Positions 1-38,037 of a DNA stretch of 38,037 nt are shown piece by piece. Location of the stretch: IMG/VR virus record IMGVR_UViG_3300041809_003420, positions 1 through 38,037 of that record. One strand, given 5' to 3'. Source of the DNA: a virus. The position numbers were made by a program, and so were the translations under genes. The notes under the pieces are model-generated. The model had not been told where the DNA came from. It saw only the letters and a program-made list of their open reading frames with translations, and ran no database searches. How positions within the stretch are numbered: position 1 is the stretch's first letter; every line of letters begins with the position of its first letter.

Positions 1-957
1 ATGCAACTGCACTTGTTTCCTAGTAACTCCGAGATGGATCGCCTCTACCAAGAACGCGCCAGGCTGCGACAAAGCCGATTTGCGCCAGCCACTGAAATTG
101 GCTATGCGTACGACTGGGCTTTGTTTTCCGCATGGTGCACCGAATGGGAGCGCGCCGCTTTGCCGGCCTCTCCCGAAACCGTGTCGCTGTATCTCACCGC
201 GATGCTGAGCGCCGGCAAGAAAGTAACTACAGCCAGGCGCAGAAGCTGCGCCATCGCTCATCATCACCGGACCGCCGGGCATGTGTCGCCGGTGACTTCC
301 GATATCTACCAACTGCTCACCGGCGCCCAACGGCAACGCGGGGAGCAGCCCCGCGAAATGCGGCCGCTGAGCCTCGACCAGTTGCGCGAGATCTCCACCA
401 GACTGGCCGAGCTGGGGACGCGGATCGCGGTGCGCGACCGCGCCATTGTGGTAGTGGGGTTCGCGTCGGCATTGCGGCGCTCGAGCATCGCCGCTCTCAA
501 CCTGGAAGACATCGAATTCACCGAGCAGGGGTTCATCGTGAACGTGCGCCGCGAGAAACAAGACCAGGAGGGGCGAGGGCGTTTGATTGGTATACCGCAC
601 GGCACCCAGCCGGCGACGTGCGGCGTGCGCTGCCTGCAGGCCTGGCTGGCGGTGCGCGGCAACGCGGCCGGCCCGCTTTTCCCGCGCCTCGATCGAAAGC
701 ACGCCAACCTGCCGATGGATGGGGAGTGCGTCGCCCGAGTCGTGAAGAAGTGCGTCGCCATGATCGGACTGGATCCGCGCGACCGTTTCAGCGCTCACTC
801 TTTGCGGGCCGGGTTCGTCACAGCGGCGGGAGAGGCGGGAGTGGGAGACCTGCTGATTGCCTCGCAGACCGGCCACCGATCGATGAACGTTCTGCGGAAG
901 TATTTTCGGCGAAGCCAGCTTTTCCGGGCCAACGCGTGCGCGTTGATGGGGCTGTGA
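1..957 (+). CDS. Tyrosine recombinase / phage integrase
   Basis: A 318-aa tyrosine recombinase, expected to integrate and excise the element by cutting and rejoining DNA through a 3'-phosphotyrosine. Residues about 20-110 form a SAM-like core-binding domain; residues about 120-318 are the catalytic domain. The full active-site set is visible: Arg159 (in ALRRSS), Lys186, His266 and Arg269 (HSLR), His292 (GHRS) and nucleophile Tyr301 (KYFRR). The length fits XerC/D and phage integrases. The start codon is base 1 of the window, so an upstream start cannot be excluded. It is convergent with the small basic gene at 960-1154, leaving only two bases between the stops. Position at the edge of a phage gene block supports an integrase role; no att site could be recognised. 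Confidence 0.93.
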   Translation: MQLHLFPSNSEMDRLYQERARLRQSRFAPATEIGYAYDWALFSAWCTEWERAALPASPETVSLYLTAMLSAGKKVTTARRRSCAIAHHHRTAGHVSPVTSDIYQLLTGAQRQRGEQPREMRPLSLDQLREISTRLAELGTRIAVRDRAIVVVGFASALRRSSIAALNLEDIEFTEQGFIVNVRREKQDQEGRGRLIGIPHGTQPATCGVRCLQAWLAVRGNAAGPLFPRLDRKHANLPMDGECVARVVKKCVAMIGLDPRDRFSAHSLRAGFVTAAGEAGVGDLLIASQTGHRSMNVLRKYFRRSQLFRANACALMGL

Positions 958-959
958 CG

Positions 960-1154
960 TCAAGGAGTGATTGTCTCCGCCGCTTTCGCTCGGTCTTGGC
1001 GGACTCTGGCCCAGCGTACATTCACTGTCGCTCTCATCCTCTCGGAGCGCTGTTCTGGCGTCATTGTCGCCCGCCGGATCTTGGCCGCCTTGCGGCCGCC
1101 GATGCCGCCGAGCTTTGTTAGGAGCTTTCTTTCGGCTGCGGTTAGTTTGGCCAT
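960..1154 (-). CDS. Small basic GGKA/ARW-type protein (copy 1)
   Basis: A 64-aa, strongly basic protein with a GG(R)KA motif (about residues 19-23), a TPEQRSE segment and a conserved VRWAR near residue 48. It shares this layout (GGKA..., a short acidic E-E/E-R stretch, then ARW) with the proteins at 34119-34316 and 34876-35064. Such small lysine- and arginine-rich proteins resemble KGG-type stress or nucleoid proteins and are likely to bind nucleic acid, but no function is established from sequence. A promoter-like TTTACG (1187-1192), 18-bp spacer and TATAGC (1163-1168) lies directly upstream on this strand, placing the predicted transcript start within a few bases of the ATG, so the mRNA may be leaderless. 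Confidence 0.72.
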   Translation of the reverse strand: MAKLTAAERKLLTKLGGIGGRKAAKIRRATMTPEQRSERMRATVNVRWARVRQDRAKAAETITP

Positions 1155-1155
1155 T

Positions 1156-1192
1156 CCCTATAGCTATACTCCCATACGATGGGCTGCGTAAA
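1156..1192 (-). promoter_or_regulatory. Promoter with TATAGCTATA dyad for GGKA/ARW copy 1
   Basis: Reading leftward, TTTACG at 1192-1187 is followed by an 18-bp spacer and TATAGC at 1168-1163. The -10 lies inside the 10-bp perfect palindrome TATAGCTATA (1159-1168). The start codon is at 1154, so the predicted transcript has almost no leader. Inferred from consensus spacing only. Confidence 0.4.
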
Positions 1193-1220
1193 GGTGTCTT
1201 TTGAGGGGGAGCCCCTCCAT

Positions 1221-1261
1221 GGCTACCGGGGGTAGCCCTGCGAGGGCTACCGGAGGTAGCC
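1221..1261. repeat. Tandem pair of GGCTACC-N3-GGTAGCC hairpins
   Basis: Two copies of a perfect 7-bp inverted repeat with a 3-base loop lie 7 bases apart: GGCTACC (1221-1227) with GGTAGCC (1231-1237), and GGCTACC (1245-1251) with GGTAGCC (1255-1261). The inner arms also pair with each other across GCG, so two alternative folds are possible. The 24-base unit is thus a near-perfect direct repeat of dyads. Confidence 0.8.
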
Positions 1262-1349
1262 ACCACAGGTCAGCGTATTGAGAGTTAGTACAGAGAGTTA
1301 CGACAGAGACGCGCCGGCTCCCTCCGGAGGGGTTTGTTTTTGGGGTAAG

Positions 1350-1393
1350 TCGTCGTCGTCGTTCTTCGTAGGAAAGCCCCGAGACGACGACGA
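1350..1393 (-). terminator. Hairpin of CGT repeats downstream of the LuxR-type gene
   Basis: Arms at 1350-1360 and 1383-1393 are perfectly complementary over 11 bp (TCGTCGTCGTC and its complement) around a 22-base loop. The hairpin begins 14 bases after the leftward LuxR-type stop codon, a place where a terminator is expected. There is no clear U-run after it, so intrinsic termination is uncertain; it could instead be an mRNA stabiliser. Confidence 0.4.
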
Positions 1394-1406
1394 ATGCCCG
1401 GAAAAA

Positions 1407-1817
1407 CTAAGCAGCCCGCCGGCAGCGGCAGATGTCGCGTTCGCAGGGACAACCCACTTGGTGGAGGACGAGGGGCACGGAATGGCCGTGCATGACTTGG
1501 GGGTAAGTGAGGACCCAGAGGCACAGGGCCACGCGGTTGGGGGCGTCGATGGCTGCCATGATCCGGCAAACGTATTCCCTGACGGTGACTTCGGCGATGT
1601 TGAGCCGGACGGCGATTTCCTTGTTGCTGTTGGCTTCGAGCAGGAGCGCCAGCACCTCGCATTCGCGGGGTGACAGTGCTAGGAGGGAAGTTGGCTGGCC
1701 GTCGACGTTGGCCGTTGTGGATCGTTTCACCCGGGTTCCCTGGATTCCCCTCGCTACCCTCAATTGGTTCGGGCCAACCCCACAAACCGTCAGGGTACGA
1801 AAGTATGGTAATTCCAC
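1407..1817 (-). CDS. LuxR-type HTH transcriptional regulator with Cys-rich tail
   Basis: A 136-aa protein with one GerE/LuxR-type helix-turn-helix at residues about 48-104 (LSPRECEVLALLLE, then NKEIAVRLNI and EVTVREYV). There is no recognisable autoinducer-binding or receiver domain: residues 1-46 are too short and look disordered. The C-terminal tail is odd, with CPC at 123-125 and CRC at 130-132, which could bind a metal or respond to redox state (inference). The start chosen is GTG at 1817. A GATAAT -10-like hexamer at 1829-1824 puts the predicted transcript start at the GTG, so translation may be leaderless. It points away from the KTSC and late genes and may control lysogeny or host functions. 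Confidence 0.82.
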   Translation of the reverse strand: MELPYFRTLTVCGVGPNQLRVARGIQGTRVKRSTTANVDGQPTSLLALSPRECEVLALLLEANSNKEIAVRLNIAEVTVREYVCRIMAAIDAPNRVALCLWVLTYPQVMHGHSVPLVLHQVGCPCERDICRCRRAA

Positions 1818-1823
1818 CCTACC

Positions 1824-1852
1824 ATTATCGGGATTGTTTTGTCTTAATTAAC
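1824..1852 (-). promoter_or_regulatory. Possible promoter of the LuxR-type gene
   Basis: Reading leftward, TTAATT (1851-1846) is followed after 16 bases by GATAAT (1829-1824); the GTG start at 1817 is about where transcription would begin. The -35 match is weak. Confidence 0.3.
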
Positions 1853-1870
1853 ACCTCATGCTGTAGGTGT
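1851..1870 (+). promoter_or_regulatory. Hairpin occluding the KTSC gene ribosome-binding site
   Basis: ACACCT (1851-1856) and AGGTGT (1865-1870) form a perfect 6-bp stem with an 8-base loop. The right arm contains the AGGTG Shine-Dalgarno-like sequence five bases before the ATG at 1875. Folding would block initiation, so it could be a translational control element; the stem is short. Confidence 0.35.
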
Positions 1871-1874
1871 GCAG

Positions 1875-2078
1875 ATGAAGCCGGTCACTTCCGAGGCGAT
1901 CAGGGCGATCGGGTATGACCCGGCGAGCAAGACGGCGCGTATTGAGTTCTCCAACGGACGCATTCATGACTATCCGGGCACAGAACCGGGAGATCACGAT
2001 GCTTTGGTGGCGGCCGATTCCATTGGCCGCCATTTCAACGCTCACATCCGGGGGCGAAACCATGTGAGAGTGGCCTGA
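1875..2078 (+). CDS. KTSC-domain protein
   Basis: A 67-aa protein covering one KTSC domain (Pfam family of that name). Typical features are visible: an N-terminal V-T-S segment, IGYD (12-15), a beta strand ARIEFSNG, an aromatic turn HDYPG (31-35), ALVAADS, and the diagnostic GRHFNAHIRG near residues 51-60. The family is common in phages, prophages and next to lysyl-tRNA synthetase domains; its biochemical role is unclear. I chose ATG 1875 over the in-frame GTG at 1869 because an AGGTG lies five bases upstream. It is divergent from the LuxR-type gene. Confidence 0.82.
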   Translation: MKPVTSEAIRAIGYDPASKTARIEFSNGRIHDYPGTEPGDHDALVAADSIGRHFNAHIRGRNHVRVA

Positions 2079-2165
2079 ACGTGGCCGCGTAGAGCGGGCC
2101 GAAGCCTCGCGGAGGGGGCTCAAAACTACCCCGGTCCCGTAGCACTGACAGGAGAGCCGTATCCC

Positions 2166-2471
2166 ATGGAACGTGTTCCCGTGATGTGTGGACTCGAGTG
2201 CGTGGAGCTGGCGGACGCGTCGCGCGTTGAGCGGCTGCGGACGGCGCGGAACGCGAAGCTGATCCGGCGCCGGAGGGACGGCCAGGTGGTCGAGATCCAA
2301 CTTCGCGAAGCGGGGGACGACTACAAGCTGCCGGCGCGGCTAGGGAACCCGGGGCGTTACGCGTACGACAACGAGACGCCGGACAATCCGCGGGGTGTCT
2401 GGACGTTGAAGCGCGTTCCCAGAACAGTAAGATCGGTATTCCGCGCGGTTGTCGAGGGCTGCGCGGCTTAA
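2166..2471 (+). CDS. Hypothetical phage protein, 101 aa
   Basis: A 101-aa basic protein I do not recognise. It has an Arg-rich central part (residues about 20-45, including KLIRRRRDG), then an acidic and aromatic part with GNPGRYAYDNETPDN. No membrane segment or signal peptide is visible. An AGGAG lies 11 bases before the ATG. It begins the rightward gene block that leads into the lysis cassette, 87 bases after the KTSC gene; I see no clear promoter in that gap. Confidence 0.6.
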   Translation: MERVPVMCGLECVELADASRVERLRTARNAKLIRRRRDGQVVEIQLREAGDDYKLPARLGNPGRYAYDNETPDNPRGVWTLKRVPRTVRSVFRAVVEGCAA

Positions 2472-2492
2472 TGCCCTCATCGGGTACGGCCG

Positions 2493-2849
2493 ATGGAGAG
2501 CAAGCCCAACCCACGGGTCTGGCCAACCGGTCGGCCAGGCCCGGGCTTACTTCCGCTGGACCGGACCGTGGCGAATCTGCAGGGCAAAACGTACTCCGAG
2601 AAGCTGGCGTCGTTTCGCGCGTGGCAGAGAAGGCAGCCGCGGACCAAGCGTAAGTCGCGGGCCGAGCGCCGCGAGGCGGAACTGGACGCGTTTCTGCGGG
2701 ACCTGGCGACGGACCGCGAGTGGGCCTTTCGATTCCGGCGGGTTGCCAAGCGGCGTCCGGACGTGAAAGGCATGTTGCAAAGCACGTGGCCGGCGTTCGC
2801 GGCCGCAATTCGCAAGTGGGGACCGCCGCGCGTTAGCTGGCGGGCGTGA
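2493..2849 (+). CDS. Hypothetical basic phage protein, 118 aa
   Basis: A 118-aa basic protein of unknown function. The N-terminal 25 residues are Pro- and Gly-rich; residues 30-90 are predicted helical and very charged (KRKSRAERREAELDAFLRDL), and the end is aromatic (STWPAFAAAIRKWG). It overlaps long open frames on the other strand, but this frame was preferred because it continues the rightward gene series and ends just before the next gene's AAGGAG. The start is uncertain: no strong ribosome-binding site precedes the ATG. Confidence 0.5.
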   Translation: MESKPNPRVWPTGRPGPGLLPLDRTVANLQGKTYSEKLASFRAWQRRQPRTKRKSRAERREAELDAFLRDLATDREWAFRFRRVAKRRPDVKGMLQSTWPAFAAAIRKWGPPRVSWRA

Positions 2850-2872
2850 GCCAAGGAGAACGGAAAAACAGT

Positions 2873-3223
2873 ATGAGCAGCCTCATCACCACAGCAGAGC
2901 AGGCCCTGGCAGCCGCGGCGAACGACGTCGTCAAGGCCGCGAAAGTGATCACCAGCAAGGTGCTTCCGGTGCTTGTCAAGATCGGCGCGTCGGCGTCCGA
3001 AGTGGAGGCCATCACCGGCCTGGTGGATCCCGCCGCGGTGAACATCGAGCTCGTGGCGTATGCCGTGCTCGGAGCCGTCATTACGGCAATCGAGGGCGCC
3101 GCGGCCGCTGCCGCCTCGGGCGGTCTCAACATAGCGCTGGATGCGGCCCTGGTGGCCGACATCAAGGCGATCATTCCCGCGGTGAAGGCGCAGGCTACGG
3201 TCGTTCGTGCGGTGGGGGCATAA
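2873..3223 (+). CDS. Ala/Val-rich helical protein, 116 aa, lysis-region
   Basis: A 116-aa protein, almost all Ala, Val, Ile and Leu with scattered Lys and Glu. Residues about 62-90 (AYAVLGAVITAIEGAAAAAASGG) look like a membrane or amphipathic helical hairpin. No family is recognised. The ATG at 2873 was preferred over the GTG at 2846 because AAGGAG lies in between. It is followed after four bases by a holin-like gene, so a role in the lysis cassette is possible but unproven. Confidence 0.6.
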   Translation: MSSLITTAEQALAAAANDVVKAAKVITSKVLPVLVKIGASASEVEAITGLVDPAAVNIELVAYAVLGAVITAIEGAAAAAASGGLNIALDAALVADIKAIIPAVKAQATVVRAVGA

Positions 3224-3227
3224 GAGC

Positions 3228-3560
3228 ATGAACAACATGGACCCGGTTGTCACGCAGGTCGGCATCAGCGTGGCGATCGTGCATCTCATCGAATGGCTCA
3301 AGGGCAAGCGGTGGTTTCCGTGGATTACGAACCAGTCGGCGGCGATCAACCGCGCCGTGTCCTTCTCCGCGGCCTTGCTCACGGGCATCGGCTTCTCGTG
3401 TGTAACTGTCGGCTCGCTGCACAGCGGCGGGTCGTTTACGGTGAACTTTCCGGCTTTGACCGCAGTCACATTCAGCGCGGCGATCGCGCGGATGATGTTC
3501 GGGGGCGGGGTGCAGCAGTGGTACTACACGCAGGCCGTCAAGCCGGCGGCGAAACCGTGA
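3228..3560 (+). CDS. Putative holin-like membrane protein
   Basis: A 110-aa membrane protein with hydrophobic segments at about residues 8-20 (VGISVAIVHLIEWL), 42-62 (AVSFSAALLTGIGFSCVTVG) and 75-90 (FPALTAVTFSAAIARMMFGGG), and a basic middle loop and tail. The size and topology fit phage holins, which form lesions in the inner membrane to release endolysin. The call rests on topology and position (three genes upstream of a lytic transglycosylase), not on a family match. Its stop overlaps the next gene's start in GTGA. Confidence 0.6.
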   Translation: MNNMDPVVTQVGISVAIVHLIEWLKGKRWFPWITNQSAAINRAVSFSAALLTGIGFSCVTVGSLHSGGSFTVNFPALTAVTFSAAIARMMFGGGVQQWYYTQAVKPAAKP

Positions 3561-3898
3561 AGCCGTTCTCGCAGACCTGCCGCGATCTGGCGCTCGTCGC
3601 CGTCGCGGCTTTTGGGTGCTGGTCGCTGTGGACGCTCACGGGCAGCGCGCGGGACGTGCTGGGGTCGGTCAATCGGCTCGCCTGGTACGCTTCGGTTGCC
3701 ATGGAGCGCGCGGAGCCGGATTTGCTGGCGACGGCCGCGGAGATCAGAGCGTTAGTCGAGGGGTCGGTGCCGATTCAGCGAGACGCGGCGGGGATAGCGG
3801 CGGATGCGCGGGTCGTCGCGGACCGCCTGGCGGCGCCTCCGGACGCCAAGACGAGAAAGCTGAGCCCGGCGGACCGGTTCATCCGGCTGGTGTTTTAA
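3557..3898 (+). CDS. Single-pass membrane protein with long periplasmic-type tail
   Basis: A 113-aa protein starting at GTG 3557, overlapping the previous stop by four bases (GTGA), so translation is probably coupled. One membrane segment at about residues 8-28 (DLALVAVAAFGCWSLWTLTG) is followed by an 85-residue, mainly helical, charged tail. This N-in, one-helix, helical-tail layout is like that of i-spanins or accessory lysis proteins, but no Rz1-like lipoprotein partner is found nearby. Function is therefore inferred from context only. Confidence 0.6.
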   Translation: MKPFSQTCRDLALVAVAAFGCWSLWTLTGSARDVLGSVNRLAWYASVAMERAEPDLLATAAEIRALVEGSVPIQRDAAGIAADARVVADRLAAPPDAKTRKLSPADRFIRLVF

Positions 3899-3910
3899 GG
3901 GGGACTTTTC

Positions 3911-4189
3911 ATGAGCTTCAGGAGCAGCCTCGCGGAAATCCGCGCGAATCGAAAGGCGAGGGCCGTTGCCGCCATTGGGGTGGGCGCTGCCTTTCTGGCG
4001 GTGTTCGCGCCCGAAGTGCTGACCGCTATCATTCGCAAGGTGATGTTCATCGGCCTGCTGGGAGTGACGTATAAGCTCGCCGACCGGTACATTCTGGCCG
4101 GCTTCGAGACGGTGGAGGTGCTGAAAACCAATGCGGTCGCGATTGCTCTTTTGCTTGGTCTGTTGGCTATCGCTGCTGCCCTCGCTTAG
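3911..4189 (+). CDS. Small membrane protein, second holin candidate
   Basis: A 92-aa protein with a basic N-terminus (RANRKARA) and hydrophobic segments at about residues 17-36, 42-58 and 74-92, ending in a very hydrophobic Leu/Ala stretch. A GGGGGA ribosome-binding sequence lies six bases before the ATG. The last 59 bases overlap the start of the lytic transglycosylase gene. Size, topology and overlap suggest a holin or antiholin acting with that enzyme; no family is recognised. Confidence 0.6.
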   Translation: MSFRSSLAEIRANRKARAVAAIGVGAAFLAVFAPEVLTAIIRKVMFIGLLGVTYKLADRYILAGFETVEVLKTNAVAIALLLGLLAIAAALA

Positions 4190-4652
4190 CGCGCAGCCGA
4201 AGCTAAGTCTCTACTTCCAGCGGTGGGCGGCGTATTACGCGCCCTGGGAAGATTGGCACTGGTTTTGGGTGCAGGGGTGGGTGGAGAGCGGGCGGCGTCC
4301 GGATGCGGTGTCGCCATGCGGCGCGATCGGGGTGATGCAACTCATGCCGGCGACGGCGCGCGCCCTGAAGGTGGATCCACGCGACGCCGAGCAGAACATC
4401 CAGGGCGGCATCCACTACGACGCCATGCTGTGGGCGTCCTGGGCGGACGTGCCGGATCCGGCCCAGCGGCGCATGTTCATGCTGGCCAGCTACAACGCCG
4501 GCGAAGGGAACATCCGAAAGGCGCAACGGCTGGCCGGCGGCGCGAGGACCTGGTTCGAGGTGGCTCCCTGGCTGGCGCGCGTCACGGGCCGGTTTGCGGC
4601 CGAGACACTGCACTATGTGGCGAAAATTCATCATTTGATGGGGATCGAGTAA
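4131..4652 (+). CDS. Lytic transglycosylase endolysin with signal peptide
   Basis: A 173-aa soluble lytic transglycosylase-like (SLT/GH23) enzyme expected to cleave the MurNAc-GlcNAc bond of peptidoglycan. Residues 1-21 form a Sec-type signal (basic start, LLFCLVCWLSLLPSLSA). Catalytic Glu52 sits in VESGRRPDAVS, followed by GAIGVMQLMP (64-73), NIQGGIHY (89-96) and ASYNAGEGNI (119-128), the classic motif series. The signal peptide means export may not depend wholly on a holin. The start overlaps the preceding membrane-protein gene by 59 bases. It occupies the same place, just before terminase, as the lysis genes of P22. Confidence 0.9.
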   Translation: MRSRLLFCLVCWLSLLPSLSAQPKLSLYFQRWAAYYAPWEDWHWFWVQGWVESGRRPDAVSPCGAIGVMQLMPATARALKVDPRDAEQNIQGGIHYDAMLWASWADVPDPAQRRMFMLASYNAGEGNIRKAQRLAGGARTWFEVAPWLARVTGRFAAETLHYVAKIHHLMGIE

Positions 4653-4657
4653 GGAGT

Positions 4658-4852
4658 ATGAACGCAAGCTGGCTTCCAGGCATTGCCACCGCCATCGGAG
4701 TTTTGATCAACCTCGTGTGGACCGCGGTGAACATGCAGATGCGCACCGACCTGTCGCGGCAGATCTCGGAGCTGAAGGAGTGGATGGGTAAGGAGTACGT
4801 GGCGGACAAGATCTGCACGTTGCGGATGGCCAATTTGGATGGAACTCCCTAG
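4658..4852 (+). CDS. Small membrane protein with coiled-coil tail
   Basis: A 64-aa protein with one membrane segment at about residues 5-30 (WLPGIATAIGVLINLVWTAV) and a short charged helical tail (LSRQISELKEWMGK) that could form a coiled coil. AAGGAG precedes the ATG by only one base. The layout resembles small phage proteins found beside endolysins (Rz-like or antiholin-like), but it is not assigned. Its last 14 bases overlap the terminase small subunit gene. Confidence 0.6.
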   Translation: MNASWLPGIATAIGVLINLVWTAVNMQMRTDLSRQISELKEWMGKEYVADKICTLRMANLDGTP

Positions 4853-5270
4853 CACGGTAGCGAAGGCACGGGCTTTTCTGGCGGCATACCGGAAGACGTG
4901 CAACATCACGGAATCGGCCAGAGCGGCCGGGGTGGGCTCGCGGCAGCATTACCGGTGGCTGGAGAAATACCCGAAGTACAAAGCGGCGTTCGAGTGCGCC
5001 CAGGTGATCGCGGCAGACTACCTGGAGAGCGTGGCGATCGAGCGGGCGTCGATTGGGTGGGAGGAGCCGGTCTTCTACCAGGGCGCGGAATGCGGGCGTG
5101 TGCGGCGGTTCGATGGCGGCCTGATGCAGTTCCTGCTGCGCGGCGCGAAGCCCGAGAAGTACAAGCAATCCACGGAATTGACGGGAGCTGGGGGCGGACC
5201 GATCCAGGCGAAGCTCGAGGTGGTATTTGTGAGCGGGCCGAAAGCTGAGGCGCCGGCGGAGAAGGCGTGA
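4839..5270 (+). CDS. Terminase small subunit
   Basis: A 143-aa protein with an N-terminal helix-turn-helix (about residues 8-42: AFLAAYRKTCNITESARAAGV, then SRQHYRWLEKYPKYKAAF), a central helical region and a C-terminal MQFLLRGAKPEKYK motif common in phBC6A51-type small terminases. It would recognise packaging sites on concatemeric phage DNA and load the large subunit. It overlaps the next gene by four bases (GTGA), the usual small-large terminase arrangement. The Ala/Pro/Glu-rich C-terminus probably contacts the large subunit or portal (inference). Confidence 0.82.
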   Translation: MELPSTVAKARAFLAAYRKTCNITESARAAGVGSRQHYRWLEKYPKYKAAFECAQVIAADYLESVAIERASIGWEEPVFYQGAECGRVRRFDGGLMQFLLRGAKPEKYKQSTELTGAGGGPIQAKLEVVFVSGPKAEAPAEKA

Positions 5271-6562
5271 GGGTCGAGTTCCCCGGGAAGGTCCAGTTCC
5301 TATTCGAGCCGCACGATTACAAGGGGCTGTACGGCGGCCGCGACGGCATCAAGAGCTGGTCGATGGCGCGCGCGCTGCTGATCATGGGCGCGGAGCATCG
5401 GCTGCGGTGGCTGTGCGCGAGAGAGACACAGCAATCGATCTCGGAATCGGTCCACTTTCTGTTGAAGAGCCAGATCGCGGCGCTGGGGCTGGACGACTTT
5501 TACCGCGTGGAGAAACAGCGGATCGTCGGGACGGTGGAGCATACGACCGGCATGTACGGCCGGCCGATCGATAAGCCGGGCAGTTCCGAGTTCGTTTTCG
5601 CGGGTCTAGCACATAACGTCGACCAGATTAAGAGCTTCGAGCAACTCGATGGGGCGTGGGTCGAGGAAGCGGCCAACGTCAGCAGGAATTCGTGGGAAGT
5701 GGTGTTGCCGACCGTACGCAAGGAGGGCAGCGAGATTTGGTTCAGCTTTAACCCGCAGCTACCGTCCGACGAGACGTACCAGCGCTGGGTGGTGCATCCT
5801 CCGCCTGGCGCTGTGGTGGTGCGGACCAGCTACCTGGACAACGCGTGGTTGTCAGGGACCTCGCGGCGCAAGATCGAGGCGTTGAAGGAGGCGGACCCCG
5901 AGACCTTCGAGCACATTTACGGTGGGGCGACGCGGAACGTGCTGGCGGGCGCGATCTACGCGGCGGAGATGATGGCGGCGGAGAAGGGCGGCCGGATCAC
6001 CCGGGTGCCGTACGATCCGTCGAAGCCGGTTCACACGTTCTGGGATCTGGGGTGGGCGGACAAGGTGTCGATCTGGTTTGCGCAGGCCTTTCCGTTCGAG
6101 TACCGCATCATCGACTTTTTGGATGGCGACCATCGGAAGTTCGCGGACTACCTGGTGGACCTGCAGGCCAAGGGCTACGTCTATGGCACGGATTATCTGC
6201 CGCACGATGCGCGGGCGGGGAGCCTGGGCACGGGCAAGTCGATCGAGGAGCTGGCGCGCGCGGCCGGCCGGAAGGTCTCGATCGTGCCGAAGCTGTCGGT
6301 TGCGGATGGAATCAACGCGGCGCGGACGGTGTTTCCGCTGTGCTGGTTCGATGCGGAGAAATGCGCGCAGGGGCTGCAGTATCTCAGGCGGTATCGCTAT
6401 GGCGAGATTCAGACGCTGGGAGTTCCGACGCGGGAACCGCTGCACGATGAGTCGAGCCACGCGGCGGACGCCTTCCGGTATCTGGCGCTGGGGATGAAGC
6501 CGCCGAAGAAAGATCCGCCGAAGAAACCGGCGATGGTGTGGGCGGCGACGGCCTGGTCATAG
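5267..6562 (+). CDS. Terminase large subunit (ATPase/nuclease)
   Basis: A 431-aa packaging motor of the PBSX/Terminase_3 type. The N-terminal ATPase has a Walker A variant GGRDGIKS (23-30, Lys29), a Walker B-like segment FEQLDGAWVEEA (124-135) and a coupling motif FSFNPQLPSDE (159-169). The C-terminal RNase H-like nuclease shows Asp260 in HTFWDLGWAD and the terminal D-E-S-S-H-A-A-D motif (from Asp394). It drives DNA into proheads and cuts the concatemer. It starts at GTG 5267, overlapping the small subunit stop. All key residues appear present, so it should be functional. Confidence 0.94.
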   Translation: MRVEFPGKVQFLFEPHDYKGLYGGRDGIKSWSMARALLIMGAEHRLRWLCARETQQSISESVHFLLKSQIAALGLDDFYRVEKQRIVGTVEHTTGMYGRPIDKPGSSEFVFAGLAHNVDQIKSFEQLDGAWVEEAANVSRNSWEVVLPTVRKEGSEIWFSFNPQLPSDETYQRWVVHPPPGAVVVRTSYLDNAWLSGTSRRKIEALKEADPETFEHIYGGATRNVLAGAIYAAEMMAAEKGGRITRVPYDPSKPVHTFWDLGWADKVSIWFAQAFPFEYRIIDFLDGDHRKFADYLVDLQAKGYVYGTDYLPHDARAGSLGTGKSIEELARAAGRKVSIVPKLSVADGINAARTVFPLCWFDAEKCAQGLQYLRRYRYGEIQTLGVPTREPLHDESSHAADAFRYLALGMKPPKKDPPKKPAMVWAATAWS

Positions 6563-6571
6563 AGGGAAACG

Positions 6572-6820
6572 ATGGCGACGAATCGCGAAGGTTTCATGTT
6601 CGACTTCCGCAAGGGCGGCCAGCTGCAGCGGGAGAGCAAGAAGGCCGCGCAGGCTGCAGCCAAGAAGGCGGCCGCTAAACCGCCGGCGAACGATCTGACG
6701 GCGGGAAAGCGGAGGGATTTGGCGGCGTCGACGTTCGGCCTGCCGGCGGAGAAGAAGAAGGTCGACCGAAAGGCGAAGCGGATTCTTCACGACGACGAGG
6801 GCGATCACGAATACCGGTAA
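6572..6820 (+). CDS. Hypothetical Lys/Ala-rich protein, 82 aa
   Basis: An 82-aa basic protein between terminase and portal. It begins with a short FMFDFRKGG, then a Lys/Ala/Gln-rich helix (residues 17-40) and a tail containing LAASTFGLPAEKKK. The FGLP segment recalls small phage proteins near terminase and head genes, but I cannot name a family. No membrane segment is seen. It starts nine bases after the terminase stop and is probably co-transcribed. Confidence 0.6.
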   Translation: MATNREGFMFDFRKGGQLQRESKKAAQAAAKKAAAKPPANDLTAGKRRDLAASTFGLPAEKKKVDRKAKRILHDDEGDHEYR

Positions 6821-6828
6821 GGAAAATC

Positions 6829-7113
6829 ATGGCAAACGCTTATAACTTCCGCGAGGCGCGGCCGGTGGATCCGAAGCCCAAAGGCATGGGGCCGAAAATC
6901 CTGCGGCACTTGAAGGTGGAGAAGGGGACGGCCGGCGGCCACGTGGTGACTCATGAGTTTGAGTACAACCCGGGGCCGGGCGCGAACCATCCCGATGAAA
7001 CGTACCCGTTCGGAGCGGGTGACGGCGCGGCAGCGTTGGCGCACATCGCCAAGCACGCGGGGATCAAGGTCGCGGCGGCGCCTCCGGCGGCGCCCGGCAA
7101 CGCACTGGAGTAG
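6829..7113 (+). CDS. Hypothetical phage protein, 94 aa
   Basis: A 94-aa protein of unknown function, with AAGGAAA before the ATG. Residues 24-72 look like a compact alpha/beta fold (HLKVEKGTAGGHVVTHEFEY, PDETYPFGAGDGAAALAHIA), and the end is an Ala/Pro tail. It belongs to the small-gene cluster between terminase and portal and follows the previous gene by eight bases. Confidence 0.62.
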   Translation: MANAYNFREARPVDPKPKGMGPKILRHLKVEKGTAGGHVVTHEFEYNPGPGANHPDETYPFGAGDGAAALAHIAKHAGIKVAAAPPAAPGNALE

Positions 7114-7119
7114 AAAACC

Positions 7120-7284
7120 ATGAACGTAAAACGGGTCATAGCCGCGATCGACAGCGTGACCGACACGCTGAATAATTGCGGCTTCGAGGACCAGGAGCAC
7201 CGCATCGCGCAGCTGAACGATGAGGAAAAGCTGGCCGCTCTCGAGGCGGCCTGGGTCATATTGGCCACACGGGCGTCTCGCTGA
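7120..7284 (+). CDS. Short hypothetical protein, 54 aa
   Basis: A 54-aa gene starting at ATG 7120, six bases after the previous stop. The product is one amphipathic helical unit, starting MNVKRVIAAIDSVTDTL and ending EAAWVILATRASR, with an acidic centre. It is in series with its neighbours, ends three bases before the next ATG, and has no competing gene on the other strand that I would accept. Function unknown. Confidence 0.5.
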   Translation: MNVKRVIAAIDSVTDTLNNCGFEDQEHRIAQLNDEEKLAALEAAWVILATRASR

Positions 7285-7287
7285 GCT

Positions 7288-7467
7288 ATGGGCACGGCCA
7301 CGGCAAACCTGGGAACGCTCCGAGTGACATGCGTGAAGTGTACGCGGTGGGCGCTGATTCCGGCGGAAGACGCGACGGCGGCGCGGCGGCAAGCGAAACA
7401 GTTGGGGTGGGTGTGGGACAGAACGGGAAAGCAGATCTGTCCGAAATGTCCGGCGGTGCGCAAATGA
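7288..7467 (+). CDS. Zinc-ribbon protein, 59 aa
   Basis: A 59-aa protein with two Cys pairs, TCVKC (14-18) and ICPKC (49-53), the pattern of a small treble-clef or zinc-ribbon domain. Between them lies a helix rich in Ala, Arg and Gln and a WVWDRTGK hairpin. It could bind nucleic acid or act as a protein adaptor; a specific role is not known. The stop overlaps the next gene's start (ATGA at 7464-7467), which supports it being translated. Confidence 0.62.
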   Translation: MGTATANLGTLRVTCVKCTRWALIPAEDATAARRQAKQLGWVWDRTGKQICPKCPAVRK

Positions 7468-7793
7468 GCCTGACGCGGATCGCGGTGTTGTCGGTGGCGG
7501 CAGCGCTGGTGCTGGTGGCCTGGCTGGCCCGCGCGCAGGGGCCGGGCGCCATCGTGCAATACACGGGCTGGGGTGAGCGGCTGGACGTATTCCAGACGGC
7601 GAGCCAGACCTTCACTTTGTCGGGAGTGCCGGCGCCGGCGCCGACGCCGCGGGTGATGGTGTTTTTCAACGGGATGCTGATGCTGCAGGGGACGGACTAC
7701 ACGTTGAGCGGGGCAGCTCTGACCTTTACGGGCGCGAATGTGGCGGCCGATCCGAATCCGGTGGTGCAGGTCGCGTATCGGGTGGCGCAGTGA
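7464..7793 (+). CDS. Exported structural-type protein with fibre-like beta domain
   Basis: A 109-aa protein starting at ATG 7464, overlapping the zinc-ribbon gene by four bases. Residues 1-27 look like a Sec signal (SLTRIAVLSVAAALVLVAWLARA). The rest is beta-rich, with VMVFFNGMLMLQGTDYTLSG, a motif common in phage fibre and neck proteins (an F-x-NG turn followed by G-x-DYT). This suggests a virion surface or fibre-attachment role. A signal peptide on such a protein is unusual and is seen in three other genes of this window. Confidence 0.65.
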   Translation: MSLTRIAVLSVAAALVLVAWLARAQGPGAIVQYTGWGERLDVFQTASQTFTLSGVPAPAPTPRVMVFFNGMLMLQGTDYTLSGAALTFTGANVAADPNPVVQVAYRVAQ

Positions 7794-7850
7794 GTGTGGT
7801 GGGAATTCGACACCGACACGTTCTAAGGGAACTGACGGAATGGTGGGGGC

Positions 7851-10067
7851 GTGAGCAATATCGGACGGAAGAACGAAGCGCTGCTGAAGGAGATCCGCGA
7901 CGATTTCGACTATTTCGTCCAGGCCTGGAAGGAGATCCGCGAAGAGGGCGATCGCGACATGCAATGCGTGTCGGGCAATCCCTGGGATCCGAAAGAGAAG
8001 AAGCTGCGCGAGGCCAATCACCGGCCCATGGTGGTCTTCGACGAGCTGAACCAGTACACCAACCAGGTGATCAACGACGTTCGCCAGAATAAGCGATCGG
8101 TGAAGGTGGACCCGACCGGGGCGGGGGCGACGGACAAGACGGCGGAGTTCCGCGGGAACCTCATCCGGCAGATCGAATACGGCAGCAAGGCGCAGGCGGT
8201 ATATGCCACGGTGGCGGAGAACGCCTTCCAGCGTTCCTACGGCTACGCCCGGGTGAGCAAGCGGTACGTCGCGCCGGACAGCTTCGACCAGGAATTGGTG
8301 ATCTCGCCGATCAACAATCCCAATTCGGTGTGGGACGATCCCGACGCGAAACAGCGCGGCCGGCTGGACCGCAAGAAGCTGTTCATCGTCGACACGATGC
8401 GGATCCCGGACTTCAAGAAGCGGTTCCCGAAGGCCGAGGTCACGAGCTTTTCGAGTGAGCAGATCGCCGAGCTGCCGCTGTGGATCAAGGACAACTTCGT
8501 GCAGGTGGCCGAGGCCTGGCGGGTGGAAGAAGAGTCCGGAACGCTGCTCAGCCTGGACATCGTCGGCGGCTTGACGGTGTGGGAAGACGAGCTGGGGGAC
8601 GCCGAGATCGCCGACGGGACGGTAACGCTGGCGAAGGCCTGCGACCTGGGCGACGGCGTTTCGGTTCCCAAAGGCACCCACAAAATTCTGAACCAGGTGG
8701 AGAAACCCGACCGGCACCGGCGGGTGGTGCAGTACATCACCAACGGCGTGGAGATCCTGGAGGAGAAACCGCAGGACGGGCAATACATTCCAGTTGCGGC
8801 CTGCTACGGCAAAGAGAAGTACGTCGACGAGGGCGCCGGCTCGAAGCTGATCATCGAATCACAAGTGCGCCTGGCGCGCGATCCATTCCAGGCTTACTGC
8901 TATGCGCAGACCACGGGGATGGAACTTTTGGGCATGATGCCCAAGGCGCTGTGGAGCTGCTACGAGGGGCAGTTCGAAGGGCACGAAGACGAAGTGGCAG
9001 CGGCCGGCCACGTGCCGATTCCGTTTATCCAGTTCAAGGCGAAGACGGAAGCCACGGGCGAAGAGATTCTCCCGCCGCCGCAGTGGAACCACTGGGACGT
9101 GCCGCTGCAGTCGGTGCAGATCGCGGCGGAGAGCTACCGTCGGGCGATCCAATCATCGATGGGGATGTATAACACGTCGGTGGGAAAACACGATACGGCG
9201 GCGCAGTCGGGGATTGCGGTGCGGGCTCTGGACGACCAGTCTTCACAGGGGTCGTTCCACTTCATCGACAACTTTGACGGCTTCCTGGAAGACATGGGGC
9301 GGATCCTGGACGACCAGATCGACTGGACCTACGATACGCCGCGGTGGGTGGGGACGCGCAACGGATCGGGCGAGCACAAGCTGGTCCGCGTCAACGAGGC
9401 CTTCACGGATCCGGAGACGGGCGAGCAGTATCACTACCGCATCGGCGAGGGCACGCACGGCGTGTCGATTACGACGGGGCCGAGCTCGTCGTCCCAGAGA
9501 GACGCGGCGTCCGAGTTCGCCGATTCGCTGGCGCAAAACCAGATGGTCTTCCCGCGGATCGCGGACTTGGTCGTTAAGCTGAAGAACCTGGGACCGATCG
9601 GGGATGAGATCGCGAAGCGGTTGACGCCGGCGGACATCGCGGCGCAGCAGGGCGGTCCGCCGCTGCCTCCGCAGGCGCAGGCGATGATGAGCCAGCAAAA
9701 GCAGCAGCTCATGCAGCAGGCGGCGCTGATCGCGGACCTGCAAAAGCAGTTGGATGCGAAGCTGCCGGAGATCCAGTCGAAACAGGCGATCGCGACGATG
9801 CAGGAGGAAACGAAGCGGCAGGAGATTCAGGCGCAGGTCCGGATTGCGGAGCTGCAGGCGGGGCTGAAGGCCTCGATCGCGAAGTTAGAGCAGCAGGTGG
9901 GCGCCATTCAGCATTCGATCGATATGCAGAATGCGCAGGCGGATCGGGATCACGAGGCTACGCTGGCGCAGAACGCACAGGACGCGGCGGCGGCGCAGGC
10001 GGCGGCTAATCCGCCAGGTTCAGGAATAGCGCCTGGCGCGCAGCAGCCGGCGCAGCCTGGCCAGTAG
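7851..10067 (+). CDS. Portal protein, P22 gp1 type
   Basis: A 738-aa portal of the P22 gp1 type (P22 gp1 is about 725 aa). It forms the dodecameric channel at one capsid vertex for DNA entry and exit and the docking site for terminase and the tail. Recognisable parts are the N-terminal helical wing, the stretch around NHRPMVVFDELNQYTNQV (residues about 55-75), a central stem and clip, and a long Gln/Ala-rich coiled coil after about residue 610, matching the helical barrel of P22 portals. Start is GTG 7851 behind a GGTGGGGG ribosome-binding site. It is followed by scaffold and coat genes, with a reverse gene overlapping its last 48 bases. Confidence 0.9.
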   Translation: MSNIGRKNEALLKEIRDDFDYFVQAWKEIREEGDRDMQCVSGNPWDPKEKKLREANHRPMVVFDELNQYTNQVINDVRQNKRSVKVDPTGAGATDKTAEFRGNLIRQIEYGSKAQAVYATVAENAFQRSYGYARVSKRYVAPDSFDQELVISPINNPNSVWDDPDAKQRGRLDRKKLFIVDTMRIPDFKKRFPKAEVTSFSSEQIAELPLWIKDNFVQVAEAWRVEEESGTLLSLDIVGGLTVWEDELGDAEIADGTVTLAKACDLGDGVSVPKGTHKILNQVEKPDRHRRVVQYITNGVEILEEKPQDGQYIPVAACYGKEKYVDEGAGSKLIIESQVRLARDPFQAYCYAQTTGMELLGMMPKALWSCYEGQFEGHEDEVAAAGHVPIPFIQFKAKTEATGEEILPPPQWNHWDVPLQSVQIAAESYRRAIQSSMGMYNTSVGKHDTAAQSGIAVRALDDQSSQGSFHFIDNFDGFLEDMGRILDDQIDWTYDTPRWVGTRNGSGEHKLVRVNEAFTDPETGEQYHYRIGEGTHGVSITTGPSSSSQRDAASEFADSLAQNQMVFPRIADLVVKLKNLGPIGDEIAKRLTPADIAAQQGGPPLPPQAQAMMSQQKQQLMQQAALIADLQKQLDAKLPEIQSKQAIATMQEETKRQEIQAQVRIAELQAGLKASIAKLEQQVGAIQHSIDMQNAQADRDHEATLAQNAQDAAAAQAAANPPGSGIAPGAQQPAQPGQ

Positions 10068-10385
10068 TCCGGAGGGAGTTGGGTCGGGGTCGATACCTTG
10101 GCTGCCGGTCCAGTGCGGACCCCCGTGGGGGCCGTCGTGGCCGACCGGCAAGCCGCACAGCACGGGGCCGTTGGCAGAGAGATCAAAGAGAATTCGGGCG
10201 CAGAACGGCGGGCGGCTACAGCGGGGATCCGGTCTCATGCGCCGACTCATGCCTGGCTTGGGAACCGTGCGGCGAGAGGGCGGCGGCGGGTCGCCGGCGT
10301 GGCGCTCGTTGTAGATCCGGAGCGCTATCGGGGCAAGGGCCGGATCCGGGCCGAACATCACGGCGATCAGTTCATCGTCGTCCAT
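10020..10385 (-). CDS. Reverse-strand Cys/His protein between portal and scaffold
   Basis: A 121-aa protein read against the surrounding late genes. It begins MDDDELIAVMFGPDPALAP, has an Arg/Pro-rich middle, and contains CGLPVGHDGPHGGPHWTG near residues 80-97, a Cys/His cluster that may bind zinc. A GGGGG ribosome-binding site precedes the ATG at 10385. It fills the otherwise unexplained 392-base gap between portal and scaffold and overlaps the portal 3' end by 48 bases. The forward frame in the same space (10098-10400) lacks any such motif. Not assigned to a family. Confidence 0.55.
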   Translation of the reverse strand: MDDDELIAVMFGPDPALAPIALRIYNERHAGDPPPPSRRTVPKPGMSRRMRPDPRCSRPPFCARILFDLSANGPVLCGLPVGHDGPHGGPHWTGSQGIDPDPTPSGLLARLRRLLRARRYS

Positions 10386-10459
10386 CGCCCCCAAGTTTAG
10401 CAGTACACCTCGCCTATCGCGGAAGGCGTAAAAGCCGCGGTTGTAAGGGAGAAAAACGC

Positions 10460-11437
10460 ATGGCAGACGAGACAGTGGTGGCGCCGTCACCCACCGAGGA
10501 AACGACCTTTTCGCCAAATGGTCTGAGCGGGCAGGAACGCAAGGACTGGCTGTTGAAGGGCACGCCCATGCCGAAAGACACTGCGGAACCGGCGCCCGCA
10601 AAGAAACCGTCCGAGCCTGCAAAGGCTGAACCAATCGCACCGGCGGCGGACACCGGAAGTTTAGAGGAGCCGAAAGGCAGAGCAGGACAGCGGATACAGG
10701 AACTGCTGGGCGAGCGCGCGGAGCTGCGCGCCCGGCTGGCCGCGCTGGAAAAGAAACCGGTCGGGAAACCCGCGGAATCGGCCCCCGCGAAACCAGCAGC
10801 GGCGGCCGCGGCGGCGCCGGCGAGCGCCTCGGGCGAACCTCAGCCCCCCGATCCGACAAAGTGGACGGGGACCTGGGAAGAACTCGAGGCAGCGAAGATC
10901 GCGTACTTGCGGGATCTGACGAAGTGGGAACTCGGGAAAGCCGACCGCGAGAAAGCCGCGGCCACGCAACAGACCGAGGTCTCAGAGCTTCAGAGGGCCT
11001 ACAAGGTGCGCGCCGATGGGTTCCTGGCGGCGGATCCGGAGTATGCGGACGCGCAGGAAATCATCGGCAAGTTCGTCACCGCGAAAGGCGTGAGTGAGCT
11101 CATCCTGGAATCCGAGGTCGGACCGGAGATTGTGATGCACCTCTACAAGCTGCCGAACGAAGAGCAGCAGAGGGTGGCGAAGCTGTCTCCCCTGGCCCTG
11201 GCGCGGGAGATCACGCGCATCGAAGCGAAGCTCTCCAAGGGCGGCGGGGAACCGCCTGCCGCAGCAATACCGACGACTCCTATCACGAGAAAAACGAGCG
11301 CGGCGAAGGCGCCGGCCACGGAACTGAGCGGGGCGAAAGCCGCTTCGAACGTGGACGAAGCCGAGCAAGCGCTCGCAAACGGCGACATAGGCACGTACAT
11401 CCGTGTCATGAACGCCCGCGCGATCAAGAAGAACTAG
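10460..11437 (+). CDS. Putative scaffold protein (gp8 position)
   Basis: A 325-aa, Ala/Pro/Glu/Lys-rich protein directly before the coat gene, where P22 has its scaffold gp8 (about 303 aa). Residues 1-140 are low-complexity and acidic-basic; 140-280 are helical and charged; the C-terminus is basic (about the last 15 residues, ending ARAIKKN), as needed for binding coat in P22. Such proteins direct procapsid assembly and leave before or during packaging. The call is from position, composition and length; no motif proves it. Start ATG 10460 has GGGAG nine bases upstream. Confidence 0.75.
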   Translation: MADETVVAPSPTEETTFSPNGLSGQERKDWLLKGTPMPKDTAEPAPAKKPSEPAKAEPIAPAADTGSLEEPKGRAGQRIQELLGERAELRARLAALEKKPVGKPAESAPAKPAAAAAAAPASASGEPQPPDPTKWTGTWEELEAAKIAYLRDLTKWELGKADREKAAATQQTEVSELQRAYKVRADGFLAADPEYADAQEIIGKFVTAKGVSELILESEVGPEIVMHLYKLPNEEQQRVAKLSPLALAREITRIEAKLSKGGGEPPAAAIPTTPITRKTSAAKAPATELSGAKAASNVDEAEQALANGDIGTYIRVMNARAIKKN

Positions 11438-11466
11438 TTTCTTGACGCCGCGCAAGGACAAGAGAC

Positions 11467-12711
11467 GTGGCAGCGAACCAATTTCAGGTAGTCGACTGGT
11501 TATCGGCCGAAGCCCTCCGGGGCCTGGTGAACAACCTGGCGATCGCCTCGCATTTCAACACGGATTACAACAAGGAATACACCAAGTCGTTCGCCGTCGG
11601 CGAGACGGTTCGGGTGCCTCTTCCTCAACAGTTTGTGGTCACCACCGGCCTGGGCTACAAGCCGCAGGGACTCAATCGGATCTTCACCACGGTGACGGTC
11701 GACCAAATTTTCGGCATCCACTTCGAATACGACTCGATCGAAGAGGCGTTGAAGTTGGAGCGCGGCCGGGAAGCGTTCAAGAAGAATTACCTGGACAAGG
11801 CTATGGCTCAGCTCGCCCAGGAAATCGACAGCCGGTGCGCCGCCTGGGCACTGGCGAATACCAACAACATCGTGGGAGCGCTCGGAACCACTCCGACCAG
11901 CTTCGACATTTATGGCCAGGCGCGCGCGCGGCTGATCGAGAATGCCTGCCCTCCGGGCGATAAGGGGATGATCATCTCGCCGCAGATGATGCGCACGATC
12001 GTCTCGAACAACCTGACCAACTTCAATCCGCAGAACGAAGTGGCCAAGGCGTTCCGGGAAGGGTATTACGGAACCGCGGAGGGCTTCGAGTGGGATGAGA
12101 GCATGTCGCTCTACGCCCAGACGGCGGGCACGTGGCAAAACGCGGTGACGGTAAATACCGCGCCGGCGACGGGCGCCAGCTCCATGGTGGTGAACTGCAC
12201 CTCGGGCGATACCTTCGTCGCGAACGATGTTTTCGCCGTCGCGGGGGTGAACAACGCCAACCCGAAGACACGGCGCTCCACCGGGACGTTAAAGCAGTTC
12301 AGCCTCACGCAGAACATAACGGCCACGGGGTCGACGGCCACGATCTACTTCCAGGCCGGCACGCAGGGGATCCAGGGGCCTGGCTCGCAATACCAGAACG
12401 TAGACGCGCTGCCGGTCGCCAACGCGGCACTGACCCTGTATCCGGGCACGACCAGCCCCAACGGCAAGTCCGGTATCAACGGCCTGGCCATTCACCGCGA
12501 CGCGTACGCCCTAGTGGGCGTGGACCTGGAAATCCCCAAGGCTTGCGAAATGTCGAGCCGGGCGCGCGATCCGCAGACCGGTATTTCGGTGGCCTTCTTC
12601 CGCATGATGGACCCCGAAACCCGCAAGATGGTGAACCGCTTCGACGTGCTGATCGGATTGGGCAACCTGTATCCGGACAACTGCGCGGTGCGGATTCTCA
12701 GCCTGCAGTAG
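11467..12711 (+). CDS. Major capsid protein, P22 coat type
   Basis: A 414-aa major coat protein resembling the P22 gp5 family (about 430 aa). It starts at GTG 11467 with MAANQFQVVDWLSAEALRG, followed by an N-arm, the TVRVPLPQQFVVTTGLGY segment, an HK97-fold core and an inserted beta region (about residues 220-320) in the place of the P22 I-domain, then LAIHRDAYALVGVDLEIP near the end, a common closing motif of this family. It builds the icosahedral shell. Complete and apparently intact. Confidence 0.9.
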   Translation: MAANQFQVVDWLSAEALRGLVNNLAIASHFNTDYNKEYTKSFAVGETVRVPLPQQFVVTTGLGYKPQGLNRIFTTVTVDQIFGIHFEYDSIEEALKLERGREAFKKNYLDKAMAQLAQEIDSRCAAWALANTNNIVGALGTTPTSFDIYGQARARLIENACPPGDKGMIISPQMMRTIVSNNLTNFNPQNEVAKAFREGYYGTAEGFEWDESMSLYAQTAGTWQNAVTVNTAPATGASSMVVNCTSGDTFVANDVFAVAGVNNANPKTRRSTGTLKQFSLTQNITATGSTATIYFQAGTQGIQGPGSQYQNVDALPVANAALTLYPGTTSPNGKSGINGLAIHRDAYALVGVDLEIPKACEMSSRARDPQTGISVAFFRMMDPETRKMVNRFDVLIGLGNLYPDNCAVRILSLQ

Positions 12712-12742
12712 GCGGCGGAAACACTCAGGAGACAAACGAACC

Positions 12743-13654
12743 ATGAAACACCTTTTGAAGACTCTCGGCCTGGCGATGCTCGCGCTGACGTGCGTGTGTG
12801 CGCAGGGGCCGGCCAATCCCACTTCCACCACCCTGGCGGCTTCGCTGCTGGGCACGGTGGCCTCTGCGACGCCGGGGAACTCGACCGACGTCGTCACTTT
12901 GACCTCTTGCTCGGGATTGATTCAGAACTCGGTGGGGCAGTACCTCACCGAACTCTACGTCGATTTCGAAGCGATGGACCTGGCGCAGGTGATCAACCTC
13001 ACCGCGTGCCAACTGCGCGTGGTGCGCGGCGCCTATGGGACCACGGCGATGGCGCACAACAACGGAGCTATTGTCTGGGTCGGCTCTCCCAATTCGTTCG
13101 GCGGCTCGGCGGCCGGCGGGGCGAATCTCTCCGGCGATAAACTGGGCGGCTGCCTGGTGGGCAACGAGCCGGTTCTCCCGTGGATCAACGTGAACGACGG
13201 CAAGATTTTCAATTGCTTCACGCCGGGCTCGACGCTTTCCACCAACTGGGTGCAGACGGGTTTCGGGACGATGGGGACGCCTCCCTCGCAGAGGATCGAT
13301 AACTTCTGCACGGGGACCAGCGGCTCGGCCGAGACCGAATATCTCAACGGCGCGGCCTGCTCCGGAGCAACCACTCTGACGGCAACCCGGGTGATGGTTT
13401 CGCCGGGCACGCTCTACAACCTACAGGTGTATTCTTCGGCCGCCGTAACGGGCGGCACCTCGAAGGACGTGCTCACGGTGTATAAGAACGGGTCGGCGAC
13501 GGCGCTGACTTGCACCGTGGCGGCCTCGGGCACTACCTGCAGCGATACCACGCATTCGGTGGCGACTTTGGCCGGCGACGTGATCGCTTTCAAGTGGGTC
13601 TCGGCGACGTCGGACACCGCGGCCAACGTCTCGGCGTCGGTCGAGAAGCAATAG
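12743..13654 (+). CDS. Exported Cys-containing structural protein
   Basis: A 303-aa protein with an N-terminal Sec signal (MKHLLKTLGLAMLALTCVCA, cleavage near residue 20) that could also be read as a lipobox-like LTCVC. The mature part has a first domain (about 25-120) and a C-terminal beta-sandwich with LTVYKNGSATALTCTV and GDVIAFKWVSA, a pattern seen in fibre or decoration proteins. Several Cys residues suggest disulfides. It follows the coat gene by 31 bases and has AGGAG upstream. It may decorate virions or act on the cell surface; not assigned. Confidence 0.65.
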   Translation: MKHLLKTLGLAMLALTCVCAQGPANPTSTTLAASLLGTVASATPGNSTDVVTLTSCSGLIQNSVGQYLTELYVDFEAMDLAQVINLTACQLRVVRGAYGTTAMAHNNGAIVWVGSPNSFGGSAAGGANLSGDKLGGCLVGNEPVLPWINVNDGKIFNCFTPGSTLSTNWVQTGFGTMGTPPSQRIDNFCTGTSGSAETEYLNGAACSGATTLTATRVMVSPGTLYNLQVYSSAAVTGGTSKDVLTVYKNGSATALTCTVAASGTTCSDTTHSVATLAGDVIAFKWVSATSDTAANVSASVEKQ

Positions 13655-13673
13655 GGGAGTCGCAAGTTCACAG

Positions 13674-13716
13674 TCGACAGTTGACAGCAAACGGCGGGGC
13701 GTCCTCGGGCGCCCCG
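13674..13716 (+). terminator. GC-rich hairpin after the exported structural gene
   Basis: CGGGGCG (13695-13701) and CGCCCCG (13710-13716) form a perfect 7-bp stem with an 8-base loop, 40 bases after the stop of the exported protein. It is preceded by a short AC-AGT-CGAC repeat tract (13670-13687). There is no strong U-run, so it may attenuate rather than stop the late transcript. Confidence 0.4.
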
Positions 13717-13732
13717 TGAAAAGGATTTTGCA

Positions 13733-13960
13733 ATGGCAGGCGAGACAGAAGTTTTGAAGTTCCCGCGCATGATTTATCACCGGACCAAGGGGGAGCGGGT
13801 GGTCGAGGACCTGGACGAGCATGAGCTCCACTTGGGCAACGGGTGGCAGGAGAAGCCGATCGAGGCTGGGCCGGAAGTAGGACCGAAATCGCTGGCCGAA
13901 CGTGTCGAGGCTCTCGAAGCGCGGGTGAGCGCGATCGAAGCGGTCAAGAAAAAGAAATAG
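13733..13960 (+). CDS. Small coiled-coil phage protein, 75 aa
   Basis: A 75-aa protein with an N-terminal part of a type common in phages (FPRMIYHRTKGERVV, then LDEHELHLGNGWQEKP) and a C-terminal heptad helix (LAERVEALEARVSAIEAVKKKK) that should form a trimeric or dimeric coiled coil. It lies between coat and the first adaptor gene, five bases before it. Probably a minor virion or assembly protein; the exact role is unknown. Confidence 0.65.
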   Translation: MAGETEVLKFPRMIYHRTKGERVVEDLDEHELHLGNGWQEKPIEAGPEVGPKSLAERVEALEARVSAIEAVKKKK

Positions 13961-13964
13961 AGCC

Positions 13965-14660
13965 ATGACGCTACAACAGGGGATTGTCGATCCGGCGTTC
14001 AAGCTGTTGGGGCTGATCGCCGCGGGCCGCTCGATGGCGACCTGGGAATATTCCGACGCGCTGGACGCGGTCAATGCGCTGCTGGATTCGACGAGCGTGC
14101 GGGGCCTGGTCTACCAGATCGTGGATGAGACGTTCACGTTGACGAGCCCGTCGTCCTATACGATAGGCCCCTCCGGAACGTTCAACACGGTGCGGCCGAC
14201 ACGGATTCGCGCGGCGACGGTGCTGGCCACCAATAACGCGTCGCGGCCGGTGAAGATCGTGTCGGCGGAGGAATTCGCGCAGGTGTTCGACCGCTCGGCG
14301 ACGGGATTGTTTGCGCAAGTGGCAATGTGCGATTACGCGTCACCGCTGGCGACGATCCGGCTAAATCCGGCGCCGGTGAGCGGGTCGCTCGAGCTGTGGT
14401 CGATCAAGCCGCTGGCGAACTTCGCGACGATGGGCGACACGGTGAGTTTGACGCCCGGGTACCTGGAGCTTCTGAAAACGAATTTGGCGGTGAACCTGGC
14501 CCCGGCATTCGGGGACGCGAAGCTGACCCAGGAAACCGTGGCGCTGGCGCAATCGACCATGGCGGCGCTGGCGGATCTGGCCAAGGAAACGCTGGGCGAT
14601 CCGGATCACACACCTCAGCCGCCGCAGCCCGTGCAGGCAACGCAACCCCGAGGAGCATAG
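13965..14660 (+). CDS. gp4-like head-tail adaptor, paralogue 1
   Basis: A 231-aa protein in the place of P22 gp4 (tail accessory factor, about 166 aa), which binds the portal ring, closes the head and joins it to gp10. It starts with a helical pair (IVDPAFKLLGLIAAGRS, YSDALDAVNALLDS), then a beta part with VRPTRIRAATV, and ends with LTPGYLELLKTNLAVNLAP. The same plan is repeated in the next three genes. It differs from paralogue 2 mainly in the first half. The C-terminal 20 residues are Pro/Gln-rich. The gp4 relation is inferred from order and fold plan. Confidence 0.72.
   Translation: MTLQQGIVDPAFKLLGLIAAGRSMATWEYSDALDAVNALLDSTSVRGLVYQIVDETFTLTSPSSYTIGPSGTFNTVRPTRIRAATVLATNNASRPVKIVSAEEFAQVFDRSATGLFAQVAMCDYASPLATIRLNPAPVSGSLELWSIKPLANFATMGDTVSLTPGYLELLKTNLAVNLAPAFGDAKLTQETVALAQSTMAALADLAKETLGDPDHTPQPPQPVQATQPRGA
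14361..14492 (+). repeat. Near-identical DNA segment shared by adaptor paralogues 1 and 2
   Basis: Bases 14361-14468 are identical to 15066-15173 (108 bp); after one mismatch another 23 bases match, to 14492/15197. A further stretch of more than 40 bases encoding KLTQETVALAQST is also identical. The flanking parts of the two genes are clearly diverged, so this looks like recent gene conversion or a recent duplication. Confidence 0.88.
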
Positions 14661-14663
14661 AGC

Positions 14664-15377
14664 ATGACGCTACAAGAAGGCATCGTCGATCCGGCATTCA
14701 AGCTGATGGGCATTCTGCGGGCCGGCCGCTCGATGGCGACAGGCGAGTACTCCGACGCCCTGGACGCCATCAACGCGCTGCTGGATGCGGCGAGCGCCGA
14801 AGAGGACATGGTCTACCAGATCACCCATGAGACCTTCACGCTCACGGGCCCGGCGACTTACACCATGGGGCCGGCCGGCACGTTTGCGACGGTGCGGCCG
14901 ACGCGGATTCGCGCGGCTACCGTGATCGCGGCGAACAGCGCGAGCCAGGGGGTGGCGGTTGTGCCGGCGGAGAAGTACACGCAGGTGGTGGTGGACCGGA
15001 CGGCCGCGGGCGTGTTTGCGGAATTTCTCACGTGCGACTATGCGTCGCCGGCGTGCAATCTGTACCTAAATCCGGCGCCGGTGAGCGGGTCGCTCGAGCT
15101 GTGGTCGATCAAGCCGCTGGCGAACTTCGCGACGATGGGCGACACGGTGAGTTTGACGCCCGGGTACCTGGAGTTTCTGAAAACGAATTTGGCGGTGGTT
15201 CTGGCGCCGGCCTTTGCGGGCGCGAAGCTGACCCAGGAAACCGTGGCGCTGGCGCAATCGACCAGGGCTGGCCTGGCGAAGCTGTACCGGCAGACCCTGG
15301 GCGATCCGTTCGAACCGCCTTACGCGCCGCCGGTGCCTCAGCAGTACATGCCGATGCAACCGCAGCGGGGAGCGTAA
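14664..15377 (+). CDS. gp4-like head-tail adaptor, paralogue 2
   Basis: A 237-aa tandem paralogue starting three bases after the previous stop codon. It has the same opening (IVDPAFKLMGILRAGRS, YSDALDAINALLDA), VRPTRIRAATV, and the same APVSGSLELWSIKPLANF segment as paralogue 1, which is identical even at DNA level. The first half and the C-terminal tail (PPYAPPVPQQYMPMQPQ) differ. Retention of both suggests that they occupy different positions or are expressed in different amounts. Confidence 0.72.
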   Translation: MTLQEGIVDPAFKLMGILRAGRSMATGEYSDALDAINALLDAASAEEDMVYQITHETFTLTGPATYTMGPAGTFATVRPTRIRAATVIAANSASQGVAVVPAEKYTQVVVDRTAAGVFAEFLTCDYASPACNLYLNPAPVSGSLELWSIKPLANFATMGDTVSLTPGYLEFLKTNLAVVLAPAFAGAKLTQETVALAQSTRAGLAKLYRQTLGDPFEPPYAPPVPQQYMPMQPQRGA

Positions 15378-15380
15378 CCC

Positions 15381-16067
15381 ATGTCCCTGGTTTCGGATAT
15401 TCTCGACGACGCGCTGATGTACATCGGCGCCTATGGACCGGGCGAGACGGTTTCCAGCGACGATCAGACTTTTGCGTTGCGCATCTGCAACCGGGCGCTG
15501 GACGGATGGAGCGCGAGAAAACTCTCGCCCATCGGCGTCAAGCACGCCAACTACACGCTGAGCGGCGCCGCGTCGTACACCTATGGCCCGGCGATGACGT
15601 GGAACGCAACGACCAGGCCGATCAAGGTGAAGGCGGCGTCGACGATCGCGGCCGATGGAGTGGAGACACCGGCCGTGATCGTTACGGCCGAAGAGTGGGT
15701 GCAGATCCGGGACAAGACGCGGACGGGGCTGTTCGTGCGGGAACTGCTGTACGACGGCGGCTATCCCACGGGGAACATCTACGTGACGCCGATGCCGGCG
15801 GCCGGTAGTTGCTCCCTTTGGACGTACGAGGCCATCACCGATTTTGTGAATCTGACGGATACGGTGAGCTTGCCGCCGGGGTTTGAGAGGGCTCTCGTGA
15901 TCGCGCTCGGGCTGGAGCTGTGCATCCCGTTCCAGCGGCCGATTCCGGACGGTCTGCCGCAGTTGGCGGTGCAGGCCATGGAGGATATCGCGACGCTGAC
16001 CGCCGAGATCCTGGGGACGCCGGCGCCGCAGCCCGCGCAACCGACGCAACAGGGGCCGAAACAGTGA
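15381..16067 (+). CDS. gp4-like head-tail adaptor, paralogue 3
   Basis: A 228-aa protein with the same plan as its neighbours but more diverged: opening SDILDDALMYIGAYGPGE, RICNRALDGWSARK, then TRPIKVKAAST, an EEWVQIRDKTRTG segment, GNIYVTPMPAAGS and LPPGFERALVIALGLELC. This copy looks closest to what I would expect of a conventional phage gp4-type adaptor. Its stop overlaps the next start (GTGA at 16064). Confidence 0.72.
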   Translation: MSLVSDILDDALMYIGAYGPGETVSSDDQTFALRICNRALDGWSARKLSPIGVKHANYTLSGAASYTYGPAMTWNATTRPIKVKAASTIAADGVETPAVIVTAEEWVQIRDKTRTGLFVRELLYDGGYPTGNIYVTPMPAAGSCSLWTYEAITDFVNLTDTVSLPPGFERALVIALGLELCIPFQRPIPDGLPQLAVQAMEDIATLTAEILGTPAPQPAQPTQQGPKQ

Positions 16068-16813
16068 CGCCGGCGGACATGCTCAACCAGGCGGCCAAGG
16101 CCATTGGCAAGCTGCGCTCCGGAGGCGGGTTGTGTCCGAGCGAGTTGACGGACGGGCTGATCGTGCTGAACAACCTGGTGGACTTCTTCACCACGCGGAA
16201 GGCCTTCGTCTATACGACGCGGATGGACGAGTACACCTTCAGCGACAAGGCGCCCCCGGACGGAAACAATCCGGCGGTGTACCAGCTCGGGCCCGGGTCC
16301 ACCGACTGGCCGGGCTCGGTGCGGCCGACACGCATCGAGCGCGCCAACATCATCCTGAACGATACGACGCCCGGGGTGTTTGTGCCGCTCGACATTCTGG
16401 ACGTTGACGAGTGGGCGGCGATCCGGCTGGAGCAACTGCCGGTGACACTGCCGACGCGGATGTACTGCGACTATGCGAACCCCAACGCGAACCTCTATTT
16501 CTGGGGGCAGCCGACGGCGCCGTACATCCTGCAGTTGTTCACGTGGCAGCAGATCGCGGCATTCGGCTCGCTGGCCACACCGATCGTCGTGCCGCCGGGC
16601 TATTACTCGGCCTTCCTGTATACGCTGGCGGAGCTGGTGGGGCCGCAGTGGAACGCGCCCGTGCCGGCGATTGTGACGCGGATGGCGAGGGATGCGCGGG
16701 CCGGGGTCGCGGGGTTGAACTCGCGCGCGTTGAGGCTGGAGACGCGCGATACGGGGATGCCGGGCAGCGGGGGGCATGGGGCGTGCTTCAGCTACCGGTC
16801 GCGGGGTTACTAG
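16064..16813 (+). CDS. gp4-like head-tail adaptor, paralogue 4
   Basis: A 249-aa protein beginning at GTG 16064, coupled to paralogue 3 by a four-base overlap. It keeps the family plan: ADMLNQAAKAIGKL, LIVLNNLVDFFTTRK, VRPTRIERANI, DEWAAIRLEQLP, ANLYFWGQPTAPY and VPPGYYSAFLYTLAELV. It has an extra C-terminal extension ending SYRSRGY. It lies directly before the tail-hub gene, so it is the likeliest copy to contact that protein. Confidence 0.7.
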   Translation: MTPADMLNQAAKAIGKLRSGGGLCPSELTDGLIVLNNLVDFFTTRKAFVYTTRMDEYTFSDKAPPDGNNPAVYQLGPGSTDWPGSVRPTRIERANIILNDTTPGVFVPLDILDVDEWAAIRLEQLPVTLPTRMYCDYANPNANLYFWGQPTAPYILQLFTWQQIAAFGSLATPIVVPPGYYSAFLYTLAELVGPQWNAPVPAIVTRMARDARAGVAGLNSRALRLETRDTGMPGSGGHGACFSYRSRGY

Positions 16814-16828
16814 CGCAGAGTGTAGACC

Positions 16829-18718
16829 ATGCGATTCGACGCTTTCACCCAGGGGTTCTATTCGTTTCCGTCGCTCAACGCAGCCTCGCAGCTGTGCGTG
16901 AACTATTACCCCGACCTGGTGGAGGGCGCCATGCCGAAAGGCTCCAACCCGGGTGGGACGGAGAAGGCGCGGATGGTGCTCACGCCGACTCCAGGCACCA
17001 CTCTGTACGGGACGGCGCCACTGTCGCCCTGCCGCGGGCTGTGGGCCGGGGATAACCGGTTGTTTGCGGCGGAAGGGTCGCGTCTGTACGAAGTGCTGGG
17101 GCCGGCGTCCTTCACGGATCACGGCTCGATCGGCAACGACAGTAACCCGGTGCAGATGATTCCGAACGGGAATCAGCTCTTTGTGGTCTCGGCGGGAAAC
17201 GCGTATGTGGACACGGGAAGCGGGGTGCAGCAGTGCCAGTTTTCCCAGCAGCTATACGACCTGGTGATCGACCTGGCCACCGGGAGACTGACGGGAGATA
17301 CGGGCGGCATCTTCGACTCGACCGACGTCGGCAAAACGGTGGAGATCACGGGGGGCACGGGGTTCACAATCCAGAACAACGTGATCACCGCGGTGGACAG
17401 CAACGGGATGGCCACCGGAACCACGTCGTGGGGCACGGCGGGTTCGACGGAAGGAACCGGCATCGAGTGGCTGGGCGAGTACGTGGAGGCGATTCAAGGG
17501 GCGTTTCTGGATGGGACGTTCTTCGCGGTGCAGCCGACGTCGAAGACGGTCTACTACTCGGCCATCAACGATGGGACGAGCTGGGACCCGCTGAACTTCT
17601 TTTCGAAGGAAGCATATCCCGACGACGTGGCGGCGATCATCGCCGACCACGAACAGTTGTACCTGCAAGGAAACCTGGAATCGACGGAAGTCTGGGCCGA
17701 CACGGGGAGCGGGACCAACCCGTTTCAGCGGAACCCCTCGTACATCATGCATTACGGAACCGGCGCGCCGTGGTCGCTGGTGAGGCTGTCGACGGGGGTA
17801 GCGTGGATCGGCGGCGACGTGCGGCGCGGGGAGCGGGTGGCGTTCCTGGCGGTGGGATACGTGCCGGCGCGCGTCTCCACGGCGGCGATCGAGAAGGCGT
17901 GGGCGGCGTACGCGACGATTGAGGACGCGGTAGCGTATGGACTGATCCAGGACGGCCACGAATTCTGGGTGATTTCCTTCCCGACCGGCAACGCCACGTG
18001 GGTCTATGACGTAACGCTCGGCGAATGGCACCAGCGCGGACTGTGGGCGGGCGTGTCGACGACGATCGCGGCGAACGTGGCCACGGGGTCGCAGGTGGTG
18101 ACGCCGGCGTCGATGACGGGAATTTCGCTGGGAGTGGCGCTGACGATCTCGAACGCAAACGGCTCAAACAGCCAGACGGTGGTGCCCACAGCGGTGGGCG
18201 GCAGCACCTTCACGGCGACGTTCACGCTGCCGTTGACGGGGCCCGGGATCACGGTATTCGCGGCGGTGTGGAACCGGCAGTCGGGAGCGTTCCACGCATG
18301 CACGGGGATCGGCACGATCGACGAAGTGCATTACGTGGGGGACTGGCAGAGCGGCAACATCTACGTGATGCAGTCCACGGCGCTGACCGATCATGGTACG
18401 CCGATTCACCGGCGCCGGCGGGCTCCCCATCTGTCGAACGCAAACAAGAAGCGGTTCTACGGGCTGTTTGAGCTGGACTGCGATGCCACGGGCGCCGACG
18501 TGGATAACACGCCTCCGCGGGTGCGGTGGCTGCGGTGCGGGGCGAGCCGCGATCGCATTTACCAGACGGACGACGACGGCAACGGGAACCTGACGCTGAG
18601 TTACTCCGACGACCGGTGCTTGAGCTTCACGAAGCGGAGCTCGATCGGCGCGGCGAGCTCGGCGGCGGCGATCGGCATCACGGCGGCATATGTGGAGTGG
18701 ACGGAAGGGACGGGATAG
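16829..18718 (+). CDS. Tail hub / DNA stabilisation protein, P22 gp10 type
   Basis: A 629-aa protein of the P22 gp10 type (about 472 aa), the hexameric hub that plugs the portal-adaptor channel and keeps packaged DNA in. The opening (FTQGFYSFPSLNAASQLCVNYYPD) and the beta-propeller-like repeats, such as VYYSAINDGTSWDPLNFF and AYGLIQDGHEFWVISFP, match that family. The extra length comes from a beta insertion at about residues 145-205 and another at about 408-475 (TTIAANVATGSQVVTPASM and following), both rich in Thr, Gly and Val. They probably project outward. Confidence 0.85.
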   Translation: MRFDAFTQGFYSFPSLNAASQLCVNYYPDLVEGAMPKGSNPGGTEKARMVLTPTPGTTLYGTAPLSPCRGLWAGDNRLFAAEGSRLYEVLGPASFTDHGSIGNDSNPVQMIPNGNQLFVVSAGNAYVDTGSGVQQCQFSQQLYDLVIDLATGRLTGDTGGIFDSTDVGKTVEITGGTGFTIQNNVITAVDSNGMATGTTSWGTAGSTEGTGIEWLGEYVEAIQGAFLDGTFFAVQPTSKTVYYSAINDGTSWDPLNFFSKEAYPDDVAAIIADHEQLYLQGNLESTEVWADTGSGTNPFQRNPSYIMHYGTGAPWSLVRLSTGVAWIGGDVRRGERVAFLAVGYVPARVSTAAIEKAWAAYATIEDAVAYGLIQDGHEFWVISFPTGNATWVYDVTLGEWHQRGLWAGVSTTIAANVATGSQVVTPASMTGISLGVALTISNANGSNSQTVVPTAVGGSTFTATFTLPLTGPGITVFAAVWNRQSGAFHACTGIGTIDEVHYVGDWQSGNIYVMQSTALTDHGTPIHRRRRAPHLSNANKKRFYGLFELDCDATGADVDNTPPRVRWLRCGASRDRIYQTDDDGNGNLTLSYSDDRCLSFTKRSSIGAASSAAAIGITAAYVEWTEGTG

Positions 18719-19177
18719 GTGGGCAGCAATAGCGTACTGCCGACTAATTCGCCTTTCTTCCAGGCGGGAAGCGCGCAACCTTTGAGCGCGCCGTGGATCG
18801 GGTTCTTCAACGATCTGCTGAACGCGAGCGGCGCGAGCACGCCCGCGGCGGAGACTTACTCGCTGTCGGTGAAGGGGACACTGGCGATCGCCAGCGACCA
18901 GGCGCCGAAGACCTACGTCGTCGACGATGTGACCCCGTCGACATTGCGGGTGGACGTGAAGCTGGCTCCGGTGGGCGCCAACCTGGTGGTGGCTCTGAGT
19001 TACTACACGGTGGCGGGGTCGCCGACGCTGGTGGCCACGTTCACGGTGGGGCCGGGGTTGCTGTCGAATACGCAGACCACCACGGTGGCCGTGCCGGCGG
19101 GAGCTTTCTGGGAAGTGGACATTACGTCGGTGGGGACGACGTTTCCGGGTAGCGATCTGACGGTGACCGTGCAATGA
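18719..19177 (+). CDS. Beta-rich structural protein in the gp26 position
   Basis: A 152-aa protein starting at GTG 18719, abutting the gp10-type gene. After an N-terminal Phe/Pro-rich anchor (NSPFFQAGSAQPLSAPWIGFFNDLLNA) it is entirely Thr/Val/Ala beta strand. P22 has the gp26 tail needle in this place, but gp26 is a long trimeric coiled coil and this protein has no heptads. It may be a short cap or fibre base. Its stop overlaps the next start (ATGA at 19174). Confidence 0.62.
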   Translation: MGSNSVLPTNSPFFQAGSAQPLSAPWIGFFNDLLNASGASTPAAETYSLSVKGTLAIASDQAPKTYVVDDVTPSTLRVDVKLAPVGANLVVALSYYTVAGSPTLVATFTVGPGLLSNTQTTTVAVPAGAFWEVDITSVGTTFPGSDLTVTVQ

Positions 19178-22100
19178 GCGGGATGAATAAGCTCGATCCG
19201 CGGTACGCCATCAGCCTGAATGGGTTCGACCGGCGCGGGGCGGTGGCCAGCATCCACAACGCCACGGCGAATGGCTTCACGGTGTCGGGCTGCTGGTCAG
19301 ACCAGGCGGACTTCGCGGTGCTCTACCTGTTTAACGCGGACGACTTGTACGGGCACTTATTCACCTCGCGGTACCTGCCGGATTTCAGCCTGGCGGGGGT
19401 GACGCTGGATTTCGACGTGGCGATCACGGGGTGCATGCCGCCGACGTCGACGAAGTACCCGAGCGTGCCGTGGAACGCGTTGAGTTACATCACGTCGGCG
19501 GAAGTGCCGGGGACAGTGGCGCTGCCGGCGCCGACGTCGACGGCGGGCGCGGTGGCGGCGAGCTGCAGCTTCACGGTCGCGGGGACGCCGGCGACCTACG
19601 ACCGCGTGCAACTGGTCTACCTGGGCAACGTGCTGGCCGACCTCTCGACGATTACCACGGGGCAGAGCCTGGCGACGGTGGGCGCGAACCTGGCGGCGCT
19701 GGTGAATACGCTGACGTCCTCGACCGTGCCGATCGCGGCGACGAGCTCCGGAGCGACGGTGACGGTGACTTGCACGCAGGCGGGCAGGGACGGCAACGGG
19801 ATCGCGCTGCTGTCGATGTATAAGACGGCGGGAACCACGCTGCTATATCCCACGGGGAGCTCGTCGACGGCCAGCGGGCAGACGGGGAAACTGACGGGCG
19901 GCGCGGACCCGACGACGATGCACTTCCATCTGGACTTTTCGGCGCTGGGCCTGGCGAGCTGCCGGCTGATCTGGCTGACGCTGGCACCGTGGCTGACATA
20001 CGACTCGGGCACGGTCCATCCGTCGCTGGTGGCGTATGCGCCGATGGAATTCTCGGTGGTGTTCACGAGCTGGACGGTGGCGGGCACGGGGACGGCGCTG
20101 AAGATCGCGGGGCCGGGGTCGGTGACGGTGGGGAGCCGGGACGCGTGGACCTCGTACAGCGGCTCGGGATGGACGCTCGAGGCGGGCGACTACTTCCAGG
20201 GATTCGCGCGGTGGACTTCCCGTTGGGGCGACTCGGTAGCGGTGGCCTATTCTTGCCAGCACACGCACAATCTGTACCTGGGGACGGCGCTTTCGAGCTC
20301 GGGAGGGGAATTCAGCATTTCGGTGGACGGGGGCGCGCCGATCCCGCTGAATACGGTGGTGGACGCGAGCACGCCGATCCCCGGCCGGCGGCTGATTGCC
20401 AGCGGAGTCGCGGCGGGAGTCCACGAGGTGGTGCTCACGGTGGCGTCGGGAGCCTGCGTGTTCGATTTTGTGCAGGCGGCGGTGCTCTCGGACCCGGTGA
20501 CGCCGCCGACGACGTACGCGGCCGTGAATGCGGCTTGCGACTACGATACCGACCAGACCTACAAGATTCCGCCGGCGCGGGCGGTGTGGATCCTCTCGCA
20601 GATGGGGTTCCAGGGAGATGTCGACTTCTACGCGGGCGTGTTTTTCGCGCTGAAGCGCGCGAGGAACGGCGGGAACTTCCACCAGGCGACGATTACGCTG
20701 TCGGGGACGATCGGGGTGGGCAATTCGTTCGGAGTGGGATCGGACACCGTCTGGCTGTCGCTGGGCGGCCCAACGGGGCACGGCACGGCGATCAGCGGGG
20801 CTACCAGCATGGGCGGGAATCCGACCGGGACCAACGCCAGCCCATGGAGCACGGCGACGGTGATGGGCGCGGCGGCCTATCCTGCGGACACGCTGGAGAC
20901 GCTGGCTCAGCGGATGGTGGACGCGATCAACGGGACGTTCGTGGGGATCTGCGCGGCACCGACGTCGACGGCGGGGCAGTTCACGATTACGGTGCTCAGT
21001 CCCATCAACGGGTTCAGTCTGGACGTGGCGCTCAGCGCGGGGGCGTCGATCGCGCTGGCGGTGACCGGGGATATCGGGACGGGGGCTCTGCAGGGCGGCA
21101 ACGAGGGCACGTGGGAAGTGGACGCGACGCAGAGCTCGCCGCTGAATCGCGGGTTCCGCGATTATCTGGCCGACTTCGCCGGCCAAGTGCACGCGGCCGG
21201 GCAAACGATGACGGTGGCTTTCTCGCAGGAGCTGCTGGCGCCTCCGGACCTGAACACGAGCGGGAACGCGTGGGCGCAACGGTTCGCGGACGGATCGACG
21301 GTGTTGACGTCGACGGGATTCGGAAGCTGGGGCGCGGGCGTGGTCGAATCGGTGAGCGGCTCGGGTCCGCAGACCCTCAAGCAAACCGGCCACGGATACA
21401 TTACCGGCAACACGGTGCACGTAGCGCAGGGGGCGAGCGGCGCCGTATGGGCTGTCACCGTGACCGACGCCAACCACTACCAGCTCACCACCCTGGTGAG
21501 CGGCACTTCGTTCACGGTGGCGGCGGGTGCGACGACGCTGATCGACCTGCAGACGTCGCAATGCACGTTCAACCCGGGGACGGTGACGGCGTACCTGGCG
21601 CTTTGCTATGTGCAGGCCGCGAACATCCTGGCGGCGGCCGGCTTGGTTCCGTGGCTGCAGTTCGGGGAAATGGGCTGGTGGTTCTTCAGCGAGCGAATGA
21701 GCGAGCAGGTGGGATACGCGAGCTGGACGTCGCCGATCAGCATCGGGACAGTTGAGCCGCACGGCTTGGCGACGGGGCAGAACGTCATCGTGGCGGGGGT
21801 TCAGGGCACGACGTCGGCGAATGGGACCTGGCCGATCGTGGTGATGGACTCGACGCACTTCACGCTGACGGGATCGAACGGCAACGGGACTTATGCGGCG
21901 GGCACGGGAACGGTGTCCGGCGGCGGGATGGCGTTCTACGACGCCTGGGCGGCCGCGGCGCATACGCTGGCGAGCTACTGGACACAGGACGACGTCCCCT
22001 CGAGCGGGGATGCGGCGTGGCTTTCGGGAGCCATCAAGACGCACATCGACGCAATCCGGACGGCGGTACTGGCGGCGCAATCGGGGGCGAAGTTCGAGCT

Positions 22101-22515
22101 GCTGTATCCGTGCGACGTGAACCGGGCGAGCTGCTATTGGACGGACGTTTTGCCGTACCCGCAGGGCGGCCGGCTGAACGCGGCCGCCAATTTCCCCACG
22201 GCGTACCAGGCGCAGAGCGGATCGGGACTAGACCGGCTGAAGATCGAGGCGCTGAGCTGGGGGACGACGTACCGGAACCTGACGAACGCGCAGGCGGCCA
22301 TGGCATTCGCGAGGACGCCGCCGTGCTCGTGGCCGCTCTCGAAGTTGGCCTACCTGGCGCCGATCGACAACGGCGGGTGTCCGTGGCCGGCGGAATACCT
22401 AGCGGCGATCGCGGCGGGGATGCCGCTGGTGAACCTGTGGGCGGCGGACCATATGGTGCTGTTCGGCTGGCCGGCGCTGCCGGCGGGTGAAGGCTCTTTC
22501 GCGGTGGTGGAATGA
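19174..22515 (+). CDS. Large modular tail protein with TIM-barrel-like enzyme domain
   Basis: A 1113-aa tail protein. Two regions, about residues 110-250 and 490-650, contain phage-type inserted domains with a helix like SLATVGANLAALVNTL or DTLETLAQRMVDAIN. Residues about 650-1100 look like a glycoside-hydrolase-type TIM barrel: ILAAAGLVPWLQFGEMGWWFF (Glu832), MAFYDAWAAAAHTLASYW, KFELLYPCDVN and LSKLAYLAP. Proteins with this FGE-x-x-WW motif are often annotated as phage tail or non-contractile tail-sheath proteins. Beta domains of the HGLATGQNV type interrupt the barrel. Likely receptor contact or surface-glycan degradation (inference). Confidence 0.7.
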   Translation: MSGMNKLDPRYAISLNGFDRRGAVASIHNATANGFTVSGCWSDQADFAVLYLFNADDLYGHLFTSRYLPDFSLAGVTLDFDVAITGCMPPTSTKYPSVPWNALSYITSAEVPGTVALPAPTSTAGAVAASCSFTVAGTPATYDRVQLVYLGNVLADLSTITTGQSLATVGANLAALVNTLTSSTVPIAATSSGATVTVTCTQAGRDGNGIALLSMYKTAGTTLLYPTGSSSTASGQTGKLTGGADPTTMHFHLDFSALGLASCRLIWLTLAPWLTYDSGTVHPSLVAYAPMEFSVVFTSWTVAGTGTALKIAGPGSVTVGSRDAWTSYSGSGWTLEAGDYFQGFARWTSRWGDSVAVAYSCQHTHNLYLGTALSSSGGEFSISVDGGAPIPLNTVVDASTPIPGRRLIASGVAAGVHEVVLTVASGACVFDFVQAAVLSDPVTPPTTYAAVNAACDYDTDQTYKIPPARAVWILSQMGFQGDVDFYAGVFFALKRARNGGNFHQATITLSGTIGVGNSFGVGSDTVWLSLGGPTGHGTAISGATSMGGNPTGTNASPWSTATVMGAAAYPADTLETLAQRMVDAINGTFVGICAAPTSTAGQFTITVLSPINGFSLDVALSAGASIALAVTGDIGTGALQGGNEGTWEVDATQSSPLNRGFRDYLADFAGQVHAAGQTMTVAFSQELLAPPDLNTSGNAWAQRFADGSTVLTSTGFGSWGAGVVESVSGSGPQTLKQTGHGYITGNTVHVAQGASGAVWAVTVTDANHYQLTTLVSGTSFTVAAGATTLIDLQTSQCTFNPGTVTAYLALCYVQAANILAAAGLVPWLQFGEMGWWFFSERMSEQVGYASWTSPISIGTVEPHGLATGQNVIVAGVQGTTSANGTWPIVVMDSTHFTLTGSNGNGTYAAGTGTVSGGGMAFYDAWAAAAHTLASYWTQDDVPSSGDAAWLSGAIKTHIDAIRTAVLAAQSGAKFELLYPCDVNRASCYWTDVLPYPQGGRLNAAANFPTAYQAQSGSGLDRLKIEALSWGTTYRNLTNAQAAMAFARTPPCSWPLSKLAYLAPIDNGGCPWPAEYLAAIAAGMPLVNLWAADHMVLFGWPALPAGEGSFAVVE

Positions 22516-22517
22516 CA

Positions 22518-23375
22518 TTACCTGGTGGCATCGTCGTCCGCGCCGAGGCTGGCGATCGCGGAGAGCAGCATGCGTTTCTTGAGGACGGACATGCTTTGCA
22601 GGCGAGCGATCAATCGGTCCTTCTGGCGTTTCAGGTCCTGGCGGGCGCGGAAGGTCTCCCCCAGGTAGCGGTAGTCGTGGAGGGCCACCGGCTCGGGGAA
22701 ATTGAACCAGACCCACTCCGTGGCCATCCCGCCGCGCGTCATGGCTTCGAAGTGGATGGAGTTCCATCGATGCAAGACGTCGGCGTACATCTCGGACCAG
22801 TAGCCCGAGATCAGCACGCGACAGGGCAATTCACCGATGCTGGCCAGCAGCTCGGCGTGCTGGGCGTCGGAGAATTCGTGCCGGTAGAGCGGTCCGGAGG
22901 AGCGCGTCTCCATGAGGTAAGGCGGATCGCAGTAGATCAGATCGTCGGCGGCGAACGGGTAGGAGGCCAGAAACGTGAGGGCGTCGCCGCGCAGGAACCG
23001 AAAGCGCGGCGGATCCAGAATCGGCGGATCGACCGCGCGGCGCCGGCGCGGATCGGCAGGGCGGCCGAGGGTGGCCGCCAGCGGCGGGTTCGCCTCGGGT
23101 GGACCAGCGGCGGGAGCGCCGATTGCCGCGGGCATCGGCATTTGCGGCGCGGCTGCAGGAACGCCGGCGAAATCGGCGGTTCCGGCGATGCGCGATCGCC
23201 ATTCGCCGATGACGGCCGCGTCGAGGTCCACGCCGATGTTGTAGGGGGCTGGCCGCTTCAGCCGCATGACGGCGCCGCCGCCGAGGAAGGCCTCGATATA
23301 CGTGCGGTGCGGAGGCATGAGGTTGATCAAACGATGGTAGACGCCGGGGCCGGATTTTCCGCCTGGGTAGCCCAT
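22518..23375 (-). CDS. DNA adenine methyltransferase, D12 class
   Basis: A 285-aa N6-adenine methyltransferase of the Dam/D12 class, transferring a methyl group from S-adenosylmethionine to adenine in a short target site. Visible motifs are YPGGK (3-7), EAFLGGGAVM (28-37, the SAM-binding FxGxG-like loop) and catalytic DPPY (150-153). A low-complexity Ala/Pro/Arg insertion at about 70-122 sits before DPPY, possibly in the target-recognition part. It is read against the late operon, converging on the tail gene with two bases between stops and diverging from the gp14-like gene. It may protect phage DNA from host restriction; no cognate nuclease is seen. Confidence 0.85.
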   Translation of the reverse strand: MGYPGGKSGPGVYHRLINLMPPHRTYIEAFLGGGAVMRLKRPAPYNIGVDLDAAVIGEWRSRIAGTADFAGVPAAAPQMPMPAAIGAPAAGPPEANPPLAATLGRPADPRRRRAVDPPILDPPRFRFLRGDALTFLASYPFAADDLIYCDPPYLMETRSSGPLYRHEFSDAQHAELLASIGELPCRVLISGYWSEMYADVLHRWNSIHFEAMTRGGMATEWVWFNFPEPVALHDYRYLGETFRARQDLKRQKDRLIARLQSMSVLKKRMLLSAIASLGADDDATR

Positions 23376-23416
23376 ATCCCTCGAGCATCGGCGAATCTGC
23401 CGAGAAAGTCAAGCCG

Positions 23417-23908
23417 ATGACCTTTCTGCGCACGAAGAACTGGGAGCTGGTTCGAGAGGTCCTCACACATCCGAAACTGTACGGGCACATGACGGACGAC
23501 TTCGCGCCGGCGCGAGAGACGTTCGAGGTGAACCGGCATCCGGCGATCTGGTACGTGCTGGCGGTGGAAGGCACCCGGCTGCTGGGGATGTTCTGTTTTT
23601 TCCCGGAGAACGACATTTGCTGGGCGGCGCACGCGGCGCTGCTGCGGAGAGTTCCGCCGGCGCTGACGCGAAAGGCCGGGCGCGAGGTGGTTGCCTGGCT
23701 GTGGGAGCACACCGCCTGCAGGCGGCTGACGGCCAGCGTGCCCGAGTGCAACCGGGCGGCGGTGCGGTATGGGCTCGATGAGGAAGGAATGCACCTGCGG
23801 CCCTACGGCATCAATGAGAAGTCATTTCTGAAGGACGGCAAGCTGTGGGACCAGATCCTCATGGGTCGCAGCAGACCGGGGGGAGTAACTCAGTGCCATC
23901 GATCGTAA
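23417..23908 (+). CDS. gp14-like / GNAT-fold protein
   Basis: A 163-aa protein in the place of P22 gp14 (about 172 aa; Pfam DUF2824, which I recall as acetyltransferase-like). It has the GNAT plan: AIWYVLAVEGTRLLGMFCFFP strands, LTRKAGREVVAWLWEHT helix, ACRRLTASVPECNRAAVRYG and a final LWDQILM strand. P22 gp14 is needed for correct ejection-protein function. This gene leads the gp14, gp7, gp20, gp16 order. Its last 16 bases overlap the next gene. Confidence 0.72.
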   Translation: MTFLRTKNWELVREVLTHPKLYGHMTDDFAPARETFEVNRHPAIWYVLAVEGTRLLGMFCFFPENDICWAAHAALLRRVPPALTRKAGREVVAWLWEHTACRRLTASVPECNRAAVRYGLDEEGMHLRPYGINEKSFLKDGKLWDQILMGRSRPGGVTQCHRS

Positions 23909-24861
23909 CGAGCATCATCGGAGGGATTCAGGGGTCGTCGGCGGCGCACAATGCGGCCAACTCGCTGACCAGCGCATACAACACGGCGGGACAGACCGTG
24001 GTGAATGCAGCGAACGCGGTGAACCCGACGATTACCAGCGCGGCGGGGACCGCGGCGAATAATGTGATCGCGGCCGGGACGACGGCGGGGACGAATGCGG
24101 TGGGTACGGCCGCGACCGGCACGGCGGCGCTGAGTCCCTATACGACAGCGGGATCGACGGCGGCAAACAACCTGTCGGCGGCGCTGCAGCCGGGCGGCGC
24201 GTTGGACACACCGTTCACGGCGCAGACCATGGCGTCGATGTCGCCGGGGTACCAGTTCGAGCAGGCGCAGGGAGACGCGGGAGTGCAGCGCGCGGCCGCG
24301 GCGGCGGGGCTGACGGGCTCAGGCGGGACGATGAAGGCCCTGAGCGCCTACAACCAAAACCTGGCCAGCACGGCATACCAGAACGCATTCCAGGATTACA
24401 CCACTCAGAACCAAAACCTGTTCAACAATCTCAACAGCCAGGCGCAGCAGGGGCAGACGGCGGCGACCACGGCGGCGGGGATGAACACGCAGGCGAGCGA
24501 GTATGCCGGAACGACGGGAGTCGGCACCACGGAAGTGGGAAACAACCTGAACGTGCAGGCGGCCAATACGACGGCGCAGAATACGCTCTCCGCAAACAAC
24601 TACCTGGCTAACACGCAAGTCGGCGCGGGACAGGCGACGGCGCAGGGCGACATCGGCGCTGCGAATGCCTGGAACGGAATGCTGGGGTCGCTGGGGACGG
24701 CGGGGAACAACCTCGTGACGGGCGGCACGGGCATGTTCACGAATCCGTTTGCCGCGAGCTCGAGCGTCGGCAACGGTGGCATGTCGAACATCTCCACCGG
24801 ATACGGCATCGATCCGTTTGCGGGGTATGTGGCCGGAATGAACAACGGTCTAGGGGGATAG
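23893..24861 (+). CDS. Ejection protein, gp7 position
   Basis: A 322-aa Ala/Asn/Thr/Gly-rich protein starting at GTG 23893 behind GGGGAG. The centre has SPGYQFEQAQGDAGVQRAA and GGTMKALSAYNQNLASTAYQ, a motif typical of podovirus DNA-transfer proteins. P22 gp7 (about 229 aa) is packaged in the head and ejected into the cell envelope with gp20 and gp16 to form a DNA conduit. An N-terminal region of Ala/Asn repeats (residues 20-100) could insert in membranes. Assignment rests on motif and gene order. Confidence 0.78.
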   Translation: MPSIVTSIIGGIQGSSAAHNAANSLTSAYNTAGQTVVNAANAVNPTITSAAGTAANNVIAAGTTAGTNAVGTAATGTAALSPYTTAGSTAANNLSAALQPGGALDTPFTAQTMASMSPGYQFEQAQGDAGVQRAAAAAGLTGSGGTMKALSAYNQNLASTAYQNAFQDYTTQNQNLFNNLNSQAQQGQTAATTAAGMNTQASEYAGTTGVGTTEVGNNLNVQAANTTAQNTLSANNYLANTQVGAGQATAQGDIGAANAWNGMLGSLGTAGNNLVTGGTGMFTNPFAASSSVGNGGMSNISTGYGIDPFAGYVAGMNNGLGG

Positions 24862-24863
24862 CG

Positions 24864-25016
24864 ATGGCGACGGTCACTCCAGAAACGACGGCGCCGGCGG
24901 CCGCACCGGCGAAGACGAAGTGGGATCCACATTCGGCGGCGCACGCGCGGCGCAGACGGTCGCCCAAGCATCCGCCTGCAGGGTGGAGTCCACGACGGCC
25001 GAAAGGAACCCAGTAA
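24864..25016 (+). CDS. Very short basic protein, 50 aa
   Basis: A 50-aa gene between two ejection genes, starting two bases after one stop and ending directly before the next ATG. A Thr/Ala/Pro start is followed by AHARRRRSPKHPPAGWSPRRPK, which is strongly basic. AGGGGGA precedes the ATG. It could bind DNA in the capsid (inference from charge). The tight packing supports it being real, but no homologue is recognised. Confidence 0.5.
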   Translation: MATVTPETTAPAAAPAKTKWDPHSAAHARRRRSPKHPPAGWSPRRPKGTQ

Positions 25017-26912
25017 ATGCCAGTCGATATGGCGCCGCCGACTTACTTCGGCAACTTACCGCCGATCCAATCGCCGCAGAGCGATCAGAATTTCCTGCAG
25101 ATGGCGCAGCAGGCGGAAGCGCTGAACACGGCGAAACAGTTGTCCCCCTACCAGGTGGCCGGGGCCGCGGCCGGCGTGCAGGGGCAGCAGTTGCAGATCC
25201 AGCAGCAGCAACTTGAGATTCAGAGCCAGGAGGGCCTGATGAAAGCGTACCTGGCGGCGAACGGCGATCCCGATAAGGCAACGCAGATCGCTCCGCAGTA
25301 CGGGGTGCTTCCGAAAGACATCATGGCGTTCCGCACCAACATGATGAACCTGGCGAAGACGAAGAGCGAGGTGGACAAGAACGTCCAGGATGTTACGGAC
25401 GAATGGCACGACACGCTGCACAACGCCTATCAGCCGGTGGTGGACGAGCCCGACCCGGCCAAGCAGGCGCAGATGGTGGCGACCATCAATCAAGGGCTGC
25501 TGCAGCGGTACCCGAACAAACAGGCCAGCGACCTGGTGCAGTGGACGGACCCCAACGCATTCAAGATGGCCATGGCGGCCTATACCACCGATAAGTGGAC
25601 CACGGCACAAGGCGCGCTGATGCGCGGGGCGGCGGCGGGGACGAACGCGGGAACGAACGTCACCAAAGAGAACGCGGAGCTGCCGGCGCAGCAGGCGGCC
25701 TCGGAGCTGGCGCTCCGGAGCAGCACGGCCGGCCAGCTGGGCGCGGCGACGGCGCCGGATGCGTACGATCAGATCCGCGACAGCTACATCGCCAAGGGCG
25801 GCAACCAGGCGATCTTCCCGCCGTCGCGGATGGTCTACGACCAGACGGGCGCGATGGTGCCGGCGCAGAGGATGGCGATCCAACGGGCCGGAATGACAGC
25901 GGAGCAGCGGACGCAGGCGGACCAGGCGGCCGCGGTCGCGGCGCAGAACGCGAAGCCGAAGACGGAAGCGGAGCTCGCGGCCACGGCCAACGATCCGACG
26001 AAGAGCCAGGCGGAGCGAGACCAGGCTACGGCGGCGTTGAAGACGCTGGACGCATCGAAGATCGCGGCGCGGCCAGTGGTGAACGTAAATACCACGGCGC
26101 CGGGCCTTCCCGCGAACCCCAACCAGCAGCAGCAGCAGTTGAGCGGCGAGGCATTCCTGGGTTCTCTACCGCCGGGGACGGCGGCGCAGATCCGCGCGAT
26201 CGCGGAGGGGCGGGCGGTGATGCCAAGCGCAGCCACGCGCAGCCAGGCGGCGATTCAAATTCGCAACGCGGTGTTCCAGTACGACCCGACTTACTCGGAT
26301 CAGCGGGCACAGGTACGCAAGGCGTTCACCACGGGCAGCGACGGGCGCAACATTGGAGCGCTCAACACGGCCGCGGTCCACCTGGATCAATTCGCGGACG
26401 CGGCGACGGCGATGCAGAACGGAAGCTTCACGCCGGGGAACGCGGTGTGGAACTCGCTGCGATCCACGTTCGGATCGACGGCGCCGACGAACTTCCAGAC
26501 TTTGAAGACGGCCGTCTCGGGCGAGATGGCGTCGGCGCTGAAGGGCAACGCCACGGACCCGGAGATTGCGAACGTATCGAAGGCGATCGACGAAGCCAAT
26601 TCACCGGCGCAGTTACAGGGTGTGGTGGAGACCAATCTACATGTGCTGGGGGCGAAGCTGAGCACTTACCAGCAGCGGTACCAGCAGCAGATTCCAGGCG
26701 ACCAGGTGTGGAGTCCAGTGCTGCCAGCGGCGAAGGGAGTGTTTTCAAAGCATGGGTTCGATCCCACGGCGCCGGCAGGACAGGCGCCCCCAGCGAATCC
26801 AGCGGCGACGACTTACAAACAAACAGCCACCGGTCCGAACGGGCACAAGATCGGATCGAATGACGGCGGCAGAACGTGGTTTGACGCGCAGACGGGGACG
26901 AGGATCCAATGA
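25017..26912 (+). CDS. Ejection protein, gp20 position
   Basis: A 631-aa virion protein in the place of P22 gp20 (about 471 aa). It is mostly alpha-helical, with long Gln/Ala-rich stretches (QGQQLQIQQQQLEIQSQEG near residue 60; AELAATANDPTKSQAERDQA near 325) and a Pro/Ala C-terminus. No enzymatic motif is visible. In P22, gp20 joins gp7 and gp16 in the conduit that carries DNA across the envelope. The ATG directly follows the preceding stop; the stop overlaps the next start (ATGA at 26909). Confidence 0.72.
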   Translation: MPVDMAPPTYFGNLPPIQSPQSDQNFLQMAQQAEALNTAKQLSPYQVAGAAAGVQGQQLQIQQQQLEIQSQEGLMKAYLAANGDPDKATQIAPQYGVLPKDIMAFRTNMMNLAKTKSEVDKNVQDVTDEWHDTLHNAYQPVVDEPDPAKQAQMVATINQGLLQRYPNKQASDLVQWTDPNAFKMAMAAYTTDKWTTAQGALMRGAAAGTNAGTNVTKENAELPAQQAASELALRSSTAGQLGAATAPDAYDQIRDSYIAKGGNQAIFPPSRMVYDQTGAMVPAQRMAIQRAGMTAEQRTQADQAAAVAAQNAKPKTEAELAATANDPTKSQAERDQATAALKTLDASKIAARPVVNVNTTAPGLPANPNQQQQQLSGEAFLGSLPPGTAAQIRAIAEGRAVMPSAATRSQAAIQIRNAVFQYDPTYSDQRAQVRKAFTTGSDGRNIGALNTAAVHLDQFADAATAMQNGSFTPGNAVWNSLRSTFGSTAPTNFQTLKTAVSGEMASALKGNATDPEIANVSKAIDEANSPAQLQGVVETNLHVLGAKLSTYQQRYQQQIPGDQVWSPVLPAAKGVFSKHGFDPTAPAGQAPPANPAATTYKQTATGPNGHKIGSNDGGRTWFDAQTGTRIQ

Positions 26913-29900
26913 CACCCGGACTCCCGCCTGGATACAGGCTCGATCCGCCGCCGCCAACACCGACGCCAGGCGCGGGCGGAGGAGGAGTGCCGGCGGGATA
27001 CAAGCTGGATCAGCCGAAGAGCGGCAACTGGCTGGACAGCGTAAGAGACTACGCGGCGGGCGCGTGGGACAACTTGATGCAAACCGGCCAGGGGATGATC
27101 AACACCGTGGCGCACCCCATCGAGACGGCGGTGGGAATCGGCAAGGCGCAGGACGCACTCCGGATCAAGGCGGAAGACGCATTCAAACGCGGCGATTACG
27201 TGGAAGGCGTCCGGCACGTGCTGGACTATGCCATTCCCGTGGTTGGTCCGGCTATCGACCAGTTGGGCGACCAGGCGCGGAGTGGACAGGTAGCGCGCTC
27301 GCTGGGGGGAGCCACGGCTTTGGGCCTGCAGCTCGCTGGGCCGACTGCGCTAGCACGGACGGTTCCAGCGCCTCCGCCTGGTGCGGCAGCGGCTCCGGAG
27401 GCAAGCGGCGGCATTGTATCGACCACGCTGAATCCCACGCAGCAGGCGGCGGTGGACTACCTGCGCGCGAACGATGTGCCGTTGAACGCGGGGACGGTGA
27501 CGGGGAATAAATTCCTGAAAGGCGCGCAGGCGCTGGCGCAGAACCAACCGCTGGGGGCTGGAGTGGCCGCCACGGCGGCGCGGGCCACGGAGGCCGGACT
27601 GACTCGAGTGGCCGGCGACCTGGCCGACCAGGCGCACCCCGCGGCGGTTACGCCGGAGTCGGCAGGCGCGGCGGTGTCGGATGCCCTGGCGCAGAAAATC
27701 GCGAACCTGAAGCTGCGGGAAGACGAATCGTACGGGGTGGCCTGGAAGGGCGCGGACGATCCGCAATACGCCGAGCAAGTGCCAGTGAAGACGGTTCAGC
27801 GGCCGATCTCCGATGCGACCGGGCGGCCGACAGGGAAGACGGAATCCGTGCCGGTCATGGGCACGGTGCAGATGCCGGTGGATGTGCGCGGGATCAAGCA
27901 GCAACTCGGGCCAGTCTTCGACTCCATGCAGTGGATGCCGGCGAGCGACCAGGCATCGAGCGCGGGCTACCAGGCGGCGAAGAGAATCCTCAACGGTCCG
28001 GACTTCATCCCGGCACCGGCGGCGGAGCAGGGGCTCGGCGGCTTGAAAACGATGGCGCGCGCCGACAATGTGAACCTGCGGAACACGGCGCAGGGGATGG
28101 CGGCCGGTCTGATCCCCGATCTGCAGGAAGCGGTCAACGAGGCGGTGGCAAAGACCGGATCGGATGCGCTGGCGGGACTGCAGGACGGGCGGGCGGCGCA
28201 CGCGAGCAAGATGGAGATCGCGGACCTGGCGGACCAGCTCCGGGACGAGCCGGTGCAGACGTTCAACAAACTGACGTGGCAGAACGACACCGGGATTGCT
28301 TTCGCGCGGAAGATCGCGGACCAGGCGCCGGACGTGCTGCCGCAAATCGGGCGCGCCTTCATCACCAAGCTGTTCGACCAGGCGACGGCGGAGGGCGGAT
28401 TTTCGCGGGCGCAAGGGATCGCGAAGCAATGGGAAAACCTGGGACCGCAGATGAAGCAACTGATGTATCCGAATCCGGGGCTGCGGAACTCTCTCGACAA
28501 TTTCTTTCTGGGCGCGAAGCTGGTGAGCGAGAATCCGAATCCGAGCGGTACGGCCGTGGTGGGCTCGCTGATCCCGGGTGGGATGCTGACGATCCACAAC
28601 CCGGTGATGGGCGGCAGTTGGCTGCTGGGCGGATATGCGGCAGCGAAGCTGCTGTTTTCGCCGGCCGGGGTCAAGTTACTCACCGGCGGCCTGAAGGCGG
28701 AAGCGCCTGGCGCGGCGGCGTTACGAGCATCACAGATTTTGCGAATAGCGGGAGACGACGATGTAACCCCGGTTCCCCCTGGCGGAGGCGGTCCGCCGTC
28801 GACGCCGGGAGGGGGTGGCGCGGCAGAGCCTATTCCTGCCGCATCGCCAGGGGTATTGAACGCGAGGCCGGAAGGGCCTAACATTCCAACAGGAGCATCC
28901 GATGCAGGGAACGCAGACAACGGTTCGTATCGACCCAACCACGGAGAAGGGGCAGCGGTACATCCGGCTGATCGAACAGTCGCGGCAGTTGGCCCGAGCC
29001 CGACAGGAGGCAGCGCGACAAGCATCCCTGTCCCAGGCTCCAGCCGCGCCCCCTACCAAGCCAACTACGCGGTAAGGGAACTGGCGGACGTCCAGACGTC
29101 CCACAACGGCCTGAGCTTCGCGCCCAACGAGAAGTACGGGCTGACAAACGATCGCGACTACACGAGGCCCGAGAATCAATCGAAGATTTTCAACGGCGCG
29201 ACGGCGGGCCAGTTCGACCCACGGTATCTGATCACCGACAATCCGGACGCCTCGAACGGGCCGCCGCTGATCGACAGTAGCGGCAACGTGCTTGGCGGAA
29301 ACGGCCGAGGCATGACCCTGCAACGGGTCTATGCGAATAACCCCACGGGAGCGCAGGCATACCGGGATCTGCTGGTGCAGAAGGCGGCGCAGTTCGGGCA
29401 GGCCCCGGCGCGGATCCAGGCGATGAAGCAACCGGTGCTGGTGCGGGAAATCGCCGACTCGGATGTGCCCAGTACGCAGGCGAAGCAAACGGCAGTCACG
29501 AATTTCAACGTGAAGGGGACGGCGGAGCTCCGGCCGGCGGAACAGGCGATCGCGGATTCGCGGCGCGTGTCGCAAGGGACGCTGGACGACATCGCGCGGC
29601 GGCTGGACGCCAAGCCGGATTCCTCGCTGGCACAGATTCTGAACAGCGGGGATGGCGCGGACGTACTGCAAAGGATGATCGGCGACGGGGCGATCAACCC
29701 GCAAGAGGCTGCGGCGTATGTCTCGAACGGCAAGTTAACGGACGCGGGAAAGGCGCGCATTTCGAAAGCCATGCTGGGACGCTTCTTCCGCGATCCGGCG
29801 CAGATCGACCGGACGCCGGCGCCGGTGCTCGACAAGTTGCAGCGTTTGGCGGCGCCGCTGGCAAAGGTGGAGAGCCAGAAGGGATGGAGTCTGACCCCGC

Positions 29901-30181
29901 ACGTGCACGGTGCGCTCGATTTGCTGGAAGAAGCGCGAGCACGGGGTTCGAACCTGGACGATGCGCTGAGCCAGGGCGGACTTTTCGGCGATCAGAAATA
30001 TTCGACGCAGGCGATCGCGCTCGCCAAGCAATTGCAGTCGGCAGCCCCCACGGCGCTGACTCAGGCGGTTCGCGCTTATGCGCAGGACGCGCGGTTTGCA
30101 GGCGAGGGGTCGGGGTTGTTTGGCGAGCCACCGACGCCGGCGCAGGCCTTCGAGGCGGCTTTCCCCACGGTGAAAAAATAG
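26909..30181 (+). CDS. Large ejection protein with C-terminal ddrB/ParB-like domain
   Basis: A 1090-aa protein in the place of P22 gp16 (about 609 aa). Residues 1-40 hold a repeated GYRLD/GYKLD motif in Pro/Gly-rich sequence; 45-600 are helical ejection-protein-like. Residues about 714-870 resemble the ddrB-type ParB superfamily domain of polyvalent phage proteins: YAVRELADVQTSHNGLSF, FDPRYLITDN, GPPLIDSSGNVLGGNGRG and KQPVLVREI. The following NFNVKGTAELRPAEQAIADS and LTDAGKARISKAMLGRFF fit the helical part that usually follows. Being injected with the DNA, it could act at once in the new host, for example on DNA or against host defence. The ParB link is by motif only. Confidence 0.72.
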   Translation: MTPGLPPGYRLDPPPPTPTPGAGGGGVPAGYKLDQPKSGNWLDSVRDYAAGAWDNLMQTGQGMINTVAHPIETAVGIGKAQDALRIKAEDAFKRGDYVEGVRHVLDYAIPVVGPAIDQLGDQARSGQVARSLGGATALGLQLAGPTALARTVPAPPPGAAAAPEASGGIVSTTLNPTQQAAVDYLRANDVPLNAGTVTGNKFLKGAQALAQNQPLGAGVAATAARATEAGLTRVAGDLADQAHPAAVTPESAGAAVSDALAQKIANLKLREDESYGVAWKGADDPQYAEQVPVKTVQRPISDATGRPTGKTESVPVMGTVQMPVDVRGIKQQLGPVFDSMQWMPASDQASSAGYQAAKRILNGPDFIPAPAAEQGLGGLKTMARADNVNLRNTAQGMAAGLIPDLQEAVNEAVAKTGSDALAGLQDGRAAHASKMEIADLADQLRDEPVQTFNKLTWQNDTGIAFARKIADQAPDVLPQIGRAFITKLFDQATAEGGFSRAQGIAKQWENLGPQMKQLMYPNPGLRNSLDNFFLGAKLVSENPNPSGTAVVGSLIPGGMLTIHNPVMGGSWLLGGYAAAKLLFSPAGVKLLTGGLKAEAPGAAALRASQILRIAGDDDVTPVPPGGGGPPSTPGGGGAAEPIPAASPGVLNARPEGPNIPTGASDAGNADNGSYRPNHGEGAAVHPADRTVAAVGPSPTGGSATSIPVPGSSRAPYQANYAVRELADVQTSHNGLSFAPNEKYGLTNDRDYTRPENQSKIFNGATAGQFDPRYLITDNPDASNGPPLIDSSGNVLGGNGRGMTLQRVYANNPTGAQAYRDLLVQKAAQFGQAPARIQAMKQPVLVREIADSDVPSTQAKQTAVTNFNVKGTAELRPAEQAIADSRRVSQGTLDDIARRLDAKPDSSLAQILNSGDGADVLQRMIGDGAINPQEAAAYVSNGKLTDAGKARISKAMLGRFFRDPAQIDRTPAPVLDKLQRLAAPLAKVESQKGWSLTPHVHGALDLLEEARARGSNLDDALSQGGLFGDQKYSTQAIALAKQLQSAAPTALTQAVRAYAQDARFAGEGSGLFGEPPTPAQAFEAAFPTVKK

Positions 30182-30198
30182 CGAGAGGATAATTCGAC

Positions 30199-30585
30199 AT
30201 GAGAGTGAACAAGACTTTGACGATAACCGCGGGCACACCGCAGAACCTGGCGGTGGCCCTGGGGATGGTAGCGAGCGCCGCGGCGCTGGCCACCGCCAAT
30301 CCGATTCTGGCGAACCGCATCGACGCGCAGATGGGGGCGGGATCGACGGGCTGGGCCTATTACATGGACCTGGCGGCGCTGGCGCCGGGAACGGTGGCCA
30401 GCACGGCGAACGCTGCGCACGTCACCCAACAGCTTCCCGTGATCACGGCGAGCATGCCCGGGCTGCCGTTCACGGATGCCTCGGCAGGCATCGGCTATGG
30501 CGGAGCGCGGGATATTACGCGCATCTGGTTCGACGTGTCGCACACGGGAGACACGGTGATTACGAGCGTGGATCTGAGGGTCTAA
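30199..30585 (+). CDS. Small structural-type protein, 128 aa
   Basis: A 128-aa beta-rich protein beginning MRVNKTLTITAGTPQNLAVALG and ending with FDVSHTGDTVITSVDLRV, with Ala/Gly/Thr-rich middle. The style is that of small decoration or head proteins. No signal peptide is evident despite a hydrophobic part at about 18-36. It ends directly before the serine recombinase ATG, so it is co-transcribed with it. Not assigned to a family. Confidence 0.6.
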   Translation: MRVNKTLTITAGTPQNLAVALGMVASAAALATANPILANRIDAQMGAGSTGWAYYMDLAALAPGTVASTANAAHVTQQLPVITASMPGLPFTDASAGIGYGGARDITRIWFDVSHTGDTVITSVDLRV

Positions 30586-31182
30586 ATGAAAGTCGCCATC
30601 TATGCGCGGGTGTCCACCGACGATCAGAACTGCGAGCTGCAGCTAGGCGCGTTGCGCGAGTACTGCAAGCGGTGGGAGTTCGAGGTGGGGAAGGAATACA
30701 TCGACAGGGGAGTCAGCGGGAAGAACGCGAGCCGGCCGGCGCTCGATGCGCTACTGAAGGACGCCAAGGACCGGCGCTTCGCGGCGGTGGTGGTGTGGAA
30801 GATCGACCGGTTCGGCCGGTCGGTGAAAAACTTCGCGAACCACCTCTGCCTGCTGGATTCCTACGGCGTGGGGTTTGTGTCGATGACGGAGATGATCGAC
30901 ACCCGCAAGAGTAATCCGATGTCCGAGCTGCTGATGAATATCCTGATCGCATTCGCGCAGTTCGAGCGATCGATCATCCAGGAGCGCGTGAAATCGGGGA
31001 TGGCGGCGGCGAAGCACAAAGGCATCCGGTGCGGGCGACCGCGGGCGGTGGTGGACCGGTCGCGGATCCGCGCCATGCACGCGGAGGGGTTTTCACTGCG
31101 GGAGATTGGGCGCAAGGTGTCGGTGAGCTATGCGACGGTGGCCAGACTGCTGGCGGAGCCTGGGGGCAAACGAAAGGCATGA
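30586..31182 (+). CDS. Serine recombinase (resolvase/invertase family)
   Basis: A 198-aa small serine recombinase. The catalytic domain (1-135) shows Arg8 and nucleophile Ser10 in IYARVSTDD, the RPALDALL helix (50-57) and KIDRFGRS with Asp74, Arg75 and Arg78. The long E-helix (FERSIIQERVKSG, 126-138) leads to GRPR and a helix-turn-helix at 158-190 (RAMHAEGFSLREIGRKVSVS). It could resolve dimers or invert a segment. Position inside the structural operon, overlapping the next fibre-like gene by ATGA, favours a link with fibre variation, as with Gin or Hin, but no inversion sites have been found. Confidence 0.9.
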   Translation: MKVAIYARVSTDDQNCELQLGALREYCKRWEFEVGKEYIDRGVSGKNASRPALDALLKDAKDRRFAAVVVWKIDRFGRSVKNFANHLCLLDSYGVGFVSMTEMIDTRKSNPMSELLMNILIAFAQFERSIIQERVKSGMAAAKHKGIRCGRPRAVVDRSRIRAMHAEGFSLREIGRKVSVSYATVARLLAEPGGKRKA

Positions 31183-32210
31183 GACGGACGATACTGTTCG
31201 GATTGGCAGCATGCTGCCTGGCGCTGCCCTGTGGGGCAGCTCTGACGACGGTGCAGGACACCCTCTACACGGCGACGGGCGGATACTGCTCGGGGACGCT
31301 AACGCTGTCGTGGCAGACGTTCACGGCACCGGAGGGGCATACGGTGTACGCGGGGTCGACGGAGGTGGCGATCGCGCCGGCGGTGAATGGGTTGACGGTG
31401 ACGCTGGAGCCGGGACAATACACGGCGAGCTATGCGATCACACCGACGGGGTGCGTGCCGGCGTATGAGCAGTGGATTGTGCCGGTCTCCTCAGGCGCGG
31501 TGAATCTGGCCGCGGTGCGGTCGATTGTCGCGCCGACGCCCTACAGCTTGATCTCGCTCGGTTGGTTGGCGCAGGGCGGCGCGACGACAGGACAGACGAT
31601 GTGCTGGCTGGGGGCGAGCTGGGGGCCGGGATTGTGCGGCGGCGGCGTGGGGTCGGTGTCGAGCGTTTTCGGCCGCATCGGGGCAGTGGTGGCCACCAGC
31701 GGCGATTACAGCTACAGCCAGATCACGGGGACGCCGAACCTGGCAGTCTACGCGCCTCTGGCCTCGCCGGCGCTTACCGGGACACCCACGGCGCCCACGG
31801 CATCGGAGGACAACGGAAGCACTCAGGTGGCGACGACGGCCTATGTCGATCGCCTGAAGGCGCGGGCGATCGGGTTCGCGTTCGACGGCGCGGGCTCGGC
31901 TCTGACCACGAGCAATCAGGCTTACTTCACGGTTCCTTTCGCGTGTGCGATTTCGGCATGGAACGCGACGGTGGATACGGGGACGGCGACGTGGACGGTC
32001 TGGAAGGTGGCCAGCGGAAGCGCGATCCCGACGAGCGGAAATTCGATTGTGGCCTCGGCGGCGCCGGCCATCTCGAGTGGAACGGCCGCGCGATCGGCAA
32101 CTCTCACGGGATGGACTACGGCGGTTTCCGCCAATGACATCTTCGGGATTGGATTCTCGGCGGTGTCGTCGGCGACGAGGGCCTCGTTGGTTTTGGAGTG
32201 CGACCAATGA
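31179..32210 (+). CDS. Exported tail-fibre-like protein
   Basis: A 343-aa protein starting at ATG 31179, overlapping the recombinase stop. Residues 1-21 form a signal peptide (RRTILFGLAACCLALPCGAA). A Cys-containing beta domain (25-130) is followed by the classic fibre linker GRIGAVVATSGDYSYSQITG, YAPLASPALTGTPTAPTASE and STQVATTAYVDRLKA, then a C-terminal beta-sandwich (FACAISAWNATVDTGTATWTV and so on). The central motif is typical of trimeric phage tail fibres. A fibre carrying a secretion signal is unusual. Its stop overlaps the next start (ATGA). Confidence 0.75.
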   Translation: MRRTILFGLAACCLALPCGAALTTVQDTLYTATGGYCSGTLTLSWQTFTAPEGHTVYAGSTEVAIAPAVNGLTVTLEPGQYTASYAITPTGCVPAYEQWIVPVSSGAVNLAAVRSIVAPTPYSLISLGWLAQGGATTGQTMCWLGASWGPGLCGGGVGSVSSVFGRIGAVVATSGDYSYSQITGTPNLAVYAPLASPALTGTPTAPTASEDNGSTQVATTAYVDRLKARAIGFAFDGAGSALTTSNQAYFTVPFACAISAWNATVDTGTATWTVWKVASGSAIPTSGNSIVASAAPAISSGTAARSATLTGWTTAVSANDIFGIGFSAVSSATRASLVLECDQ

Positions 32211-32905
32211 GGCGCGCGGCAGTCTTACTCGCGCTGCTGGCGCTGCCGGCGGCGGCCGCGATCCAGCGCCAGGCGCACGCCTACGGGACAGGTTCCTCCT
32301 TCACTCCGATCACCGCGACCTTGAGCAACTGTGCGACGAACAGAGGGTATCTGATCGTTCTGCTGGTGACGGACTATGGCCACGATGTCACAACGGACAC
32401 CATTTCGAGCACGTCGATTCCAAGCGGCTGGTCCCACGGAAGCAACTCGACATCGAGCACGCAGGAAAATGTTGCAATCTGGTGGGCCTACTCGGCGTCG
32501 GTGAGCAATGCCGAGACGGTGACGGTGACAAACGGGCAGTACCCTGCATTCTTCGCGGCCTGCTATTCCGGGACGGCGAGTTCACCGCTGGACCAGCAGA
32601 GCGTAGGGCCTTCGCAGCCGGGATCGGTGACGCCGCCGCAAAACAACGAGCTGATTGTGACGGGGAGCGGGAACGAAAACACGTCGTCGGCGCCAACGGT
32701 CAACGATGGGTTTTCGATTAGCGACGCGATACCGGAGAGCTCGGGGCACTATGTGGGCGGAGGGATGGCCGACTTGGTGCAGACCGCCGCGGCGGCGATC
32801 AATCCGACGTGGACGGAAACAGGCGGGACTCCGGCGACGGCGATCATGACCTTCAAAGCAGCGGCGGCGGTTGCGAGCGGCGGGGGCTTCGTCATCGTGA
32901 TGTGA
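32207..32905 (+). CDS. Exported beta-sandwich protein, 232 aa
   Basis: A 232-aa protein starting at ATG 32207 by four-base overlap with the fibre-like gene. The signal peptide is MRRAAVLLALLALPAAAAI. The mature part is a Ser/Thr-rich beta-sandwich with NRGYLIVLLVTDYGHD, NVAIWWAYSASVSNAETVTV and HYVGGGMADLVQTAAAAI, a plan found in lectin-like or adhesion domains. It ends the rightward late block, seven bases from a convergent gene. Probably a surface or fibre-associated protein; not assigned to a family. Confidence 0.65.
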   Translation: MRRAAVLLALLALPAAAAIQRQAHAYGTGSSFTPITATLSNCATNRGYLIVLLVTDYGHDVTTDTISSTSIPSGWSHGSNSTSSTQENVAIWWAYSASVSNAETVTVTNGQYPAFFAACYSGTASSPLDQQSVGPSQPGSVTPPQNNELIVTGSGNENTSSAPTVNDGFSISDAIPESSGHYVGGGMADLVQTAAAAINPTWTETGGTPATAIMTFKAAAAVASGGGFVIVM

Positions 32906-32912
32906 GCTCGTC

Positions 32913-33284
32913 TCACTTGACGGAGTGGCGCAGGGCGAACCAATCGTGATTGAGGCGCTTGACCAGGGCGGCGATGTCGATTGCGTATTTCCGTTCGAAG
33001 CCCGCGCGGCCGCCCATTCCGCGGTCCAGCTCGTCGTGCTCCTCTCGCGTGAGCGGGATGCACGAGTAATCCGACGACTTCATCGACATGCCACCATCGC
33101 TCCCCGTATGCGCGGCATCGCATCCCATTTTCTCCGAGACGGCCGAAGGCAGCGAACAGATCCACGCGCGGTACTTCCAACTGCGGGCCGGCGATCGGCG
33201 AGCTCGTCGACGCGGGGCGCGCGCGTGCTCGGTTTCGCCGTGGATGGCATAGCGGAGATAGCGGACGAGGCGCTTATCGGCCAT
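32913..33284 (-). CDS. Phage HNH-like / DUF968-like protein
   Basis: A 123-aa basic protein starting at ATG 33284 with an excellent GGGAGG six bases upstream. After an Arg-rich first part, the C-terminal half has YRAWICSLPSAVSEKMGCDA, AHTGSDGGMSMKSSDYSCIP and LTREEHDELDRG. This is the style of HNH-fold phage proteins (AH..., D..., PL...EHDELDR) with few zinc Cys residues. It could be a small endonuclease of recombination or packaging. Last gene of the leftward operon starting at 34025; overlaps its upstream neighbour by 11 bases. Confidence 0.65.
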   Translation of the reverse strand: MADKRLVRYLRYAIHGETEHARAPRRRARRSPARSWKYRAWICSLPSAVSEKMGCDAAHTGSDGGMSMKSSDYSCIPLTREEHDELDRGMGGRAGFERKYAIDIAALVKRLNHDWFALRHSVK

Positions 33285-33507
33285 CGGGCGCCTCCCAGGG
33301 TTCGCGCGGGAGAGGAGCGGGCGCTGAGGCCGGCATGAGGTTGGGACGTTCGCCAGGGAGCCACACGCGCCACTGAGGCAGGACGCCGCGGGCCATCTGA
33401 AAGCGGCAGATCCAGAACGGCTGGCGGGGCTGTTTGCGCTTGCCTGTGGCAAAGGCGAGCGCGACCTGAACGGGGAGATTGGGCTGAAAGCGCAGAACTT
33501 CGGCCAT
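33274..33507 (-). CDS. Hypothetical phage protein, 77 aa
   Basis: A 77-aa basic protein with MAEVLRFQPNLPVQVALAF, then FWICRFQMARGVLPQWRVWL and a Pro/Ala end. The first half reads as a small beta domain with several aromatic residues. It is preceded by the AAAGGAATCTCT leader also seen before the gene at 33624-33800. Function unknown; it overlaps the HNH-like gene by 11 bases. Confidence 0.6.
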   Translation of the reverse strand: MAEVLRFQPNLPVQVALAFATGKRKQPRQPFWICRFQMARGVLPQWRVWLPGERPNLMPASAPAPLPREPWEAPDGR

Positions 33508-33525
33508 AGAGATTCCTTTCCGGTT
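33508..33525 (-). repeat. Repeated ribosome-binding leader, copy 1
   Basis: Reading leftward, CAACCGGAAAGGAATCTC lies directly before the ATG at 33507. The same leader, with one G less, lies at 33801-33819 before another gene. It supplies the AAAGGAA ribosome-binding site in both. Confidence 0.6.
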
Positions 33526-33555
33526 GTTTGCTACGATTGCGGATGTCGTTCGAAT

Positions 33556-33613
33556 GGGCTGGTTCTTAGCATTTCCAGCCCGCGCGGGGGACGGCCGTCG
33601 ACGCGGCCGTCCC
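33556..33613 (-). terminator. Two consecutive hairpins inside the leftward operon
   Basis: GGGCTGG (33556-33562) pairs with CCAGCCC (33575-33581) around a 12-base loop. GGGACGGCCG (33588-33597) pairs with CGGCCGTCCC (33604-33613) over 10 bp with a 6-base loop. They lie between the stop at 33624 and the next ATG at 33507. No U-run follows, so they may be processing or attenuation signals rather than a full terminator. Confidence 0.5.
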
Positions 33614-33623
33614 TTGGACTAGC

Positions 33624-33800
33624 TCACCGATTTGCCGCTGGCGCGGTTTCCTGTTCCAACCTGCGAAGTTCGGTATTGAGGATGCAATCGAGCATGTCCT
33701 GGCAATAGCCGGGGTGGTCTTGCTGTTGGACTTCGACGGCCGCCACGATGGCGGCGAGTCCTTCGAGCTCTTCGGCTCGGGGATGCTTGCGGGGCTTCAT
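33624..33800 (-). CDS. Short acidic helical protein, 58 aa
   Basis: A 58-aa protein beginning MKPRKHPRAEELEGLAAIV and continuing as helices (GYCQDMLDCILNTELRRLEQE). It has the AAAGGAATCTC leader immediately upstream, the same as the gene at 33274-33507, which supports it being translated. It has two Cys residues in a helix (about 33 and 39). Function unknown. Confidence 0.58.
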   Translation of the reverse strand: MKPRKHPRAEELEGLAAIVAAVEVQQQDHPGYCQDMLDCILNTELRRLEQETAPAANR

Positions 33801-33819
33801 TTTGAGATTCCTTTCGGTT
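33801..33819 (-). repeat. Repeated ribosome-binding leader, copy 2
   Basis: Reading leftward, CAACCGAAAGGAATCTCAAA lies before the ATG at 33800 and matches the leader at 33508-33525 except for one missing G and the last bases. Confidence 0.55.
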
Positions 33820-33824
33820 GCGGG

Positions 33825-34025
33825 CTACCAGCCCCACTCGTCGGGGCGGCCGTCGACGCGGCTGTCCGGATCTACCTTTCCGCCGTGTGCGCGCAGGTAT
33901 TCGGCGAAGGCCTTCTGAGCAATCTTCCATTCGCGTTTGGTCATGGGGTGCGGTTTGACTGGCACCGGGTGTTTGGCGGCGGCCGCCGCGAGGGCAAGGG
34001 CGAAGAGGAGAAGGAGGGTTTTCAC
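33825..34025 (-). CDS. Small exported protein, 66 aa
   Basis: A 66-aa protein starting at GTG 34025 with AGGAG eight bases upstream. Residues 1-17 are a clear signal peptide (KTLLLLFALALAAAAA). The mature 49 residues are basic then acidic: KHPVPVKPHPMTKREWKIAQ, FAEYLRAHGGKV and a final GRPDEWGW. No family is recognised. It is the first gene of the leftward operon under the 34041-34073 promoter, so it is likely to be the most tightly controlled one; an envelope function such as superinfection exclusion is possible but unproven. Confidence 0.65.
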   Translation of the reverse strand: MKTLLLLFALALAAAAAKHPVPVKPHPMTKREWKIAQKAFAEYLRAHGGKVDPDSRVDGRPDEWGW

Positions 34026-34040
34026 GGAAGTGGCTCCTGC

Positions 34041-34073
34041 TATAATTATACGTGCTTACAGCACGTATAGCAA
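34041..34073 (-). promoter_or_regulatory. Leftward promoter with operator dyad between -35 and -10
   Basis: Reading leftward: TTGCTA (34073-34068), a 17-bp spacer, and a perfect TATAAT (34050-34045). Inside lies a perfect dyad, TATACGTGCT (34047-34056) and AGCACGTATA (34060-34069), with a 3-base centre TAC. A protein bound here would cover the whole core promoter, so this is a strong candidate repressor operator for the leftward operon. Confidence 0.65.
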
Positions 34074-34080
34074 GGCGTTC

Positions 34081-34109
34081 TTGCGGCTTGCACGCAAAAA
34101 GCATATACT
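34081..34109 (+). promoter_or_regulatory. Rightward promoter of GGKA/ARW copy 2
   Basis: TTGCGG (34081-34086), a 17-bp spacer and TATACT (34104-34109). The predicted start of transcription is about 34116, three bases before the ATG at 34119, so the mRNA would be almost leaderless. It is divergent from the operator-bearing promoter at 34041-34073. Confidence 0.5.
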
Positions 34110-34118
34110 TCGGGAAAA

Positions 34119-34316
34119 ATGGCCAGCAAAAGGATCTTCGTAACGTTGGACATCACCGATTTGCCGAGTCAGGGCGGGAAGGCCCGCGCGGCGGCGCTTT
34201 CAGCGGAGGAGCTGAGCGCGGCCGGCAGCAAGGCGGTGAATGCGCGATGGGCAAAATACTACCGCGAGCATCCGGAGAAGCTGAAGGCGAAACTGGCCAA
34301 GAAGAAAACGAGATAA
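34119..34316 (+). CDS. Small basic GGKA/ARW-type protein (copy 2)
   Basis: A 65-aa protein with a short N-terminal strand (RIFVTLDITDLPS) followed by the family core GGKARAAALSAEEL, AVNARWAKYYREH and a Lys-rich end (KLAKKKTR). It has the same core as the proteins at 960-1154 and 34876-35064 but a different N-terminus. Probably nucleic-acid binding. It is divergent from the leftward small-gene operon and lies next to its operator, so it might regulate that operon (inference). Confidence 0.72.
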   Translation: MASKRIFVTLDITDLPSQGGKARAAALSAEELSAAGSKAVNARWAKYYREHPEKLKAKLAKKKTR

Positions 34317-34355
34317 GAGGCAGTCGCGTCCCACTACATCGGCGAGACAATCGCC

Positions 34356-34820
34356 ATGGGAATCGAAAAAGCCGCGCGAATCGCGCCTGTTCTACTGTCC
34401 TTAATTCTGGCGGGCTGTAGGAGCCTGGCGCTCATTCCGGCTTCGGCGCCCCCGCCACTGCTGGCTCCGGCCGGTGCCCCCGCTGCGGTCTTCGTGGGTA
34501 AGCTGATGCTTTTTGGCGGCGCTAGCCATCAGGCCTACCTCGGATGCTTGAACTGCCCGGCCTCTGCTTCGGATTCGATCTTGAATGAATACGGTGCGCA
34601 CGGGAGTCGGTATGACATGCGGAGCATCGTGAACCAGTTCAGCGACTTCGGGTCGGCCTACAGCAACTACAGCGCGTGCAATGCCCATGCCACTGATGCG
34701 CCCGTGGTGGTGGACAGCGCGGGCAGGTTCTACGGCCGACTGACGATGAACCTGTACAACTCGGAGCGATACAGTCAAGGGGCGGTGAACGCATGGCTTG
34801 CCGGCATGTGCGCCAGGTGA
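34356..34820 (+). CDS. Putative lipoprotein with Cys-rich domain
   Basis: A 154-aa predicted lipoprotein: the N-terminal hydrophobic helix ends in the lipobox LAGC (Cys21). After an Ala/Pro linker, the domain has KLMLFGGASHQAYLGCLNCP, GSRYDMRSIVNQFSDFGSAYSN, then DSAGRFYGRLTMN. I have seen this pattern (YLGCLNC, repeated GS-x-Y, final YG-x-x-T-x-N) in uncharacterised bacterial proteins, so it is probably a host-type gene carried as a moron. It would sit in the membrane facing the periplasm. Function unknown. Confidence 0.7.
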   Translation: MGIEKAARIAPVLLSLILAGCRSLALIPASAPPPLLAPAGAPAAVFVGKLMLFGGASHQAYLGCLNCPASASDSILNEYGAHGSRYDMRSIVNQFSDFGSAYSNYSACNAHATDAPVVVDSAGRFYGRLTMNLYNSERYSQGAVNAWLAGMCAR

Positions 34821-34844
34821 CCTGGGTCGGCGCGATGGCGCGCG

Positions 34845-34860
34845 GCATAAGCGCTTATGC
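34845..34860. promoter_or_regulatory. Perfect 16-bp palindrome before GGKA/ARW copy 3
   Basis: GCATAAGCGCTTATGC is its own reverse complement and lies 15 bases before the ATG at 34876. A weak -10-like TATGCT (34856-34861) overlaps its right end; no good -35 is seen. It looks like an operator for the two genes that follow. Confidence 0.55.
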
Positions 34861-34875
34861 TATTGTGCGGTTGGA

Positions 34876-35064
34876 ATGGTGAGAAAGCGCACGAAGGATC
34901 CACGGGCAGTAGCTCTGGGGCGTAAGGGTGGGAAGGCGAGAGTTCCGAAGGGGACGTCGATGCTGAGCTATGAGGAGCGGAAGACGCGCGGGCAGATGGG
35001 AGCCGCGGCCAGGTGGGGATGGAAGCGCGGGCAGACGCCGCGGCGCCGCAAGGAGACCACATGA
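34876..35064 (+). CDS. Small basic GGKA/ARW-type protein (copy 3)
   Basis: A 62-aa protein, very rich in Arg and Lys, with the family core GRKGGKARVPKG, LSYEERKTRG and GAAARWGWKRG, and a final PRRRKETT. It is the most basic of the three copies. The stop overlaps the start of the next gene (ATGA at 35061-35064), so it is made together with the separate resolvase-type DNA-binding protein. A perfect palindrome lies 15 bases upstream. Confidence 0.72.
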   Translation: MVRKRTKDPRAVALGRKGGKARVPKGTSMLSYEERKTRGQMGAAARWGWKRGQTPRRRKETT

Positions 35065-35393
35065 TGGACGAAGAGAGCGTGAGGTTGCTAGCGAGCCTGA
35101 TCGAAGGCTTCGAGCGCATGGAAGCGCGGTTGGATCGGATGGAGGCGCGGCTGCTGAGGCGATACGGCGACCTCGGCCGGCGCCGGCGCAAGGGGATCAA
35201 GGCGGGAATGGCGCGGGCCAAGGCCGAGGGAAAGCGGATTGGTCGGCCCAAAGCGGAGCTGGTCGCGGGTGAGCTATCGCGGATGCGGGCGGTGGGGCTG
35301 AGTCTGAGGGCGATTGGCCGGGCTGTTACAAAAAGCCTTTTCTGGCGGCGAAATGACGCCGCGGATCTAAAGGACTTGGGTATTGCGGCTTAA
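35061..35393 (+). CDS. Resolvase-type DNA-binding domain without catalytic domain
   Basis: A 110-aa protein starting at ATG 35061 behind AAGGAG, overlapping the previous stop. Residues 1-38 form a coiled-coil-like helix (LLASLIEGFERMEARLDRMEARLL) in place of a catalytic domain. Residues 45-95 (KGIKAGMARAKAEGKRIGRP, then RMRAVGLSLRAIGRAV) match the E-helix end and HTH of small serine recombinases and resemble the protein at 30586-31182. The last 20 residues (SLFWRRNDAADLKDLGIAA) look unrelated to the usual end. It could bind recombination sites without cutting, or be a transcription regulator or a decayed gene. Confidence 0.68.
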   Translation: MMDEESVRLLASLIEGFERMEARLDRMEARLLRRYGDLGRRRRKGIKAGMARAKAEGKRIGRPKAELVAGELSRMRAVGLSLRAIGRAVTKSLFWRRNDAADLKDLGIAA

Positions 35394-35434
35394 GCCATCG
35401 CCAAGGTTTACTTTTTGTGGCAAGTTGCGCCCGA

Positions 35435-35457
35435 AACCCCTGTTATAACTGGGGGTT
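35435..35457. repeat. Imperfect palindrome centred on GTTATAAC
   Basis: An 8-bp perfect core GTTATAAC (35442-35449) is flanked by CCCCT on the left and TGGGG(G) on the right, with one mismatch and one extra base in the arms. The centre is an AT dinucleotide. It lies 42 bases after the resolvase-type gene. It could be an operator or a serine-recombinase site; evidence is shape and position only. Confidence 0.4.
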
Positions 35458-35535
35458 ACGGGCGTTTTGACGTCTCCGGCAGGGTCGCGGCGGGCGGTGG
35501 AGCGCGCGCGAAAGGACAGGCGGGAGGGGGGCCGG

Positions 35536-35543
35536 AAACTTTT
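35536..35543 (+). repeat. Left 8-bp target duplication AAACTTTT
   Basis: AAACTTTT lies directly outside the left terminal inverted repeat; the same eight bases occur directly outside the right one at 35821-35828. Confidence 0.85.
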
Positions 35544-35820
35544 GGGAATTATATACTTGACTACAGCGCGACCATCGGCGATCCGCACTTGGGGCAAGCG
35601 TAGGGCGGCGGATTCTTTGCCTCGCACTCTCGGCAGAAATCGTGCTGGCATTCGCGCCCTTTGCTCCCTATTGTCCCTCCGCGCTGAAGGGCTTTGTCTA
35701 AGTAGTATCCCTGCGGGTCACTGGATAGCCTGCCGCATCCGTCGCAACGAACCCGATGGGCCTTTCCTCTCACGATTTTACCGATGGCACTCATCTACTG
35801 TAGTCAAGTATATAATTCCC
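35544..35820. mobile_element. 277-bp mini-transposon with 23-bp TIRs and a zinc-ribbon gene
   Basis: The ends at 35544-35566 and 35798-35820 are perfect 23-bp inverted repeats, beginning GGGAATTATA and ending GACTACAG. Both are flanked outside by AAACTTTT (35536-35543 and 35821-35828), an 8-bp target-site duplication. This is the signature of a transposed element. It is far too short for a transposase; its body is the 77-aa zinc-ribbon gene. It sits in the space between two convergent genes and breaks neither. The GGG ends and A/T-rich 8-bp duplication are compatible with IS1595-like elements, but the family is not established. Confidence 0.85.
35561..35794 (-). CDS. Zinc-ribbon protein inside the mini-transposon
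   Basis: A 77-aa protein filling the mini-transposon; its stop codon lies inside the left terminal repeat and its ATG is three bases inside the right one. It has three Cys knuckles: RCDGCGRL (about 16-23), ECQHDFCREC (about 48-57) and ACPKCGSPM (about 66-74), with enough ligands for two zinc ions, as in double zinc ribbons or RING-like folds. A basic N-terminus precedes them. The CDGCG start recalls the zinc-ribbon gene at 36246-36458. Whether it is translated, and whether it aids mobility or is cargo, is unknown. Confidence 0.68.
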   Translation of the reverse strand: MSAIGKIVRGKAHRVRCDGCGRLSSDPQGYYLDKALQRGGTIGSKGRECQHDFCRECEAKNPPPYACPKCGSPMVAL

Positions 35821-35828
35821 AAACTTTT
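35821..35828 (+). repeat. Right 8-bp target duplication AAACTTTT
   Basis: Second copy of AAACTTTT, directly outside the right terminal inverted repeat. Confidence 0.85.
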
Positions 35829-35848
35829 CAGGGGTGGCGCCGGGGAAG

Positions 35849-36115
35849 TTACTCCTGGAATCGCTCAGTGAGCACTTGTCTGTGGGACCACGTTACGAGG
35901 TCCATGATGGTCGCCTGGCTTGTATCGCAGCCGGCGTTGGTGGCTGCGTCCAGCAACTCGACGAAGGCCCGCAGGGTGGCCCGCTCAGGGCGCAGTTCGC
36001 TGACGAAGGCGGCCAGATCGAGCACCGAGCTGGTGGAGAACAGCCGGCCGGTGTGGGAGGCGTACGCCGCCATGAATTGATCCAGGGCGTCGTGCCGCTC
36101 TTGAGCGGTGGTCAT
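35849..36115 (-). CDS. Hypothetical helical protein, 88 aa
   Basis: An 88-aa acidic, alpha-helical protein (ALDQFMAAYASHTGRLFSTS, VLDLAAFVSELRPERATLR, DLVTWSHRQVLTERFQE). I chose ATG 36115 over the upstream in-frame start because it overlaps the preceding stop in ATGA, as all genes of this operon do. No family is recognised. It is the last gene of the leftward operon that starts beyond the window edge. Confidence 0.62.
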   Translation of the reverse strand: MTTAQERHDALDQFMAAYASHTGRLFSTSSVLDLAAFVSELRPERATLRAFVELLDAATNAGCDTSQATIMDLVTWSHRQVLTERFQE

Positions 36116-36249
36116 TGCCGCACCCGCCGGCACAGCCACCACACGAACATCAGCAGCCCGGCGTTGAGCATCATCGACCAGACAGCGATGGCGCGCCAGC
36201 GGCGGAGGGCGCGGTAGGGGGCGTAGCCGGGCGAGCTCGTCGTGATCAT
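36112..36249 (-). CDS. Small single-pass membrane protein, 45 aa
   Basis: A 45-aa protein: a polar and basic N-terminus (PYRALRRWR), one membrane helix at about residues 21-39 (AIAVWSMMLNAGLLMFVWWL) and a short basic end (CRRVRQ). The start and stop each overlap a neighbour by ATGA, which is the main reason to accept so short a gene. Function unknown. Confidence 0.62.
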   Translation of the reverse strand: MITTSSPGYAPYRALRRWRAIAVWSMMLNAGLLMFVWWLCRRVRQ

Positions 36250-36458
36250 GCTGTCTCCTCGCGTTGGATCACGCATGCGGGGCAGTAGTGGGCCTCTCCG
36301 TCCTGGGTCCAGCGGCTCTGGGCGGCAAGGGCGTTGAGGCCACGTGTTAGTTGGCGGCGGTCGCTGACGTGGGCCTCCAGGTCGACGTGGGTGACTTCCA
36401 TGTGGACCAGGCCTTTGCCGCAGCCGTCGCACGTGAGGTCGAGGTAGAAGGAGATCAT
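36246..36458 (-). CDS. Zinc-ribbon phage protein, 70 aa
   Basis: A 70-aa protein with a first Cys pair CDGCG (10-14) and a second CPAC (59-62), typical of a zinc ribbon, separated by a helix (AHVSDRRQLTRGLNALAAQS) and a WTQDGEAHY strand. Small proteins of this plan are frequent in phage early regions. Possibly an adaptor for RNA polymerase or nuclease complexes, but this is unknown. Coupled to both neighbours by ATGA overlaps. Confidence 0.7.
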   Translation of the reverse strand: MISFYLDLTCDGCGKGLVHMEVTHVDLEAHVSDRRQLTRGLNALAAQSRWTQDGEAHYCPACVIQREETA

Positions 36459-36733
36459 GCTTTTTCTCCAGCCTCGGCTCGCGGTCGAGCTTCGAGTTTG
36501 GCGCAGATGCCGGGTAAGATGCGCTCGGCAGTGGCGCGATCGGCCGGCTTTAGATTTCCCAGGGCGATTGCGAAATCGAGGGCGAGCACGTCAAGGGTCA
36601 CTCTCCCGCGTGATCTCCGAATTGGGGAACTGCAGGTGATCGCGTTGCGAATGCGCTTGAGCTTTTTCGTCGCAAGCATGGGCTCCCCGAGCTCGAATTG
36701 TTCGCCGTCGCCGTTTATCAGCGTTGCCTTCAT
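36455..36733 (-). CDS. Hypothetical basic protein, 92 aa
   Basis: A 92-aa protein with a beta start (MKATLINGDGEQFELGEPM), a basic strand-helix part (KKLKRIRNAITCSSPIRRSR) and helices at the end (VLALDFAIALGNLKPADRAT). It has one Cys. It directly follows the HNH gene in the leftward operon and overlaps it by ATGA. No family is recognised. Confidence 0.6.
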   Translation of the reverse strand: MKATLINGDGEQFELGEPMLATKKLKRIRNAITCSSPIRRSRGRVTLDVLALDFAIALGNLKPADRATAERILPGICAKLEARPRAEAGEKA

Positions 36734-37215
36734 TTGCTGTCCCCCGTGAACCCCAAGGCTTCTCCCCGTGCTCTGACGTCACTGAGGAGCGGCCTGGCTG
36801 CGTCCTTGCGTTGCGACCTGGTCTCTTTGTGGTGGAGGCGGTCGTAGTTGAGGTGGCACCACTGGCACAGGAACATGAGATTCTCCTCGCGGTCGTCGCC
36901 GGGTGTGTGGTTGAGATGGGCGAGCGTGCAGATCACGCGGATGCGGCGACACGGGTGCCATTCGGCACCCCAGCGGCGGAAGAGGCGTTCGAGTTCGCCG
37001 CTGAGGCAGCATCGCCAGCGGGCGTCGTCGTGCTTGGTCGCGGTCCAGTACTGAACCTTCCCACCGCTGTAGACGGTGCTGTATACCCAGACGCGCCGAT
37101 GGTTGGGTTTGCCGCATTGTTCGCACCGGTTCTTAGCGCGTTCGACGATGCGGGCGCGGAACGCTTCGTAGGCTTTCCCGCGGTAGAAGTGGCGGAGCTC
37201 AGGACGGATCGGCAT
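36730..37215 (-). CDS. HNH endonuclease
   Basis: A 161-aa HNH endonuclease starting at ATG 37215. Zinc ligands are CEQC (31-34) and CQWC (117-120). The catalytic part has AHLNH (99-103), DDREENL (107-113) and CHLNYDRLHH (120-129), in the order H, N, H expected for a beta-beta-alpha-metal nuclease. It would nick or cut DNA in a metal-dependent way. In phages, such enzymes assist packaging, recombination or homing; here it lies far from terminase, in an early-type operon, so a recombination or homing role is plausible. Confidence 0.85.
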   Translation of the reverse strand: MPIRPELRHFYRGKAYEAFRARIVERAKNRCEQCGKPNHRRVWVYSTVYSGGKVQYWTATKHDDARWRCCLSGELERLFRRWGAEWHPCRRIRVICTLAHLNHTPGDDREENLMFLCQWCHLNYDRLHHKETRSQRKDAARPLLSDVRARGEALGFTGDSK

Positions 37216-37271
37216 CAGGATGCCTCGGCCCCGGAGGGGATGAACTTCACGGTGCAGTGGGAGTCCGGCAT
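37215..37271 (-). CDS. Possible 18-aa mini-gene coupled on both sides
   Basis: An 18-codon frame (MPDSHCTVKFIPSGAEAS) fills the gap between two genes. Its ATG overlaps the upstream stop by one base (TGATG), and its stop overlaps the HNH start in the same way. This continues the overlap rule of the operon and would carry ribosomes from one gene to the next. It may be a true micropeptide or only a coupling device. Confidence 0.4.
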   Translation of the reverse strand: MPDSHCTVKFIPSGAEAS

Positions 37272-37825
37272 CAGCGCGCGCCTCCACGCTTTATTCCGGA
37301 ATCGGAATTAGGTCGGCGGCTTTCGATGTCGGCCACCATGGCGGCGCTGAGACGGCGGTTCTTGCCGGTGTATTTGCCCATGATGGAGAGCAGCTTTTGG
37401 AGGCCGGCGATCCGGTCCCTGTGCTTCCGGTTGAGGCCTTTGACGTGGGCTCTGATTTCCGTGGCGGTGGCTTTGGCGAGTAGCGGCCGCTTCCCCTCGG
37501 GCGTGGTGATGCGCTGGGGGAGATCTAGACCTTCGAAAAGGACGATCTGGACGGGCTTGGGTCGCGACTTGCGGCGCTCGGCGTTGATGGCACGCACCAG
37601 GTAGCGAGTTATGAGCGTGCCCGTAAACCGTGCCAGCGCCTGCGATTCGGCCATCGACGGATAGTTGCCGTAGAACAGATTGCTGGCGAGGTCGGCCGCA
37701 GACTCGTTGGGATGGAGGATGCAGGCGTTCTCGACAAGCTGCAAAACAAGCTGCAAAATATCGGCTTCTAATTCCGATTCCGCAATTAGTGTGGCGTTTG
37801 AGCCACGGTCTGTAAACGCGGTCAT
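37271..37825 (-). CDS. Hypothetical early-type protein, 184 aa
   Basis: A 184-aa protein starting at ATG 37825 by ATGA overlap with the gene before it. The N-terminal half is helical and acidic (LEADILQLVLQLVENACILH, SMAESQALARFTGTLITRYL); the rest is basic (AERRKSRPKPVQIVLFEGL, GLNRKHRDRIAGLQKLLS). The LQLV repeat comes from a perfect 12-bp tandem duplication (37735-37758). No family is recognised; probably a DNA-related early protein given its charge and context. Confidence 0.62.
   Translation of the reverse strand: MTAFTDRGSNATLIAESELEADILQLVLQLVENACILHPNESAADLASNLFYGNYPSMAESQALARFTGTLITRYLVRAINAERRKSRPKPVQIVLFEGLDLPQRITTPEGKRPLLAKATATEIRAHVKGLNRKHRDRIAGLQKLLSIMGKYTGKNRRLSAAMVADIESRRPNSDSGIKRGGAR
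37735..37758. repeat. Perfect tandem 12-bp repeat
   Basis: CAAGCTGCAAAA occurs twice in a row (37735-37746 and 37747-37758), inside a coding region and in frame, adding four residues. Confidence 0.85.
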
Positions 37826-38037
37826 TGGGTGCTCCCTCGTATCGAGGACAGGATCTTCTGGTGCCATTCACGGACGCGCAATGCGGCGGCGGTGATGCCG
37901 TTACCGGCCCTGGCGTCGCCGGCGTCAACGAGCTGCCTGCTGGCGGCGTCCAGATGGCCCAGGGCGTGTTTCAGGCGGACAGTGGCATTGATCGCGGCAG
38001 GCAATCGCTTCGACGTATAGCGTTTGGTTCTGAGCAT
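37822..38037 (-). CDS. Hypothetical basic helical protein, 71 aa (window edge)
   Basis: A 71-aa basic protein whose ATG is the last codon of the window, so its true start may lie further upstream. It is helical (INATVRLKHALGHLDAASRQ, NGITAAALRVREWHQKILSS) with a basic N-terminus. It overlaps the next gene by ATGA and is the first visible gene of the leftward operon. Function unknown. Confidence 0.58.
   Translation of the reverse strand: MLRTKRYTSKRLPAAINATVRLKHALGHLDAASRQLVDAGDARAGNGITAAALRVREWHQKILSSIRGSTQ

Follow-up and report, generated by a model that had tools for sequence, protein, structure and literature searches.

Can a short DNA segment that encodes one small protein have reached a phage genome by transposition and, if so, which enzyme moved it? 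The question is raised by a 277-bp segment of an IMG/VR virus record, analysed here as a stretch of 38,037 bp (the window), whose terminase is 42-48% identical to relatives in named phages, uncultured Manatee Spring phages among them. A previous reading, made from the letters alone (the sequence-only reading), had described 23-bp perfect inverted repeats, an identical 8-bp duplication on both sides and a body filled by a single 77-aa frame, and all of these coordinates hold (Table 1). As had also been noted, the frame ends with its stop codon inside the left repeat and starts three bases from the right one (ATG at 35792-35794). Between the repeat arms lie 231 bp, and an 88-aa antisense frame likewise spans the element. 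When up to 3 mismatches are allowed, the 23-mer end has just two matches in the window and none in 100 shuffled versions of the window sequence. The search for an empty-site allele with a single AAACTTTT, which the earlier reading had suggested, was negative: the joined flank was not found, and the flanking 97-aa ORF, which ends 20 bp from the duplication, has no relatives in the viral contigs searched.

Table 1. Features of the window element (positions in the window) and of elements with related ends (record handles)
Feature	Location	Strand	Remark
Left target-site duplication copy, 8 bp, AAACTTTT	35536..35543		
Left terminal inverted repeat GGGAATTATATACTTGACTACAG, 23 bp	35544..35566	+	IS1595-family type end
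Cargo gene, 77 aa	35561..35794	-	C3HC4 (RING-like) Cys/His pattern
Right terminal inverted repeat, 23 bp	35798..35820	-	Cargo-start side; perfect match to left
Right target-site duplication copy AAACTTTT	35821..35828		Identical to left copy
Flanking phage ORF, 97 aa	35849..36142	-	Upstream of and co-directional with cargo
Flanking ORF, 126 aa	35013..35393	+	Other side; converges on insertion site
Contents of six same-end elements	Window; L021; L019		RING-like; 59 aa; crAss001_48
Contents of six same-end elements (continued)	L330; L331; L327		DNA (adenine) methylase-like; cytosine-methylase-like; 191 bp, gene-less; assigned from sequence by eye
Cargo: N6_N4 methylases	L031, L064, L083, L092, L093, L101		
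Cargo: Dam	L040		
Cargo: cytosine (C5) methylase	L055		
Cargo: Mom proteins, two	L037, L083		
Cargo: PTPS/QueD-like protein	L033		
Cargo: DHH phosphoesterase	L005		
Cargo: crAss001_48	L019		267-bp element
Repeat ATG as cargo start	L037; L055; L064, L379		Mom; cytosine methylase; adenine methylases
Repeat ATG as cargo start	L358; L377		D12 methylase; MT-A70
Repeat ATG as cargo start	L262		ASCH-like; slightly different repeat, assigned by eye
Small basic protein beside transposase gene	L025, L059, L061, L098, L099, L110, L124, L263		

The ends of the window element are shared by many others. The search for the 23-bp end elsewhere, proposed by the sequence-only reading, revealed a family: an exact match to 21 bp of the end occurs in 18 other viral contigs. 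That reading had counted a lack of copies elsewhere against mobility; the lack applies to the 77-aa cargo, of which no second copy was found, and clearly not to the ends. For 13 further close pairs, located by reading the ends only and ignoring the flanks, the 8-bp flanks match in 12 cases (11 perfectly, one with 1 mismatch). These flanks differ from site to site, as transposition predicts. One pair of ends (L019, 5388-6223) was left out as an element, since its flanking 8-mers differ. A relaxed search of viral contigs and of bacterial and archaeal genomes, in which pairing required flanking 8-mers with at most 1 mismatch, yielded at least 120 end pairs with 8-bp duplications; the 63 viral and 57 genomic pairs listed are a sample and no census. 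After removal of duplicates, at least 103 distinct elements with a perfect 8-bp duplication were obtained. Among the matches listed, the target duplications of these 103 elements are very AT-rich at nearly every position, and the consensus end is GGGAATTATATACTTGACTCCC. In a control, the reversed pattern was found in 0 of 32 records and the true pattern in all 32. Some of the IMG/VR records are possibly prophages or wrongly assigned. Thirty-base queries gave only chance matches of 16 to 24 bases, and no convincing end, in 50,697 records of named phages, and no match in 72,556 plasmid records. We also observed multi-copy MITEs of 170-175 bp with the same ends and different 8-bp targets (L141, L175 and L200; Oligoflexia bin RHO2_bin_34). 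The window cassette is one of a large family of one-gene cassettes that appears to be undescribed.

Which enzyme moves these elements can be deduced from their larger relatives. Proteins with an ISXO2-like DDE domain (PF12762, 8e-45) and a transposase zinc ribbon (PF12760, 2e-9) are encoded between these ends in many elements, and therefore the family of the mover is IS1595. The full-length elements with matching ends and a transposase that had been sought thus exist. Among the matches listed, transposase sequence is present in 24 of the 63 viral and 38 of the 57 genomic pairs, and dozens of complete elements contain no other recurrent DDE transposase; the remaining 39 viral pairs, including that of the window, have no transposase gene and represent 33 distinct elements. 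The window element shares its terminal repeats and 8-bp duplication with the elements encoding an IS1595 (ISXO2-like) transposase. It encodes no DDE_Tnp_IS1595 transposase itself; a profile search detected no PF12762 protein anywhere in the window, and tblastn no transposase remnant within the element. It is therefore a non-autonomous IS1595 derivative served by a transposase from elsewhere. We propose that an IS1595-type DDE transposase, acting in trans from a complete element with matching ends, would recognise the inverted ends of the cassette, and that its transposition into the phage genome would have duplicated 8 bp. Such an element could reside in the host or in a co-resident phage; an over-threshold transposase was found in just 3 of the 32 virus records that hold transposase-less cassettes. 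The earlier idea of movement in trans by a host transposase with matching ends is borne out as regards a mobile, non-autonomous, gene-carrying unit and the existence of IS1595 transposases with such ends; as for the supplier, the window itself encodes none, and a co-resident phage could provide it as well as the host.

Several further features of the IS1595-type elements deserve mention. In many complete elements, the transposase is accompanied by a small conserved basic protein that may act as an accessory transposition factor (core about 'LDxIADVVLAYRPKPKxKxAKKRKRR'). Long ORFs of 450-700 aa seen in several elements proved to be antisense to transposases. A TnpB-like gene (PF07282/PF01385) occurs alone between IS1595-type ends with 8-bp duplications in L140, L180, L186, L233 and G032. 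The last of these (Caldilineaceae, OY282381.1) has 68 end matches and, as its sole trace of an IS1595 transposase, a 24.7-bit fragment, which looks like the result of amplification of a TnpB cassette with no resident transposase. Copies of the TnpB element at different sites of one genome that has no intact IS1595 transposase fit either dependence on an enzyme acting in trans or later loss of its source. In uncultured Gammaproteobacteria (L138, G034; CATOTD01), 73 IS1595 transposase-domain matches within 3.1 Mb represent a massive expansion of IS1595 elements in G034.

What does the window cassette carry? The 77-aa product had been described as a zinc ribbon with three Cys knuckles; its eight candidate metal ligands are instead spaced C-x2-C-x28-C-x-H-x2-C-x2-C-x9-C-x2-C. 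This C3HC4 arrangement is the textbook ligand order of RING fingers. Such spacing fits just 2 of 19,350 open segments of at least 60 aa in the DNA fetched and, since it is both exact and rare, the cargo is likely a real metal-binding protein, most probably a RING-like adaptor. Pfam matches are sub-threshold (zf-RING_5, 18.5 bits at a cut-off of 27.9; zf-HIT, 19.8 bits at 24.7), the nearest PDB sequences, at E = 1, are RING domains, and a single-sequence AlphaFold2 model, with a mean pLDDT of 43, was uninformative. Homologues were found neither in the viral contigs nor in PHROGs or PDB. The best tblastn matches, from Stenotrophomonas phages, fall on the antisense strand of a tail-fibre gene and are due to chance, and a PriA-like match is insignificant. 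An origin as a leftover of the transposase's own zinc ribbon was ruled out, as no PF12760 match appeared at E up to 1. The GC3 of the gene (0.66) is below that of the resident genes, and no clear ribosome-binding site was found before its ATG.

The sister cassettes carry more recognisable genes. Among the matches listed, the 33 distinct transposase-less viral elements span 235-1,477 bp and mostly contain one plausible open frame, nearly all of them different. The recognisable cargo of the phage cassettes is enriched in DNA-modification genes (Table 1). Across the 32 source records (1,139,670 bp), PF01555 was counted 7 times within cassettes and 8 times elsewhere. With both gene numbers estimated from length, this amounts to 7 of some 42 cassette genes and 8 of some 1,700 other genes (p about 1e-8). 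A possible benefit of such DNA-modification genes to the phage is protection of its DNA against restriction by the host. Most telling for a pool of cassettes is that the same ends hold unrelated contents: the 23-bp end of the window element recurs, with few or no changes, in six elements (its own included) whose contents are all different. Taken together, these comparisons point to a pool, in environmental phages, of nearly identical ends around unrelated single genes, often DNA-modification genes. In one record (L005, 7107-8583), a cassette at 7127-7602 is nested in a terminal repeat of another, which carries a DHH phosphoesterase; the record also holds a third cassette, of 769 bp, with a DNA methylase.

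As to their origin, cassettes may arise when elements containing a transposase plus cargo lose the transposase. This is plausible because complete elements encode further ORFs beside the transposase, and because L034 retains a 52-residue piece of a transposase C-terminus, at 63% identity, next to its cargo gene.

Some ends also contribute to the coding sequence. In the variant end GGGAATTATATAGATGACT[A/C]C, the ATG of the repeat starts several cargo genes (Table 1). The end variant ...GATGACT provides this ATG and the first codons (M-T-P/T/S) in L037, L055, L064, L262, L340, L358, L377 and L379. The window end is a TTG variant, and the cargo ATG is located just inside the repeat.

We consider that the window segment is an IS1595-family mobile insertion cassette with one gene, which entered the phage by transposition using a transposase from elsewhere (probability about 0.86). 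Evidence for its mobility comes from the duplications and from the family to which it belongs. It is unlikely that the segment is a plain MITE, that is, a short internal-deletion derivative of an IS1595 element in which the 77-aa frame is accidental. Similar-sized sister cassettes hold intact, recognisable genes (e.g. crAss001_48 in the 267-bp element of L019), the rare C3HC4 spacing speaks against an accidental frame, and no remnant of a transposase was detected in the element by tblastn, even though gene-poor short elements with these ends do exist (the 170-175 bp Oligoflexia copies and the 191-bp L327), and even though the 77-aa protein has no homologue in the collections searched and no clear ribosome-binding site, and shares the element with the 88-aa antisense frame.

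The identity of the mover might also be questioned, as G032 has many cassettes with these ends and no intact IS1595 transposase, and most cassette-bearing phage records have no transposase. However, absence from a fragmentary record is weak evidence, 8-bp target duplications recur throughout, and the IS1595 type is the only recurrent transposase between these ends in the dozens of complete elements among the matches listed; it is thus very improbable that another DDE enzyme, or a phage recombinase using similar ends, is responsible. The repeat pair could, finally, be a structural or regulatory signal of the phage (a terminator, or a replication or packaging site), and its position between convergent genes, where bidirectional terminators are common, would suit this explanation. 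The wide spacing of the arms and the exact flanking duplication speak against such a signal, and the recurrence of this arrangement in contigs, and around genes, that are unrelated to each other refutes it in practice.

The cassettes show a preference in their insertion sites. In joined flanks, the interior of long frames is avoided (mean percentile 0.32, p 8e-4), and the cassettes prefer the stop codon of a flanking gene, with the cargo usually co-directional. Among the matches listed, in 15 of 30 transposase-less elements a flanking ORF has its stop codon at the insertion or just before it, whereas sites of equal AT-richness in the same contigs would lead one to expect 5.9 (p 6.5e-5). Such cases are defined by a 12-bp rule, outside which the window element, at 20 bp, falls. 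Where it could be assigned, for some cassettes by judgement, the direction of the cargo is that of the flanking gene in 11 cases and opposite in 1. In a second set, defined solely by the GATGACT end variant and partly overlapping the first, 16 of 72 are at a stop codon (5.3 expected, p 4e-4), and the direction bias is weak (8 upstream versus 5 on the other side, 36 pairs). In L085/L266, the duplicated CAATAAAT holds the TAA of the upstream gene and the AT of the downstream ATG, and therefore both neighbours remain intact. A possible empty site for L085/L114 was not counted: a 41%-identical relative of the upstream gene lacks the cassette, but the next gene differs. Since the window cargo is co-directional with the minus-strand gene and the insertion lies 20 bp past the stop codon of that gene, read-through transcription may occur, and the cargo would thereby become an extra gene at the end of an operon.

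These observations lead us to a broader, tentative model, to which we give slightly less than even odds: a pool of one-gene cassettes would circulate in uncultivated phages, moved in trans by IS1595 transposases of the host or of co-resident phages, adding genes to operons at stop codons, with some ends supplying the start codon, and exchanging anti-restriction genes between unrelated phages. Gene exchange between unrelated phages is usually ascribed to recombinases or illegitimate recombination. The single-gene cassette family offers a concrete and testable route by which phages could gain methyltransferases, Mom and other accessory genes singly. Metagenomes can moreover be searched with the end sequence for cargo of this kind, small proteins overlooked by gene callers included. 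As no cassette was found in the named phage and plasmid collections, the system may have escaped isolate-based work.

Among known systems, the closest are mobile insertion cassettes (MICs), defined as passenger genes between inverted repeats, with no transposase and usually with a target duplication; trans mobilisation of MIC231 of Bacillus cereus by the IS231A transposase has been reported (PMC3913671). The sequence-only reading had regarded a gene-carrying non-autonomous unit as unusual, a view to be revised, as this type is already known under that name (PMC3913671). Inverted repeats, an 8-bp duplication and a passenger gene with no transposase gene are all present in the window element, just as MIC231 and mic-qnrD / mic-qnrS2 combine a passenger gene in IS-type repeats with a target duplication and no transposase. 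The elements described here differ in having IS1595 ends (IS231 ends in MIC231), in residing in phages, and in the many unrelated cargos on near-identical ends, the enrichment in DNA modification and the stop-codon-proximal insertion. Passages of PMC11891212 and PMC3129680 that cite Siguier et al. 2009 give the name transporter ISs (tIS) to those members of the IS1595 family, e.g. ISNha5, that carry passenger genes. Their passenger genes are unrelated to transposition, and our complete elements likewise contain a transposase plus other ORFs; the window element differs from them by having no transposase gene, as do the other transposase-less viral pairs among the matches listed. A passage of PMC8136500 citing Leclercq and Cordaux 2011 states that DDE insertion sequences are regarded as infrequent in phages, and we found no description of IS1595 cassettes in phages in the literature searched, with most subscription journals lying outside this search.

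MITEs of IS elements are similarly short and transposase-less, with the same ends and duplication, and real MITEs with these ends exist, but a putative coding frame fills the window element and its sister elements hold identifiable genes. Integron gene cassettes are likewise single-gene units that have common ends and make up a shared pool, and the presence of several cassettes per genome, as well as the nesting in L005, strengthens this likeness. It is a functional analogy only: integron cassettes depend on attC sites and a tyrosine integrase, whereas the inverted repeats and 8-bp duplications indicate DDE transposition. Phage morons are likewise accessory genes placed between phage genes, but are defined by their own promoter and terminator, and not by transposon ends and target duplications. 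What is surprising in the present case is therefore not the type of element, but the size of the family, its location in phages and its cargo.
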